Source of the DNA: an uncultured cyanobacterium
GTDB taxonomy: Bacteria > Cyanobacteriota > Cyanobacteriia > CACIAM-69d
DNA length: 64,000 nt
Reading direction: 5' to 3'
Assembly (NCBI GenBank): GCA_937883785.1
Contig: CALGDE010000100.1
Location: 1 to 64,000, forward strand
The translations under genes were made by a program, and so were the position numbers. The notes below the pieces were generated by a model. That model had not been told where the DNA came from. It worked only from the letters and a program-made list of their open reading frames with translations, and made no database searches. Shown in pieces: positions 1 through 64,000 of the stretch. The stretch's first letter is position 1. Each line of letters opens with the position of its first letter.

Positions 1-753
1 CTGTTCTCGTTTTATCAGCTCTCGTCAAAAGCGGCATAAGTGGGATGCTCCCTCAATATGTCGCTGAAGGTCAATCTTAAGTCTTAAAATTGACGGATTC
101 ATGGTTTAACTCGGCTAAGGTTATGGGCACTGCCAAAGAGGGTTTTGGAGTAATCTAATCGTGATCGCTTATCAGCAAGCCCGATACAACAATCACCAGT
201 GATTCGAAGTTAAAAAGTCGAAATATGCTTGGATATTGCAGGTTTTGGGGAAGACATTAGGATGGCGGGAGGGCAACGGAACTTGGCGATGTCTCAGATA
301 GTGCACCAGTAGCTGAATGGATATTTTCAGCATCTCTACTGATTTGGAGTCGTAAAGGCTCTTGTGCCCTAATCACGCTAGATAGTGCCCTAAGCAACTC
401 TTTCATAAGAGGTTCATGGAGGATGGCCATGCAACGGCGTACCTTTTCACCTTTCATCTCTGCAATGCTGTTTTTTCGAGTGAAATTGATTTTGCGTCGA
501 GCTAATGCCAATTCCTTAAATTAATGAGATATCGCACTTCTTAATGAGATATCGCACCTCAGACAGCACTGAGCTTCAAGGACGGTCAATGGCGTTGTTG
601 TATGGTGAAACGGTGAAACCTAAGTTTAGGAACCCTTTACGTGCATTCTTGACGGGTTTACGCGTCATGGGCAGTTAGCATGGGGGCTTTTCCAAAATCT
701 TACTTTCTAAAGCCCTTGATATGACTGGATTTATTTATGTCACAATGCCATTT
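1..753. other. Left-edge region without a recognisable gene
   Basis: No gene could be supported here. A minus-strand open frame at 257-511 (84 codons, TTG start) is basic at its N-terminus and matches no family I recognise; it lacks a convincing ribosome binding site and is probably chance or a remnant. The stretch is AT-richer than the genes to its right and contains a 20-bp tandem duplication at 521-560. It lies downstream of the minus-strand deacetylase gene, so it should hold that transcript's 3' end, but I see no clear terminator hairpin with a U tract. Confidence 0.4.
521..560. repeat. 20-bp direct tandem repeat, two copies
   Basis: Two adjacent 20-bp units (521-540 and 541-560), beginning ttaatgagatatcgcac, differ at one base near the end. 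The unit contains a GATATC palindrome. There is no coding frame and no transposase nearby. It is most simply a replication-slippage duplication; a protein-binding site is possible but unsupported. Confidence 0.8.
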
Positions 754-1794
754 TTAACTAACAATCCTAAGTAATGGGCGCAAGGTATAGTCCACACACT
801 GAGCCAAGGTTTCCACGTCGTATCCCCCTTCTAGTCCGAAAACTATTGGGCAGGATAAAGACAATAGGGAATCGGAAAGCCACTGATAGTTTTCTGGCGT
901 TAGCAACAGAGCTGCCAACGGGTCAGCGGCAGTGGCATCGTAACCGGCGCTAACAATTAATAAGTCTGGCTCAAAATCACGCAGAAACGGCAGGATGTTT
1001 ATCGCCCATGCCTTACGATAGGCAGCAAAATCAGTGCCTGGCGCGACGGGAATATTTAAAACGTGATTTCCCAGCTCCTGCTCCGCGTCCTGGGGAGAAG
1101 GCACGCCGGTGCCAGGATAAGCGGGCGATTGATGAATCGAACAATAGGCGATCTCCCGATGATTTTGCACAATGTCCTGGGTGCCGTTGCCGTGGTGAAC
1201 ATCCCAATCCACGATGGCAACGCGATCAATACCCAGTAAGGTTAACCCTTTTAGGGCTGCGATCGCCGCGTTTGAAAATAAACAAAACCCCATCCCTCGC
1301 TGACGGCAAGCATGGTGCCCCGGTGGTCTTGCCAATACAAATGCGTAGGGTCTTAACTGCGGGTCTTCCTTGCTTTCTCGTTCGTTGTGTTTTTGATGAT
1401 GAGCTTGTTTTTGGTTGTCTAGCTTTTGTTTATTGAGCCTTTGTCCCTTTCGGGATCGCTGATAAACATAATCCAGCCCATCAAGCCAGGCCTGCACTGC
1501 CAATAGCCCCACGTTGTAACTACAGGGGGAAACTGGAGTATCCGCATCTAAAGCGCCGCCCCCCTGTTTTGCCAGTTTCTCTACCTGAGCCACATAGTCA
1601 AGGGAGTGGGCTCGACTGATTACGGTGGTAACTAAATCAGGGCACAGTGGGTTGGGCGATCGCCACTGGAGCGACCTTAAATGGCTTTGCCCCTTCAAAT
1701 AACGAGTCACCGCCCGTAACCGTAGCGGTGACTCTGGATGCGCCGGTCCCGTATCGTGGTTTAAAAACTCATCGGAGTAAATCACACAAACCAT
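754..1794 (-). CDS. Histone deacetylase-family (AcuC/APAH-like) amidohydrolase
   Basis: Zinc-dependent deacetylase of the arginase/HDAC fold, probably acting on acetylated small amines or lysines in the cytoplasm; the substrate is not determinable. Visible signatures are RPPGHHA (His160, His161), DWDVHHGNGTQ giving zinc ligands Asp198 and His200, SAGYDA giving Asp286, and GLEGGYD with the catalytic-type Tyr325. The length (346 aa) is slightly long because a hydrophilic Gln/Lys/His-rich insertion at about 112-148 interrupts the fold just before the RPPGHH motif. It lies 45 bp downstream of pilQ on the same strand, so read-through from pilQ is possible, but no functional link to pili is implied. 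Confidence 0.9.
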   Translation of the reverse strand: MVCVIYSDEFLNHDTGPAHPESPLRLRAVTRYLKGQSHLRSLQWRSPNPLCPDLVTTVISRAHSLDYVAQVEKLAKQGGGALDADTPVSPCSYNVGLLAVQAWLDGLDYVYQRSRKGQRLNKQKLDNQKQAHHQKHNERESKEDPQLRPYAFVLARPPGHHACRQRGMGFCLFSNAAIAALKGLTLLGIDRVAIVDWDVHHGNGTQDIVQNHREIAYCSIHQSPAYPGTGVPSPQDAEQELGNHVLNIPVAPGTDFAAYRKAWAINILPFLRDFEPDLLIVSAGYDATAADPLAALLLTPENYQWLSDSLLSLSCPIVFGLEGGYDVETLAQCVDYTLRPLLRIVS

Positions 1795-1839
1795 AGGAAG
1801 ACGCGTTTTGTCAGGGTTAAAATCCCTTGGCTGAGTACT

Positions 1840-4038
1840 TTAACGCTCAGTGGAACGACGGATAAACTCCTGGGCATCCCGGCTGGGGGTGTAGGTGTAA
1901 CCCACCGTTGACGCATTGGAATCATCCAAGAGTTGAGGGGTAATAAGCACCACCAACTCTCGACGCTGATTATCACGCTCAGTGCGGCGGAATAGGGCGC
2001 CCAATAGGGGCAAATCACCCAAGATAGGAATCTTGGTTACCGTACTTCGGTCCGTATCCTGAATAATTCCTGCCAGCACCAAGGTTTGACCATCGCGAAT
2101 CCGAATCCGCCCAGAGGATAAACGGCGTTCAGAAATCAGCGTCACAAAAATCCCCGATGGACCGAAGTCAGTGGTTTCTCGCTCGTCAAACTCTCCAATG
2201 GGAATCCGCAGAGAAGGTGACACAGACAAACTGATAAAGCCATTGTCATCAATACGATCCACTTGGACGCCCAAAATCAAACCTGCGCGTTCCTTCTCCA
2301 CCTCCGTGGAAATCGTCAGGGTGTCACCACTTTGATTCGTCTCAGATTCAATGGTTCCTACTACCTCTTCCGTCAGCTCCACCTGGGCCACTTGACCCTC
2401 CTGAACCACCAGGGTCGGATCGGTCAAGATTTTAGCGTTGTTGTTCACCACCGCTAGCTGAAGCTGAGCCAAGAAGTCGCTACTAAAGTTGAACGGGCTA
2501 GCGTTCTCTCCAAACACCTCTCCATTGATGGAAATTGGCGCGTTACCAACGCCAGTAATACTGCCGGGGGGAACGCTAAAGGGAGCACCACGATCATTCC
2601 AGTTAATGATGCCGATACCACCCGTGTTCACAATACGAGTGCCATCAATTCCAAAGGAGAAGCTGGTGCCAATGCGCTCCGTTTCCAGCAAATTGATATC
2701 AATAACCCGCACATTAACGGCAACCTGACGTACCCGCCCATCAATGCGTGTGAGCTGCTCCGACGCCAAAGCCACCAAATCTCGCTGTCCTACCAAGGTC
2801 AAAGAGTTGGTTCGCTGGTCAACAGCCACCTGGAGTCCGCGCAAGATAGGAATGGAGTCCTGGGGCTCGTATCGCAGTTCATTAATCGTGGTGCGCTCAG
2901 TGGTAGTGGTTTGAGTCAACGGTGCTGATCGTAGCTGTCCCTGACCGCCAGTTCCGCCGCCAGTGGTTTGCTGCTGATTGCCCACATTCACCTGAACCAC
3001 CTCAGTTTGTCGCTCCGTGGCTGTAGAAGCGCTCTCAGCTCCTAAGGTCACTAGGAAACCAGCGGCATTTTCTGCGGAAGTTTGGTTAATACGAATGGAC
3101 CGCACAACGACGTTACGGGCGCTGTTGGGAAGGGTTTTACCTACAAATACTGTTTGCCCAACGCGGTTCGCCTGAAGCCCACTAATACGAAGCACATAGT
3201 TGAAAACGTCCTGAACGGGCTCGTTTTCAATATCGACGCTAATGCGAGAGCTACTATCGCTTCCTTCGCCGGACTCACTACCCACTTCAGCGAAAGCGAT
3301 ATTGACGCCACCAGCCCGGGCTAATAGAGATAGCACCTCGCGAACAGGGGCGTCACGCAATACTAAGCGGGGAATAATCTGATTGGTTCCCAAGTTGACG
3401 GTGTAGGGACGAATGGGAACGTCAGATACGGCGATGTCGCCATGGGGAATAGCTACGGCGCGAGGCAGGGTGGGGGGGACCACTGGCTGCACCGAAGCTC
3501 GCTGACCATCAATGGTCACGCCAGGGTTCTGCACCATAACACCAGTGGATGAACCCGTGTTTTGGCGACTAGCAGGAGGACGACTAACTTGGCGATCGCT
3601 GGTGGAAGGCTGGGCTTCTTGGGCCACTGCCGCACCGGTGCCGGTGTAAGCCAAAACTAAGTTGCCGGTATTGCCCGTTGGTCGAATCCGCCCCACTGGA
3701 CGACTGCCGGTGCCTTTAACCGTCACCTGCACCGTTGATGCATCTAACTGAGTTACTTCCACCATGGAAATTCCCGGTGCCGGATTTTCCCGAGTTATCT
3801 GTCCCCCTGGAATAGCCAGCCGGGCGTCGGCCACATGGGCAACCAGGTCATTGCCTTGGGGGGGAAGGAGGAAAATCTGAGGACGTTCGCTGGCGTCGGA
3901 CATTAGCTCCACTTCAACGCTGCCGTCGGAGGTGGTCCGCACTTGCACGTCCGAAACGGTGGTGATGGCCCAAGCGGGCTGAACCATTGCAGCGAGCCCA
4001 CTGAACGCTATACCACCTAGGATCTGACTGTACTTCAC
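1840..4038 (-). CDS. pilQ: Type IV pilus outer-membrane secretin PilQ
   Basis: Forms the outer-membrane channel through which the type IV pilus is extruded. A signal peptide spans about residues 1-24 (ends PAWA). An AMIN domain (about 27-125) that binds peptidoglycan is followed by a Ser/Gln-rich linker, a short secretin/TonB N-domain (about 222-300), a secretin N-domain with a Gln/Gly/Thr-rich insertion (about 305-430), and the secretin core (about 470-715) with the signatures VPILGDLPLLGALFR and LVVLITPQLL. The start is GTG, chosen because a GGAG ribosome binding site lies six bases upstream. It follows pilO after a 374-bp gap, so it may have its own promoter. Confidence 0.95.
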   Translation of the reverse strand: MKYSQILGGIAFSGLAAMVQPAWAITTVSDVQVRTTSDGSVEVELMSDASERPQIFLLPPQGNDLVAHVADARLAIPGGQITRENPAPGISMVEVTQLDASTVQVTVKGTGSRPVGRIRPTGNTGNLVLAYTGTGAAVAQEAQPSTSDRQVSRPPASRQNTGSSTGVMVQNPGVTIDGQRASVQPVVPPTLPRAVAIPHGDIAVSDVPIRPYTVNLGTNQIIPRLVLRDAPVREVLSLLARAGGVNIAFAEVGSESGEGSDSSSRISVDIENEPVQDVFNYVLRISGLQANRVGQTVFVGKTLPNSARNVVVRSIRINQTSAENAAGFLVTLGAESASTATERQTEVVQVNVGNQQQTTGGGTGGQGQLRSAPLTQTTTTERTTINELRYEPQDSIPILRGLQVAVDQRTNSLTLVGQRDLVALASEQLTRIDGRVRQVAVNVRVIDINLLETERIGTSFSFGIDGTRIVNTGGIGIINWNDRGAPFSVPPGSITGVGNAPISINGEVFGENASPFNFSSDFLAQLQLAVVNNNAKILTDPTLVVQEGQVAQVELTEEVVGTIESETNQSGDTLTISTEVEKERAGLILGVQVDRIDDNGFISLSVSPSLRIPIGEFDERETTDFGPSGIFVTLISERRLSSGRIRIRDGQTLVLAGIIQDTDRSTVTKIPILGDLPLLGALFRRTERDNQRRELVVLITPQLLDDSNASTVGYTYTPSRDAQEFIRRSTER

Positions 4039-4412
4039 CTTGAACTCCTCACTGAGATGATTTTAGAAACTGAGTAACCCTAAGAGACAAAACTAGGGAA
4101 CGAGCTTGAAAAGCTGGCTGCCGGCGAAACGATTATGCCTAATACCTGACTAAGTGATGTGCTTAATAATTAGCTAGCTTATTCTGAGTTCTCTGGCGAT
4201 CGCCACTTTCCTCACCCATTTATAGCTAATTTATGGCTAGAGTCCACAGCCAAAATCCATAGCAACCTTACACAAAGAGCGGGTCTCAGAAAATTCTCGA
4301 AACAGTTTTAAACTGCTTTGCCCACCTTACTGTAGCCGAGCTTTTTCAAAGGTTCCACTAGAAATGCACATCTTTTGGAAAAACTAGCCCGACTTTTGGC
4401 TGAAATATTAAC
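4039..4412. other. pilO-pilQ intergenic region
   Basis: 374 bp between the pilO stop and the pilQ GTG start, far longer than the other gaps in the pilus cluster. It is AT-rich and contains a HIP1-like site near 4197. The pilQ ribosome binding site (GAGGAG on the minus strand) is at its left edge. A separate pilQ promoter is the likeliest content; I could not identify definite -35/-10 boxes. Confidence 0.4.
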
Positions 4413-5165
4413 TTATTCAGCCTCGCCCTCCTCACCTTCTGCTGCTTCCGCTGCCTGCTGCTGCTCCACTAGCTCTGAGGACGACACTGGGGTTAGCACC
4501 TTTAGGTCCAGGGAGGTGGCAATCTTGATCTTCGGCTGACCAGCCGCCACGAGCTGACCATTTTGGGCATCAAAGCGCACCGGTTGGTTAGCCACCGTCA
4601 GCTCTGAATTGATGTTGTCCACCACCAGCAGCGCCTGGTAGCGCTCCAGGTTGCGCAAAATATTGCTGGTTTGGTCAAAATCGCCCTCGAAGGTGACAGA
4701 AACGGTTTGCTCCCGAAGCTTGCCATTTACCGGAGCACCCCAGGCACCGTTGGTTACCACGACAGCGCCTGCCTCATCGGGCTCAAACTTCACCAGACGA
4801 CCAAACTGCTCGGTTACGATTCGGTTCAAATCCAAGGGCAAAGCGGTGGTGGTCTCCTCGCTGGGAAACAGTGCTAGCACTTGCTGTTGCATGCCCTTGG
4901 CTTCATCCAGTTTCTGGAACACCTCTTGCAAACGCTGGCGCTCTTCCGCCACTCGCTCTAGCTGAGCCTCCTTTTCACTCACCTGAGCCTTGAGCTCCTG
5001 GTAGCTTTCATACTTGGGCATTACAAAATTGACGCCCAGGTAAATTGCAGCTCCGATACCGGCGATCGCAATTCCAATCCCTTGGGTGGCCGGGGTCATC
5101 GTAATCCCAAAAACAACGGGATAGTCCGCCCCAAAATCCTCTGCGCCTGCGTTACTTAATGTCAT
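4413..5165 (-). CDS. pilO: Type IV pilus inner-membrane alignment protein PilO
   Basis: Bitopic inner-membrane partner of PilN in the alignment subcomplex linking the PilM/PilC motor platform to the PilQ secretin. One membrane helix lies at about 25-48, followed by a charged coiled coil (about 52-92) and a periplasmic ferredoxin-like region to about 230. The tail is rich in Glu and Ala. Length (250 aa) fits cyanobacterial PilO. A GAGGA ribosome binding site sits about 10 bases upstream of the ATG. The order pilM-pilN-pilO-pilQ with no pilP is usual in cyanobacteria. Confidence 0.9.
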   Translation of the reverse strand: MTLSNAGAEDFGADYPVVFGITMTPATQGIGIAIAGIGAAIYLGVNFVMPKYESYQELKAQVSEKEAQLERVAEERQRLQEVFQKLDEAKGMQQQVLALFPSEETTTALPLDLNRIVTEQFGRLVKFEPDEAGAVVVTNGAWGAPVNGKLREQTVSVTFEGDFDQTSNILRNLERYQALLVVDNINSELTVANQPVRFDAQNGQLVAAGQPKIKIATSLDLKVLTPVSSSELVEQQQAAEAAEGEEGEAE

Positions 5166-5255
5166 GGTGCTTCATTCCTCGGTCGGTGCTTCCTATAGTC
5201 TCGGCGTTAATAAGTAGAGTTGGGTATTGCTAAACAGCAGCCTAAACGGAAAAGG

Positions 5256-6182
5256 CTACTCAGCGGCGGGGGATTCAGTGGGAGCTGGCGACGGGGCGAC
5301 GGCTGGTTTTATTCCCGTTTGATCCATGATGGCCCGAATCTCCTCCAGGCGCACCACCAAACCGGCGGCTCCGTTGCGATCTAGCTCCTGAATTAAATCT
5401 TCGGCGGTGCTGTCTGTGTAAGCGGTCTCAATGGAATACTCCACTACCGGTGGCAAGTTGCCAATATCTGCCTGTACGGCCTCTAGATCCGCTGGATTAA
5501 GCACCGTGTAAGACAATCCCTCCGGCAGCTCCTCAAAGGCGACCTGTTCCCCTTCTTGGGGGATTTCAATATTGGCAGGATTATCTTGAACTTCGGTGCG
5601 CACTAGCTTGGTGGCATCCACATCCAGGAAAGGGGACTGGCGCAGCAGCAGCAAAAACTCTCCCACCGCCTCAACAGAAGAGGCATTGCCTGCAATAACA
5701 ATTTTCTTCTTCGGCGGCGGCGGCACTGCTTCTCCTTCCCTTGGGCGAGTGGTGGCAGCCTTTGGCGTTTCCTCCCGCAGCTCTTGCATTTGTACTCCGG
5801 GGGGAAGGCGATCGCGAATATCCCCCAAAATTGCCGACCAGGCGCGAATCTTGTTGAAAACCCCCACCAACGCCCGAGTTTGGTCCCGAATAATGGCAGT
5901 TTCCGCCTGAGCCGTCTCAGCCCGATCAATATCCGCCTGCAAATCGCTTAAGTCTTCGTCCAAGGCAATTTGCTGACTCTCCAGCTTGGACATTTCAAAA
6001 TTCAGCCACAAAAATGCGCCGCCCACAACGCCCACCGCAGCCAATGCCCCAGCTACGCCTAAATAAAGGGGCGTTTGTCCCGCTAAGCTAATGCCGCCGC
6101 TCTCTTTCTTCTTGGCTGCAGGTTTCCCCCCCGACTGAAACTCCGGGCGGTCCTTGAGAAAATTAACGTTTAAGCTATACAT
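5256..6182 (-). CDS. pilN: Type IV pilus assembly protein PilN
   Basis: Inner-membrane protein whose short cytoplasmic N-terminus binds PilM. The extreme N-terminus reads MYSLNVNFLKDRPE, a PilN-type peptide containing the conserved N-L/F-L core that docks into PilM. It is followed by a Lys/Gly linker, a membrane helix at about 38-60, a coiled coil (about 62-100) and a periplasmic domain. The C-terminal extension (about 230-308) is acidic and ends in a Pro/Ala-rich stretch, longer than in proteobacterial PilN. It lies 90 bp upstream of pilO in the same operon. No Shine-Dalgarno sequence is obvious. Confidence 0.9.
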   Translation of the reverse strand: MYSLNVNFLKDRPEFQSGGKPAAKKKESGGISLAGQTPLYLGVAGALAAVGVVGGAFLWLNFEMSKLESQQIALDEDLSDLQADIDRAETAQAETAIIRDQTRALVGVFNKIRAWSAILGDIRDRLPPGVQMQELREETPKAATTRPREGEAVPPPPKKKIVIAGNASSVEAVGEFLLLLRQSPFLDVDATKLVRTEVQDNPANIEIPQEGEQVAFEELPEGLSYTVLNPADLEAVQADIGNLPPVVEYSIETAYTDSTAEDLIQELDRNGAAGLVVRLEEIRAIMDQTGIKPAVAPSPAPTESPAAE

Positions 6183-6335
6183 GGCGGTTACTAACAGTAA
6201 TTACGGGAAAACACTTCGGAGCTTCTGGCTTTTTGCGGCGTACTTTCACCCATCTTTAGGGCGCTGAAAGTCACCAACAATATTTCATCGAACGCTCTTT
6301 GGGACGTTTTGATTTAAACGCCGCTAAGATGCCGA

Positions 6336-7484
6336 TCACCCCGCCTTTTCATCCAGGGTTTCCCGCAGCCCCAAACCTAGCACAACCCCAAATCCAGGGC
6401 GCTGGCTATAGGTGATGGCGTCATCCCCCTCAATACCCAGGGCATCGACGGGGTCCACGCGACTGGTGGGAATATTTAGGCGGCTGTTGAAAAACTGGTC
6501 CGCATCGCCGATCGCCGCCCCTGGTCCTGCTAATAAAAGCTGCACAATTTCCAGCTCTTCACTTTGGTTAAGGTAGAAATCAATGGACCGCCGTAGCTCG
6601 TCCGATAGCTCCCCCATCATCTTGACGATCGCCGCATTGCCCGGGTTCATTCCCGTGGTGCCCGTCCCCACCGAATCATCGCTGGTGATGGGCACCGTCA
6701 TTTCCATCAACAAATCCGTGTCCCGAGAGGGGGGCATATTCATGGCCCGATTGAGGGCCTCTTGAATTTGGAACGTGCCCAAGGGAACGGTGCGAGAAAA
6801 TTGAGGAATGCCGTTAACAATAATGGCAATTTCCGTGCTGTCAAATTCAATATCCAGCAGCACCACCGCCTGCTCTGGAGTATAGGCGCGAAGCTGATCG
6901 CGGATGGTGCGGATTAGGGCAAAACTGGCGATTTCTAGGGTCCTAATTTGTAATCCCGCCTGCTCAAAAGTGTCCAGGTAGGTATCAGTCACCTCCCGAC
7001 GGGTGGCCACCAACAGCACCTGCACCTTTTCAATGCCGTCTTCGTCGGTGAAATACCCTAGCTTTTGGTAATCCACGTCCGCTTCTTCGCGAGGAAACGG
7101 CAGGTACAGTCCCGCTTCCTGATTCATAAAGTCCCGCAACTCTTCATCGTTTAGCTCAGCAGGCACGGGAATCAGGCGAATCACCGCCTCTCGTCCCGGA
7201 ATAGCGGTGGAAATTTGCTTTACCTTAACTCGGCTGTCGTCAATCACCGCCTGGATCAGCTCCGCAACGGCAGGGGGGTCGAGGATGGCTCCCTCATCGA
7301 TAATGCCCTCCGGTACCGGCACTGAAGACAGCACGTTGAGCTTATATTTCTGCCCTTTCTTTTGTACCTGAGCCAAATTAATTCGGTCCGGTGCAATTTC
7401 AATGCCAATGCCCTGTTTCCCGCCGCCGACTAGGTTGCCGAAGGCGTCTGTAAGGGGTGCAAGTAAGTTTCCAACGGCGTTCAT
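6336..7484 (-). CDS. pilM: Type IV pilus actin-like ATPase PilM
   Basis: Cytoplasmic actin/FtsA-fold protein that binds the PilN N-terminus and connects the pilus motor to the alignment complex. The PilM start GIGIEIAPDRINLAQVQ contains the phosphate-1-like loop; a DIEFDSTEIAI phosphate-2 region occurs near residue 195 and an LLLAGPGAAIGD adenosine motif near residue 322. I chose the ATG at 7484 (382 aa) rather than the longer frame from 7535, because the extra residues (Trp-rich, unlike PilM) are not expected and a GAGGG site lies ten bases upstream of 7484. It is the first gene of the pilM-N-O cluster. Confidence 0.92.
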   Translation of the reverse strand: MNAVGNLLAPLTDAFGNLVGGGKQGIGIEIAPDRINLAQVQKKGQKYKLNVLSSVPVPEGIIDEGAILDPPAVAELIQAVIDDSRVKVKQISTAIPGREAVIRLIPVPAELNDEELRDFMNQEAGLYLPFPREEADVDYQKLGYFTDEDGIEKVQVLLVATRREVTDTYLDTFEQAGLQIRTLEIASFALIRTIRDQLRAYTPEQAVVLLDIEFDSTEIAIIVNGIPQFSRTVPLGTFQIQEALNRAMNMPPSRDTDLLMEMTVPITSDDSVGTGTTGMNPGNAAIVKMMGELSDELRRSIDFYLNQSEELEIVQLLLAGPGAAIGDADQFFNSRLNIPTSRVDPVDALGIEGDDAITYSQRPGFGVVLGLGLRETLDEKAG

Positions 7485-7833
7485 AGTGGTGGTGCCCTCA
7501 ACCAATCTCCCGGATGCCCAGATCCAGATGCCCAATGTTTTTAGTACCTGGTCTCACAGGCACTTTTGGTAGTGCTCTGGGGCTGCTACCTAATCTAATC
7601 CACAATTTTTCGAATCCACAATTTTTTGGCTCCCAATTGAACAATTAATGAACAGTTCTGAACGTTAAAGACTCTAAAATTTGAGTCCCGTAATTGGAAG
7701 CCCGTGATTTTAAGCCCGTAAAATTGCGAGTGAGCCGTGCCGACAGGTTTCTCCTCTTCAAAAAGGATTTTAAGGAAACACCTTAAGAGGGAGGGGCGTC
7801 GATTCGGCTTATGGGAATTTCTTAGGGACACTT
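7485..7833. promoter_or_regulatory. Divergent promoter region between pilM and the sugar-binding protein gene
   Basis: 349 bp between two divergently oriented genes, so it must carry promoters for the pil operon (minus) and for the solute-binding protein gene (plus). The middle (about 7590-7720) is very AT-rich and contains short repeated motifs (ccacaattttt at 7601 and 7616; cccgtaattg and cccgtgattt near 7690). I could not assign individual -10/-35 boxes. Confidence 0.45.
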
Positions 7834-9156
7834 ATGGCACAAGGGTTTGGGCGGCGGTGGTTGAAGCGGTTGGTGCGATCGCTGGCGTGGATGACGTTGG
7901 GGGTGGTCCTGAGCTGGCTGGTGAGCTGCGGCGGCGGATCGGGGGCTGCCAACGACAACACCCTGGAGTTTTGGACGATGCAGCTCCAGCCGAAATTTAC
8001 GACGTATTTTGAGGAGCTGATCGAAGAGTTTGAGGGCAGTCATCCAGGAATTACGGTGAAGTGGCTGGATGTGCCCTGGTCGGCGATGGAGAGCAAGATT
8101 CTGACGTCGGTGTCGGCGGGAACGGCTCCCGATGTGGTGAATTTAAATCCCACCTTTGCGTCGAAGCTGGCGGAGCGTGACGCTTGGTTGCCCTTGGGCG
8201 ATCGCCTGGACACTACCACTCAAGAGAGCTATTTAGACAATATTTGGCAGGCGGCAAAGCTGGAGGGACAGTCCTTTTCACTGCCCTGGTATCTGACAAC
8301 GCGATTAACAATTTTTAATAAAGAGCTTCTAGAGTCAGCGGGTATTGAGCAGCCGCCCACCACCTATGAGGAGTTGGCGACGGTGGCGGCTCAGGTGCGG
8401 GAGAAGACGGGAAAATATGCGTTTTTTGCCACCTTTGTGCCCGATGATTCGGGGGAAGTGCTTGAGTCCTTTGTGCAAATGGGGGTGACCCTGGTGGACG
8501 ATCAGGGGCAGGCGGCGTTTGATTCACCTGAGGGTAAAAAGGCGTTTCAGTTTTGGGTGGATTTGTATAGAAACGGGCTTCTGCCGAAGGAATCTCTAAC
8601 TCAGGGACATCGGCGCGCCATCGATTTATACCAGGCGGGGCAAACGGCGATTTTGGCGTCCAGCCCTGAATTTATGGGGGCGATCGCCACCAACGCTCCC
8701 ACTGTGGCGGCGGTTTCAGAGGCGGCTCCCCAGGTGTCGGGGGATACGGAGAAGGTGTCGGCCGCGATGATGACGTTGGTGGTGCCTAAGCAAACTAAGA
8801 AGCCGGATCTGGCGACGGAGTTTGCCGCATTTGTTACCAATAGTGCCAACCAGCTAGCCTTTGCCCAGGCGGCTAATGTGCTGCCTTCCCAGAAAGATGC
8901 GCTGGGAACGTTGCGCGATGAGTTGGTGTTGGCGGCTGAAAAGGCGAAGGGAGAGGAGAACACTGATTCAAAACTGGTGCAGGCACGGCTGTTAAGTGCG
9001 GTGCAGCTAGAAAGGGCAGATGTGCTGTTGCCCCCCATCCGTAATATCAAGCTGTTGCAGTCGGTGATTTACGAGAATTTGCAGGCGGCAATGTTAGATG
9101 AAAAAACCGTGGATGAGGCGATCGCCGATGCTGCTGAAGCCTGGAATCAGGGTTAG
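7834..9156 (+). CDS. ABC-transporter sugar-binding lipoprotein (extracellular solute-binding protein family 1)
   Basis: Periplasmic receptor for a carbohydrate ABC importer. A twin-Arg/Lys-rich N-terminus and hydrophobic helix end in the lipobox LVSC, lipidated at Cys32. The mature protein begins with a disordered Gly/Ser linker, then the family pattern EFWTMQLQP...FEGSHPGITVKW, with GTAPDVVNLNP typical of family 1 maltose/glycerol-phosphate-type receptors. Length (440 aa) is normal. No permease or ATPase genes adjoin it, so it must work with a transporter encoded elsewhere; the sugar is unknown. The ATG is preceded by AGGGA. Confidence 0.88.
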   Translation: MAQGFGRRWLKRLVRSLAWMTLGVVLSWLVSCGGGSGAANDNTLEFWTMQLQPKFTTYFEELIEEFEGSHPGITVKWLDVPWSAMESKILTSVSAGTAPDVVNLNPTFASKLAERDAWLPLGDRLDTTTQESYLDNIWQAAKLEGQSFSLPWYLTTRLTIFNKELLESAGIEQPPTTYEELATVAAQVREKTGKYAFFATFVPDDSGEVLESFVQMGVTLVDDQGQAAFDSPEGKKAFQFWVDLYRNGLLPKESLTQGHRRAIDLYQAGQTAILASSPEFMGAIATNAPTVAAVSEAAPQVSGDTEKVSAAMMTLVVPKQTKKPDLATEFAAFVTNSANQLAFAQAANVLPSQKDALGTLRDELVLAAEKAKGEENTDSKLVQARLLSAVQLERADVLLPPIRNIKLLQSVIYENLQAAMLDEKTVDEAIADAAEAWNQG

Positions 9157-9218
9157 GCTAAGATAACCGATGGCTAGCGGTTGTTTGTAGGTTTGTCTAT
9201 AAGTAATGTGCTAGGCCT

Positions 9219-9292
9219 GGGGCTGTGGCTCAGCTGGATAGAGCAAGCGCCTCCTAAGCGCTAGGTCGCGGGTTCGAATCCCGCCAGTCCCG
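9219..9292 (+). tRNA. trnR-CCT: tRNA-Arg, anticodon CCT
   Basis: A 74-nt cloverleaf. The acceptor stem GGGGCTG pairs with CAGTCCC (one G-U), the D stem GCTC/GAGC closes a 9-nt loop, and the anticodon stem AGCGC/GCGCT encloses CTCCTAA, giving anticodon CCT (reads AGG). The T arm is GCGGG-TTCGAAT-CCCGC and the discriminator base is G. CCA is not encoded. It lies 62 bp after the sugar-binding protein gene and 105 bp before the EAD1 gene. tRNA genes are frequent integration sites, and the conflict genes begin just downstream. Confidence 0.96.
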
Positions 9293-9397
9293 TTGATTTT
9301 AGGTCCCTTTCGATTGGAGCGATCGCCTGAACTAGCTACGATGCGACAGATTCACAAGGGTTACAATTTTAGGTGATGTTACGCTGTTTTATGGGCT

Positions 9398-9766
9398 ATG
9401 GCGTGGACTAGCAAGGATAAAAAGAAGCTGCGGTTGGCGCTATTGGATGCCTATCGAGGGTATGCGCCCCTGAAGATTTTTGTGGCGGATGAGTTGGGGG
9501 TTCGGTTGGAGACGATCGCCAGTGAAAGCGCCGGGTTAGAAACGGTGGCGTTTGATTTGGTTGATTGGGCGGAGTCGAAGGGGAAATTAGACGATTTATA
9601 CGAGGCGTTTGTCGAGGAGAATCCGGGGAAGGCAATTGATGTCAGTAGTGGGGGAGATCGCCAAGAGACATCCAGTGCACACACCATTAACCAAGAGCAT
9701 TCGGGGGGTGGGGATAACGTCGGCGGCAGTAAGACGGTTATCAATAACTATTACGGCGGAAGGTAA
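9398..9766 (+). CDS. Effector-associated domain 1 (EAD1)-like protein with Gly/Asn-rich tail
   Basis: 122 aa. Residues 1-76 form a predicted all-helical death-fold-like module resembling EAD1: a KKKLRLALLDAY helix, an IFVADELG helix, then AFDLVDWAESKGKLDDLYEAF followed by ENPG. EAD domains are adaptors that couple sensors to effectors by homotypic contacts in bacterial NTP-dependent conflict systems. The tail (about 84-122) is polar and ends in GGGDNVGGSKTVINNYYGG, a low-complexity strand-forming sequence commonly fused to such domains. No effector domain is present, so it probably acts as an adaptor or is activated in trans. It converges on the Uma2 gene. The family call is from pattern, not a search. 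Confidence 0.65.
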   Translation: MAWTSKDKKKLRLALLDAYRGYAPLKIFVADELGVRLETIASESAGLETVAFDLVDWAESKGKLDDLYEAFVEENPGKAIDVSSGGDRQETSSAHTINQEHSGGGDNVGGSKTVINNYYGGR

Positions 9767-9919
9767 GCGACGTGGTTCAATCCTGGATGGTTTGATCGGT
9801 GGCGATCGCCCTGTTGCTGCCCTATTTACTGTGGGCTCCCATTGGAACAATTACCACTTGGCAAATGGCGAAAATTAATCGTGCGCGGTTTTGATGACCT
9901 TGTGTTTTTTTTTGGCAGG

Positions 9920-10582
9920 CTATTCAGCGGCGGCAAAGATTTCGTCGGCAGTTAGGGGTAAGTCGGGAAAAACGCCGGATACCAATTTATCCCCGGCGCG
10001 GAATTTCTCTTCCGTATATTCCCCGTCCCGTAGCTGAAGAATCGTGATGGTGGGTCGTTTCGGGGTGCCAATATATCGTGCTGCGCCCAGACCGCGATAG
10101 TCCACAATCCAATATTCTTGGATGCCCAGTTGTTCATAGTCGGTGAGTTTGCGGCTGTAGTCGTTTTGCCAGTTGGTGCTGACGACTTCGACGACGAGTT
10201 TGAGGGTGGTGCCGTTTTTAATGACGGCGGACGTGGTCCATTGTTTTTCTTGGGCGAGGCGGTTGCGAGCGATGACGCAGAGGTCGGGGATGTAGCCGGT
10301 GTCGGTGCCGGTGCCGTCGTCGGGGGCTTGGACGAGGCATTCGGTGGAGAGGGTGTAGGGCAGTTGGTTTTGGTGGATGGTGATGCCGAATTTGACGGTG
10401 AGGAAGGTGCTGATGGTGGTGTGGGGACCGGCGGGCTGCATTTTTTTTGGGATTCCGTCGATTAGCTCATAGCGCCCTTCTTCGTCCGGTTGCCATTGCA
10501 CAAAGGTGTCTAGGTCCATCATTTGCCGTTGGGTTTCGGGGCTAAGGCGATCGGTGACGGCGGCAGTTACGAGTTGTCCCAT
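9920..10582 (-). CDS. Uma2 family (DUF820) putative restriction endonuclease-fold protein
   Basis: 220 aa. It shows the Uma2 core: YELIDG near residue 38, IPDLCVI with the first catalytic Asp, LVVEVVS with the catalytic Glu, a Lys in the helix YSRKLTDYEQLG, then QEYWIVD. Uma2 proteins have a PD-(D/E)xK nuclease fold, are hugely expanded in cyanobacteria, and have no settled function. It is third in a minus-strand operon, 48 bp after the NLR gene, so it may be co-expressed with the NLR/effector pair. The catalytic residues look intact. Confidence 0.88.
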   Translation of the reverse strand: MGQLVTAAVTDRLSPETQRQMMDLDTFVQWQPDEEGRYELIDGIPKKMQPAGPHTTISTFLTVKFGITIHQNQLPYTLSTECLVQAPDDGTGTDTGYIPDLCVIARNRLAQEKQWTTSAVIKNGTTLKLVVEVVSTNWQNDYSRKLTDYEQLGIQEYWIVDYRGLGAARYIGTPKRPTITILQLRDGEYTEEKFRAGDKLVSGVFPDLPLTADEIFAAAE

Positions 10583-10630
10583 GGCTTTGAAAAGGGAGTT
10601 CTATTTGGAGCTTAGCAATGGTTGAGGCGG

Positions 10631-12688
10631 TTATGGGTTGAGGAGTTTGTGGATTAGGCGTTTTAGGGGGCGGAGGAGGCGACGCCACCAGGGGAGGGCT
10701 TTAGGTTTGCGGCGGCGGGATTTTTTGGGTTTGGGACGAGGGCTGGGTTGGTCGAAGCGTTCCAGTTCCCAGGGTTCTGGTTGGCGGGGTTCGCCGATTT
10801 GGGGGGCGCGGATAGTTTCGGTGGGAGCTGGGATAGCTTGCAGTACCTGCCTCAGATTGTTCTCCACCTGTTTGACCATATGGTCTAAGCCTAACTTGGC
10901 AAAGATATCGCGAGCAGCAATATAACTCTCCTTAGCTTCCCATTTTCTATTCAGTTTTGCCCAAGCTAAACCCAGTCCATTGAGGGACGCTGCCTGCCCA
11001 AATAGATCGCCGACTTCCCGTTTTATAGCTAGGGACTGCCTATAGTGATAAATGGCATTATGCTGCTGTCCTTGGATGCTGTAAGTATTGCCCAGATTAC
11101 CGAGGCATACTGCCTCACCGTCGCGATCACTAATTTCTCTGAAAATAGCTAAAGACTTCTCATGGTAGTCAGTGGCCTGATCATAATCTTCCAATGAACT
11201 GTACTCACACCCCAAGTTAGATAGGCACAGACCTTCACCGTAACGATCTCCAATCTCACGGTAAATGGTTAAGGCTTCCTTATGATAGTCAACGGCACGG
11301 AGATGCTTTCTCAGAAGATGATATCCACCACCCAGACCATTTAGACACTTTGCTGCGCCAAGACGATCACCACGCTCACGGTAAATAGCTAGAGACTGTT
11401 CATGACAGTTAAGGCCATGATGATGCTCTCCTAAAAACTGATATGCATTACCCATATCAAGAAGAGAACTAGCTTCAACATCCCAATCCAGCAAAGATTT
11501 AGCTAGTTCTCCCTTGAAATATGAATACTCAATAAAATCTTCAGTCTCTCCCTTAGTTCGCCATTTTCCGGGACCTGCTCGCTGGACATCAGAATAATAG
11601 GCGAGTGCCAGTTTCAACGGTCCTTGAGTATCTGCTACCCGGCTTTCCACAAACCCCTTCACCACCGGCTGCCAGCTAAAGACTAAATCCTCCTCCCCCT
11701 GCCCGGTCTGAATTAAAAACGCCCGCCGCGCCAGCCCTTGCAGAATTTCATAGGTTTCCCCGTCAAATAACCGCCCCACAAACGATCGCCGAAACGCCGA
11801 AACCAACCCCAATACCCGCCGCTGGTCCTCCGTCAACCGGTCATACCCCTGGCGCAAAACCCCCTCCACCGACACCTCCTCCGCCCCCCGGTGTAACCCC
11901 TCAATGGCAAACACCTCCTCCGACAACAGAGACACATGACCCCCATCGGGGCGACAATCCCGCAACCACCCCGCCGCCAACGTCAACACCAACGGATACC
12001 CCGCCGCCCGCTCCACAAACGCCCCCAGCTCCTCCCCGCTGCCCTGCACCCCCAACTCTTGCAACAGCGATCGCCCCTGATCCACCGTCAACCCATCCGC
12101 CACCGACACCCAACCCAATCCACTGGCCCGCAACTCCCCCCGCACCCGCGATGTCACCAACATCCGCCCCTTACCCCCCACCGCCGTCCAACGCTTCACA
12201 AAATCCCCAAACCGCCCCGACAGCTCCACCTCCGGCTCCACCGACTCAAAATTATCCAACACCAACAACCCCGACCCCTCTCGCAACACCCCCGCCAACC
12301 GCTCCAGCACATCCTCCTCCCGCTCCGCCTGCTCCACCGACCATCCCCCCAACTGCCGCAACCCTCGCCGCGCCACCGTGTCAAAAGACGGCACCGCAAA
12401 CAAATTCACCCACAACTTCCGTCCCTGCCACCCCTCAAACACCCGCGCCGCAATGGTCGACTTCCCCGCGCCCCCTGGACCATAAACCCCCACCAACGGC
12501 GTACCCTTCAGCAGTTTCTGGACCGCCCCAAACTCATCCCGCTCCTGCCAATGCTTCAACGGCGGCGGCACATCACTCAAACCCACCGCCTTCTCAACAG
12601 TCCCACCCTTAATAGTCAGATTGCCCACATCCCCGGCAATCTGAATCCCCGTCCCTTCAGGACCAATGTTTTGATTTTGGTTAGTCAT
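10631..12688 (-). CDS. NLR-like NB-ARC/TPR signalling ATPase with N-terminal amyloid-type motif
   Basis: 685 aa from the ATG at 12688 (a GTG at 12706 would add six residues). Residues 1-25 (NQNQNI...GIQIAGDVGNLTI) form a short motif shared with the C-terminus of the upstream protein. The NB-ARC module follows: P-loop GPGGAGKS, Walker B LLVLDNFE, a TSR sensor motif and a GLPL-like YPLVLTLAAG. A winged-helix-like region precedes at least five TPR units (about 400-610, pattern YhkeALtIyREIGDRyGEg). The C-terminus is strongly basic and ends WWRRLLRPLKRLIHKLLNP, a likely amphipathic membrane helix. Predicted role: ligand-triggered oligomerising switch that templates the partner effector. The gene follows the effector by 32 bp. 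Base composition changes abruptly around the TPR part. Confidence 0.9.
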   Translation of the reverse strand: MTNQNQNIGPEGTGIQIAGDVGNLTIKGGTVEKAVGLSDVPPPLKHWQERDEFGAVQKLLKGTPLVGVYGPGGAGKSTIAARVFEGWQGRKLWVNLFAVPSFDTVARRGLRQLGGWSVEQAEREEDVLERLAGVLREGSGLLVLDNFESVEPEVELSGRFGDFVKRWTAVGGKGRMLVTSRVRGELRASGLGWVSVADGLTVDQGRSLLQELGVQGSGEELGAFVERAAGYPLVLTLAAGWLRDCRPDGGHVSLLSEEVFAIEGLHRGAEEVSVEGVLRQGYDRLTEDQRRVLGLVSAFRRSFVGRLFDGETYEILQGLARRAFLIQTGQGEEDLVFSWQPVVKGFVESRVADTQGPLKLALAYYSDVQRAGPGKWRTKGETEDFIEYSYFKGELAKSLLDWDVEASSLLDMGNAYQFLGEHHHGLNCHEQSLAIYRERGDRLGAAKCLNGLGGGYHLLRKHLRAVDYHKEALTIYREIGDRYGEGLCLSNLGCEYSSLEDYDQATDYHEKSLAIFREISDRDGEAVCLGNLGNTYSIQGQQHNAIYHYRQSLAIKREVGDLFGQAASLNGLGLAWAKLNRKWEAKESYIAARDIFAKLGLDHMVKQVENNLRQVLQAIPAPTETIRAPQIGEPRQPEPWELERFDQPSPRPKPKKSRRRKPKALPWWRRLLRPLKRLIHKLLNP

Positions 12689-12720
12689 GGCATCCCAAAA
12701 CGGCACGTCATCACGGCACC

Positions 12721-13086
12721 CTACAGGTTTAACTCATTTACGTCCCCTGCGATTTGAACTCCCTTGGCATTCTTCCCGGAAATATTCTGAGTTTGCTGCA
12801 CTCCGCCAGACTGCTGAATCGCCATTTTTAAGCCTTGCGCCTGCGATCGCACCTCCTCTGCAAACGCCGAATCCTCCACCAATTCCGCCTCCAAAACTGG
12901 CTCAATCATCGGCTGCAAAACCGCCATCGACGCCTTCGGATCCTCCGGCAACGCCAGCTTTGATTTTTTACTCAGGCGATCGCGAATCAACTTCCATAGT
13001 GACTTCGCCAACTTCCCCGTCTTCCCCACCCCGTCCACAATCTGAAACCCATTCGCCAAAATCCCCAAAATTGCGATCGCATTCAT
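12721..13086 (-). CDS. Small hydrophobic-N-terminus protein with C-terminal amyloid-type motif (Bell-like cell-death effector candidate)
   Basis: 121 aa from the ATG at 13086 (an in-frame GTG lies two codons upstream). The N-terminus AIAILGILANGFQIVDGVGK is a hydrophobic, Gly-containing helix like the N-terminal helix of Bell/HeLo-type membrane-killing domains. A basic segment and a helical, acidic middle part follow. The last about 25 residues (QTQNISGKNAKGVQIAGDV...) match the N-terminus of the adjacent NLR. Known Bell/NLR gene pairs in bacteria have exactly this arrangement, the effector carrying the motif C-terminally and the NLR N-terminally, so amyloid templating would convert it to a membrane-active form. 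The Bell assignment is inference; the motif match is seen directly. Confidence 0.6.
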   Translation of the reverse strand: MNAIAILGILANGFQIVDGVGKTGKLAKSLWKLIRDRLSKKSKLALPEDPKASMAVLQPMIEPVLEAELVEDSAFAEEVRSQAQGLKMAIQQSGGVQQTQNISGKNAKGVQIAGDVNELNL

Positions 13087-13092
13087 CCCCAC

Positions 13093-13294
13093 AACCTCTC
13101 AAAAGTGACCACCTTTGTTTTAACTTGCGGGGGCGATCCTCAACCCAGCTTCGACCCACCCGTAAGAAACCAAACAACCCATCCACCGTCAGCGGCAACT
13201 CCATCCCAATCGGCACACCTCCTCCCCCACCAATAAACGCTCCAGCTTCACAGGCGCGAACAACGCAACGCCCGTGAAGCGGCCCGTTCCGCCC
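13093..13294. other. Upstream region of the effector-NLR-Uma2 operon
   Basis: 202 bp between the diguanylate cyclase stop and the effector start. The operon promoter should be here on the minus strand. The sequence is GC-rich on its left-gene side and has a minus-strand frame open across most of it, without a start or a recognisable product, so it could be a remnant of an earlier gene. No clear promoter boxes were assigned. Confidence 0.35.
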
Positions 13295-14941
13295 CTAAAC
13301 CCAACTCGATACCTGGTCTCTGCCTTTAGACTTGCCGTTGTAAAGCGCCTTATCCGCCAAAGCAATTAAATCCTCAGGGGACTGCTCCATGGTGGGAATT
13401 AAAGTGGCAACCCCAAAAGTCATCGACACAATCGGTTTAATCTGCGAAGTGGCATGGGGAATATCCAACACCTCAATGCTTTTTCTTAACCCCTTTGCCA
13501 GGGCGATCGCCCTTTCCAAACCCGTCTTCGGCAAAATAATCGCAAACTCTTCCCCTCCATAGCGCGCCGCTAAACTAGGCACCCGCTTCAATTTTCGCTT
13601 CAAAGCCAACGCCACATTTTTAATACAAACATCCCCCGCTTGATGACCATAAGTGTCATTGAAATTCTTGAAATAATCAATGTCGCAAATGATCAATGTC
13701 AACGGCGATTCACTAAGACCATGCCGTTGCAATTCCTGACTAAAATGCATATCAAAAGACCGACGATTATGCAGAGTTGTTAATCCGTCGGTATGGGAAA
13801 GATAATCTAATTCAGCAATCAACCTTTCCTTATCTTTCTCAGCTTGGATCCGCTCTGAAACCTCAGCTTTTAAATGCCGATTTGCCCGCACCAACGCGCT
13901 GGTCCGTTCGGAGATTTGAAGCTCTAAATTTGAATTACTTAAGCTAACCCGCACAAAGAAATAGGCAGCAATAACCGTAAAAAAGGACGTAAGGGCAATT
14001 AGAATGACCGCATCGTGTTTCATCTGCTCAATCATGGAAAAAGCCTCTGAAACATCCTGCTGTACTACCAGAGTCCACCCCAGTCCAATGGGTTGTTTAA
14101 GGGCGATTACGTCACGATTTTGGTCTTTATACGTGGCAAAAGATTGATGGTTCGCTAATGTCCCCTGAAAAATAGGGTGATTGCTAAAATCCTGAAGCTC
14201 ATTATCTAACTTGGAGCTGGGGCTGCCGTGGGCAATCACCCGCTTGTCCTTATTTACCAAAAAAGCAAAGCCAGTTTTCCCAATTTGAATATCAGAAATT
14301 GCCTCAGAAATATCCACTAAATTTGAGCAGGCAGCCAATACTCCCACCAATAATCCCTCTGCTTTGATAGGTACCGATAAACACAGAGCAGTTTTCTGGG
14401 TGTTGCTTTTCACTAAAACTTGCTGACCAAACTCTTTGCCCGCAATAATGTCGCGAAAATAAGTGCGATTGCCATGGTTTTTAAGCGCTTTATCATCGCT
14501 ACGGGCGACCACATTCCCATCAAGATCTAGCGTAAAAAAACGGAACGACGACACCATCAGCCCCGGGAGTCTTGCTGATGCTATCAACACTGGAGTTTGG
14601 GCTTTTGGATCCATTGAAATAATGCGCTCACTAAACGCATCTTGGCGCAGAGTCAGGAGAATTTTCCCCGTCCAGCTATCCACCTGTGCCGACGTTAACT
14701 GAGCCTGTCGCCGAAAATCTGTCCTAACATCCGCCGCCAGCGTTTTTTCCTGGCTCCGAATGCAAAAAAGCAGCCCTATTGAAGGAACCAGTGCCACAGC
14801 GGAAATTGCGATTAGGGTTTGAAAAATAATTCTAAGCTTTCGCTTTTTCCCCTTCCCCAAGCGCTCAGGCAATGGACGTTTTTGTACCCCTGAAGCAGCG
14901 GTCGCAGAAAAATGCCCTGAGCTTAACAGCGTGTTTTTCAT
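13295..14941 (-). CDS. Membrane diguanylate cyclase with dCache-type sensor
   Basis: 548 aa, makes cyclic di-GMP in response to an extracytoplasmic signal. A basic N-terminus precedes a membrane helix at about 38-60. A periplasmic dCache-like region (about 62-310; patterns FFTLDLDGNVVARSDDKALKNHG and GKTGFAFLVNKDKRVIAHG) follows, then a second helix (about 316-338), a coiled coil and a GGDEF domain (about 385-548) with an intact GGEEF active site. The inhibitory I-site position (RxxD five residues before the active site) reads RVPS, so product inhibition is probably lost. It is transcribed toward the conflict operon and is likely independent of it. Confidence 0.9.
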   Translation of the reverse strand: MKNTLLSSGHFSATAASGVQKRPLPERLGKGKKRKLRIIFQTLIAISAVALVPSIGLLFCIRSQEKTLAADVRTDFRRQAQLTSAQVDSWTGKILLTLRQDAFSERIISMDPKAQTPVLIASARLPGLMVSSFRFFTLDLDGNVVARSDDKALKNHGNRTYFRDIIAGKEFGQQVLVKSNTQKTALCLSVPIKAEGLLVGVLAACSNLVDISEAISDIQIGKTGFAFLVNKDKRVIAHGSPSSKLDNELQDFSNHPIFQGTLANHQSFATYKDQNRDVIALKQPIGLGWTLVVQQDVSEAFSMIEQMKHDAVILIALTSFFTVIAAYFFVRVSLSNSNLELQISERTSALVRANRHLKAEVSERIQAEKDKERLIAELDYLSHTDGLTTLHNRRSFDMHFSQELQRHGLSESPLTLIICDIDYFKNFNDTYGHQAGDVCIKNVALALKRKLKRVPSLAARYGGEEFAIILPKTGLERAIALAKGLRKSIEVLDIPHATSQIKPIVSMTFGVATLIPTMEQSPEDLIALADKALYNGKSKGRDQVSSWV

Positions 14942-15223
14942 AAGCCTGCATCAACTCAGATTAAAACTGACATTGCTCCACCTTGATTGCTGTTACTAGA
15001 TAACCGATCATTCTTTCTTATCCAGATTTTTGCCATTTTGCCGAATTCAATTTTATTAAAAAGAATTAATAGCATTGCAGCATATATTTTGGCTTCTCTT
15101 GGCAAACGTCCGCCACCAACATCCCCTTCATTGCAACAATGTCTAAGATGCAAACAGGAAAATATATCTGCATAACCAAATCTGCGGAATAAAACACCGA
15201 AGAATAAAAAAGGACTTGGGACT

Positions 15224-17047
15224 ATGGCAAACGGCACCGCAGTGGTTGACTCGAAAAACGCATCGTCGGCTGAGCGATCGCAGGATTGGGACTTATCGGC
15301 CCTGTATGCCAGCTTTGACGACCCCAAGTTCCATAGCGATTTGACGGCAGTGCAGGCGCAGGTGGCAGAATTTCGCGACGCTTACCGGGGAAAGGTAGCG
15401 GCGTTGGCTCACGATAAACCGGAGGCGATCGCCCAGGCGCTGACCAAGCTGGAAGCTATTTATCGCACCGTTGACTATTTATATAGCTACCCGTCCCTGG
15501 TGTTTGCAGCGGATACGGCGGATACGGCGGCGCAACAGGCAATGGACAAAATGCAGAAAGCACTGACGGCGGTGCAAAATGAGCTGCTGTTTTTTGAGCT
15601 GGAGCTACAGGGACTAGACGCCGAGACCATTGCTGCTTTACAGACTCATCCTAGTCTTAGCGATTACGGTCACTATCTCCACAATATTGGCAAGTTCGCC
15701 CCCTATCGCCTGGATGAAACGGTGGAGCAGGTGCGCAACCAGGATAATTTGACCGGGCGGCGGGCGTTTATTCAGCTTCATTCAGAGCACAGTAGCCAGC
15801 AAACCTATGAGCCTGTAACCACCCCCGATGGCACCGTCGCCAAAACCCAAGCGGAGCTATCGGCACTGATGTTTCAGGAAAATCGTGAGGTGCGGGAAAA
15901 GGCTTACAAGTCCCAACACCAGGTGATGGAAACCCACAATTCCCTGTATGCATATATCTTGAGTGCGATCGCCCAGGACCACGCCACAGAAAATCGACTG
16001 CGAGGCTATGAGTCCACCCTAGCGAAACAACTGCTTGGGGATGAGGTGCCTCCGGAAGTGTTTTGGGCGGTGATTAACGGCACTAAAGATCGCGTTGATC
16101 TGTGGCAAAAATACTATCGTCTAAAAGGTGAAGCTATGGGAGAAAAAATCCGCTCCTGCGATATTTATGCTCCTTGGGATACGGATCCTGCTCCTATTCC
16201 CTATGACGAAGGAGTTGATACTTTATTAGATGCCCTGAAGCGATTTGATGATGTGTACGCGGGTCGGGCGATCGAATTTTTCACCCAAAATCTAGTGGAT
16301 GCTCGGGTGCGTCCCACCAAGCGCGGCGGTGCGTTTTGTGCATACAGCCCTGGCAAAAAGAGCTTTTTGTTGCTGTCCTATACCAACGACTACAGCTCCT
16401 TATTTACCCTGGCTCACGAAATGGGTCATGGTTTGCATTTCGATTGGATTGACGCAAAACAAAGCTACTTAAATTCAAATCCGCCAATGATTTTGGCAGA
16501 GGTGGCATCTACGTTTAACGAGCTGTTGCTGTTAGATTATCTGCTGGAAAAAGAGACCGATTTGGACGCCCAGAAGGCATTATTAACGCGTCAAATCGAG
16601 GATCAACTTAACTTGTTATTCCGTCAAAGCACCATTAGCTGCTTGGAATCAGCTATCCATGAAAAGGCGGCGGAAGGTCGATTAGACACTAGTTTTGTTA
16701 ACGAAGCTTGGACCGGCCTGTATCAGGAACTGTGCGGTGACGCGGTGGAACTTTTGCCCGATCATCAATACGATTGGTCGCGTATTGGTCATATTTTTTT
16801 CAAGCCTTTTTACTGTTACCAATACACCGCTTCTAATATCGTTAGCCTGGCGTGCTATCAGCAGTATAAAAAGCAGGGGCGTGATTTTATTCCCGGCTAT
16901 TTGGAGTTATTGGCAGCGGGGGGTAGCGAAAACCAAATCGATGCCCTGCGCAAATACGTGGGCGTTGACCTGGCGGATCCCCAAACGATCGCCGATGCTC
17001 TAGCCTATGTAGACGGACTGATGCAGCGCCTGGAGGCTGCCCTTTAA
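15224..17047 (+). CDS. pepF: M3 family oligoendopeptidase F
   Basis: Cytoplasmic zinc metallopeptidase that degrades oligopeptides of roughly 7-20 residues. The active site is FTLAHEMGHGLHF (HExGH) near residue 400, followed by the third-ligand region ILAEVASTFNE. Length (607 aa) matches PepF. The N-terminal helical lobe is complete. The ATG follows about 280 bp of AT-rich non-coding DNA, so it is probably transcribed alone or leads the short downstream adenylyltransferase gene, 22 bp after its stop. Confidence 0.93.
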   Translation: MANGTAVVDSKNASSAERSQDWDLSALYASFDDPKFHSDLTAVQAQVAEFRDAYRGKVAALAHDKPEAIAQALTKLEAIYRTVDYLYSYPSLVFAADTADTAAQQAMDKMQKALTAVQNELLFFELELQGLDAETIAALQTHPSLSDYGHYLHNIGKFAPYRLDETVEQVRNQDNLTGRRAFIQLHSEHSSQQTYEPVTTPDGTVAKTQAELSALMFQENREVREKAYKSQHQVMETHNSLYAYILSAIAQDHATENRLRGYESTLAKQLLGDEVPPEVFWAVINGTKDRVDLWQKYYRLKGEAMGEKIRSCDIYAPWDTDPAPIPYDEGVDTLLDALKRFDDVYAGRAIEFFTQNLVDARVRPTKRGGAFCAYSPGKKSFLLLSYTNDYSSLFTLAHEMGHGLHFDWIDAKQSYLNSNPPMILAEVASTFNELLLLDYLLEKETDLDAQKALLTRQIEDQLNLLFRQSTISCLESAIHEKAAEGRLDTSFVNEAWTGLYQELCGDAVELLPDHQYDWSRIGHIFFKPFYCYQYTASNIVSLACYQQYKKQGRDFIPGYLELLAAGGSENQIDALRKYVGVDLADPQTIADALAYVDGLMQRLEAAL

Positions 17048-17069
17048 TCCTGTCTACCCATGTGTGCCC

Positions 17070-17555
17070 ATGATTTACACCTTGGATGAGCTGACGCAGG
17101 CGATCGCCCAAGACCCGAACCAGTGGCGATCGCTGGTGTTTACCAATGGCTGCTTTGACCTGCTCCATGTGGGACACGTGCGCTATTTGATGGCGGCGCG
17201 GCAACTGGGGAAGCGGCTGGTGGTGGGGCTCAATAGTGACGCTTCGGTGCGGGGGCTAAAGCCGGCAAAACCGGGTTATCCAGAGCGACCGATTGTGCCG
17301 GAATTACAGCGGGGGGAAGTGCTAGCGGCGTTGAAACCGGTGGACGGGGTGGTGATTTTTAACGAGCCCACTGCGGGTCCCACGATCGCGGCCCTTCAGC
17401 CAGATATTTACGTTAAGGGTGGCGACTACACCGTTGATACTTTGCCGGAAACGCCCATTGTGCGCAGCTACGGTGGTGAAATTAAGCTGATTCCGGTGGA
17501 AGTTGCTACGGGCACCACTGGGATTATTGAGAGGATTCTAGGCTCTCCTGGGTAA
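17070..17555 (+). CDS. rfaE2: RfaE2/HldE-C-type nucleotidyltransferase (ADP-heptose synthase domain)
   Basis: 161 aa adenylyltransferase of the cytidylyltransferase superfamily. It shows FTNGCFDLLHVGHVRYL (HxGH nucleotide-binding motif), GLNSDASVRGLK, DIYVKGGDY and the C-terminal TGTTGIIERI signature (in place of STT). It matches D-glycero-D-manno-heptose 1-phosphate adenylyltransferase, which would supply ADP-heptose for surface polysaccharide; a related cytidylyltransferase activity cannot be excluded. A kinase domain is absent, so RfaE1 would be encoded elsewhere. The ATG at 17070 was preferred over the GTG six bases upstream. Its last 32 bp overlap the convergent antiporter gene. Confidence 0.85.
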   Translation: MIYTLDELTQAIAQDPNQWRSLVFTNGCFDLLHVGHVRYLMAARQLGKRLVVGLNSDASVRGLKPAKPGYPERPIVPELQRGEVLAALKPVDGVVIFNEPTAGPTIAALQPDIYVKGGDYTVDTLPETPIVRSYGGEIKLIPVEVATGTTGIIERILGSPG

Positions 17556-18666
17556 TGCCGTCGTTCACCTGTTGTAATTTTCGCCGTCGTTCTTGGCGAT
17601 CGCGCCAGCCCCGCCAAGCCAAAATTCCGAGGGTCATAGCCGTCAACGGAAACACGAAGCCCCACATGGCAGTGGTAAACAGGGGCAGCATGGCGTTGCT
17701 GGTGGACTTAAACACCAAATAGGTCATATAGGCCACGTAGTAGCCCAGGAATAATGCCCCCTCCCAGCGATCAATGGTGTAGCCGCTAAAGAAAATGGGC
17801 AAACAGGCGACGGCGACGGCCAGGGCAACGGGAATATCAAAGGTGAGGGCATCGGGCGGCACCGGTAACCCGGCTGGAGTCAAGCTAGCCGCAACCCCTA
17901 GAACCCCCAGCAGGTTAAACAAATTGCTGCCGATTACGTTACCCACCGCAATATCTCGCTCTCCTTTAAAGCTGGCTACTACCGAGGTCGCTAGCTCCGG
18001 CAGGGAGGTGCCCACGGAAATAATCGTTAGCCCAATCACCAGCTCGCTCATGCCCCAGGAGCGCGCCAGCACCACCGCATTGTCCACCAGCAGCTTGGAG
18101 CCAGACACCAACATAAAAATCCCAACGGCCACTAGGGCAAAATCCTGGGCCCACTGAATTAAACCGGCATTGGCGATCGCCCCATATTCCCGCTCATAAT
18201 CTTCTAACCCATCGTCATTGCCCTGCTTGCGCCCTTTGATAAACAGAAAAACCGTGTAGGTAATAATGCCCGCCAGCAACACAAACCCATCCGTTTGATG
18301 CAGCTGCCCATCGAGGGAAAATAACAGCACCAGCGCCGAGACGCCAATGCACAACGGCACATCCAGGCGCACCAGCTGCTGAGACACGGCTAGGGGGGCA
18401 ATAATCGACGCGATACCTAACGTAGCGAGCACGTTGAAGATATTGCTGCCTAGGGCGTTGCCGAGGGAGATGGCGTCGCGCCCCAGCAAAATTGATTGAA
18501 TACTAACGGCTAATTCCGGGGCGCTAGTGCCAAACGCCACCACCGTCAATCCCACAATGAGCGGGGCGATGCCAAACCGAGCGGACAGGCGAACGGAGCC
18601 CCGAACCAAAACATCAGCGCCTAAAGTGAGTAGTAGTAGCCCTGCAATTAGAAGCAAAAAGGTCAT
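17524..18666 (-). CDS. YrbG-type calcium/sodium (CaCA family) antiporter
   Basis: 380 aa integral membrane exchanger with about ten helices. The two inverted alpha-repeats are clear: VAFGTSAPELAVS with GNALGSNIFNVLATLG (near 46-88) and ISVGTSLPELATS with GNVIGSNLFNLLGVLG (near 215-260), carrying the acidic and Ser/Asn residues that coordinate Ca2+ and Na+. A loop of charged residues (about 143-160) separates the halves. The C-terminal tail is cytoplasmic-like, Arg/Gln-rich. It is convergent with and overlaps rfaE2 by 32 bp, so the two 3' ends are complementary. Confidence 0.92.
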   Translation of the reverse strand: MTFLLLIAGLLLLTLGADVLVRGSVRLSARFGIAPLIVGLTVVAFGTSAPELAVSIQSILLGRDAISLGNALGSNIFNVLATLGIASIIAPLAVSQQLVRLDVPLCIGVSALVLLFSLDGQLHQTDGFVLLAGIITYTVFLFIKGRKQGNDDGLEDYEREYGAIANAGLIQWAQDFALVAVGIFMLVSGSKLLVDNAVVLARSWGMSELVIGLTIISVGTSLPELATSVVASFKGERDIAVGNVIGSNLFNLLGVLGVAASLTPAGLPVPPDALTFDIPVALAVAVACLPIFFSGYTIDRWEGALFLGYYVAYMTYLVFKSTSNAMLPLFTTAMWGFVFPLTAMTLGILAWRGWRDRQERRRKLQQVNDGITQESLESSQ

Positions 18667-19062
18667 AAATTAACAAGCTCAGTGAGTGGGCGATCGCTCC
18701 AGAACGTGGATATCAACCGATTCCCTGCTATCAACGATGACATTGGGTCAGTCAGTAATTCAATGGAAAGCTCAGTGGCTCCGACGGTAAGGTGGAAGCC
18801 AGAACAAGTTTAGATATTTCCCCTTGCTGTTAGGTTTCCCTGAAAATTACTGAGGAAGAGCGATCGCCAAAATTAGCGAAATTAGAGTGCGGTGAATGGT
18901 GCGCAAGAAAAACTACGCAAAGAACGCAAGCGACGGGCGAAAATTTAGAACGGTGGATTACTCCGGGCGCAAACGTCATAATCTACGTCCATTTATATTC
19001 ATCACTTTAAAGAATCATAATCTAGAGAATCGTTTGGTGGTGGCTCTTCCCTAAAACATTCC
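18667..19062. other. Divergent intergenic region, antiporter / acetyltransferase
   Basis: 396 bp between divergently transcribed genes; promoters for both should be here. It contains two HIP1-like sites and a stretch at about 18900-18960 with short A-rich, acgcaa-type repeats. No RNA gene or remnant was recognised. Confidence 0.35.
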
Positions 19063-19608
19063 ATGGCAAATCCCACACCCTCAGAAGCTAAATCTTTTGA
19101 TCTTCCTTTGACGGAATCAATTTCTGTGCGCCCCTGGCAGCCGGGCGATCGCCAAGCCGCAGCGGACTTAATTCGGTTGGTGTTGGGAGAATACAACCTG
19201 CCGTGGCAGCCGGAGTCGGCAGATCGCGATGTGGTGCAGGTGGAAGAGTGTTATCTGCAAGCCGACGGGGAATTTTGGGTGTTGGTGCAGCGGCAAGGTA
19301 GTGAAGAGGAGGAAGAGTTAGAGACCTTGGTAGGCACGGCGGCATATTTTCCTGTGGCGCGCGGGGATGGTGCTGTGGAAATTCGCAAAATGTATTTTCA
19401 TCCATCCATTCGAGGGCTGGGGCTGGGACGGAAAGTTTTGACGCTTTTGGAAGAGGTGATCGCCCAAAAAGGTTTCAAGACAATCTGGATTGAAACAGTC
19501 TCTGCCATGAAGGCAGCGATTCATCTCTATGAAACTAGCGGATACCAACCTGATACCGACGTGGAAACGGAACGGTGCGATCGGTGTTATGTGAAATATT
19601 TGTCGTAA
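19063..19608 (+). CDS. GNAT family N-acetyltransferase
   Basis: 181 aa. The acetyl-CoA-binding motif A is MYFHPSIRGLGLGRKVL (R-G-x-G-x-G near 112-118), and the domain ends with ETVSAMKAAIHLYETSGY, the usual Tyr-containing alpha4/beta7 region. The N-terminal part IRPW-like SVRPWQPGDRQAA is the family's beta1. The substrate is unknown. It is preceded by a long non-coding region and followed after 54 bp by an unrelated small gene. Confidence 0.88.
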   Translation: MANPTPSEAKSFDLPLTESISVRPWQPGDRQAAADLIRLVLGEYNLPWQPESADRDVVQVEECYLQADGEFWVLVQRQGSEEEEELETLVGTAAYFPVARGDGAVEIRKMYFHPSIRGLGLGRKVLTLLEEVIAQKGFKTIWIETVSAMKAAIHLYETSGYQPDTDVETERCDRCYVKYLS

Positions 19609-19662
19609 GGGAATCGCAAGATAATCTCTAAAACCTTAATTGCTCTGGTTTAGAACGCCTCT

Positions 19663-20091
19663 ATGCTGAATTCAACGGATGTTTTAAGTTATCGAACAAC
19701 GAGCCATAATGCGTCGCTGTCCTTTGAAATTAGGGTTAATGATAGACCCATTGGGGAATTTTTCTACGGTAAATCTGCTGAGGAAAACACTACGCCAGTC
19801 CCCTTCAGACTATTCAGGAGTGGCTTAGGAATTCAGCCGGTTCAACTGTTGGGTGCTGATCCAGAGAAAAAGGTCGTTGCAGTTTGCTCTTGTGGGCAAT
19901 GGGGGTGCGGCTCTGTGAGGTGTGATGTGGTTAAAAGTTGGGATAACAAAGTTGTTTTTACAGAGTTTACAGTCGATCCGATGCACTCAAAACCTTTCGA
20001 TAGGTCCGTGAAATTCGTATTTCTAGAAAATAACTATGACGCAGTTGCTTCCAGCATTTTTCGCGAAGTCAACGAATATAAGGGCGTCTAG
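19663..20091 (+). CDS. Hypothetical protein with CxC-x4-C-x4-C cysteine cluster
   Basis: 142 aa, not recognised. It begins with a strand-rich region and has a central cluster VCSCGQWGCGSVRC (Cys-x-Cys-x4-Cys-x4-Cys near 85-97), suggesting metal binding or a structural disulphide in an otherwise soluble cytoplasmic protein with no signal peptide or membrane helix. It follows the acetyltransferase by 54 bp and may be co-transcribed. No function is proposed. Confidence 0.7.
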   Translation: MLNSTDVLSYRTTSHNASLSFEIRVNDRPIGEFFYGKSAEENTTPVPFRLFRSGLGIQPVQLLGADPEKKVVAVCSCGQWGCGSVRCDVVKSWDNKVVFTEFTVDPMHSKPFDRSVKFVFLENNYDAVASSIFREVNEYKGV

Positions 20092-20230
20092 CCTGAATTA
20101 CTAATCGACTGAAAAGAGTGGGCCCGAGGTGCGATCGCCGGTAAGATACTGAACGCGCCAAGGTTACTGGCACTTTCGATATTTCTATAAAATCCGCAGT
20201 TTCGCCGGGCAACACCGCGAGGGCAACACC

Positions 20231-21523
20231 GTGCTAGATATCAAACAAATCCGCAATAACCCTACCGAAGTTCAAGAGCGGCTCAGCACTCGTGGCGACT
20301 ATGACCTTACGGAAATTCTGGCGCTGGACCAGCAACAGCGAGAGTTAGAAACTAAGCGCACGGAGTTGCAAACCCGCAGTAATGAAGTGGGCAAGGCTGT
20401 TGGGCAAAAAATCAAAGGGGGCGCGGACCCCAAAGGCGAGGAAGTGGCGGCGCTGCGAGAAGAGGGAAATCAGGTTAAGAAGCAACTGGCAGACCTGGAG
20501 CCCCAGGAGCGGGAATTAAAGGAAAAAATCCACGATCTGGTGATTGGTCTGCCGAACCTGCCGGACCCGGAAACTCCCGTGGGCAAAACCGAAGATGACA
20601 ACGTTGAGGTGCGGCGTTGGGGGGACGAGCTGATTCCCCAGCGGAACGATATTTTGCCCCACTACGAAATTGGCGAAAAGCTGGGCTGGTTGAACTTTGA
20701 GCGAGCGGCGCGTATTGCCCAAAGTCGTTTCGTGGCGCTGTTGGGCGACGGGGCGGCGCTGGAGCGGGCGCTAATTAGCTTTATGTTGGACCGCCATATC
20801 AAGGTGGGCTATGCGGAAGTGTTGCCGCCGATTTTGATTAACTCCGCATCGTTGACCGCGTCGGGGCAGCTGCCGAAGTTTGCCGAAGAAAGCTTTAAGT
20901 GCGATCGCGATGACCTATGGTTAACCCCCACCGCCGAGGTGCCGGTGACCAGCCTTTACCGGGATGAGGTTTTGCAAGATAGCGAACTACCGATTCTCCA
21001 CTGTGCCTACACCCCCTGTTTCCGTCGGGAAGCTGGAAGCTACGGTCGCGATACTCGAGGATTAATCCGCCTCCACCAGTTTAATAAGGTGGAGCTATTT
21101 AAGTTTGTAAAACCGGAAGAATCGGAAGCGGCTCATCAGGCATTGGTAAAAGACGCTGAGTCAATTCTGGAAGCATTAAAACTGCCCTATCGAGTGTTGC
21201 AACTGTGCACCGGTGATATCGGTTTTTCTGCGCGAAAATGCTACGACCTGGAAGTGTGGCTGCCCTCCCAAAATAAATATCGCGAAATTTCAAGCTGCTC
21301 TAACTGTGGCGATTTCCAAGCCCGTCGTGGCAATATTCGTTACAAGGTGGCGGGTAAAAAAGGCACTCAGTTCCTGCACACTTTAAATGGTTCTGGATTG
21401 GCGATCGGTCGCACCATGGCAGCGATTTTGGAGAATTATCAACAGCCTGATGGAACCATCGCCGTGCCCGAAGTTTTACAGCGATATATGGGCGATCGCA
21501 CCGTTTTAGGCAAGTCGTTTTAG
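20231..21523 (+). CDS. serS: Seryl-tRNA synthetase
   Basis: Class II aminoacyl-tRNA synthetase charging tRNA-Ser (and tRNA-Sec where present). An N-terminal coiled-coil arm (about 30-105) binds the tRNA variable arm. Motif 2 is [21 protein letters not shown] and motif 3 is [18 protein letters not shown]. Length (430 aa) is standard. The start is GTG at 20231 (protein begins with [10 protein letters not shown] after the initiator), the universal SerS N-terminus. The stop codon lies inside a 14-bp tandem duplication that has altered the last residues. Confidence 0.97.
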
Positions 21524-21529
21524 GCAAGT
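21502..21529. repeat. 14-bp tandem duplication across the serS stop codon
   Basis: Two exact copies of cgttttaggcaagt lie head to tail. Because 14 is not a multiple of three, the second copy is read in another frame. The encoded end is VLGKSF-stop (TAG), whereas with one copy the frame would end VLGK-stop (TAA). The duplication therefore extended the protein by two residues. Confidence 0.9.
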
Positions 21530-21555
21530 AATTGGAAATCGTTAGCGTTTAAAAA

Positions 21556-22152
21556 ATGACCCATTCTAAAGATATAAAAACCCTGGCACAATGGATGGCT
21601 AGCGAATTTAGTAACCAAGAGCAAGCCATCGAAAATCCGCCCTTTTTTGCCCATATTAAAGTGTGTATGCGTCCTTTGCCTTGGGATTTAATGGACGGCG
21701 CTAGTTTATATCTAGAACAAGCCTATGCTTTTGCCCTAAACCAACCCTATCGAACGCGTGTTTTAAAGCTGATTACCGTTGACGATCACATCGAAATTGA
21801 AAATTACAGCATCACCAATGCTGAAAACCTTTACGGTGCGTCCCGTGAGCCAGAACGGCTTAAAGATTTAACCCGCGATCGCATTGAACTAATGGGCAAG
21901 TGTAATTTTATTGTTCACTGGACCGGCAGTATGTTTGCTGGAAATGTGGAGCCCGGAAAGGGATGCTTGGTCACTCGCAAGGGACAGGAAACTTACCTGG
22001 ATAGTAAGTTTGAAATTGATGGCGATCGCTTTTCTAGCCATGATACGGGGCGCGACGTGAACACCGACGAACAACTGTGGGGCGCAAAAGCGGGTCCCTT
22101 TGAATTTGAGCGCATTGCTAGTTTTGCTGACGAAGTAAATATCCCGTCCTAG
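21556..22152 (+). CDS. cpcT: CpcT/CpeT family phycobilin lyase
   Basis: 198 aa, cytoplasmic. T-type lyases attach a bilin to the Cys153-equivalent of phycocyanin or phycoerythrocyanin beta subunits. Typical sequence: LAQWMASEFSNQEQA at the N-terminus, YLEQAY, a central HWTGSMFAGNVEPGKGC segment and the end DEQLWGAKAGPFEFERI. It lies 33 bp after serS and ends one base before the convergent rnz stop. Chromophore and subunit specificity (CpcT or CpeT) cannot be told from sequence alone. Confidence 0.88.
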   Translation: MTHSKDIKTLAQWMASEFSNQEQAIENPPFFAHIKVCMRPLPWDLMDGASLYLEQAYAFALNQPYRTRVLKLITVDDHIEIENYSITNAENLYGASREPERLKDLTRDRIELMGKCNFIVHWTGSMFAGNVEPGKGCLVTRKGQETYLDSKFEIDGDRFSSHDTGRDVNTDEQLWGAKAGPFEFERIASFADEVNIPS

Positions 22153-23154
22153 TTATTTTTCAACGGCTTGTGATTTTTTGACGACTTTCTTTGACGGTTG
22201 CTCAACCTTTTTGGGTTTGGGCGATCGCCGTCGAGGAATTTCGTGAACCAGGAAATCCTTTGCCATTGAAGTATTAGGAAAAATTGCCTGAGCTTCTTTT
22301 AGCAAGTCCTTGAAAGTAACGGCATTTCCAGGGTTATAGCGAGGACTGAAGTGGGTCAATATTAGATGTTTTACCCCTGCACCCAGGGCCACTTGTGCCG
22401 CCATTGTTGAGGTGGAGTGCAGCCTTTCAAAGGCCATTTCCGCATCCTGATGGGCAAAAGTTGCCTCATGAATCAGCACATCAGCATCGTGGGACAACTC
22501 AATGGCATTGTCACAAAACACCGTATCGGTGCAGTAAACAAACTTGCGCCCCACCTCCGCCTCAGAGCAAAATTCCTGACCGTTAATGATTCGCCCATCT
22601 GCCAACGTAACCGTTTTTCCCTTTTTCAAATCTGCATAAATCGGTCCCGGTGGAATTTCCATTTCCTTCGCTTTACTAATATCAAATCGCCCCGGACGAT
22701 CCTTTTCTTCTATGCGATAACCATACGCCTGAACGCGATGTTTTAAAGGCAAGCAAAATACCTTAAATTCCTTGTCTTCAAAAACCTTTCCTGGCTCTAC
22801 CGTGAAGATTTCAATGGGAAAGGCAAAGCGGGTTTTTGAATAACGCTGACAGGATTTTAAGTAGTCCTTCAGTTCCGGCGGACCAAACATTTGGATGGGC
22901 TGAGGATCCCCCGCTAAACCGCAACTTGCCAACAATCCCATCAATCCAAAAATATGATCACCGTGCATATGGGTGATAAAAATTTTGGTGATTTGGCTGG
23001 GGCGAAGATCGCTGCGTAAAAACTGATGTTGCGTGCCTTCTCCGCAGTCGAATAGCCAAATATCGGAGCGCTGGGGAAGGCGCAATGCCACGCTGGATAC
23101 GTTGCGCGATCGCGTAGGAACGCCAGAGCTGGTCCCTAAAAATGTAATCTGCAC
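22153..23154 (-). CDS. rnz: Ribonuclease Z
   Basis: Endonuclease that matures tRNA 3' ends. It is a metallo-beta-lactamase-fold enzyme with [17 protein letters not shown] at the start, the zinc motif [10 protein letters not shown] (HxHxDH) near 60, a flexible-arm exosite (about 150-190), HEATFAHQD and the [11 protein letters not shown] region. It is longer than the common form because of a Lys-rich tail (about 302-333: [16 protein letters not shown]...), possibly RNA-binding. It is convergent with cpcT, the stops being adjacent. murE lies upstream on the same strand with a 35-bp gap. Confidence 0.95.
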
Positions 23155-23189
23155 GTGCGCCTTTCCTCCTCAAGCAAACCGTGGGCGGG

Positions 23190-24716
23190 TCAACCCAGTC
23201 GCAACCTTAACGCATCACGAGCCTGTTCGCGATCGTCAAAATGAATCTTTTCAGTGCCTAAAATTTGATAATCTTCATGACCTTTCCCGGCAATCAAAAC
23301 GCAATCTCCCGCCTTCGCCTCCAAAATTGCCGTACGAATTGCCTCAGCGCGATCGCCAATCACCACCGAGTTCGCATCAGCAGAAATCCCCTCCACCACA
23401 TCATTCAAAATTTGCTGCGGGTCCTCAGTGCGCGGATTATCAGAGGTTACTACCGCCCAGTCCGACTGGCTCGCCGCAATATTGCCCATTAGCGGACGCT
23501 TGGTGCGATCGCGATCGCCCCCACAGCCAAACACGCAAATTAACCGATTCGCCACAAACGGTCGCGCCGCCCGCAACGCATTGTCTAAACTATCCGGCGT
23601 ATGGGCGTAGTCCACAATTACGCTAATATCCTGTTCTTTTGCTTCGTAACCCACAGCAACTCGCTGCATTCTTCCGGGTACGCCGGGAAATTCTGCCAGC
23701 GCGTTTACCATCGTTACTAACTCTAACCCTAGGTGTAATCCTGATGCGATCGCTGCCAAAACATTTTCTAAATTAAACTGTCCCACCAGCGGTGAAGAAA
23801 ATGGAACAACTTGACCATCGGGACCATGAAGCTGACCGGTAACTCCGTCTAATTGGTAGGCTAAATCTGTTAGATAAAAATCGGCTTTTTCATTGTCTAC
23901 GCTATAGGTCCAACGGCGATTTTTTGGCAGTTTATCCACCATTTTTTGACCATAATCGCTATCGATATTGACGATTCCCCGCCCAGTTTCTGTTAGGTAG
24001 TCGGAAGAAAACAACAGCGCCTTTGCCTCAAAATAGGCGTCCATTGTGCCGTGATAATCCAAATGATCCTGGGTCAAATTGGTAAACACCGCCACCTGAA
24101 ACTTACACTCCGCCACCCGCCGCTGATGCAATCCGTGGGAACTCACCTCCATCACCGCCGAATCAGCCCCCGCATCCCGCGCCGCCGCCAATTGCCCCTG
24201 TAATTCCACCGCAAAAGGTGTGGTGTTAACGGCAGTTTTCTCATAGCCGGGCCAGCGGTTTACCAAGGTTCCAAACAATGCCGGCGATCGCCCACAACGC
24301 CCCAAGAAATACTCCACCAACTGGGAAGTGGTCGTCTTACCATTGGTGCCAGTGACGCCCACTAATTGCAACGTTTGAGTGGGATCGTCGTAGAAAGCCG
24401 CGGCAATTTCTCCGCAAACGCCCACCACGTCTTCAGCGATAATTAAACACGTATTGTCGTCACTTTCTAACGGCTTATTTTTAGCAGCTTCCGGGGAAAT
24501 AATCGCAGCGATCGCCCCACCTTCAATAGCCGAACGCCAAAACTCACCGCCGTCCACCCGCGTCCCCGGCATCCCAATAAATAAGTCCCCCGGCTGACAG
24601 GTTTTGCTATTAGTGCTTAATCCCTTAACCGTCCCATCGAGGGCAGAATGATCGGCGATCGCAGGAGCCAAAGAAACCGCCGCCAATAAATCGCGCAACT
24701 TAAACTCTGCCGCCAT
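23190..24716 (-). CDS. murE: UDP-N-acetylmuramoyl-tripeptide synthetase MurE
   Basis: Cytoplasmic Mur ligase that adds meso-diaminopimelate to UDP-MurNAc-Ala-Glu in peptidoglycan synthesis. The ATP loop is GVTGTNGKTTTS (near 121-132), the carbamylated-Lys region is EAKALLFSSD, and the DNPRTEDP motif specifies diaminopimelate rather than lysine. The end motif GKGHEDYQ is present. Length (508 aa) is normal. It precedes rnz on the minus strand. Confidence 0.96.
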   Translation of the reverse strand: MAAEFKLRDLLAAVSLAPAIADHSALDGTVKGLSTNSKTCQPGDLFIGMPGTRVDGGEFWRSAIEGGAIAAIISPEAAKNKPLESDDNTCLIIAEDVVGVCGEIAAAFYDDPTQTLQLVGVTGTNGKTTTSQLVEYFLGRCGRSPALFGTLVNRWPGYEKTAVNTTPFAVELQGQLAAARDAGADSAVMEVSSHGLHQRRVAECKFQVAVFTNLTQDHLDYHGTMDAYFEAKALLFSSDYLTETGRGIVNIDSDYGQKMVDKLPKNRRWTYSVDNEKADFYLTDLAYQLDGVTGQLHGPDGQVVPFSSPLVGQFNLENVLAAIASGLHLGLELVTMVNALAEFPGVPGRMQRVAVGYEAKEQDISVIVDYAHTPDSLDNALRAARPFVANRLICVFGCGGDRDRTKRPLMGNIAASQSDWAVVTSDNPRTEDPQQILNDVVEGISADANSVVIGDRAEAIRTAILEAKAGDCVLIAGKGHEDYQILGTEKIHFDDREQARDALRLRLG

Positions 24717-24813
24717 CTTTAAGCCCTCAAAACAAACTCACGCCGTACAATTGCCGAAATTTTAGTGCAATTCTCGCCATTGCGCTGCATCAACCATGGT
24801 CAGCACAGGCGTC

Positions 24814-25563
24814 TCACCCCGACTGCTCCTGAAACATTTCAATCAGCCACATCGTAATGGCGGCATCGTTGTTCTCATCGGTCCGGCGCAATGCCTCAGT
24901 CACAATAGCCAAATCTAACCCTGGCAGCACTACCGACTGAGTGATTTCTTGAGCAGTGTCACCACACAAGTCAAAGGCAATTAGCGATCGCTGCAAAGCA
25001 TCAACCACCCAGTATTCTTGAATCCCTAACTCTTTATAGAGCCCCTTCTTCGGACCCAAGTCGTCAGCTAAACTGCTAACCGCAACTTCAATCGCCAACG
25101 TGGGTGGATCACACTGATTCAAGTCAATAATTTGATTGCTCCCAATAGCAGGAAGCGTTTTAATTTCCCCAAGGTAGATAGATAAGTCTGGCTGGCATTC
25201 TTTATGCCCCGTCTTTCTCAAAGTGGCATTAATGCACTCAATACTTTTGACCCGATTAAAAGCAGCAAAAAGCGTCGCAACTTTGTAAGGAATATTATTC
25301 TGCCGAGAATGCTCATATCCTAACGGGACGACATGCATCCTTTGGTTGTAGTAGTAAGCCTTGACGCTGGGTAAACCCTCAGGTTCTTTGTTGCCGGCGA
25401 TCGCCACAAAGTCATCCCAGCTCGCCTCCACCCAGCCATCGAAACTGGCATAAGCTAGCTGGACCAAACGGGGCGGCAACTTATCAACTGCTACGGCTAT
25501 TGTTTCTGGTAAATTCGCAATACTTTTAGTGCTTTTTTGTGAAGTAAATTGGGATAAATTCAT
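24814..25563 (-). CDS. Uma2 family (DUF820) putative endonuclease-fold protein
   Basis: 249 aa. The catalytic-site pattern is complete: QPDLSIYLGEIK (Asp), PTLAIEVAVSS (Glu), KKGLYKELGIQEYWVVDAL (Lys and the EYWVVD signature). It has a longer N-terminal region than the copy at 9920. I chose the ATG at 25563 because GGAG lies seven bases upstream; another ATG at 25569 gives only two more residues. It stands alone between murE and the divergent rimO. Function is unknown. Confidence 0.88.
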   Translation of the reverse strand: MNLSQFTSQKSTKSIANLPETIAVAVDKLPPRLVQLAYASFDGWVEASWDDFVAIAGNKEPEGLPSVKAYYYNQRMHVVPLGYEHSRQNNIPYKVATLFAAFNRVKSIECINATLRKTGHKECQPDLSIYLGEIKTLPAIGSNQIIDLNQCDPPTLAIEVAVSSLADDLGPKKGLYKELGIQEYWVVDALQRSLIAFDLCGDTAQEITQSVVLPGLDLAIVTEALRRTDENNDAAITMWLIEMFQEQSG

Positions 25564-25656
25564 GGGCATTCTCCATGATTTATTAGACTTCTATGTTACT
25601 CTCGTTTGGCTGTATGCCCGTTTATTAGATCCCATTTTTAAAGCGTTATATTTCCT

Positions 25657-26997
25657 ATGCCCGATCAGACCAAAACCAGTAAGCCTAAAATTGCGATTTC
25701 CCATTTAGGGTGCGAGAAAAATCGTATTGATACGGAGCATATGTTGGGGTTGCTGTCGGAGGCGGGCTATGGGGTAGATGCGGATGACGACGCGTCCGAC
25801 TACACCATTGTCAATACGTGCAGTTTTATTCAGGATGCGCGGGAAGAATCGGTGCGCACCTTAGTGGAACTGGCGGAGGCGGGCAAGAAAATTGTGGTGA
25901 CCGGCTGTATGGCTCAGCACTTCCAGGGGCAGCTTTTGGAGGAGTTGCCGGAGGCGGTAGCCGTGGTGGGCACGGGGGATTATGGGCAGATTGTAGATGT
26001 GATTGAGCGGGCGGAGCAGGGGGAGCGGGTGGAGCTGGTGACCCCGGAGCCCACTTATATTGCTGATGAAACGGTGCCGCGCTATCGCACCACGGCGGAG
26101 GGTACGGCTTATGTGCGTATTGCGGAGGGGTGTGATTATCGCTGTGCGTTTTGCATTATTCCTCACCTGCGTGGCAATCAGCGATCGCGCACTATTGAGT
26201 CCATTGTGGCCGAAGCAAAACGGCTGGCAGCGGAGGGGGTGCAGGAAATTATTTTGATTTCCCAAATCACCACCAATTACGGAAAAGATATTTACGGTAG
26301 GCCCATGCTGGCAGAGCTGCTGCGGGCATTGGGAGAAGTGGATGTGCCGTGGATTCGGATGCACTATGCCTATCCCACGGGGCTTACACCAAAAGTTATT
26401 GATGCAATTCGGGAAACGCCGAATGTGCTGCCCTATTTAGATTTGCCGTTGCAGCATTCCCATCCCCAGGTGCTGCGGTCTATGAATCGTCCCTGGCAGG
26501 CGGATGTCAATGATCGCACCATTGATCGCATTAAAGAAGCGCTGCCCGATGCCATTTTGCGTACCACTTTGATTGTGGGTTTCCCTGGCGAGACGGAGGA
26601 GCAGTTTGAGCATCTATATCAATTTATGGAACGCCACGAATTTGACCATGTGGGGGTTTTTACCTTTTCGGCGGAGGAGGGAACGGCGGCCTTTGATTTG
26701 CCCAATCAATTGCCCCAAGAGGTGATGAACCGGCGGCGGGCGGACCTGATGAAATTGCAGCAGCCTATTTCTCTGAAGCGCAATCAGGCTCAGGTGGGCA
26801 AGGTGGTGGATGTGTTGGTGGAGCAGGAAAAGCCCCTGGGAAATATGGCCCTGGGACGGTGCGATCGCTTCTCCCCCGACGTGGACGGATTGGTGTACGT
26901 AACCACCAATCAACCGGTGACGTTAGGCAGCATTATTCCTGTGGAAATTACGGAGGCGAATCCCTACGATTTGCGGGGACATTGGGTTAATTCTTAA
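25657..26997 (+). CDS. rimO: Ribosomal protein uS12 methylthiotransferase RimO
   Basis: Radical-SAM methylthiotransferase that modifies the conserved Asp of ribosomal protein uS12 (beta-methylthio-Asp). The N-terminal cluster uses Cys19, Cys55 and Cys84 ([24 protein letters not shown]). The radical-SAM cluster is Cys159-x3-Cys163-x2-Cys166 ([10 protein letters not shown]), followed by [16 protein letters not shown] domain ends the protein (about 378-446). [10 protein letters not shown] distinguishes RimO from MiaB. The gene is complete at 446 aa. Confidence 0.95.
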
Positions 26998-27117
26998 GGC
27001 GAATTCCCATACTTTGCCAGCCTGTTCGGATAGGGTTGTCAGGGATAGATTTTGAAAATCTTTCCGTCACTATATTTTTGATGATTTCCCGTTTTGCCTG
27101 TTGCGTGAGGTGCTGTG

Positions 27118-27507
27118 ATGGCGTTTACGTTTCCCGATGATTTGGTTTTCCAGGATTCCCACGAGTATGTGCGCGTTGATGGGGATGTGGCGTTGGTGGG
27201 GCTAAGTGCCTACGCCATTGATGAGCTAGGGGATTTGGTGTTTTTGGAGCTGCCTGAGGTGGACAGCGAAATTGAGAAGGGGGAGAACTTTGGATCGTTG
27301 GAGTCGGTGAAGGCGGTAGGGGAGCTGTATTCTCCGGTGACCGGCGTGGTGATTGAGTGCAACGATGCTTATGTGGATGCGCCGGAAAATTTGGCGGCGG
27401 ATCCCCACGGTGAGAATGGCTGGCTGATTAAAGTGCGGATGTCGAACCCGGAGGAGTTGGAGGCGCTAATGTCGGCGGGGGCTTATCGGGAACTTTTGGG
27501 TCTGTAG
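27118..27507 (+). CDS. gcvH: Glycine cleavage system H protein
   Basis: Lipoyl carrier that shuttles the aminomethyl group between the P, T and L proteins of glycine decarboxylase. The lipoylated Lys lies in the motif GSLESVKAVGELYSPV. Length (129 aa) is normal. I start at the ATG at 27118, not the GTG one codon upstream. The partner genes gcvP and gcvT are not adjacent. The stop codon falls inside a 14-bp tandem duplication. Confidence 0.96.
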   Translation: MAFTFPDDLVFQDSHEYVRVDGDVALVGLSAYAIDELGDLVFLELPEVDSEIEKGENFGSLESVKAVGELYSPVTGVVIECNDAYVDAPENLAADPHGENGWLIKVRMSNPEELEALMSAGAYRELLGL

Positions 27508-27531
27508 CGACAGGTCTGTAGCGACAGGTCT
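27499..27531. repeat. 14-bp tandem duplication spanning the gcvH stop codon
   Basis: The unit ggtctgtagcgaca occurs twice exactly (27499-27512, 27513-27526) and is followed by a partial third copy (ggtct). The TAG inside the first unit is the gcvH stop, so the protein is unchanged. The unit length is the same as in the serS duplication. Confidence 0.9.
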
Positions 27532-27851
27532 ATAAAAATTAGAGCAGCAATATTGTGTCTGTGGCTTTGTGAATTGGGACGCTTTTTGGAGTGGTCCCAT
27601 TTTGTTGGCCATGGAGGCGATAGGGCAGGATTTGGGAAATGGCTGAAAGTCTCTTGGGGAAGGCGATCGCTGCCAAAGCATTTTGGGAATTCCCAGTGGG
27701 CTAGGGCTTGTAAACCATGCCGATCGCCATAGTGAACAATGAAGATAATTAATTCTAAAACCCCAAACTAAACTGCAATTAATTGAGTCAAAAGTATTGA
27801 GTCGGTGCTTGGGCGCTAAGGAATTGGCTGACGAGTTTGACTGACGCATCA
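27532..27851. other. gcvH-esterase intergenic region
   Basis: About 320 bp without a supported gene. It contains one HIP1-like site near 27663. No terminator with a clear U tract and no RNA gene were recognised. The esterase promoter is expected here. Confidence 0.3.
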
Positions 27852-28769
27852 ATGGGGTCATCCCGCGGGGCATCTATGACGGCAGCGAACCAACTACTGC
27901 GCTTTGAACGCGGTGAATTAGAGGCAATCATGGGGCACCAGCAGCGATCGACGCAGAAGCAGAATTTTTATTTTTCGGCGGTGGATGATTATCCGGCACA
28001 CCAGTTAGCCCAGTTGTTTCCCGATGCTCGTCCGTTGCGGTTTGTGGGCGATCGCCCCACCAGTAAAACCACCGACACGGCGATTCTTTGCCTCCACGGA
28101 TTTACAGCCATGCCCTACGGTGTGCGTCCCATCGCGGAACAGTGTGCCCGCGCTGGCTTTGACACCTATGCCCCAGTGTTGCCCGGCCATGGCTGGCAAG
28201 ATCCCCAACAACAGCGCCGGGAATTTCCCAAGATCACCATGGAAAAGCTGCTAACTGCGGCGCGCATAGAGGTAACAAAACTGAGAAGTCGTTACAAAAA
28301 AGTGTATGCCTACGGTGATTCCATGGGCGGCGCCCTAAGCTTTGCCTTGGCTAGCGAAGGGTTAGTGGACGCATGCGCGGCAACGGCTCCAGCGTTGAAA
28401 TTGCCCTTCCGCGGCGAGGTGCTTTCCCGCTATTTTGGCTGGCTCAACGTCAATGTGCCGAAGCATATTTCCCAGCGATTTTATGCCCCGTGTTATGAGT
28501 TTGAAAATGCCCGCGCTGGCCGCGCCCTTTGGGAAGTGTCCCGGTACACTCGCGATCGCCTCGACCAAGTTTCCTGCCCCGTCTTTATCGCCCATTCCCG
28601 CAACGATCCCACCATCCCGGCCGAAGCAACGGAAATGGCTCAGAATCGGTGTAAAGGACCGTTAGAAGTGCAATGGTTTGACCTGTCGGGACACGTGCTA
28701 CCGCTGGATATTCAGGGTCCTGAGGTTAGTGAGGCAATTACCGATTTTTTCAAAAGCTTAAAGCTTTAG
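27852..28769 (+). CDS. Alpha/beta hydrolase, esterase/monoacylglycerol-lipase-like
   Basis: About 305 aa. The fold is clear: LCLHGFTAMPYGV (oxyanion HG), VLPGHGW, the nucleophile elbow YGDSMGGALSF (GDSMGG, nucleophilic Ser), an acid in VFIAHSRNDPTIP (Asp) and a C-terminal His in DLSGHVLPLD. It resembles carboxylesterases and monoglyceride lipases. No signal peptide, so it is cytoplasmic. The start is uncertain: ATG at 27852 or 27876, and a TTG at 27837 extends the frame. The caspase-like gene follows 74 bp later on the same strand but appears unrelated. Confidence 0.85.
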   Translation: MGSSRGASMTAANQLLRFERGELEAIMGHQQRSTQKQNFYFSAVDDYPAHQLAQLFPDARPLRFVGDRPTSKTTDTAILCLHGFTAMPYGVRPIAEQCARAGFDTYAPVLPGHGWQDPQQQRREFPKITMEKLLTAARIEVTKLRSRYKKVYAYGDSMGGALSFALASEGLVDACAATAPALKLPFRGEVLSRYFGWLNVNVPKHISQRFYAPCYEFENARAGRALWEVSRYTRDRLDQVSCPVFIAHSRNDPTIPAEATEMAQNRCKGPLEVQWFDLSGHVLPLDIQGPEVSEAITDFFKSLKL

Positions 28770-28843
28770 AGCGCATACAAAACGGAGCTTTTAGGGTGGG
28801 TTAAAGTCGGACCGTTCGTCGTTTTACGACAAGGGTCTCTACA

Positions 28844-31800
28844 ATGCTGCGTAATTTTGCGATTATTATTGGGGTTAACGCCTATGAAAATGGCATCCCC
28901 CCGTTAGAAACTGCGGTGAATGATGCTCAGGCGATCGGGGAGCTATTAACTAAGCAGTATGGCTATCAAGTTCTTTACTTGCTAGATACCAATGCTACTA
29001 ATGCCAAAATATTAGATTGTTTAAGCCAGCTTAAGTCAGGATCTTTGACGCTTGAGGAAGAGTCTATTGTTCTTCAAGAGGCGGACCAAGTTTTATTTTA
29101 TTTTGCAGGACATGGGGTTGCTCGCGACACTTTGGATGAGTCGGGAGCTGGCAGTCCGGCAGGGTTTATTTTGCCCCAGGATGCCAATATTAATCAGGTA
29201 GATTCTGGGCAGAATGGGCAGGGCAGGGCTGATAGTTTTATTGCCATGCAGTTGGTTCACGATGCATTGGTAGACCTTCCCTGTCGTCATTTATTGTTGA
29301 TTTTAGATTGTTGTTTTGCGGGCACATTTCGTTGGGCGGGCACCACTCGCAGCGTGCGGCGATCGCAACAGATTTACAAGGAACGTTTTAAGCGCTTTCT
29401 AAATGGAACTGCGCGGGAAGTTATTACCTCCGCTGCCCATGATGAAAAGGCTCTTGATAGTGCTATTCCGTTAGGAAATCGCTTTCAAGTTGCTGATGGT
29501 AGTCGCCATTCTCCCTTTGCTGAGCGACTGTTGACGGTGTTAAGTGGGCAGGAAAAGGTTTATCGGGATTTATATGCGGATGGGATTATTACTGCCAATG
29601 AACTGTTTGTTTATTTAAACAATACGCTGGCAGATTTAACGGATAAGCAAAAGCCTGGTTTTTGTCAGCTGAAGGGGCACGATAAGGGTGAATATTTATT
29701 CTTGCTGCCGGATTTCGATCCTAAGAAATTGGAACCGGCACCGATATTAACTAAGGCGGCGAATCCTTGGATGGGATTGAAATCCTACGATATTAAGGAT
29801 AAGGATTTGTTTTTTGGTCGCGATCGCGCCCTGGCTGGTTTATTAGAAGCCGTTAAAAATCCGACAACGCTGATTCCGGTAATTGGAATTTCTGGTAGTG
29901 GAAAATCTAGCTTGGTAAAAGCAGGTTTAATTCCTAAGTTGGTGGAAGAGGGCTATCAAGTTATTGGTCCCTGTCGTCCTGGGGAGCGCTGTTTGGAGTC
30001 CCTTAGAATTTCCATTTTGCGGTGGTTAGAGACGTTGGGAGCACCGGCGATCACCCAGCTAAAGCAAAATAATCTTTTAACGTTGCCTAAGAATTGGAAT
30101 CGGGATGCGGGGATCTTTTGGCGGTGGTTGCAACGGGTTGCGGCGAAGGTTAAAACCACTGGAAAGGTAGATATAAAGCAGTGGCTTTTTGCGTTTGATC
30201 AGTTTGAGGAACTGATTACTTTAGATGCCGCTGGGGAAGGGAAAATTTTGCTAGAGTGGCTATCTAAACTGATAGAAATTGCTGCTGAAAAATCCACGGA
30301 TTCTACCCTTAAGATTGTTGCTACCTTGCGTTCAGATTTTGAGGGGCAGTTTCAGGAAGAAATTCTTTCTCGTGAAGATTGGATGGCGTCGCGCTACGTG
30401 GTTCCGGCGTTATCCATGGAGGATATTCGTGACATTGTGACCAAGCCTGCGGCTGAGCGGGTGTTGTATTTTGACCCGCCGGAATTAGTGAATCGGTTGG
30501 TGGAAGATGTGGCGCAAATGCCGGGGGCGTTGCCGTTGTTGTCCTTCGCCCTAAGTGAGCTGTATTGGGATTATTTGGAGGCGGTGAAAACTGAGGAGAG
30601 GAGCGATCGCACCTTGACCCTGGCAGCCTATGAAAAGCTGGGGGGCGTTACGGGGTCTTTAACTCAGCGGGCAGAGTCGGTTTATGGAGGCTTTGACCAA
30701 GAGGAGCAGGAAACGGCTCGGCGAATTTTGACTCGGATGGTGGTGCCCACGGGGGAACTGGCGCGGCGGCGGGTGACCCAGGCGGAGTTGACCTATGGGG
30801 CGGAGGTAAATGAGTTGGTGCAAAAGTGCCTAGGTGCCCTGGTGGCTGGGGGGCTGCTGGTGACTGGGAGGACGGACCGGGATGAGGAATATTTTGAGCC
30901 GGTGCATGATGCGTTGGTGCGTAGTTGGGATCGTTTGGTGAGATGGGTGCGGGAGGATCGGGAAGATTTGTTGTTGCAACGGCGATTAACTCCAGCAGCT
31001 TTGGAATGGCAGGCACAGCCGGATACGTCTCGCTGGTGGGATAAGGGATTGGATAAGAGCGTACGGGGTATTGAGAAAGTTACGGGTTATCTAACCAGAG
31101 GTTGGCGAGAACAAGCTATTAGGAACGAGCAGAAACGTAAGCGTAATAAAGACAAAAGACAATCGGGGCGTGACTTTTTATGGACAACAGAACCGCGACT
31201 TGATTTGTTAGGAAAACTGCTTAAAACACGACGACTTTGGTTTAATGCTGCTGAATCTAATTTCGTTGAAAATAGTCTGTTTCAGCGGCGGCGAAACGTG
31301 ACTTTGCAATGGGCGATAGCCGGAGTCGTTATGGCGACAATAACGATAGCTGGAACTGCCGCCACTTGGGGCTTAATTAATGCAGATATTCGGCGAATTG
31401 AGCAGTATTTAGAATCTGTAGAGTTGAACAGAGAAACTGATGAAAAGAACGCATTAATCTCTGCTATGGCTGCCATGGAAATTTATGATCGCCTTGAATT
31501 TTTAGCTCCGCCTTCCTTGCATAATAAGATGTACGAAACTTTGAGACACCTTGACGATAAACTTCGCCTGCGTGGAATTTTTACTTACCCAGAATCGCGT
31601 AACTCAACTGGGAAGGTTGCCCTTCGATCTGACGGAACTTTCTGGTTGGGCGGGGAGGGGAAGCTTATCCATATGGATTTAAAAGGAGAAGAACTTGGAT
31701 CTGTCACCTTGAAAGATAAAGAGGAGCAACTTATTAGTATTGAGGAACTGGCAATATCTAAAAGCGACCGCCTTGCAGTTGCAGACAGTGAAGGGAGAGT

Positions 31801-33898
31801 GTGGTTATTATCGGAGGATGGCGAAATAGTGACAACTTGGGGGCGCAAAAGCCGGGACCCAATCGCTCAAGATAATAATGGGATTGTGACTAAGATCGAG
31901 TTTGGAATTGACGATATTTTGGCCACTGCTGGAGATGGAGGAATTCTCCGATGGTGGGCACTTAACGATTCTAATGCTAAGGAGAAGAAGGTTGAATTAG
32001 CAAGCCCGGTAAGCAGTCTAGCTATTAGTAGCGACGGCTCCTCAATCTGGCTGGGAAACCAAATTGGTCATATAGGGCAGTGGAGTACTACAGGGCAAAA
32101 ATTAATGGGACTCTACCATTCAAACGTTGATATTTTTTCAACTAAGGTGTTTGGCGATTATATTGAGGCGCTGCTTCCCAAGGATGATGGCACAGTCATT
32201 GTAGGGACACGAGACCAGGTTGTTATGATCTTTCCTAGTGATCTTGAACCTTATTCTCCTCTAACTTCTTCAGATGGGAAAAGGATCAAAAATAAATCTC
32301 TCTCTGAAGTTAGTTTTGATCAAAGCCAAAATTTAGAAAGTGTAGATAAAAATTCAGAAGAGACGGATAATCTTGCCAAGATAACTCCACAGATGCAAAT
32401 TGGAGTCTCAGGATCTTTCATAAGTTTAGAAAGACATTCCCTTGGTACTGAAATAATTGCAATCCCACAGATTAATGGATCTATAAGCTTAGTTCCAGTA
32501 TTTAGTTCGACTTATGTAGATCGTCTTCAAGACACTATTGTTGATCTTGCGGTACACAATGGCACTGTTTCTTCCATGGTTTCTACACTTAGCGATGGAG
32601 AAAAGACTTTAATTTCTGTTGGTCAAGATGGAATTATTCAACACTGGAACATAGGCATACAGGTTGAAGAACGCAAAATTGAAGGATATCCAGAGTGGGT
32701 GGAAATAACATCATCAGACATATTGGGGTACAAATTCCCAAAGGGATCTGCGCCTATTACCAGCATTTTTGCTACAAGTGATGGCACAGCTACTGATGGC
32801 GAGCAAAAAATCTTTGCTGGTAATAGCGAGGGAGATATTTTCGAATGGAACGCAAGAGGAGAGTCAGTTGGAAAGGCGAGGAGCGGGCATATCGGCAAGG
32901 TAACTCACTTAAGATACTATGATAATTCACATAAAGCCGGCAGGTCCGAGATTATTTCTGGAGATGATAGAGGCTCAGTGTGGCGTTGGAATACTTCAGG
33001 TAAAGGGAAAGAGGTGATAAAGCATAGCAATGCAGTTCAGGCACTCAGTGAGCTTGAGGGATTTATTGTCTCATCGGACTCCGAAGGGAACATACAGCTG
33101 CTGAGTCCTGCTGGGCAAAAACAGGAGTGGTTCTACTTTGAGGATGAAAATTCCACTCAGAAGGTAGTGACAGTAGATTTTTACTCATCGGAATATGTCA
33201 TTGCCTTCGATGATCGTGGAGGATGGCGTGTGTGGGATCTGCAAGGCAATTTTAAAAGTGAAGGTAAATTGCCAGGAACAAAGCATGTTACATCATTTGC
33301 ATGGACGCAAAAAGGATTTATTGTTGGGCAGAGAAATGGATCTTGGCAGCACTTTAGTTTTGAAGAAGGACGTGCCGAACTTATTGGCGAAGGTCGAGTT
33401 AAGTCTGGAGCTGTTCGGCTAGTTGACTATGCTGACTATGGTGCTAACTATGCAAAGCTGGCCAATTTTTTTGGATTGACTCAGCCTCCGGCAATAGTGA
33501 CCGTTGATGGGGATAATACGATTCAGTTTTGGGGTGAGGATGGCGTGGTGAAGTGGTCAGTGGATGGTGATTCTCATAATCAGGTAACTGCCCTGTTCAC
33601 TACAGAAGCAGGGAATGTCATCTCAGCTAGTGAAGATGGTTCTATGAACTTATGGATAGATGGAAAAGTCAGAAATTTACAGGATTTAGCGAGTAAGAGT
33701 TGCAAAATTATCAACAGGAGTCGAATCGATCAAGACTTGCGAAGCAATGTTTCTGACACAATTGACTTGTCTGCTTTCGACGAGGCTAAGCGTTTTTGTA
33801 AACGATTGGAGAACGGATTAAAAAATGATTTAGCAGTTGCAGGTTCCAGTAATTGGCAATTAGTGTTTTCTGCTGCGGCTCAGAAAATTGCTGAATAA
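28844..33898 (+). CDS. Caspase-nSTAND-TM-WD40-like giant signalling protein (copy A)
   Basis: 1684 aa. The caspase-fold protease domain is at about 1-290, with the catalytic His90 in YFAGHG and Cys157 in LDCCFAG. A linker (LEPAP) leads to an nSTAND ATPase starting at NPWMGLKSYD, with P-loop GISGSGKSS at 348-356, LFAFDQFEEL as Walker B and the usual TLRSDFEGQF segment. A membrane helix is at about 819-843. The remainder (about 870-1600) is a degenerate beta-propeller with WD-like units such as GDRGSVWRWN. Such proteins are predicted regulated-cell-death or antiphage proteases whose STAND module switches on the caspase. The propeller half is AT-rich compared with the N-terminal half and is poorly conserved with copy B. 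Confidence 0.9.
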   Translation: MLRNFAIIIGVNAYENGIPPLETAVNDAQAIGELLTKQYGYQVLYLLDTNATNAKILDCLSQLKSGSLTLEEESIVLQEADQVLFYFAGHGVARDTLDESGAGSPAGFILPQDANINQVDSGQNGQGRADSFIAMQLVHDALVDLPCRHLLLILDCCFAGTFRWAGTTRSVRRSQQIYKERFKRFLNGTAREVITSAAHDEKALDSAIPLGNRFQVADGSRHSPFAERLLTVLSGQEKVYRDLYADGIITANELFVYLNNTLADLTDKQKPGFCQLKGHDKGEYLFLLPDFDPKKLEPAPILTKAANPWMGLKSYDIKDKDLFFGRDRALAGLLEAVKNPTTLIPVIGISGSGKSSLVKAGLIPKLVEEGYQVIGPCRPGERCLESLRISILRWLETLGAPAITQLKQNNLLTLPKNWNRDAGIFWRWLQRVAAKVKTTGKVDIKQWLFAFDQFEELITLDAAGEGKILLEWLSKLIEIAAEKSTDSTLKIVATLRSDFEGQFQEEILSREDWMASRYVVPALSMEDIRDIVTKPAAERVLYFDPPELVNRLVEDVAQMPGALPLLSFALSELYWDYLEAVKTEERSDRTLTLAAYEKLGGVTGSLTQRAESVYGGFDQEEQETARRILTRMVVPTGELARRRVTQAELTYGAEVNELVQKCLGALVAGGLLVTGRTDRDEEYFEPVHDALVRSWDRLVRWVREDREDLLLQRRLTPAALEWQAQPDTSRWWDKGLDKSVRGIEKVTGYLTRGWREQAIRNEQKRKRNKDKRQSGRDFLWTTEPRLDLLGKLLKTRRLWFNAAESNFVENSLFQRRRNVTLQWAIAGVVMATITIAGTAATWGLINADIRRIEQYLESVELNRETDEKNALISAMAAMEIYDRLEFLAPPSLHNKMYETLRHLDDKLRLRGIFTYPESRNSTGKVALRSDGTFWLGGEGKLIHMDLKGEELGSVTLKDKEEQLISIEELAISKSDRLAVADSEGRVWLLSEDGEIVTTWGRKSRDPIAQDNNGIVTKIEFGIDDILATAGDGGILRWWALNDSNAKEKKVELASPVSSLAISSDGSSIWLGNQIGHIGQWSTTGQKLMGLYHSNVDIFSTKVFGDYIEALLPKDDGTVIVGTRDQVVMIFPSDLEPYSPLTSSDGKRIKNKSLSEVSFDQSQNLESVDKNSEETDNLAKITPQMQIGVSGSFISLERHSLGTEIIAIPQINGSISLVPVFSSTYVDRLQDTIVDLAVHNGTVSSMVSTLSDGEKTLISVGQDGIIQHWNIGIQVEERKIEGYPEWVEITSSDILGYKFPKGSAPITSIFATSDGTATDGEQKIFAGNSEGDIFEWNARGESVGKARSGHIGKVTHLRYYDNSHKAGRSEIISGDDRGSVWRWNTSGKGKEVIKHSNAVQALSELEGFIVSSDSEGNIQLLSPAGQKQEWFYFEDENSTQKVVTVDFYSSEYVIAFDDRGGWRVWDLQGNFKSEGKLPGTKHVTSFAWTQKGFIVGQRNGSWQHFSFEEGRAELIGEGRVKSGAVRLVDYADYGANYAKLANFFGLTQPPAIVTVDGDNTIQFWGEDGVVKWSVDGDSHNQVTALFTTEAGNVISASEDGSMNLWIDGKVRNLQDLASKSCKIINRSRIDQDLRSNVSDTIDLSAFDEAKRFCKRLENGLKNDLAVAGSSNWQLVFSAAAQKIAE

Positions 33899-33979
33899 TG
33901 TCAATTTGGTATTTCAAGAGGCAGGCTGTGAGGCAAGTTAGATTCGGTCCGTCTCCCTGTGCCCGCGACGGTCTCTCCA

Positions 33980-34133
33980 ATGAAGCAGTTTAGTTTTGCG
34001 GTCCAACATCCATAAAAATGGCATTCCCCCGCTAGAAACTGCGGTGAATGATGCTCAAGCTAATGGGGTGACTGCAATTGCCAGCGACTGGCGATCAGCG
34101 TTTCTTGCCATTGTTCAAAAACTAGCTCAGTGA
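33980..34133 (+). pseudogene. Collapsed remnant of a third caspase-WD40 gene (5' and 3' ends joined)
   Basis: Beginning at an ATG (33980) with the same ggtctctNcaatg leader as copy A, the sequence matches copy A codons for about 30 residues (after a one-base frameshift it reads KNGIPPLETAVNDAQA), then jumps straight to the C-terminal end (IASDWRSAFLAIVQKLAQ-stop, compare SSNWQLVFSAAAQKIAE-stop in copy A). About 1,600 codons are missing. Similarity to copy A starts upstream, near 33935, within the leader. This is therefore a deletion product of a tandem paralogue, and it cannot encode a working enzyme. Confidence 0.85.
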
Positions 34134-34159
34134 CTCTGAATTTAGGACCTAATACCATC

Positions 34160-35854
34160 CTATAGAGGAAGGCTAAGGATTTCAGAGGACCGCTCAGTGC
34201 CTTGATCTTCTTGTTTCTGAGCAATTCTAAATGCCCACTGTTGATGATTGCCCAGGCTACTTTTCCATCGCTTCATCATTCCACTGTATGCAGCTCCATC
34301 TTTTGGAAATCGCTGCGATCGCAACACCCGCAGCAGCTGTAAAGCTTTTCCAGATCCAGTTTGAATTCTTCTTTTGCCTTCAGGATTGTTTCTGATTTTG
34401 TCCTCAACATCGCTACTAGGACGGTCGTTCTCCTCCATCGCGGGTAACGGTGACGACCCCTTCACCACAATGATCGGCACGTTGATGCCAACTTCAGAGC
34501 CTTTTTGGGAAATTTTCTCACCGGATCCTCCTTTGGGGATGCTGATGGAGGACGCGATAATTGCCGAAGTGCTGATTTGACTGCGGGGGCGATCGCCACA
34601 GTGAAACCGATCAAGGCAAACAAATAAATCCTGGGCCAGCACCACCGCCGCTGGGGATATTTTCAGGAAGTGGGCGATTGCCCAGCACCAGGTAATCGGG
34701 TCCTGGGCGCTAACCCGTGCCAAAGCCAAGGACGCCGCCGGTGAAGGAGATTGTGGCACCCGATGGGGCGTTGGAACGGTTCTAGGAGGACATTGAGGCA
34801 ATCGCTCTGGGAAATAATCAGTAATTTCTTGGGGGGATGTTCCATGTCCCAGCTGACGATAGTGATGTAAATCTTCCCGAACCGCCTGCCAATAGCACTG
34901 GGAGAATTTCACAAAGTCAAACTTACATTGGCGCATTACCTGTTCAATACGCTCATAGCGCCGCAAACACCAGGCTCGCAGCCGTAGCCAAGAGGGATGT
35001 AAATCGGAACACAGCAGCAGCCCATGGGCACGACGGCGCAAAGTCAGTAAATAATCCCCCACCCAAAATTCCATCAGTTGGCGGTAATTTTCCGTGCCAA
35101 TACAGCTGCCGTCTACCACTGACTCCCGCGTTACGCCAAAGCGATCCAGCAGCTCTGCCGGAAAATAACAAATGCCCTGCTGTAAATCCTCGTGCAAATC
35201 CCGCAGATTGTTATAAAACTGATCCACAATGCCAAAGTGCCGAGCGCAATCCCAATGGTGGGGCTCTAAATAAGGCAAAATTTGGAAAAACGACCCCGCC
35301 AGCCCATCCATCATGGTTTCGTAGTCGGTTAGGGTTTGGATTTCCGTATGGCGGCCATGGTAAAAGGCGATCGCCGACACATAGCTATCCCAGGACTGAA
35401 TCGATAGCCGATCCATTTCTTTTTGGGAAATCTGGAACCACCGCTGGGCGATGCCCTCCAAAATAGAGCTCAAAGGAGCTTCCAAGGATTGGTGAGGCAG
35501 GTCATGAGCTATAAAATCTGTCGCTTTACCAGGCTGAACCGTTCTTAGGCGTTGCCAACTTTGGTAAAACTCGCTGAAGTTGGATGGAAATAACGCGGCG
35601 TCGGTCGTTTCTTCGCTCGCGCCGTTAAAGCTTGCCTCTGTGTAGACCCCTTCTGGGGCGATCGCCGAAATCTGTCCCTTTTCCGCCAAACGATCCACCA
35701 GGCGAATCCAACGAATACGCTCCACCCATTCCCGGCGCTCCCCATCGGGCAGCTCCATCACCCAAGCCGCATTGTCCTCATCCTTTAAGGAATCATCTCG
35801 AACTGCCGCATAGTGTGACGATCCCACCAAGCTTGCTACCAATAGGCTATTCAT
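34160..35854 (-). CDS. Squalene/phytoene synthase-family-like protein with a long C-terminal extension
   Basis: 564 aa. Residues about 40-340 resemble the trans-isoprenyl diphosphate synthase fold: the second Asp-rich motif DQFYNNLRDLHEDLQQG followed by CYFPAELLDRFGV matches squalene/phytoene synthases, and YETMMDGLAGSF matches the preceding helix. The first Asp-rich motif is weak (LVDRLAE instead of DDxxD), so catalysis is doubtful. The last about 220 residues are low-complexity and unrecognised. I start at ATG 35854; GTG 35860 is possible. It lies between the two caspase-STAND genes. A catalytically altered terpenoid enzyme or a binding protein are both possible. Confidence 0.7.
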   Translation of the reverse strand: MNSLLVASLVGSSHYAAVRDDSLKDEDNAAWVMELPDGERREWVERIRWIRLVDRLAEKGQISAIAPEGVYTEASFNGASEETTDAALFPSNFSEFYQSWQRLRTVQPGKATDFIAHDLPHQSLEAPLSSILEGIAQRWFQISQKEMDRLSIQSWDSYVSAIAFYHGRHTEIQTLTDYETMMDGLAGSFFQILPYLEPHHWDCARHFGIVDQFYNNLRDLHEDLQQGICYFPAELLDRFGVTRESVVDGSCIGTENYRQLMEFWVGDYLLTLRRRAHGLLLCSDLHPSWLRLRAWCLRRYERIEQVMRQCKFDFVKFSQCYWQAVREDLHHYRQLGHGTSPQEITDYFPERLPQCPPRTVPTPHRVPQSPSPAASLALARVSAQDPITWCWAIAHFLKISPAAVVLAQDLFVCLDRFHCGDRPRSQISTSAIIASSISIPKGGSGEKISQKGSEVGINVPIIVVKGSSPLPAMEENDRPSSDVEDKIRNNPEGKRRIQTGSGKALQLLRVLRSQRFPKDGAAYSGMMKRWKSSLGNHQQWAFRIAQKQEDQGTERSSEILSLPL

Positions 35855-35860
35855 ATGCAC

Positions 35861-36699
35861 CCATGACCCTGATTCAGCGTTGACTCAGAACAGTGTGAAC
35901 CAGTTCGGCGCTGGCTCTGTGTTTCTACTGAGTCCCTACTAACCAAGAATAATACCAGCGCATCTACATTCACCTCAGTGACTAGGTTTCTGATGATTAC
36001 CCGTCACCAAGCTCGACTTCAGGCAGATGAAACTTTTAAAAGTCTCCTGCAGTCAAGTCTACGTGAATTTACGCTAGATCATTATCCTTGCCGACGATGC
36101 ATATTCTAGCCATAAACGAAGGGTTAACGGCTGGGGGTGTATCCCTCTATCATTTAGCCTTCTAAAAACCTTCGTGTGTTTTTTGTGACATTAACTCCAG
36201 TAAAGTTGCCCAAAGGAAAAAACACATCCAAAAGGGAAGAACAGGTGAGGGCGAGTGGACCCCATCAGCGGCTTAAATCAAAAAGATATCTGGAAAATAT
36301 CTAAAGCTCCAGGCTCAACTCAAAAGAACAAAGCGCTAACTTATGGATCACTCTTTTGATAAGGGGGATGGGGTAAGGGATTTCCGCGCCGTCCAAGGGG
36401 ATTTCCTCAGGGAGAGAAAGCGATGCTGCGCTGCTAAATCCGCTCAATACCGACCGTTGCGTTGCTCTTCGCCAAAGTGAGTTTTATTTGTTGTCGAGGT
36501 GGGCGAGGGGGTGCCCAAAGGTTCACGGTGGAATCAATGGGCAAAAAATGCGCAAACCCCAGTGTGCAAAACAACACGTCTATCGCGTTATGGGGGCTCT
36601 TGCCTTCTGTGTTGGTCCCATGATTTTTTTATAAAAGTTCACCAAAAGACCACTAGAAGCTACCCAGGTTTGTGATCAATCTAGCGTGAGGGGTTTGAA
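35861..36699. other. Long intergenic region between the synthase-like gene and caspase copy B
   Basis: 839 bp with no supported gene on either strand. It is moderately AT-rich to about 36340 and GC-richer after that. A minus-strand frame near 36300-36550 has short in-frame stretches but stops repeatedly and matches nothing I know; it may be decayed. The 3' end of copy B (minus) is at the right edge. No IS ends or RNA genes were seen. Confidence 0.35.
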
Positions 36700-39600
36700 C
36701 TATAAAAATTCGCTTAGTTTTTGATTGCGCACTTCTTCTGAGATGGGATTTCTCCCTCGCTGTAGCTGAATTAGCCAGCGTTCCCACTCCTCTCGTGTTC
36801 GCTTGAGCTCATCTACAAAATACGGGGATGGCTCATTGGGGTCCAGTTGGGGGGCGATCGCCTCCAATTCTTTTTGGGTTAAGTTCTGAGCCTGTTTCAA
36901 ATCCTCAATGCCCCCAAAAAAGTCGCCGCTTAAAATCCGCGCGATCGCCCGAGCATCGTGATAGCGCCAGTTATCGCTCTGGTTGGGGCCAATGGATAAA
37001 TTACACGCATTTAGGATTTTGGCATCCACTTGCCCATACAGCCCGCCAAATCGACACAGCATATGCCAAGCTCGCTTGGGAAATCCAAAATGGGGTGCCG
37101 TTTTCTGAGCTTTTTCATACTCAGCCCACGCGGCGCCAATTTTGCCTGCTCGGGCTAAATGCTTGCCGCGGGTAATCAAGCTGGCGAAAGCCGCCTGACG
37201 ATATCGCAACCGCAGCCGCCGCCAGCGAAGAATCTCTCCGATCTTCTCCCGCCGCTCCTCTTTGGACCAACTTTCGGACGGACCTTGCACAAACTCTTCC
37301 AGCAGCTCCACGGCACGATCAAAATTGCCATTTTTAGCCTCTTCCCAGGCGCTGTTTTCCAAAAACTCCACGCGATCACCTTGGGCTTCCTCCCGTGACC
37401 ACACAATATTTTCGCAGGACTGCGCCGCTTCTTCCCCCGCCGGTCCTTGGGGAAATAAAAACGCTGTATGGGTACGCAGGCGCCGACAAACATGGGCGAG
37501 CCAATCGTGCCAGTCCGTCGGCCACACCCAAATCCGTCCGTCGCGACCGCTGCTAACCAAATCGTGACCGTTGGGGGTAAACGCCAGGGCACGCACGCGA
37601 TCGCCATGCCCCCTTAGTTGTCCCAAAGGACTCCCTTCCTTAGTCCAAAGCCCAATGCGATTGTCATCGCCGGCGGTGGCGAGTAAATTTTGGCGCGGGC
37701 TAAAGGCAATCGCCCACACTGGTCCTCGGTGGGCATGGAGGGGCGATCGGGTGGGCTTACCCGCCAGGTTGTACCACTGAAGCAGACCTCGCTCATTGCC
37801 AACAACAATGAGCTTGCCGTCAGGGGTAAACTTCACCGACAGCAGCTTATCCCCCTGCACCTGGGTTTCAATTTGGCGTATTCGCCGCCCGTTACGATTC
37901 CACAGCAGGGCAAATCCTTCGTCTCCCACGCTGACAAACTGGGTGCTGTCGGGGGAAATATCCACGGCATTAACCACCGCCCGGTGACCAATCAGCGGTA
38001 ACCCCTTCGGTCGTCCATCCTTATCCCAAATCCGCAGCGTATGGTCGGCGCTGCTGGTGACTTTCCATTGGCCGTTGGGGGCGATCGCCACGCCTGTAAT
38101 CCCCTCACCATGGCCGCCGCCGATATCCAGAGCATCGTTGCGGGTGCCGTCTGCCCCCCAAACCCGCAGCCGCTTATCCCCGTTAGGGGAATAAAACCCA
38201 CCGCCGCTAACAATTTTGCGGGTTTCCGGGGCGATCGCCACTGCATTGACTCGACTAGCAGGTTTATCTAGATCTATCCTTCTATTCTCCAGGGGGGGAT
38301 CAATGGGCGCCCCGTACATGGACCACCGTCGCAAGGTGCCGTCCCGTCCCGCCGTCACCACCACGGACAGTTCGTCCTCCCACAGTTCCTCTGGGGAAAG
38401 ATGTCCCTCAAGACGCTCCCGAAAATGGGTCCCATGATTTTTCAGACGCCGCTTTAATTCTTTTGCTTGGTCTTTTGGATCATTTTTGGTCCCCTTATTT
38501 TGGGCATTTTCATCTTTCGCCCTTTCGCCCTCTGCATTGCTGTTCAGTGCCGGCGGTTCCGGTTCCGGCGATTCCGGTCTCGGCGGTAAAGGACGCGCTG
38601 GCGGTTGAATAGCTAACGACAACACTTCCTGCTGAGGCGTTTCCCAGTACCTGCCTAGGGGCACCTGGTCCATGTCCCACAGGTTAATGGCACCGTCTTG
38701 CCCACCGCTAAACAGTAGCTGTCCGTTGCGGCTAAAGGTGGTAGACAGCACATTTCCCTCATGGCTGTATCGAGGCGGAAGGGATCGCTGTCCGTTTAAA
38801 TCCCAAAGCTGAATGGTACCTTCGCTGCTGCCGCTGGTGAGAAATTTCTCCTTGTCGTCAAAGCTTAAGGACGTAACGGGAGCCCGCTGTTCCAGGTGAA
38901 AAGTATTTTTTGTCAGCCCCTTTTTGTGGTCCCACAGCCGCACCGTGCCATCGGTGCTGCCGCTAGCCAATAACTTACCATTGGGACCAAAGGCTAGCGA
39001 TCGCACCCCGCTGTTCGGTTCAAAACTGGGCAATGACTTGCTCTTAGGGGATTCCGATCTGCCATTCAGGGACCACAAAGTAATCTCATCACTGTCAAAG
39101 CTTCCCGACGCCAAAACTGTGCTGTCCTGGGAAAATGCCAGCGCCATGGAAAACGGTAGCGTATCCCTAATAACCTGCCGACGCTTTTTCGCCTTTAAAT
39201 CCCAAATTTCGATTACTCCGGCGGTGTCAGAGACGGTGGTGCTAATGGCAGCATAGTCTCCATCGGAGCTGACCGCCAAAGCCTCAATGCGACCTCGTTG
39301 GGTCAACAGGGGCATTGATTGCACTGGCCGTCCTGTGCGCGTCCACAGGCGCATGCCATCTCGTCCCAGGCTGATAATGTTGTTGCCCCGGTTATAAAAG
39401 GAAACATGACTCACCGAGGAATCATGGGCTTCCAGAGAAAACGTTTGGGCAATGCCTTTGCTATTCCACAGGCGAATGGCGCCGTCAGATTGGCCGGTAA
39501 CAATGATATCTCCGTAGGGGCTTAAAGCCAGGCTGGTCACCAACGCCTCCCGCGACAAGATAGCTCGCCGATCCTCCAGGGGCGCCTGGATGGCATAAAG

Positions 39601-42117
39601 CAAACTGCGGCGAATGGGCAGATCGCTTTCGGGGCGCAGGATCGCCCAATAAGACTTGGTTTCGCTGGCAGCCCCCAACGCCATCAACACTCCCTGGGCC
39701 GTATCGGTGCCCAGCGCCAATTCCGCATTGGAGCTTTTTTCCCGCACCCTTGCCCGCCATTCTTCCAGACGTGCCCCACAGAAGGAAAAGGCGATCGCTG
39801 TCAGCACCCCTGCACTCGCTAAAAATCCCCATCGCCACAGGGTTTGATTACGGACAACGCTAGCCCGGGCAAAAGCCGCTTCCTGGCGATTAAACCATCG
39901 CACTCCGGGAGGAGCCTTGAGGGTTTGGGATAGCAGGGGCAGTCGGGGGTTTTTTGACCATAAATACCGCCGGGAATACTGGTGCTGTTCCCACTCGCGA
40001 ATGGCGGGCTGTAAAAGCCGGTGCAGGGTCATTTGCTCCCGTGCCTGCTGTTGCCACTCCCGCAGTCGCTGCCATCCAATGACCAGGGCGTCGTGGGCAG
40101 GCTCAATATAGGTACTCCCATCCAGCTCGGTGCCTTGCACAAACAGGCGAGCGCGCACAAATCGCGCCAAAATTTCATCAATGCGATCGCGATCATCCTG
40201 CTGTTCGTATTCCAGCTCCCGTAAGTTCACCCGTCGCTTGGCTAACCCCGCCCCGCCGTTGGAACTAACCGTTCGCAGCAGCACATGGCACAGGGTGTAG
40301 GCATATAGGGGATCCTGGGCAATCAGGTCATCACATTCAGCGTCGGCGCGCCGGGCAAGGGATGTGGCTACGCCGCCAATGGTTTCATAATCGTCCAGGG
40401 TGATGGCGCGATCGCTACGATTACCGGACCGGGTGGCCGTTAAAAACGCCAAATACAGCTCACTTAGGGCAAAGGACAGCAGGGGCAGCGACCCGGTGGT
40501 TTGGGATACCTCATCAATCAGCCGGTCCACCAAGTCTGGCGGGTCAAAATAAATGGCCCGAGCGGCGGCCGGCTCTAAAATGGCAGCCTTTAGCTGGGAC
40601 CGTCCCATCACCGGCACCACAAAGCGCCCGTCGTTCCACACCGGCTGCAATGGGGACTCCACAAACTGGGGCTCAAAGTCAGAGCGCAGGGTCAAAATTA
40701 TCCGCAAATGGTCGGGCCAATCCTGCAACAGTTTCATCAAGGTGCTCAAAAATCGCCCCTTGACGTCCTCTTCTACCTTGGCAGGATCCGGCGTTGCGTC
40801 GGTCATGGCTCCCCGCGCCCGATCCTCGCTTTGGGTCACCAGCTCCTCACACTGGTCAATTACCAGCAATAGCTTGGGCGGCTGTTGCTCTTTGCTGGCG
40901 CTAGGGTTGTTTTTTACCTGCGATCGCCACTCCCGCTGTAGCTCTTCCAGGCGTAGCTGCAACGCCACGCTGCCCGCCTCCCGCGACGCCACATCCACCG
41001 CCTGCCCATGGCTGCCTAACAGCACCAGGTTAAATGCGCAAAAGGGATCTTGCCCCGGTCGCATGGGCTCTAGCACCGTCCAGTACCCCTGGTCCTTGAG
41101 CCGAGGCAACAGCCCGGCTTTGACCAAGCTGGACTTACCGCTGCCCGACGCCCCTAGCACCACCGTCAGGGAATGCTTCTCCACAAACTTGCCCAGTTGC
41201 TCAATAACCTTTTGCCGCCCAAAAAATAAATCGGCGTGCTGTTCATCAAAGGCCTCCAAGCCCCGGTAAGGGTTATTGCGCTTGTTTAGGGGCGGCGCTG
41301 GCTCCAGGGATTTCGGGTCAAACCCGGGCACCGTAAATACAAATTCCCCTTTGTCATGTCCCCGCAGCTGGCTGATGCCTGGCGTTTGACCGTTGGTGGC
41401 TTTCCCTAGCTCCGTATTGAGGTACACATACAGCTCCGTCGCCGTCGTCACCCCATCCTGGGATAGATCCCCTTTCCCCAACAGCGCTTCCATCAACAAT
41501 TCGGCGAAGGGAGAATGGTGGTTCCCATCTCCCGCGCGATCGCCAAACCGAGACAGCACATCCAGCGCCTTTTCATCGTGGGCTGCCGACGTAATGACCT
41601 GTTTGGCATTGCCCCGCAGAAACCGATCAAACCGTTCCCGGTACATGCGCTTTGACGGCATTGCTTTGCGGGTAAGCCCCGCCCAACGGAAACTGCCCGC
41701 AAAGCAACAATCCAACACCACCAGCAAATGTTTACAGGGCAGCGCCACTAGGGCATCGTGCAGCTCCTGCATCGGCAGGAACGTATTTTCCTCGGTGGTG
41801 GCATCCTGGGGGATGGCGTAACCAATGGGACCGTCGGCACTATCGGCGCCATCCAACGCGATACCGTGACCGGCGAAATAAAAGAAAAACCGTGTTTTTG
41901 CGGTGACGTTTTCTTTCAGGTAAAACAGCGCCTTGCGAATACCGTCAGCGGTGGCGTCTCCATCGCACAGCACCTGGGTGCGATAGCCAAAATTGTCTTC
42001 CAGCAACGTGGCGATCGCCCGCGCATCATTAACGGCACTACGCAGGGGAGGAATACCACCGCTGTAGGCATTAATGCCAATAATCAGAGCCTGGAGATCG
42101 TCTAGGGCAGCGGGCAT
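36700..42117 (-). CDS. Caspase-nSTAND-TM-WD40 giant signalling protein (copy B)
   Basis: 1805 aa. Caspase domain at about 1-270 with His84 (YFAGHG) and Cys138 (LDCCFAG). The nSTAND domain begins NPYRGLEAFDE, with P-loop GASGSGKSS at 322-330, LLLVIDQCEEL and TLRSDFEPQF. One membrane helix is at about 757-780. Fourteen WD units can be counted (patterns GTVRLWD, GTIQLWD, GAINLWD, HTLRIWD), enough for two seven-bladed propellers; a Pro/Glu/Lys-rich insertion of about 80 residues separates unit 7 from unit 8. A helical C-terminal region of about 250 residues follows. Unlike copy A, the propeller is regular and GC-rich. Predicted cell-death or defence protease. The gene faces copy A tail to tail. 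Confidence 0.93.
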   Translation of the reverse strand: MPAALDDLQALIIGINAYSGGIPPLRSAVNDARAIATLLEDNFGYRTQVLCDGDATADGIRKALFYLKENVTAKTRFFFYFAGHGIALDGADSADGPIGYAIPQDATTEENTFLPMQELHDALVALPCKHLLVVLDCCFAGSFRWAGLTRKAMPSKRMYRERFDRFLRGNAKQVITSAAHDEKALDVLSRFGDRAGDGNHHSPFAELLMEALLGKGDLSQDGVTTATELYVYLNTELGKATNGQTPGISQLRGHDKGEFVFTVPGFDPKSLEPAPPLNKRNNPYRGLEAFDEQHADLFFGRQKVIEQLGKFVEKHSLTVVLGASGSGKSSLVKAGLLPRLKDQGYWTVLEPMRPGQDPFCAFNLVLLGSHGQAVDVASREAGSVALQLRLEELQREWRSQVKNNPSASKEQQPPKLLLVIDQCEELVTQSEDRARGAMTDATPDPAKVEEDVKGRFLSTLMKLLQDWPDHLRIILTLRSDFEPQFVESPLQPVWNDGRFVVPVMGRSQLKAAILEPAAARAIYFDPPDLVDRLIDEVSQTTGSLPLLSFALSELYLAFLTATRSGNRSDRAITLDDYETIGGVATSLARRADAECDDLIAQDPLYAYTLCHVLLRTVSSNGGAGLAKRRVNLRELEYEQQDDRDRIDEILARFVRARLFVQGTELDGSTYIEPAHDALVIGWQRLREWQQQAREQMTLHRLLQPAIREWEQHQYSRRYLWSKNPRLPLLSQTLKAPPGVRWFNRQEAAFARASVVRNQTLWRWGFLASAGVLTAIAFSFCGARLEEWRARVREKSSNAELALGTDTAQGVLMALGAASETKSYWAILRPESDLPIRRSLLYAIQAPLEDRRAILSREALVTSLALSPYGDIIVTGQSDGAIRLWNSKGIAQTFSLEAHDSSVSHVSFYNRGNNIISLGRDGMRLWTRTGRPVQSMPLLTQRGRIEALAVSSDGDYAAISTTVSDTAGVIEIWDLKAKKRRQVIRDTLPFSMALAFSQDSTVLASGSFDSDEITLWSLNGRSESPKSKSLPSFEPNSGVRSLAFGPNGKLLASGSTDGTVRLWDHKKGLTKNTFHLEQRAPVTSLSFDDKEKFLTSGSSEGTIQLWDLNGQRSLPPRYSHEGNVLSTTFSRNGQLLFSGGQDGAINLWDMDQVPLGRYWETPQQEVLSLAIQPPARPLPPRPESPEPEPPALNSNAEGERAKDENAQNKGTKNDPKDQAKELKRRLKNHGTHFRERLEGHLSPEELWEDELSVVVTAGRDGTLRRWSMYGAPIDPPLENRRIDLDKPASRVNAVAIAPETRKIVSGGGFYSPNGDKRLRVWGADGTRNDALDIGGGHGEGITGVAIAPNGQWKVTSSADHTLRIWDKDGRPKGLPLIGHRAVVNAVDISPDSTQFVSVGDEGFALLWNRNGRRIRQIETQVQGDKLLSVKFTPDGKLIVVGNERGLLQWYNLAGKPTRSPLHAHRGPVWAIAFSPRQNLLATAGDDNRIGLWTKEGSPLGQLRGHGDRVRALAFTPNGHDLVSSGRDGRIWVWPTDWHDWLAHVCRRLRTHTAFLFPQGPAGEEAAQSCENIVWSREEAQGDRVEFLENSAWEEAKNGNFDRAVELLEEFVQGPSESWSKEERREKIGEILRWRRLRLRYRQAAFASLITRGKHLARAGKIGAAWAEYEKAQKTAPHFGFPKRAWHMLCRFGGLYGQVDAKILNACNLSIGPNQSDNWRYHDARAIARILSGDFFGGIEDLKQAQNLTQKELEAIAPQLDPNEPSPYFVDELKRTREEWERWLIQLQRGRNPISEEVRNQKLSEFL

Positions 42118-42331
42118 AGGACAAGGACCGACGGTGGCAGATGGGGTTGCCTGTGTGATTACGGGAGTAATTGCACAGACGAATGCACAGGATCCAAAGG
42201 TTTTGATTTCAGAAATTTAATTCTAGAAACTTCAAGCACTTTGGATTCCTATTCTAAAAGGGACTTTTAGAGACCGTTGCCGTTCCTTAGTGACCGTTAA
42301 TAGTTGTCGCTTTAGCGGTGAACAATGCGGG

Positions 42332-43216
42332 CTAAGGCATGTCGTACAGCAGCGTTCTCAGCTCTGCCGTGCGTAGACGGGTCGCCTCCGCCAGACAATG
42401 GTTTTGGTAGCCTTCAAAGCCTGTTCCCCCAGCGGCGGGGGCGGTTTCCACTTCACACTGAAAGTCTCGCATCTTAATCCAAGCAAGCTGAACCTGCGTT
42501 AGGGTTTCCTGCGAAGATGCGGACAGGGATCCTTTTAGGTCCTGGTAAATCTCGTTCAGGATCTTATCGTCTCGGGCATACACCAAGCCGGCGCAGTAAT
42601 TTTGAATGGTGGTTGGGGCGCTAGGCTGATCACAATCTACAATTTCTCCCCCCAAAGCCACTTGCCCTAGCCCGGTGCCCTCCGATAAGCCTGACAGTAG
42701 GGTTTGGTTGGCGATCGCCGTCAACTGAGTCTGACGATTGCGGGTCAACAAAACCAAACATTGCCAGCGCCCCCCCCGCTGTTCACCGTACAAATCCACC
42801 TCAATTTGGCAATTCCCGTCTCGCATCGTCTCCCAATTCACCTGGGACGCCATCATTTTTTCGCGAGTACCCTGGGGCAAATCCACCAGCAACTGGTCAT
42901 ACACCTGGGACACCGCCTGCTGAGCCGCCATCAATTCAGGACCCAGCGCTGGGGGAGGAGAGGCTTCAGCCACAGGAGCGGACTGAGATCCCGAATTGGG
43001 CTGACTGGGGGACACACCACCGGCTGAAGCAGAGGCAACGGGAGCAGGTGGGGCACTGGCAACGGGGGCAGGGCTCACCTCACCGGCACTTTCTTCTGTC
43101 GGAGCTTGGGACTCGTAAGAGGCTTCACTGGATTCGCCGCCACAGCCTGCCAGCACCATCAAGCCCAACACACTGCCCGCTAGCTTTACACCTAGACCTA
43201 TATTCGCCATTGCCAT
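42332..43216 (-). CDS. Lipoprotein with two LprI/DUF1311-type domains
   Basis: 294 aa. A signal peptide ends in the lipobox LAGC (Cys25), so the protein is membrane-anchored outside the cytoplasm. A long Ser/Pro/Ala-rich linker (about 30-90) is followed by two repeats of a Cys-containing module: WETMRDGNCQIE with QCLVLLTRNRQTQL, and WIKMRDFQCEVE with HCLAEATRLRTAEL. This is the lysozyme-inhibitor LprI-like pattern (W..MRD..C...CL...R...L), each domain with a likely disulphide. It lies 214 bp upstream of caspase copy B on the same strand. Function is not known. Confidence 0.8.
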   Translation of the reverse strand: MAMANIGLGVKLAGSVLGLMVLAGCGGESSEASYESQAPTEESAGEVSPAPVASAPPAPVASASAGGVSPSQPNSGSQSAPVAEASPPPALGPELMAAQQAVSQVYDQLLVDLPQGTREKMMASQVNWETMRDGNCQIEVDLYGEQRGGRWQCLVLLTRNRQTQLTAIANQTLLSGLSEGTGLGQVALGGEIVDCDQPSAPTTIQNYCAGLVYARDDKILNEIYQDLKGSLSASSQETLTQVQLAWIKMRDFQCEVETAPAAGGTGFEGYQNHCLAEATRLRTAELRTLLYDMP

Positions 43217-43715
43217 TTTCTGTCACCGTGGAGTTGTCACTGTGGAGTTATTGCCGTGAAGCTAAAGGCGATTATCAATTGCTTGCCATGAAGTCTCTGA
43301 CCTCGTCACCGTAGGGTTGCTCGACCCAGTTCGCTCTTAAGCTGGGTTGCCGCACCATCCACTACGTCAGGCTTTTGAAATTGATAAGGCGCCCTAAAAG
43401 TTGTTTCGAAATCTGCGATCGCCACCCTTTTCCGCACTTTAACCAACGACTTTAACCATTCGCCAGTCTCCAGCGTTTCCCCTGGAAAGTGCGCCTATTC
43501 ACCCCGCAGCCTCGCCGGAACTTAGGGGGACAGAGGTCCTTGAGGGTGCCTTAGTTCATGACTCACCGAAGAGACTGCTGCTACCGGTCCATCTCCTTTT
43601 TCCCGATTTACGCGAGAGGTCTACTATCCGCTGACTAATGAATAGTCGCTAACGAGGCCAATAGGGGTTATCTATTTGTGTCGTCTCTTGATGCAGAACG
43701 ACTGATTACTAGTCA
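43217..43715. other. Intergenic region between lipoprotein gene and pdhA
   Basis: 499 bp, no supported gene. It should contain the lipoprotein promoter and the 3' end of pdhA, both on the minus strand. Short plus-strand frames here are not credible. A segment near 43350-43385 shows an approximately 18-bp resemblance to one arm of the inverted repeat at 53.8 kb, which may be chance. Confidence 0.35.
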
Positions 43716-44753
43716 CTACTCGTCCTCGGCGAAAACATACTTGTACAAGTCAGCAGGATCGGGCTCGGGGCTATCAATACCAAACTTCACGGCGTCTTCC
43801 ACTTCCGCTTGGATCTTCTTGTCAATCGCCTTCAGCTCTTCCGCCGTAGCCAAGCCTTCGCTAGTCATATGTTCTTTGAACTGGGTGATCGGATCGCGAC
43901 TTTGCCAAATATCCTTCTCGTCCTTAGAACGTAGCTCGTCAGGATCTGCCAAGGAGTGACCCCGGAAACGATAGGTTAAGGCTTCAATCAGGGTCGGTCC
44001 CTCACCAGCCCGGGCCCGGGCAACGGCTTCCTGGGCGGCACCGCGCACTGCCAGCACATCCATTCCGTCCACCTCAACGCCGGGCATTCCAAAGGCAGCA
44101 CCCTTGGTATAAATTTCTGGCACCGACGTGGCTCGCTCATGGGCCATACCGATCGCCCAGCGGTTGTTTTCTACCACGAAAATAATCGGCAGCTTCCACA
44201 GCGCTGCCATATTCAAGCATTCAAAAAACTGACCATTGTTAGCCGCGCCGTCACCGAAAAAGCACGCCGTTACCTGATCAGAGCTGGCGTCACCTAACGC
44301 TTCCCGGCGGTACTTGGTTTGGAACGCTACCCCTGTTGCCACGGGGATTCCTTCCGCGATAAACGCATAGCCACCTAACAGATGGTGGGGCTCGGAAAAT
44401 AGGTGCATGGAACCACCACGCCCCTTGCTGCAACCGGTGACTTTTCCGAATAGTTCTGCCATTACCTCACGGGCAGGTACCCCAGCGCTGAGGGCATGCA
44501 CATGGTCGCGATAGGTACTGCCCACATAATCTTCGTCCCGACGCATGGCTCTAATGACGCCGGTGGAAACCGCTTCCTGTCCGTTGTAGAGGTGGACGAA
44601 GCCAAACATTTTGCCCCGGTAATACATTTCGGCGCACTTGTCTTCAAAGGTGCGTCCCAACACCATGTCTTCATAAAGCATCAAGCCTTCGTCACGCGTG
44701 ATGGTGGCGCGAGCGGGGGGATTTGAGGGAAGTACGCGTTGTTGTAATGCCAT
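43716..44753 (-). CDS. pdhA: Pyruvate dehydrogenase E1 component, alpha subunit
   Basis: 345 aa, thiamine-diphosphate-dependent decarboxylase subunit of the pyruvate dehydrogenase complex, converting pyruvate to acetyl-CoA with E1-beta, E2 and E3. The ThDP motif runs from GDGAANNG to VVENN (near 160-190). Phosphorylation-loop-like [12 protein letters not shown] is present. Length is typical for the heterotetrameric E1 alpha subunit. The E1-beta gene is not adjacent, as is common in cyanobacteria. Its start region diverges from the decarboxylase gene 131 bp away. Confidence 0.95.
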
Positions 44754-44884
44754 GCTGAATTGTTTTGTTAGTCGCAGGCGCGGTGCCTGATGTAACTGGG
44801 GCTCCTGGGAGCACTCAAAAGCTTATCTAGAATACCGTGGAACGCTAACAAGCGAGTGTGTAAACGCCTCAAGGGGGGGGAGAA

Positions 44885-46381
44885 ATGGCGATCGCCAAGA
44901 ACGAGGCGCAGGAAAACTGGGAAAATCTGCGGCGGGAGATGCCGTTGGCGGCAGCGGTGTTTGAAAAGGTGCGATCGCTGAAAGGACGATTCCATGTGCC
45001 AGGACATCAGGGAGTAGGGCTGGAGCCGTTGGGGAGTCGCTGGGGCACAGCATTTTTGGATGATCTGACGGAGCTGGAGGGGCTGGATAATTTGGCGGTG
45101 CCCACGGCGGCGATCGCTGAAGCTCAGCGGCTCGCAGCGAAAACCTTTGGCGCGGACCGGTCATGGTTTTTGGTGAACGGCAGCACAGTGGGGTTACAGG
45201 CAGCATTGCTGGCGGTGTCCCGGATGTCCCCCAGATCCCGGCAAAAAATTATTATTGGTCGCAACGCCCATCAGTCAATTTTGACGGGACTGATGTTGAG
45301 TGGTTTATGTCCCGTATGGGTGCAGCCGGAGGTGGATTATGAGTTTGGCATTGCCACCCACATGACGGCGAAAGCGATCGCCCAAGCCTTGGCAGACAAT
45401 CCCGACGCCGGCGCCGTGTGCATTGTGTCGCCCACCTATTACGGCACCACTAGCAATGTGGAGGCGATCGCCCAGCTCTGCCACAAAACAAATATCCCGC
45501 TAATTGTCGATGAAGCCCACGGCGGTCATTTTGTCGCCCATCCTTGCCTGCCTCAGTGTGCCCTGGCAGCCGGGGCTAATATTGTTGTTCAGTCTGCCCA
45601 TAAAACCCTCGGATCCTTAACCCAATCCGCGCTGCTTCATTATCAAGAAATACCTGGACAAACCAATAGCAACGTCCTTGAAGATAGCTTGAGTGATAAT
45701 TTACGGCTGCTACAAAGTTCTAGCCCCAGCTATTTATTAATGACGTCGTTGGATGTGGCGCGATCGCGCCTACAAAGCCATGGCTATCAAGACTGGCATC
45801 GGGCGATAGAAATGGCTCAAAGCCTGGGCGATCACCTAAGCAAAATGTCTAATATTTGCGTCTTAAATTATCCAAATCAAGATCCGACAAGGGTGATCAT
45901 TAGCGCCATCGAGAAAGGGTGGAACGGCTATGACCTGGACGAGTATTTAGATCAGCGGGGCGTTGCAGTTGAAATTGGCGATTCCAGGGCGATCGGATTA
46001 GTGATTACACCTCAAACTTGTTCCCAATCTGTCGATAGATTAATTCAGGTGATTCAGACTTTACCAAAAGTCCAAGAGAACGCTGTAAAGATTCCATATA
46101 GGCAGCGTCAAGCTAGGTGCGAATTCCAAACAGTTTTAACTCCAAGAGAAGCGTGGTTTTCTACTCAAAAAAGTATTGATATTCGAAATGCCGTGGGTGA
46201 AATTTGTGCGGAGTGGGTTTGTCCGTATCCGCCAGGAATTCCAGTGTTATTGCCAGGAGAAAAAGTAACCACCGATGCCCTAGAGTTTTTGCAAACTATT
46301 CGGGCGATCGGTGGAGAACTAAGTGGACTATTAGACCCAACGTTTCAAACCATTCAGGTAGTTTTAAAACGTCGGCAGTAG
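44885..46381 (+). CDS. Orn/Lys/Arg decarboxylase-family PLP enzyme
   Basis: 498 aa fold-type I PLP enzyme. FHVPGHQGVGLEPLGS and LTELEGLDNL are the N-terminal signatures; VDEAHGGHF carries the Asp that binds the pyridine nitrogen and SAHKTLGSLTQ carries the Schiff-base Lys. The C-terminal domain keeps PYPPGIPVLLPGE. The protein is in the short bacterial class used in arginine, lysine or ornithine decarboxylation; the exact substrate is not clear. A Gly-rich GGAGAA ribosome site precedes the ATG. It converges on the RTX gene with a 7-bp gap. Confidence 0.9.
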   Translation: MAIAKNEAQENWENLRREMPLAAAVFEKVRSLKGRFHVPGHQGVGLEPLGSRWGTAFLDDLTELEGLDNLAVPTAAIAEAQRLAAKTFGADRSWFLVNGSTVGLQAALLAVSRMSPRSRQKIIIGRNAHQSILTGLMLSGLCPVWVQPEVDYEFGIATHMTAKAIAQALADNPDAGAVCIVSPTYYGTTSNVEAIAQLCHKTNIPLIVDEAHGGHFVAHPCLPQCALAAGANIVVQSAHKTLGSLTQSALLHYQEIPGQTNSNVLEDSLSDNLRLLQSSSPSYLLMTSLDVARSRLQSHGYQDWHRAIEMAQSLGDHLSKMSNICVLNYPNQDPTRVIISAIEKGWNGYDLDEYLDQRGVAVEIGDSRAIGLVITPQTCSQSVDRLIQVIQTLPKVQENAVKIPYRQRQARCEFQTVLTPREAWFSTQKSIDIRNAVGEICAEWVCPYPPGIPVLLPGEKVTTDALEFLQTIRAIGGELSGLLDPTFQTIQVVLKRRQ

Positions 46382-46388
46382 ATGAACC

Positions 46389-47066
46389 CTAAACAATGCG
46401 CGGTCCCTCTGCGAAGGCGCGAGCCACATCTGACTCATTGGCATCTATGATTACGCCTACGATAGGTCCGGAAAATCCGCCAACTCTAACAATGGTGTCA
46501 TTAACGCCACCCTGTCCAATTCCCAAAATATTAGAGAAGTCAACGCTGCTGTCAAAGAATAAATCTAACCGTTCGCTAGCGGCAATAAAATCACCATCGG
46601 AAAAACCAAAGTCAACAATAATATCAGCGTTGACAATTTCCGTAACTGGGTCATTTAAACGCAGCACAAAGGTGTCAGAACCAGCGCCGCCAACAAGAGT
46701 GTCAGAGCCTAAATCTCCAGCCAACAGATCATCCCCTGAACCACCGATCAAAAGGTCATTATTTCGACCGCCGAATAGTACGTCGTTGCCACTTTCACCC
46801 TGAAGCAAATCATTGCCAATATTGCCGGCAATAAAGTCTTCTCCATTGTTTCCCACAAGCACATCATCGTCACGACCACCGTAGAGGAAATCATTGCCAT
46901 CATTTCCCACTAAGGTGTCATTATCTCGATTGCCGAACAGCACATCAACTTCGCTGGTGCCGTTTAAAAAATCACTGCCATTTAAGCCTCGAGTTCCTGA
47001 TGTTCCTCGCTGACTGGGCACTAAATTTACGGCGTCGGGGCCAGGTCCAAAGTCAAAAAAAGTCAT
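46389..47066 (-). CDS. RTX (hemolysin-type calcium-binding repeat) protein
   Basis: 225 aa with tandem GGxGxDxLx nonapeptides (about 45-145: GNDGNDFLYGG, GNNGEDFIAGN, GESGNDVLFGG, GGSGDDLLAGD, GGAGSDTFVL). These form calcium-bound parallel beta-rolls in secreted proteins. There is no N-terminal signal peptide; export would be by a type I system recognising the C-terminus (ends PRIV). The repeats' AT-rich DNA contrasts with the neighbours. It is short for the family, so its role (surface layer, adhesion, regulation) is unknown. Stop adjoins the convergent decarboxylase. Confidence 0.85.
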   Translation of the reverse strand: MTFFDFGPGPDAVNLVPSQRGTSGTRGLNGSDFLNGTSEVDVLFGNRDNDTLVGNDGNDFLYGGRDDDVLVGNNGEDFIAGNIGNDLLQGESGNDVLFGGRNNDLLIGGSGDDLLAGDLGSDTLVGGAGSDTFVLRLNDPVTEIVNADIIVDFGFSDGDFIAASERLDLFFDSSVDFSNILGIGQGGVNDTIVRVGGFSGPIVGVIIDANESDVARAFAEGPRIV

Positions 47067-47270
47067 GATTTATCCCTACAAATTACTGCGATTAGACGTG
47101 CAAGTTCGATCCAACTTTTAAGGGGCAGTTGGACAAGGAAAAACAATAGGTCTAAAGCTTGGACCTAGATGACTTCTTGGGAGAAATAATGACGACTTAA
47201 ATCTCCATATCTAGATCTAAGTCTCTAGAGTCAAACATCTAGGCTTTAACAGATATCTAAGGTTCAACCC

Positions 47271-47879
47271 TTAACGATATCGACGTCGTGCTTCTCGACT
47301 ATTGGCTAGGTCTTGGCGGATGCGACTTAGAGACCAACCATCTTGAAGGCGACCGCGATAGGTGCGAAGACCACTGCGGTCTGCGGGACGTCCCAGAATT
47401 TCTCGATAGGCACGGTCGATCGCAACGGATGCTTCTCGGCTACGGGCGAGGTCTCGACGAACTCGGCGTAGGTCCCAGTTACGATCTTCGATGCGTTCAA
47501 TGTAGGTGCGTAGTCCCCGTCGGTCAGCGGAACGCCCGAGCACCGAACGATAAATGCTGTTGATGCTGTTGCTTAAACGGGAATAATATCTACGATTTCG
47601 ACGGCCGTAACGATAATCATCATCGTCATAGTCGCGATCGCGCCGCCATCGGTCATAGGCGCGACCACGGTTGTAAGGACCTCGGTCATAGCGGTAGTCG
47701 TCATAATCGCGATCGCGCCGACGGTTACGATAGCGATCATCATCGTCGTAATCGCGGCTGCGCTCGCATCGTAGCTGCGATCCCTCCCAACGGCAGGACG
47801 TTTGGGCGATCGCCGGTGACGCGGAACCAACGGTGAGGAGAGCGGCTAATGCTAGTAAAGTGGGGCGACGAAGATTCAT
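47271..47879 (-). CDS. Secreted Arg/Tyr/Asp-rich protein with two DUF4214-type repeats
   Basis: 202 aa from ATG 47879, preferred because AGGAGG lies seven bases upstream (GTG at 47882 is one codon away). A signal peptide (ends PAIAQ) is followed by a region rich in Asp, Tyr and Arg (about 35-100), built from repeated DYDDD/RYRNRRRD blocks. The C-terminal half has two copies of the DUF4214 pattern: IYRSVLGRSADRRGLRTYIERI and AYREILGRPADRSGLRTYRGRL, each followed by an Arg-rich helix. DUF4214 modules occur in extracellular or S-layer-like proteins and in relation to phycobilisome linker folds. Function unknown. Confidence 0.8.
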   Translation of the reverse strand: MNLRRPTLLALAALLTVGSASPAIAQTSCRWEGSQLRCERSRDYDDDDRYRNRRRDRDYDDYRYDRGPYNRGRAYDRWRRDRDYDDDDYRYGRRNRRYYSRLSNSINSIYRSVLGRSADRRGLRTYIERIEDRNWDLRRVRRDLARSREASVAIDRAYREILGRPADRSGLRTYRGRLQDGWSLSRIRQDLANSREARRRYR

Positions 47880-48214
47880 CACCGAACCTCCTAAAAACGT
47901 GCGTTTGTGGGAACTGATTCAATTGGCGAGCAATTAGTTAACTCTTTCAATGGACCAATTGATTAACAGGAATGAAATGCTTAGGAATAGCTTTAGTGGT
48001 TGCTAGATTATACGGTTTCTATTAAGAGCTCATCAAAACCAAGGATGGCTTCAAATCCTTTTTTAACCGTTGTGATTATTGTAGATTCGACGCTGGTGGC
48101 TGGCAGGATCTTTAAGACACTTTCTAAAACGTCCAAGCCTCAGGAACCCCCAGAGAAAAACCGCCGCTGCCAAAATTTAAATTGGAGGCGATCGCCGCGC
48201 CAAATCGAATGTAA
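47880..48214. other. Intergenic region upstream of the Uma2 remnant
   Basis: 335 bp. It contains the promoter of the minus-strand DUF4214 gene. A plus-strand open frame at 48000-48272 runs across it but has no recognisable content. The beginning of the decayed Uma2 gene probably lies in the last 100 bp, but is too degraded to place. Confidence 0.3.
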
Positions 48215-48560
48215 ATGCACCCACCAAGCCAGTACGAGCGTAATTTCTTCGACTATCCTGACGTATTCGTAACCTGTGCCCCTCGTGATCGAAAAAATCG
48301 TGATGCGCAACGTTTCCCAAAATTAATTGTTGGCATAGTGTTGTCTTCTACCCAGCAGTTTGATCGAGGGGAAAACTTCAAAACCATCAAAAATTAGACG
48401 CGCTGGAAAAGTATGTTTTGCCCCTCCAGGAACAAATGTAGCTGGACTATTTTTGGCGGACGGGCGATCGCGGGGACAGTATTACCTTTGAGGCTGATAG
48501 CACAGCGATCGCACAAAGCGCAGGGTTGGAGCTGAGTATTTGGCGCCTCCACAACAGCGT
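48215..48560 (+). pseudogene. Uma2 family gene remnant (frameshift and internal stop)
   Basis: The frame 48215-48397 encodes YPDVFVTCAPRDRKNRDAQRFPKLIVGIVLSS...FDRGENFKTI, which closely follows the typical Uma2 sequence (YPDVMVTC...RFPKLIVEVLS...FDRGDKF). A frameshift near 48385-48396 moves the match to another frame, KLDALEKYVLPLQEQM, then an in-frame TAG at 48439 precedes YFWRTGDRGDSITFEAD, the usual next block. The N-terminal part is missing or unreadable, and the catalytic Glu (usually IVEV) is replaced by Gly (IVGI). The gene is therefore inactivated by at least two lesions. It is the third Uma2 locus in the window. Confidence 0.8.
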
Positions 48561-48951
48561 GGGTTTGGGCGCGCTGAATAAACGCGCTGCATTAGGCGAT
48601 CGTCCTCCCCCTCTCAACCTTTGTATCATTGCCCACATTTTTCCTCGATTACCCTGACGGTACTTTTGACAATACTTTCTCCATCGTCACAACCAATTTC
48701 CAATTTGTCCCAAAAAATCCTCAACCATCCGGTTAAACAGCCCCTGAATCCGAAGAAAAATTAACCGACTCGGAAATCGGCACAAAGACTATGGGGAGGG
48801 GTTAGCCCCCTTAGGGACACTATCTTCATCAGAATTTAGCAATACAGAAAACCAAGCTTTTCAAGGGCTACTAAATCATCCTGCGATCGCTTTTTTCTGT
48901 CCCACTTATCACTCTTCCCTGCTCTCTTGCTGCCGTCGTTGGAGTCCAGCC
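48561..48951. other. Region between Uma2 remnant and small gene
   Basis: 391 bp without a supported gene. It may include the decayed end of the Uma2 copy and another short broken frame (48637-48760). The small wHTH-like gene's promoter should lie near its right end. Several HIP1-like sites are present. Confidence 0.3.
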
Positions 48952-49194
48952 ATGGATCAACCATCCCCTTTTGTTCGTCAAACATCAATTGAACAAATTT
49001 CTTTCAAACTTAGCGAAGTTGAAGAAATAGTTTTAGAACAAATTCTCCTGGCCGCCGATAATAATAGTGTCCTTAACATGCAGGTTATTGCCGATCAGGT
49101 GCCCTATCCTCAAGAAGTGGTCAGTGCAGCTGTGGATAAGTTGTTGGCAATGGGGTTGATCCACATAACGATGACAAGTGAACTGCTTGAATAA
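48952..49194 (+). CDS. Small helical (winged-helix-like) hypothetical protein
   Basis: 80 aa. After an acidic N-terminal helix (about 17-35) the sequence QVIADQVPYPQEVVSAAVDKLLAMGLIHI resembles a compact helix-turn-helix with a wing, as in small winged-helix regulators. It has no signal or membrane segment. No family was recognised and DNA binding is only a possibility. It is isolated by long non-coding flanks. Confidence 0.55.
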   Translation: MDQPSPFVRQTSIEQISFKLSEVEEIVLEQILLAADNNSVLNMQVIADQVPYPQEVVSAAVDKLLAMGLIHITMTSELLE

Positions 49195-49412
49195 AGTTTG
49201 ATCAATACTTGATCAGTAAAGATTGATTATTGGCAAATCTTGATCAACGGTGAATTGAATTGGTGATAAGAACTCGATTATATTTCCCCGTGTTTCTTGT
49301 TAAGGAAACCATTAATTGGATCAAACACTGAATGCACATTAAAAGCTACGTTCATATTGGCTGAATCTCCACTGACCGCCCTTTAATCTCTCCGGTTTCG
49401 CTCTCCCTAATT

Positions 49413-50180
49413 ATGTTGTTTTCTAAGTCCTATTTCTCCCGTTTTTTAGCCATTAGCTTGCTTAGCGGTTCTTTAATGTTGGCAGGATGCTCATCGGACT
49501 CTTCTGCCCAATCCGCTGACCCGTCTCCCACGCCAGAATCTTCCCCTGAATTAGCAGCGTCTCCCACGTCGTCGCCCCCCGCTGAAGACGCTCAAGCCTC
49601 TTCTCCGTCACCGGAACCTGTGGTTGAGGCCGCTCCGGCTGCGCCCAATACAGGGCCCGTTGCCGTTGCATCAATTCCCAGCAGTGTGGAGATTAGGGTT
49701 GAGGGAACCCCTGTGCAAGTGTCCCTGGAGGCTTATCGTCCCGAAGGGCTGCCGATCGCCATGGGTCTACCGGAAGAGTCATTTATTCCTCGGGTTATCC
49801 AAACACCTCAGTGGACCGAAGTGCGTTTGGTGAGTTCTTACCAAGGAGCCATTAGCAGTGAAAAGGTTTATGTCAGCATTATTTGGCCTAAAGAGTCCAT
49901 AAGCCTGGACAAAGCCCAAAATATGCTGTTTGAGGAAACCCGGAAGCAGGAAATAGGATTACAGGGGGTTGTGTCCACGGGGAACGAAACGATTTACGCC
50001 TGGGAAAGGCGTCGATGGCGCTTTGAAAAAAATATTACTGATGGTCCCGGTGGTATTTTTGGCAGGGCTTTTGTGGGGGAACTAAAAGGACAACCATTTT
50101 GGGTCGTGACCCATACGTTAGCCGAGTTCGCCGAAGGATATGGCCCCCGCTTCAACATCATTCTCGATACCCTTCAGTAA
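49413..50180 (+). CDS. Hypothetical lipoprotein
   Basis: 255 aa. A signal peptide ends in the lipobox LAGC (Cys25). A disordered Ser/Pro/Ala/Glu-rich linker extends to about 95. The C-terminal globular part (about 110-255) is unrecognised; it has a Trp/Tyr-rich core (YAWERRRWRFEKN) and ends with the segment KGQPFWVVTHTLAEFAEGY. It is likely anchored to a membrane, facing the periplasm. It converges on the DUF3122 gene. Confidence 0.7.
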   Translation: MLFSKSYFSRFLAISLLSGSLMLAGCSSDSSAQSADPSPTPESSPELAASPTSSPPAEDAQASSPSPEPVVEAAPAAPNTGPVAVASIPSSVEIRVEGTPVQVSLEAYRPEGLPIAMGLPEESFIPRVIQTPQWTEVRLVSSYQGAISSEKVYVSIIWPKESISLDKAQNMLFEETRKQEIGLQGVVSTGNETIYAWERRRWRFEKNITDGPGGIFGRAFVGELKGQPFWVVTHTLAEFAEGYGPRFNIILDTLQ

Positions 50181-50193
50181 GTCTGGGCATTCT

Positions 50194-50751
50194 TTAGGAT
50201 TGTTCTGGCGCTTGTGCTTGTGCCTGCTCCTTCACTTGCAGCCATTCTTTAACGGCAAACGGGGGCAGCACGATCGCCACATCCCCAGCGGCAAGGGGCA
50301 GCGTTAGGGTTATTGGGCGGCGACGCTGCAGCCCAGCCAGGAAATCACCCGCGTCGTACTCGCCAATATTGTCGGTGTTGGCTCCTGGATCCGTTTTTAG
50401 CTGAAAGGCATCGGGCAGCTCCCACTGTTGAGATCCCTGTTGAATTTTTAGGGGCGCTGATCGCTGGATCACGGTGCCCGGAAAGCCCGATATGCGTAAG
50501 TGGGCAGTGGCTTCGTTGTTTTCGGATTTGCCACTTTCGGCGGCATTGTCAACCACAGCGAATAACACGACTTGCCAGCCGCGATCGCGATTGTCCCGCA
50601 GCGCCTGGAGCGATCGCACCATCACGCCCCCATTGGCAGCAACTTCATCCTGGGAATAAATATGTACCGATGCCCACGCTGGCGACAATGGACAAAGACA
50701 AAGTACGATGCCCAGGAAAATCCCTAGAAACATTCCCAAAATGCGGGGCAT
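50194..50751 (-). CDS. Secreted DUF3122-like protein
   Basis: 185 aa from the ATG at 50751; a longer frame from 50814 overlaps the upstream ATPase gene by 23 bp. Starting at 50751 leaves a normal signal peptide (MFLGIFLGIVLCLCPLSPAWA, ends AWA). The mature part includes LRISGFPGTVIQRSAPLKI and ends with a Gln/Ala-rich tail. The pattern resembles cyanobacterial DUF3122 proteins of unknown role. Its location directly downstream of an ABC ATPase gene suggests joint transcription. Confidence 0.65.
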   Translation of the reverse strand: MPRILGMFLGIFLGIVLCLCPLSPAWASVHIYSQDEVAANGGVMVRSLQALRDNRDRGWQVVLFAVVDNAAESGKSENNEATAHLRISGFPGTVIQRSAPLKIQQGSQQWELPDAFQLKTDPGANTDNIGEYDAGDFLAGLQRRRPITLTLPLAAGDVAIVLPPFAVKEWLQVKEQAQAQAPEQS

Positions 50752-50791
50752 GGAAATGGAAATGGTGTTAGTTGGTACTTTAATCAGGGGT

Positions 50792-51748
50792 TTAGCTGGG
50801 GACCACATTGGCACGCCTCAGTTGATTCATAAAAAACGCTTCTAGGGACTGGCGCTGGCGGTTTGCCTGCAAAATTTCCCCGTCCATTGCCGACACCGTT
50901 GCTACAAACTCTGTCAGATCCCGATCCAATTCTCCCTGCCACCAGCCATTTTGAAAGTCCATATCCCCCAACCACAGGCGTAGCTTCTCCCCATCTCCCC
51001 CACGCCCGCGCACTTGGTAAGAATCGCCAAGGGTCAACATCTCTTCCAACGCGCCACAGCACAGCAGCTTACCGTTAGCCAAAATTGCCACGGAATCGCA
51101 CACCTGCTCCACGTCGGACAAAATATGGCTATTAAAAAAAATGGTTTTGCCGGCGCGCTTTAAATTCAAAATAATTTCACGAATTTGATAACGTCCCAGG
51201 GGATCCAGCCCCGACATGGGCTCATCTAAAAACACCAGCTCCGGATCGTTAATCAAAGCCTGGGCCACTCCGACACGCTGGAGCATTCCCTTGGAATACT
51301 GCTTCATCAACTTCTTTTTTGCCGCATCGTGGGATAGCTGTACCTGGTCTAAAATTTCACCAATGCGCCGCTGCACTGACTTTTGGGGCAACTGAAAAAT
51401 CGCCGCCGCATGTTCTAGATACTCCCAGCCCGTCAGGTAGTCGTAAAAATAAGCATTTTCCGGCAAGTAGCCCAAACGCTGCTTGGTGGGGCGATCGCCC
51501 AAGGGCATCCCCAATACCGTCCCTGCCCCCGCCGTCGGCTTAGCAATGCCCAACAGTAGCTTAAGCAATGTGGTTTTTCCCGCACCATTGGGACCCAGTA
51601 GCCCAAAGGTTTGTCCGCGAGGCACCGAAAAAGATACATCTTGCACCGTGGTCACTGACTGATTCAGCCAAAATCCGGTGCGGTAGCTTTTGGTAATTCC
51701 CGTCACCGTGACCGCTGGGTTGCTATCGGAGAGTGGGGAAAGGGTCAT
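50792..51748 (-). CDS. ABC transporter ATP-binding protein
   Basis: 318 aa, full ABC ATPase: Walker A GPNGAGKT, Q-loop in YLPENAYFYD, signature YSKGMLQRVG, Walker B LVFLDEP, D-loop SGLDP and a His in FFNSHIL. The C-terminal region (about 230-318) follows the pattern of ATPases of export-type ABC-2 systems (multidrug or gliding-motility GldA-like). No permease gene is next to it, so the transmembrane partner must be elsewhere. The start is preceded by about 190 bp of non-coding DNA. Confidence 0.92.
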   Translation of the reverse strand: MTLSPLSDSNPAVTVTGITKSYRTGFWLNQSVTTVQDVSFSVPRGQTFGLLGPNGAGKTTLLKLLLGIAKPTAGAGTVLGMPLGDRPTKQRLGYLPENAYFYDYLTGWEYLEHAAAIFQLPQKSVQRRIGEILDQVQLSHDAAKKKLMKQYSKGMLQRVGVAQALINDPELVFLDEPMSGLDPLGRYQIREIILNLKRAGKTIFFNSHILSDVEQVCDSVAILANGKLLCCGALEEMLTLGDSYQVRGRGGDGEKLRLWLGDMDFQNGWWQGELDRDLTEFVATVSAMDGEILQANRQRQSLEAFFMNQLRRANVVPS

Positions 51749-51940
51749 GTTTTGCAGTTCCTAACCAATAGGTTGAGTGGCTTCTGAGTGACTTCGTCGA
51801 AGAAATAATAAGGGGAATTGTTAACAAACGTCGCCAGGTTTCCCATTTCTCGTTCCAGTGCCGTCGCCGTAGGGCAGAATCGGTCACAATAAGGGAGCGA
51901 AGAAATCAACAAAAACTTAAACTAGATTTTAAGATAAGTA

Positions 51941-52105
51941 ATGGATCGATCTAACTGGGTGGCGATCGCCACAGGAACCATCGCGTTATTCCTTGGGATT
52001 GTTTACCTATTGATTGTTCAATTTCTTGACTTTCGAGGCGAAATGGTGCCTGCGCCCATTGAAAGCCTTGGTAATATTGGTTTCTGGTTAGTCAATTTCG
52101 GCTAG
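51941..52105 (+). CDS. Small single-helix membrane protein
   Basis: 54 aa: a polar start MDRSNW, then a membrane helix (about 7-28: VAIATGTIALFLGIVYLLIV), then an amphipathic FLDFRGEMVPAPIE segment and a short hydrophobic end. A HIP1 octamer sits in the helix codons. It resembles small cyanobacterial membrane proteins such as photosystem or NDH accessory subunits, but I do not recognise the family. Translation is supported by the uninterrupted frame with a sensible start and by a terminator 100 nt downstream. Confidence 0.55.
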   Translation: MDRSNWVAIATGTIALFLGIVYLLIVQFLDFRGEMVPAPIESLGNIGFWLVNFG

Positions 52106-52208
52106 TTGGTCTTTCACTTTAGATTTTTCGCTGGTTTCCCCATAAGGAGACGAACGATTTATTCAAGTAAGACTCAGCAGTTAGCTGGCCTTTTGCTGGC
52201 AATTCACT

Positions 52209-52244
52209 AAAAGCTTTGTGGTGGTTTTATCACCAAAGCTTTTT
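52209..52244 (+). terminator. Rho-independent terminator
   Basis: A hairpin with a 12-bp stem (aaagcttt..ggtg pairing with cacc..aaagcttt, a 2-nt GT bulge) and a 7-nt loop, followed by a T-rich run (gctttttccc). It terminates plus-strand transcription, most likely of the small membrane protein gene ending at 52105. Confidence 0.75.
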
Positions 52245-52333
52245 CCCTTAAATTCCTGTTTGCTAGATGCGGCAATTATTTCGGTGCTTAAGATTTTGAT
52301 TTCGAATTTTGATTTCAAAAATCCTGGTTTTTA

Positions 52334-52368
52334 AATCTTGATTTCCTGAATCTTGATTTCCTGAATCT
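52334..52368. repeat. 15-bp tandem repeat upstream of pcyA
   Basis: The unit aatcttgatttcctg occurs twice exactly and begins a third time (aatct). Unlike the 14-bp arrays it is in phase with a 15-bp spacing. It sits in the region where the pcyA promoter is expected. A similar ttgattt motif recurs just upstream at 52290-52320. Confidence 0.85.
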
Positions 52369-52443
52369 CGGTTTTGACTCTTCGTCATAAACCTTGGCCT
52401 CCAACGCTACCGGAATTAGCCGCTTGCCCCTAACAAAGGATAT

Positions 52444-53220
52444 ATGACAACTATTACCTCCACTTCCACCGTCACTTTGAGCGATCGCCAACACCCGACT
52501 ATTTCCACCTTGGCAAACCGCATCCAAGCCGCCTGGTCAAATTACCTAGACCTACAGCCCTACGCCATGCCGGAAGATTTAGGGTATGTGGAAGGGGTTC
52601 TAGAAGGGGAAAAGTTGGTGATCAATAACCAGTGTTACCAGACGCGCACCTTCCGTAAGCTACACCTGGAGCTGGCGCAAATTGGCAATTCCCTGGATAT
52701 TCTGCACTGTGTAATGTTCCCCCGCCCCGAGTTCGACTTGCCCATTTTCGGCGCCGACCTAGTGGCGGGACGAGGACAGTTGGCTATGGCGATCGCCGAC
52801 CTTTCTCCAGTGCGGGACAACCAACAGCTTCCTGGAGAATATCAGCAACATTTGGAAGAACTGCCAAGCTTTGACTTTCGCCACTGCCGCCATTTTCCTG
52901 AATGGGCTGATATCTTTTCCGATTTTTGCCTTTTCGTACGTCCCGATGGGGAACAGGAAGAAACGGCGTTTGTGGACACTATTGATCGCTATTTAGCGTT
53001 CCACTGTCAGCAGGCAAAGGCTGCGCAGCCGGTGGATAGCGATCGCCGTAAAGCCATTATGGTGGCCCACCAGCATTACTGTGCCCAACAGCTACGGAAC
53101 GACAAAACTCGCCGTGTCCTGGAAAAAGCCTTTGGCGACGCCTGGGCAGAGCGCTACATGACCACGGTTTTGTTTGACGTTCCCTTGGGTGTCCCCATGG
53201 GCAAGGCAAAAATGCCCTAG
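52444..53220 (+). CDS. pcyA: Phycocyanobilin:ferredoxin oxidoreductase
   Basis: 258 aa. Reduces biliverdin IXalpha to 3Z-phycocyanobilin in two two-electron steps, using ferredoxin; it makes the phycobilisome and phytochrome chromophore. The sequence aligns with no gap in its first 105 residues to the known Synechocystis enzyme as I recall it, placing Glu76 (HLEL), His88 (LDILHCV) and Asp105 (FGAD), the residues established for catalysis, at identical numbers; the neighbouring Cys is Ala. The C-terminal NDKTRRVLEKAFGDAWAERYM is conserved. Start supported by GGATAT-type purine region at -8. Confidence 0.96.
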   Translation: MTTITSTSTVTLSDRQHPTISTLANRIQAAWSNYLDLQPYAMPEDLGYVEGVLEGEKLVINNQCYQTRTFRKLHLELAQIGNSLDILHCVMFPRPEFDLPIFGADLVAGRGQLAMAIADLSPVRDNQQLPGEYQQHLEELPSFDFRHCRHFPEWADIFSDFCLFVRPDGEQEETAFVDTIDRYLAFHCQQAKAAQPVDSDRRKAIMVAHQHYCAQQLRNDKTRRVLEKAFGDAWAERYMTTVLFDVPLGVPMGKAKMP

Positions 53221-53300
53221 TGGTTCAGGTTTAAAAAAAACGACTTAGGCTGGAAAACCCGCTCAAAAACTTGCTTTGGGCTGGAAACCCCATGGAATCC

Positions 53301-53696
53301 TTAGGATGTCGCTGTGGGAGATAGGTAGCGGTTCAACGTTTCTAGAACTAGGGACGGTTGAATAGGTTTGGTTAAATAGGCCGTTGCTCCGGCGATCGCG
53401 CCCTGCACCCGATCAAAGGGCTTAGTGCGCGAGGTCAACACCACCACGGGCACTTGGCGATATTTAGGCAACTTGCGCAAAACACGACAGAATTCCAACC
53501 CGTCCATTTCCGGCATCGCCACATCCAGCAAAAACAAGTCAATATTTTCTCCTCCCTCCACCAGCTTTAACGCATCCATAGCCCCCGCCACCGTGGCGAT
53601 AACGTAGTAAGGCTCCAATAGACGCCCCAGCAACGTTCGGGTCACTACGCAATCGTCAACAATCAGAATTTTTAACTTGCGTTTGGAAAATGCCAT
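53301..53696 (-). CDS. CheY-like single-domain response regulator
   Basis: 131 aa, receiver domain only. Phosphorylation site Asp58 in LLDVAMPEMDG, the acidic pair Asp14-Asp15, Thr88 in VVLTSR and Lys110 in LTKP are all present. An output domain is absent, so it works through protein partners, as in PilG/PilH- or TaxP-type relays. The N-terminus is basic. No kinase is adjacent on its strand; the closest one is the hybrid sensor 1.3 kb to the right on the opposite strand. Confidence 0.92.
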   Translation of the reverse strand: MAFSKRKLKILIVDDCVVTRTLLGRLLEPYYVIATVAGAMDALKLVEGGENIDLFLLDVAMPEMDGLEFCRVLRKLPKYRQVPVVVLTSRTKPFDRVQGAIAGATAYLTKPIQPSLVLETLNRYLSPTATS

Positions 53697-53784
53697 AGGG
53701 CCCTCATTGGAAAGGCTTTACGGAGAAATGAAGTGATTTCGTAACTACAGCGCAGTGATGCTGACTTAGCTAGGGACTATGATT

Positions 53785-54335
53785 ATTTAAGTCTCAAAGC
53801 CTTTGACTGCGAGGGTTTTAGCCTCTAGCGCTTCTTACTTTAAAAGGGCGTGTACTCCCCACTACGTAAGCTTTTGGTGCTCAATTGGCGACACGCCTTC
53901 GGCTAACCTCCACGTCCGGAGAAGATTCAGTATCCACGTTTAAGCACCGCATCTAAAAATTTGCTTTACCTTACATACTCAGATTTTATCTATTGTTCAA
54001 TCCTTACACGCCCGACTCTGCATCCACAGTAAAAAATGCCGAAGAATCAGAACTTAAGGGGCAGAGGAAACGTCTATAGATGGTCAGGGTCTGTGGACAA
54101 GTGCCCCGTTTTTGATCCGCTGTCTTCCCCTTAGTGCTTTTCCCGGTGTGTAACCAGCAATAAAAGATTGGAGATTGTAGACCCCACTGTGAAGACCTTG
54201 AGCCCGTACGGTGAAGCCCCTAAGTATGTCGTTATTGAGCACCAGAAGCCTTATATAGTGGGGAGTCCACGCTCTTTTAAAGCAAAAAGTGCTAGGGACT
54301 GAAACCCTTGCTGGTAAAGACTTTGAAACTTAAAT
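53785..54335. repeat. Long imperfect inverted repeat (two approximately 108-bp arms)
   Basis: The left arm (53785-53892) and right arm (54228-54335) are reverse complements at roughly 80-85% identity with one or two indels, separated by 335 bp. Shared segments include atttaagtctc/gaaacttaaat at the outer ends and a ccccacta core. The whole element is 551 bp. I saw no flanking target duplication. It could be a non-autonomous (MITE-like) element with long terminal inverted repeats, or a transcript folding into a long stem. Confidence 0.8.
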
Positions 54336-54948
54336 GGCGACAGCCCCTAGCCATACAAGCGTCGACAGTGACACGGTTACAGAAACAAGCTTTCCTCTGG
54401 GTGCGATCCTTTCTCCAGCAAGGTGGATATGACTGTATTCGACTCGATTTGGAGATTCGGTTGCCGTAGCTTCAGGTCTTTGGTTCTAAATTTGAGGGTT
54501 GAAGAAACCATTGCGCGGGAAAACTGGTTAAGTCTCCCGATTCTAAAGACAAGTTGATGAAGTCTATGACATCCCGTTCTTGCACCCTTGACTTTGATGA
54601 ACTGACTTGCGTTTGACGCAATTAAATTTCAAAGATTTTGAATTTAAGTTTTTCCCATTCAAAGGACAATTGGGGGCTTTATGTTCAAAGGTATAGACAA
54701 ACCTATAAACTTTTACACAAGTGCTTCAAATCAAATCCTTTAAGATTAGTGGTCATTATTGGGAATCTTAGTTGAGGGTAGTAACAAGATTCTTGGGTGA
54801 CGAGATCTTTCAAAGGGTGCATGCAGGGTGGGAACGACTGAGCAAATTGGGAAATGCTTCAAAGAAGGCTCAATGTAGAAAGGGCCTGGTGAACAGTGAG
54901 CGACTCTCTAACAAGCCACCTCTTGACGAGCAATGTCTCAGCAAAGGT

Positions 54949-54998
54949 GGACTGGCACAACTGGACTGGCATAACTGGACTGGCACAACTGGACTGGA
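54949..54998. repeat. 14-bp tandem array directly upstream of the sensor kinase start
   Basis: The unit ggactggcacaact is repeated three times (54949, 54963 with a single change, 54977) with a partial fourth copy ending at 54998, nine bases before the ATG at 55008. It covers the translation-initiation region, so copy number could change expression. Confidence 0.9.
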
Positions 54999-55007
54999 GC
55001 GTCTGAC

Positions 55008-58000
55008 ATGAAGTTACGGGTTAAAACCTTAGCTATTGTTGCTTTAGCGGTGGTTTTCCTAAACGTGGTGCTTTTTAGTACGGCGTCGGGGCTGTTGCTG
55101 CGGGACTTCCGCTCCTTGGAAACCCAGGATGTGCAGCTTGATGTGCAGCGGGCATTGGGGGTGTTGTCCGATAATGCAACGGATTTGGATGCCACCGCTC
55201 AGGACTATGCGGAGTGGGATGACACCTATGCGTTTATGAGCGATCGCAACCCAGGCTATTTGCGGTCAAATTTCCTAGACCGAACGTTTGATTATTTACG
55301 ACTGAATATTCTGGTAATTCTGGATTCCCAGGGGCAAACCATTTACAGCCAGGGTTACAGCTTAGATAATCAGCGATTCCGAGAGGTTTCTGAAAGTTTC
55401 AACGAAAGTTTGACCGCGGGCAAACTGCTGTCGGAGGCAGTGACCGGGCGCGCCCAAAGTCCTAGCTTTCGTAAAAATGGATTATTGGTATTACCCGAGG
55501 GACCCATACTGGTGGCGTCCCGCTCCATTGTGACCAGCGATGGTACGGGACCGGTGCGGGGCACGTTGATTGTGGGGCGGTATTTGACGGGGGGAGAGCA
55601 GGAGCGATTGACCCGCTTAACCCAGCTTCAGGTAACGTTGCATCCTCTGGCCACCGATGGGGATGATCGTGATCGCGCGGCCATTGCGGACCTGTTGGCA
55701 GACAATGCACTGGACACGGTAATTCGTCCTTTGGATGGGAAGTCCACCGCTGGCTATGCCATTGTTAATGACCTGTACGGTCAGCCGGCGATGCTGGTGC
55801 GCACGGTGATTGAGCGGCGGATTTTTGCCCAGGGAAAGCTGAGCCTGCGGTATTTGCTAGTGCTGCTGGTGTTTATTGGGCTGGTGTTTGGGATTATTAC
55901 CCTAGTGCTATTAGAGCGACTGGTGCTGGCCCGGTTGACGCGAGTGAGCGATAGTGTGGGGGCGATCGCCTCCAGCGGCGACGTGTCCATGCGGGTGGAA
56001 GTGCTGAACGGCACCGATGAACTGGCGGATTTGGTAACGGTGCTCAACGGGGCCCTGGATCGGGTGGAAGAGTCCCAGGGAGCCCTGCGGGCGGCGGAGG
56101 CGAAATATCGCAGTATTTTTGAAAATGCCATTGAGGGAATCTTCCAAACTACGCCTGAAGGAGCCTACCTCAGCGCTAATCCAGCTTTGGCGGCAATTTA
56201 TGGCTACGAATCTGCCAAAGCGTTTCTAGAAAGTCAGCGCAACGCTAAAGAGATTTACGTCAACCCGGATCGTCGTCGGGAATTTATGGACCTGGTGGCG
56301 GAGCAGGGCTCGGTCACTGAGTTTGAAGCCCAGGTTTATCACAAAGAGGGGCATATCATTTGGATTTCCGAATCGGCGCGATCCGTTTTGGGAGAGGACG
56401 GAACGGTGGCCTTTTATGAAGGCACCGTGGAAGATATCACCGCCCGTAAAGCAGCCGATGAACGAATGGTGCGGCTGCGGGATCGCCTGGAGGCAATTTT
56501 GCAGGCGGTGCCCGGCAGCGTATCACGGGTGGATCGGGAGCTAACCTATTTGGAAGTGAATCGCCATTTGGCAGAGTCCTTTAACTTGACCCCCGAGGAA
56601 TTTGTGGGCAAGCACATTGACTTTTTGGGCTACGGCAAGGGTTTTCGGGCGTTTATGGAAAACTTTTTCGCGGGGAGTCGCACCGAAGATGCCCGGGAAA
56701 TTGAGCGCGTTACGAATCGGGGCGTAGAAAATTATTTGATTGTGGCTCAAAAATACGAAAACAATCAGGCTGCCTTTGTGGTGGGTATTAACGTCACCGA
56801 GGAGCGCCAGGCAGTATCAGCCTTGGCAAAAGCAGAGGCCCAGTATCGCAGTATTTTTGAAAACGCTGTGGAGGGCATTTTCCAGGCGACGGCGACGGGG
56901 GAGTTTACGGCGGCGAATCCATCCCTGGCACGGATTTATGGCTACGACTCTCCTGAGGTGCTGATTGAGCGATTTAACCAGTCGTCGGGGGCCCCGTATG
57001 TGCAGCCCAACAGCTTCCAAGATTTGCTGGCATTGCTTCAGGAGCGGGGACAAATTTCTCGAGAATCGGAGGTGTTTCGAGTCAATGGCGATCGCCGATG
57101 GGTTATGGAAAATGCCACCGCAGTGCGCGACCAGTCCGGGCGGCTGCTGTATTACGAAGGCACCGTGGAGGATATTACTGAGCGAAAGCGGTCCCGGGAA
57201 ACGATGCTGGAGCGATCGCGCCTGTCGATTTTAGAGGCGGAAGTGGGTGTGCTGCTGTCGGGCAGTGGGGATATGGAGACGGTATTGCGCTCCTGTGCCG
57301 ATCTGGTAGTAAATCAGCTTGGCTGCCTATTTGCCCATATTTGGACCGTGCGCCCCAACGGCAATTCCCTGGAGCTACAGGCCCAAACTACCCATGCCAG
57401 ATCGCGCAACCTAGACTTAACCACGCCCCTGCTTACCCAAACCCTGCAGGAGTCGGTGGTGTTGCCGGAAAATGACGAGGCGGGATTAGCCACCCTGGAG
57501 CGTCAATGGGAACTGCTGCCGCCGCTGGTAGAAATTGCTCAAACCATGCGCCCGGTGTTTCGCCACGGCACGCTGCGCTGGAAGGTAGATGCCCCTGAAA
57601 AAACGGAGAATGCGACTAAAACCCTGGTGTTTGTAGGACATCCTTTGGTAGTAGAAGACCGGCTGGTGGGAATTATTGCCCTCCATAGCTGCGAAGAACT
57701 GAGCGACGATGCCTATGACGTGCTGGGATGGATTGCCAATGCGATCGCCTTAGGCATTGACCGATCTTGGGCTCGCCAGGAACTGGTTAGCCGGCGGGAG
57801 GCGCTGCTGCTACAGTTGGCGAGCCAAATTCGTAATTCCCTAGAGCTTTGCACCGTGCTCAACGCGGCGGTGGAAGGCATTCGCAGTCTGTTGAAGGTGG
57901 ACCGGTGTTTGTTTGCTTGGTATCGCCCCGGTGACTGCGTTGGCGTTGAGGGGAATGCCATTGACGACGGTGCAGAGGGAATCATGCTGGAGCTGGTAAG

Positions 58001-59405
58001 CGAAGCCTACGGCGACAATTTAATGCCTCTGCCGCGCACCATGGACTCGGCGGGGATTAGGGATTTTGTGGCGCAGCTTACGGCGGATGATTCCCATACC
58101 CTATTGCGGGCTAGCGATGTGACTATGCTAGACGAGCCCCTGCGATCCCTATTTGAACAACAAGGATATACGTCGGTGCTGGCCATGCCGCTGATGGGGC
58201 AAGATGGCAAGCTGGGGGTCATTCAGTGCGGTGATTGTCTCAAAATGCGCACCTGGACCGATAGCGATATTGATTTGCTGCGGGCGGTAACGGAGCAGTT
58301 GGCGATCGCCATCCAACAGTCAGCGCTTTATTCCCGCGCCCGCGAAGCCGCCCAGGAAGCGGAGCAAAAGGCGCAGGAATTGGAGACCACTTTGGAGGAG
58401 CTGCAAACCACCCAGACCCAGCTTATTCAAACGGAGAAGATGTCTAGTCTGGGGCAAATGGTGGCTGGTGTTGCCCACGAAATTAATAATCCCACCACCT
58501 TTATCCACGGCAACCTTACTTACGCTCGCAACTATACGAAAGACCTGCTGGCGTTGCTGGACATTTATCAACAGTCCTATCCCGAACCGGCGGAGGGCGT
58601 TGCCGATTTCCTGGGGGCGATCGACATTGGATTTATCATCGAGGACCTGCCGAAAACCCTAGCGTCCATGCAAATTGGCGCGGACCGTATTCGTCAAATT
58701 GTGGCATCCTTACGGAATTTCTCCCGGCTAGACCAGGCAGAGATGAAGCCGGTGAATATCCACGAGGGGTTGGACAATACCCTGCTGATTTTGCAACATC
58801 GCTTTAAGGCCAACAGCACATTTCCCGCCATTGAAATTGAAAAGCACTATGGTTCCCTGCCGGAAGTGGTGTGCTATGCCGGTCAGCTGAACCAGGTGTT
58901 TATGAATATTATTGGCAATGCAGTTGATGCTTTGGAAGCGGGCAAGGGCAAGCGCGAATCTAGCCCGGGTGAGTTAAACGTTGATCGATTTGGTACCGCC
59001 TTTGGCAAAGGTGGTTTGAACCGAGGTGAAAGCACGGGCGTTAGTGGGGGGATCGTCGGCAGCGAAAGTCGGGAGTTGAATCGTGTGACCACGGCGATCG
59101 CCTCACCGGAGGTTAGGTCCCCCAAGGTAACCATCACAACGGAGCCAGTTGGGGGCGATCGCGTTCAAATTCGAATTCGTGACAACGGCTCTGGCATCGC
59201 GCCAGAGGTGGTGGCTAAGCTATTTGACCCATTCTTCACCACCAAGCCCGTTGGTCAGGGCACTGGGCTGGGGCTATCCATTAGCTATCAAATTGTGGTG
59301 GAAAAGCATCGGGGTCAGCTCACCTGCCAGTCTGAAACCGGAAAAGGCACTGAATTTTGTATCGAAATTCCCGTTGAACAGCCCGAATGGAGTGAGTCCA
59401 CATAA
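55008..59405 (+). CDS. CHASE4-HAMP-PAS-GAF sensor histidine kinase
   Basis: 1465 aa. Membrane helix 1 (about 10-32), CHASE4-type sensor region (about 42-260, containing AQDYAEWDDTYAFM), helix 2 (about 278-302), HAMP, then PAS domains at about 363-480 (YRSIFENAIEGIFQTT), about 490-600 and about 608-720 (YRSIFENAVEGIFQAT). Two GAF domains follow (about 735-920 and 925-1110). The HisKA domain has VAHEINNP with the phosphoacceptor His near 1157; the ATPase domain has GNAVDAL, DNGSGI, FFTTK and GTGLGLS. There is no receiver on the protein, so its partner is elsewhere. The two similar PAS blocks look like an internal duplication. Confidence 0.93.
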   Translation: MKLRVKTLAIVALAVVFLNVVLFSTASGLLLRDFRSLETQDVQLDVQRALGVLSDNATDLDATAQDYAEWDDTYAFMSDRNPGYLRSNFLDRTFDYLRLNILVILDSQGQTIYSQGYSLDNQRFREVSESFNESLTAGKLLSEAVTGRAQSPSFRKNGLLVLPEGPILVASRSIVTSDGTGPVRGTLIVGRYLTGGEQERLTRLTQLQVTLHPLATDGDDRDRAAIADLLADNALDTVIRPLDGKSTAGYAIVNDLYGQPAMLVRTVIERRIFAQGKLSLRYLLVLLVFIGLVFGIITLVLLERLVLARLTRVSDSVGAIASSGDVSMRVEVLNGTDELADLVTVLNGALDRVEESQGALRAAEAKYRSIFENAIEGIFQTTPEGAYLSANPALAAIYGYESAKAFLESQRNAKEIYVNPDRRREFMDLVAEQGSVTEFEAQVYHKEGHIIWISESARSVLGEDGTVAFYEGTVEDITARKAADERMVRLRDRLEAILQAVPGSVSRVDRELTYLEVNRHLAESFNLTPEEFVGKHIDFLGYGKGFRAFMENFFAGSRTEDAREIERVTNRGVENYLIVAQKYENNQAAFVVGINVTEERQAVSALAKAEAQYRSIFENAVEGIFQATATGEFTAANPSLARIYGYDSPEVLIERFNQSSGAPYVQPNSFQDLLALLQERGQISRESEVFRVNGDRRWVMENATAVRDQSGRLLYYEGTVEDITERKRSRETMLERSRLSILEAEVGVLLSGSGDMETVLRSCADLVVNQLGCLFAHIWTVRPNGNSLELQAQTTHARSRNLDLTTPLLTQTLQESVVLPENDEAGLATLERQWELLPPLVEIAQTMRPVFRHGTLRWKVDAPEKTENATKTLVFVGHPLVVEDRLVGIIALHSCEELSDDAYDVLGWIANAIALGIDRSWARQELVSRREALLLQLASQIRNSLELCTVLNAAVEGIRSLLKVDRCLFAWYRPGDCVGVEGNAIDDGAEGIMLELVSEAYGDNLMPLPRTMDSAGIRDFVAQLTADDSHTLLRASDVTMLDEPLRSLFEQQGYTSVLAMPLMGQDGKLGVIQCGDCLKMRTWTDSDIDLLRAVTEQLAIAIQQSALYSRAREAAQEAEQKAQELETTLEELQTTQTQLIQTEKMSSLGQMVAGVAHEINNPTTFIHGNLTYARNYTKDLLALLDIYQQSYPEPAEGVADFLGAIDIGFIIEDLPKTLASMQIGADRIRQIVASLRNFSRLDQAEMKPVNIHEGLDNTLLILQHRFKANSTFPAIEIEKHYGSLPEVVCYAGQLNQVFMNIIGNAVDALEAGKGKRESSPGELNVDRFGTAFGKGGLNRGESTGVSGGIVGSESRELNRVTTAIASPEVRSPKVTITTEPVGGDRVQIRIRDNGSGIAPEVVAKLFDPFFTTKPVGQGTGLGLSISYQIVVEKHRGQLTCQSETGKGTEFCIEIPVEQPEWSEST

Positions 59406-59740
59406 TTCTTCGGGATAAGCATTGTCTGTAATAAGCCAAGGGGGGACAGTTTGGGCGATCATCCCAGTGCCGCAAGCAAGAATTGCCTTCTGCTTTCACT
59501 GAAAATCCCCAAAAAATTACTGCCTAGCCCCCCTCTCAATGTGGAGCTAGGCAGTGCATCGAAGTGACTATTGGGTGGATTCTTGCCCTTAATCACCTCA
59601 ACCGAAATGTGCCTTTTGCAAATCTTTTGTATGCGCTGAATTAATTCTTGGTGAAACCACCTCCCATCACCAAGCCCCTACCTTTTGGAGTCTTATTCAG
59701 GCTTTGAAGCAAAATTTCAAGGCAGCTAGGAAGCCTTGGC
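59406..59740. other. Convergent intergenic region kinase/rpsU
   Basis: 335 bp between the kinase stop and the rpsU stop. It contains a minus-strand terminator for rpsU (59511-59555). Apart from HIP1-like sites, nothing else was recognised. Confidence 0.5.
59511..59555 (-). terminator. Rho-independent terminator for rpsU
   Basis: On the minus strand a perfect 10-bp stem (actgcctagc pairing with gctaggcagt, 59519-59528 and 59546-59555) with a loop of 17 bases is followed immediately by a U-rich run (aattttttgg, from 59518 down). It lies about 185 bp after the rpsU stop. Confidence 0.75.
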
Positions 59741-59920
59741 TTACCGATAACGGCGCTTACGACGAGCGGCCGCAGCCTTGCGCTTACGCTTTTCAATGGG
59801 AGTTTCGTAGTAGCGACGGTACTTTACGTCTGCCAAAATACCGGCTTTGGAAACTTGACGCTTGAAGCGGCGTAGGGCAGATTCAATACCCTCGTTTTCA
59901 CCCAATACAACTTGGGTCAT
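59741..59920 (-). CDS. rpsU: 30S ribosomal protein bS21
   Basis: 59 aa from ATG 59920. [20 protein letters not shown] and [17 protein letters not shown] are typical, and the C-terminus is highly basic ([11 protein letters not shown]). bS21 contacts the decoding region near the 16S 3' end and aids initiation. I reject the longer frame from 59968 because a strong AAGGAG ribosome binding site lies eight bases before 59920. Confidence 0.97.
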
Positions 59921-60107
59921 ACAGTTAACTCCTTTTTCTATTTGCTTAGGTGGACAATGATTGTTCAAAATCGTTTGCGTCGTAGTGCAAATTTTTGAAC
60001 AGGGACTACTAGGCTATCGCGATGGCTGGCAATTGACTAGGGGCTGTGCCCAGTTATGGTCAATTCTTGAATGAGTAACGTGGTCAGCAAGACGACGGTT
60101 TATGGTC

Positions 60108-63100
60108 TCAGGGAGAGCTGACTGCAGACGGCACCGCTGATGTGGTCGAGCTGGCGCTGTTAATTTGTAGCCCCTGCCAGTCCATATTCCCTTGGAGCAG
60201 CGATTCTGCCTGGACCGCATCCAAAGGGCGGGAAAATAGATATCCCTGCCCATAATCGCACCCTAACTTCTTCAGGCGAGTGAGCTGATCTAGGGTTTCA
60301 ATACCCTCGGCGATCGTGCTCATTTTTAGCCCCCGCGCCAGGTTTAAGATGGTTCGCACTACCGCAATACCTTCCTCGTCCCCCATGTGCTGCACAAAGG
60401 ATTGATCCACTTTAAGGGCGTGAATAGGGAAACTCTGTAGGCGACTTAGGGATGAGTAACCGGTGCCGAAATCGTCAATGTAGGACTGCACCCCTAAAAG
60501 CTGTAGACGCGACAATCGGTCCACTACCGATTCAATATTTTCGGTAATGGAGGTTTCGGTAACTTCAATGCGTAGATGGGAGGGCTCAATGCCTTTATCA
60601 ATAATGATTGCCTGGATGCGCTCCACTAATTTCGGCTGGGTAAATTGCCGCCCCGACACATTGACACTGACAGTCATATCAGGTTTCATCCAGCCGCAGT
60701 CGCACCATGTCTTAACCTTTTCACAGGCGGTTTCAATGACCCATTGCCCCAGCTGCAAAATCAAGTCTGTTTCTTCAGCTACCACAATAAATTCGCCGGG
60801 GGAGATCCAGCCGCGCTGGTGATGGTTCCAGCGCACCAGAGCCTCAAAGCCCTTAAGGGTTAGATCCTGCAAGGACACGATGGGCTGAAAATATAGCTCC
60901 AGTTCCCCTTTGGCGATCGCCTGGCGTAAATCACTTTCTAACCGGAGCTGGGTCAACGTGTGCTGATGCATTTTGGCGTTGAACACCTCGTAGCACGATT
61001 TACCCTTACGCTTAGCCGCGTACATGGCAATATCCGCATCGCGCATCCACGATTCCCAACGGTGGTAGGGCGCCTGGGAGTGGGGCTCCACACTTAATGC
61101 AATACCGATGCTGACGCTGGTGTAAAAATCATGCCCTTGAATGCGGAAGGGCTTCTGTAGGCAATCCTGAATACGATCCGCAATATGGATCGCATCGTCA
61201 ACGGACTCCATATCGTCCAGCAGTACCGCAAACTCGTCGCCCCCTAGGCGAGCCACCATATCGTTGCCGCGCATACACCCAAGCAACCGCTGCCCAATTT
61301 GCACCAGCAGATCATCGCCAGCGTGGTGTCCCAAGCTATCGTTTACCACCTTGAATCGATCTAAATCGATATACAGCACACTGTAGAGCCGATCCAGGTG
61401 GCGCTGACTCTTACGCAAGGTTCCTTGCAGGCGATCCACAAATAAGTTGCGGTTGGGAAGCTCCGTTAATGCGTCATAAAAAGCCGTATAGGTCAGCTTT
61501 TCTTCCGCCTCCTTACGGGCACTAATATCCTCCACAATGGAGATGGTATAGGGCTTTTCCTGGTTACTGGGGGACACCAGAGAAACGGTGACGTTAGTCC
61601 ACTGGATGCGACTGTCTTTACGCACATAGCGTTTCTCGATGGAGAAAGATGAAATTTCCCCCAGCCAAAGGCGTTCGGACAGGGTGATGTTTTTCTCTAG
61701 ATCTTCTCCATAGGTAATGTCTCGGTAGTTCAGCCCGATCACTTCTGCCTCGTGGTAGCCCATGAGGGAGCAAAATTTTTCGTTGACTTTGATGTAATTC
61801 CCATCTTGGTCAAGCTGGCTAATGCCCACGGCCGCCTGTTCGATGATGGCGCGGAATCGTTCTTCACTGTTGCGCAGGCTCGCTTCCGCCCGTTTGCGAT
61901 CATCAATATCGGTGCAGGAGCCCACCATGCGCACAACGCTGCCGTCGCGATTCCATAGGGCCTGCCCCCGATCTAAAATCCACTTATAGTTGCCGTCTTT
62001 ACACAGCAGACGATATTCACAGGAGTAGGTGGGGTTCTTTTGGGCTAGGTGACGCTGTAGCTCCTTAAGCACCTGATCGCGATCGCCCGGATGAATGCGC
62101 CCCTCCCGCTCTCGAACGGTGTTGCCAATTTCATGGTCCTCATACCCCAGCATTGTCTTCCAGCGCGTGGAGTAAAACACCTTATCCTTTTGTACATTCC
62201 AGTCCCAAATGCCATCGTTGTTGCCCTGGAGGGCAAGCTGCCACCGTTCCTCACTCGCCTGAAGCGAATCCTCGGCACGTTTACGCTCGGCAATATCCTC
62301 CACCACCACCACCGCGTACTGCACCGTTTCATTGTCATCACAGGCCAGGGACACCGATAGGTTGACCCACTGTACATGGCCGTTTTTGCGCAGAAAACGA
62401 GTGGAAAAGTTGTAGGTGCTTGGGTGGGCGCCCATTTTTCCCACCCCCTGCCCCATGTACCAAGGACTAGGCCAGTCTGTACAGCGATCCTCTGGGTGGG
62501 TGAACGCCATCATATCCAGCCCAATAATTTCTGGTTCCGTGTAGCCCACTAGCTGACACAGGCGCTGGTTAACTTCAACGATGACGCCCTTTTGGTCCGT
62601 GCGGTAGATACCAACGGCGGCTTGGTCAAAGATTTCCTGAAATTTCTTTTGCTGCTGGGACACGACCGATTGCAGCCGCACCGGGGTTTCGGTCCAGCGA
62701 TAAACGGCGATTCCCACCGCCGCCGCTAAAACGCCGCCAAATCCAAAAATAATGAGTGAGCGATTGTAGCCATGGAGCCATCCATTTTCCGGGGTGAGGA
62801 CCATTAACCACTGATCCCGGGGAAATTTTAAGGTTTCCACAACGGGACTATTTTGGTAGTTGTTAGCGTCGAGGGTGGACAGCAGTGTCTCGTCGCCGAA
62901 CAGGGGTAAGCGATCGCCCGTTTCATTGCTTTGGTGAGCCACCAGGTAGCGATACCGAGGGGACGATTGGGTTTGAAAGCTGCTGTTTTCCGGGTTAGGG
63001 GTCACCTCTTGCCACAGTCGCTTTGAGGACAAACTGGTTTGCACAACGCCCCACAGATCGGGGCGAGGGGCGTCGCGAGTTTTGTCGTCAATAATGGCGA

Positions 63101-63788
63101 TTTGAACGTGGATAATATCGCCGTCAGGATGAACGTGGACTCCACCAATGGCTAAGCGCTCACGCAGTTGGTTAGTGGGCAGCGATCGCACCTGCGCCGT
63201 GGAACGATATAAATCCTGAAGCAGCAGATCCAAGTCTCCACCAAAGCGCTCATCCTTGGCGAGAGAGTTTCTGTCGCTGGAAGTCTCAGTGGACCCTCTG
63301 GATCCTTCTTTCGTTTCTGCAGCGGCTACCGAATCGCCAGAGTATGTGCTGCTCCTCTGATCTTCCATAGTGGGCAGCGCCTCTTCCGTAGTGGGCAGCG
63401 CCTCATCAAGGCGACGGTTTTTGTAATTAGCTTTGCCTGGACGCAGCAGCGCCACCTGATCAATACCGTCGTCTTTCTGCCAACGTCCAAGAATTGTCGC
63501 TTGATCAGAATCGCGAGGGGACAACCAAACTTTTGAAATACTATTGAAACTTTCAGCCGTTAAATCAGGGTTACGAATAACGTAGTAAGCAATACCCTTA
63601 GAAACTTGGATTTCTTGCTGAATCGCACTATCTATTTGCGCCCGAATTAAACTTAAGTGATCCTCCGCACTAGTTTTTCCACCAAGCAAGTGATTCTTTC
63701 GCTCATGATTGTCAATCATCCAGCTACCAAGAAGCACAAGGCTGCCTGCGACCAGAGCACTTAGGGAAGAAACAAGGCGCACTTTCAT
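60108..63788 (-). CDS. PAS-containing GGDEF-EAL protein with extracytoplasmic sensor
   Basis: 1226 aa. Start at ATG 63788 (MKVRLVSSLSALV), since the longer frame adds 63 unlikely residues. A first membrane helix is at about 5-25; the extracytoplasmic sensor (about 30-340) contains an in-frame duplicated EALPT motif; a second helix is at about 343-363. Three PAS domains (about 375-500, 505-635, 640-765) precede GGDEF (active site RLGGDEF near 848) and EAL (EALVRW near 981). Both catalytic motifs are intact, so it may make and degrade c-di-GMP. It is the last complete gene; upstream of it, about 210 bp run to the window edge. Confidence 0.94.
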   Translation of the reverse strand: MKVRLVSSLSALVAGSLVLLGSWMIDNHERKNHLLGGKTSAEDHLSLIRAQIDSAIQQEIQVSKGIAYYVIRNPDLTAESFNSISKVWLSPRDSDQATILGRWQKDDGIDQVALLRPGKANYKNRRLDEALPTTEEALPTMEDQRSSTYSGDSVAAAETKEGSRGSTETSSDRNSLAKDERFGGDLDLLLQDLYRSTAQVRSLPTNQLRERLAIGGVHVHPDGDIIHVQIAIIDDKTRDAPRPDLWGVVQTSLSSKRLWQEVTPNPENSSFQTQSSPRYRYLVAHQSNETGDRLPLFGDETLLSTLDANNYQNSPVVETLKFPRDQWLMVLTPENGWLHGYNRSLIIFGFGGVLAAAVGIAVYRWTETPVRLQSVVSQQQKKFQEIFDQAAVGIYRTDQKGVIVEVNQRLCQLVGYTEPEIIGLDMMAFTHPEDRCTDWPSPWYMGQGVGKMGAHPSTYNFSTRFLRKNGHVQWVNLSVSLACDDNETVQYAVVVVEDIAERKRAEDSLQASEERWQLALQGNNDGIWDWNVQKDKVFYSTRWKTMLGYEDHEIGNTVREREGRIHPGDRDQVLKELQRHLAQKNPTYSCEYRLLCKDGNYKWILDRGQALWNRDGSVVRMVGSCTDIDDRKRAEASLRNSEERFRAIIEQAAVGISQLDQDGNYIKVNEKFCSLMGYHEAEVIGLNYRDITYGEDLEKNITLSERLWLGEISSFSIEKRYVRKDSRIQWTNVTVSLVSPSNQEKPYTISIVEDISARKEAEEKLTYTAFYDALTELPNRNLFVDRLQGTLRKSQRHLDRLYSVLYIDLDRFKVVNDSLGHHAGDDLLVQIGQRLLGCMRGNDMVARLGGDEFAVLLDDMESVDDAIHIADRIQDCLQKPFRIQGHDFYTSVSIGIALSVEPHSQAPYHRWESWMRDADIAMYAAKRKGKSCYEVFNAKMHQHTLTQLRLESDLRQAIAKGELELYFQPIVSLQDLTLKGFEALVRWNHHQRGWISPGEFIVVAEETDLILQLGQWVIETACEKVKTWCDCGWMKPDMTVSVNVSGRQFTQPKLVERIQAIIIDKGIEPSHLRIEVTETSITENIESVVDRLSRLQLLGVQSYIDDFGTGYSSLSRLQSFPIHALKVDQSFVQHMGDEEGIAVVRTILNLARGLKMSTIAEGIETLDQLTRLKKLGCDYGQGYLFSRPLDAVQAESLLQGNMDWQGLQINSASSTTSAVPSAVSSP

Positions 63789-64000
63789 AAGTAAAATGCA
63801 AAAGTTAGAAGGTGATGGGGGAGTGGTTTCAGGGCGGCTGAAATGATTCAGGAGCTTAGATGGGGCAGCTCTAATGGGTAAGTGTTTTAGTGTGATTCTG
63901 TCATGGTAGTTGACAGTCGATTTTTTTGAGTAAAAGAACTGACATATTGCTCTACAAGCATTGAAACAACTGGGCAAGCTTGAGGAGAGAAAGGTCGAAG

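Follow-up and report, generated by a model that had tools for sequence, protein, structure and literature searches.

How a short stretch of DNA can carry both the beginning and the end of a large gene, joined to each other, is the question raised by positions 33936-34133 of the window, as the whole 64,000-nucleotide stretch analysed here is called. The segment follows an intact gene, copy A (28844..33898, plus strand), whose 5055-nt frame runs without internal stops and encodes a protein of 1684 residues. Pfam assigns to this protein, in order, a caspase domain (Peptidase_C14, PF00656, 8.8e-15), an nSTAND1 domain (PF20703, 1.2e-90) and a WD40-type beta-propeller matched by several beta-propeller families; the match to the PADLOC 'caspase' model is limited to the domain. 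From this architecture, together with the literature (PMC7159879, PMC2853523), the protein probably couples NLR-like sensing to killing or defence. Within 84,980 species genomes its relatives were confined to G001, a fragmented metagenome-assembled genome (MAG) of an uncultured cyanobacterium and the only congener compared, and one distant STAND protein. Upstream of copy A lies an alpha/beta hydrolase gene (27837..28769, plus strand; PF00561, 4e-16), the orthologue of which is found at the edge of G001 contig C298. On the other side of the segment is a convergent squalene/phytoene synthase gene (34160..35860, minus strand; PF00494, 1.6e-15), with an orthologue on G001 contig C231.

The first part of the segment is a copy of the front end of copy A. 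Its leader (33936-33979) aligns locally with the leader of copy A (28800-28843), and ggtctctNcaatg falls within this match, so the upstream region had been duplicated as well, as the earlier note on this DNA had proposed. Taken by itself (28800-28846 against 33936-33982), the leader alignment scores 15, compared with 7.0 +/- 1.3 for shuffled sequences, a score equalled by one shuffle in 2000. The leader is followed by a start codon (33980-33982) and by what appears to be the first 32 or so codons of a lost caspase paralogue, interrupted by an indel (33980..34068, plus strand; delimited by frame translations). Identity reaches 84% over the 64 nt between 34005-34068 and 28877-28940 of copy A, and the combined alignment of leader and 5' part (28778-28982 with 33915-34108) scores 132, around 20 standard deviations above shuffles (27.9 +/- 5.1). 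The frameshift claimed in the earlier note is also present: codons 8-12 or thereabouts are disrupted in a way compatible with an insertion of 1 nt or with a deletion of 11 nt, and under either reading the ATG frame closes after 11 codons.

The remainder of the segment (34069..34133, plus strand) comprises about 21 codons and a stop (34131-34133), and corresponds to the last 20 codons and stop of copy A (33836..33898, plus strand). Over the final 63 nt, stop included, the two tails agree at 39 of 63 positions (62%), ungapped and in register, where random windows give 15.7 +/- 3.6; over 20 amino acids the BLOSUM62 score is 41, against -9.8 +/- 9.1 for shuffles. The direct join to the last codons and stop of copy A thus holds, and both ends of the segment are homologous to those of copy A in the same order and on the same strand. 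Inspection of the junction itself (34068/34069) revealed no obvious repeat that would suggest a mechanism. An unrelated caspase gene does not match equally well: the second caspase gene of the window (36700-42117) reaches a DNA score of 16 with the 5' part, as opposed to 47 for copy A, a protein score of 65 as opposed to 88, and a tail score of 17 as opposed to 41. The weak point of the proposed kinship lies in the tail, where the local DNA score is only 19 for copy A but 38 for the antisense strand of nadE in the same genome and 36 for the tail of a caspase gene in G001.

The nadE match emerged from a search of the organism's own 4.8-Mb genome with the remnant, which returned, besides copy A, a single further significant match. 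Positions 34061-34134 are 77% identical over 75 nt (E 1.7e-7) to G000:C67:3131-3204 on the minus strand, a site that coincides with the 3' end of nadE on its antisense strand. The gene is identified as an NAD+ synthase gene by NCBIfam NF010588 (752 bits, cut-off 479). The earlier interpretation, in which a tandem paralogue left a deletion remnant, was therefore right in outline but missed the origin of the tail. There is no nadE near the remnant, as in this genome nadE stands alone on contig C67, and beside it on that contig no caspase traces were detected except the antisense of nadE itself. A dispersed repeat of about 50 bp, GATCGCTGACTGTTCTACTAATTCAAGAGTC..., with some 35 matches in the genome, is found downstream of nadE (L042:3468-3518, on contig C67); as a link to the window it was ruled out, being absent from the window.

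The congener reveals how a caspase gene may come to end in nadE. On G001 contig C722 a caspase-nSTAND-WD40 frame ends at 4863 on the plus strand and nadE ends at 4784 on the minus strand, giving a convergent pair with an 80-nt overlap, so that the last 24 or so caspase codons are antisense nadE. The remnant tail is 79% identical to the tail of this overlapping caspase gene (G001:C722:4793-4858), with which it shares its frame, and it agrees with the copy A tail in both frame and stop. The G001 gene, of approximately 4.9 kb, starts directly at a contig edge; a search of the other G001 contigs failed to find its 5' end, the only match being at that edge. The caspase and nadE frames each contain one break (L043, that is G001:C722, 4141-4144 and 5239-5258), possibly MAG assembly errors, and these breaks, along with the fragmentation of the MAG, count against the interpretation favoured here.

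Copy A ends in GSSNWQLVFSAAAQKIAE, and this tail also matches the nadE antisense translation, with BLOSUM scores over 20 residues of 37 for its own genome and 42 for G001 that beat nearly all shuffles. Scores of 20-25 (p <= 0.001) are obtained with the nadE antisense of outgroups G003, G004 and G013; the match is weak in G002 and none was found in G005. That even outgroup sequences match indicates an ancestral caspase gene whose end lay within nadE. Conservation of the nadE C-terminus, AFGxGWRMPIA, extends to other genera and families, as seen in seven genomes of other genera, and this conservation across the class marks nadE as the source and the caspase tail as derived. In several outgroups the antisense strand, read in the caspase frame, encodes S-x-W-R-S-A-F....Q and has its stop at the equivalent position. 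As DNA, the tail of copy A and the nadE antisense have no recognisable match, and the restriction of the similarity to 20 residues of protein, and not in every outgroup, is a further argument against the favoured reading. It is here that the remnant is of value, since it matches the nadE antisense as DNA and the copy A tail in register and so provides the link between the two.

That the similarity between caspase tail and nadE antisense is convergent or coincidental could be argued from copy A alone, the tail of which lacks a DNA-level match; yet the E-value of the remnant in a 4.8-Mb genome and the physical overlap in G001 make coincidence hardly credible. It is likely, on the sequence comparisons, that a caspase-STAND-WD40 gene gained its C-terminal 20 or so codons from the antisense strand of nadE, and that descendants residing away from nadE, copy A included, keep this tail in register as protein. 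As the remnant tail is nadE antisense, the ancestral gene would have stood tail-to-tail with nadE at another locus. Within 1.5 kb of nadE in other genera there was no convincing match to a caspase gene, and the literature offered nothing useful on convergent overlaps that arise by loss of a stop codon.

The closer resemblance of the remnant tail to nadE antisense (77%) than to the copy A tail (62%), and the survival of the supposed second gene as its ends only, could also be accommodated by a recombination junction in which a caspase 5' fragment was joined to an antisense fragment acquired straight from the nadE locus, without a full second tandem gene ever having existed. Against this, the tail shares its frame, register and stop with the copy A tail and its frame with the caspase tail of G001. 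Moreover, the homology to nadE weakens just beyond the stop codon, with no run-on into nadE, and the 5' section includes a homologous leader. Such a junction is therefore unlikely. Deletion within a full-length tandem paralogue is in much better agreement with these features, and the segment 33936-34133 is likely the non-coding remnant of a caspase-nSTAND-WD40 gene from which a large internal part was deleted. This gene and copy A would both descend from a caspase gene that ended in nadE antisense.

The order in which the deletion and the relocation took place can be considered from the surrounding locus. On G001:C231, which corresponds to 34160-36221 of the window, the 3' end of the squalene synthase gene is adjoined not by a caspase gene but by a dehydrogenase-like gene, presumably of a sugar-dehydrogenase-like family. 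The orthologue of this gene in the organism's own genome is located elsewhere, at G000:C113:97-1353, some 97 bp from a contig end. The locus differs between the lineages as a result, and the squalene synthase locus, as judged from gene order, is rearranged in one of the two. The second caspase-nSTAND1-WD40 gene (36700-42117) has a G001 orthologue at 78% DNA identity and is beside squalene synthase in both genomes. Since G001 does not share the junction at which the whole unit lies, a copy already without its middle might have moved in together with copy A; this is quite improbable, as it finds no direct support and requires the same deletion plus the movement of both units. An intact tandem caspase pair, which would favour deletion after tandem duplication, was absent from the genomes compared, and this too stands against the preferred reading; in the sole congener the caspase copy begins at a contig edge and the squalene synthase locus holds another gene. 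A further point against the preferred reading is the shortness of the remnant, which offers too little sequence for a tree of its two halves.

The history favoured here would begin with a caspase gene convergent to nadE that read past the nadE stop codon into the antisense strand, from which its last 20-24 codons would derive, an arrangement that is still present in G001. A copy with leader and tail would then have moved between the alpha/beta hydrolase and squalene synthase genes, where the relocated unit would have been doubled in tandem. One tandem copy would subsequently have lost its middle, joining the gene start to the last 21 or so codons, and the tail would persist as a fossil that is still clear in the remnant and has diverged in copy A. 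We infer the order of duplication, relocation and deletion from the present arrangement. A single deletion would most simply explain the one final junction that survives, and some 4.8 kb would have been lost, provided that the missing copy equalled copy A (5055 nt) or the G001 gene (about 4.9 kb) in length.

The remnant is most likely dead. Six of the ten differences from copy A in the 5' part are at first or second codon positions, which, although the sample is small, fits a loss of constraint, and with the ATG frame closed after 11 codons no caspase fragment should be made; the lack of any product is deduced from these features. A frame open from TTG codons does cross the junction to the stop and might suggest a functional short peptide, or a regulatory RNA, encoded by the segment. 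This frame has no ATG, however, and the early end of the ATG frame, the preponderance of differences at codon positions 1 and 2 and the absence of the joined sequence from all other genomes searched render a function very improbable.

Cyanobacterial caspase-WD40 (metacaspase) genes occur in several copies per genome, with lineage-specific duplications, and for Nostoc 7120 and Anabaena variabilis adjacent copies are suggested by consecutive gene identifiers (BMC Genomics 2010, PMC2853523). The genes described here resemble these in fusing a caspase to WD40 repeats and in being multi-copy, but one of the two adjacent copies consists of first and last codons only and the tail is nadE antisense. 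Overprinted antisense genes (PMC4683798, PMC5810103; reviewed in PMC7457138) are likewise coding sequences that arose on the strand opposite an existing gene. Those, however, are whole genes embedded in another, whereas here only the C-terminal 20-24 codons are antisense to a convergent neighbour, which is nearer to short overlaps of a kind described in the review as well known. The nadE-derived sequence would, in addition, have persisted at a new locus after the overlap was gone. As a pseudogene the remnant is ordinary: it does not differ in any essential respect from other internal-deletion pseudogenes, in which gene start and end are kept, the middle is lost and a functional paralogue is adjacent. 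What is noteworthy is the tail: the remnant would be an independent fossil of how the opposite strand of a housekeeping gene supplied the end of a protein, and it could be compared with a sister species in which the two genes still overlap. In this way the remnant may record birth, movement and loss in a fast-changing NLR-like gene family.

Copy A also carries the signature of a separate event. Over its caspase-nSTAND half (28919-31333) it is 91% identical in DNA to G001:C722:2-2416 (L043), and this similarity breaks off sharply ahead of the WD40 part, within a hydrophobic stretch that probably spans the membrane; the WD40 part itself has only 25-49% amino acid identity. In bins of 100 codons, synonymous divergence between copy A and the G001 gene ranges from 0.13 to 0.41 over codons 101-800. 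The corresponding values are 0.80-0.97 for nadE, 1.44 for squalene synthase and 1.10 for the second caspase gene, in which no exchange signal is seen. The low divergence of the caspase-STAND part and its abrupt end suggest that this part of copy A was likely exchanged or converted between lineages, with the WD40 part left out.
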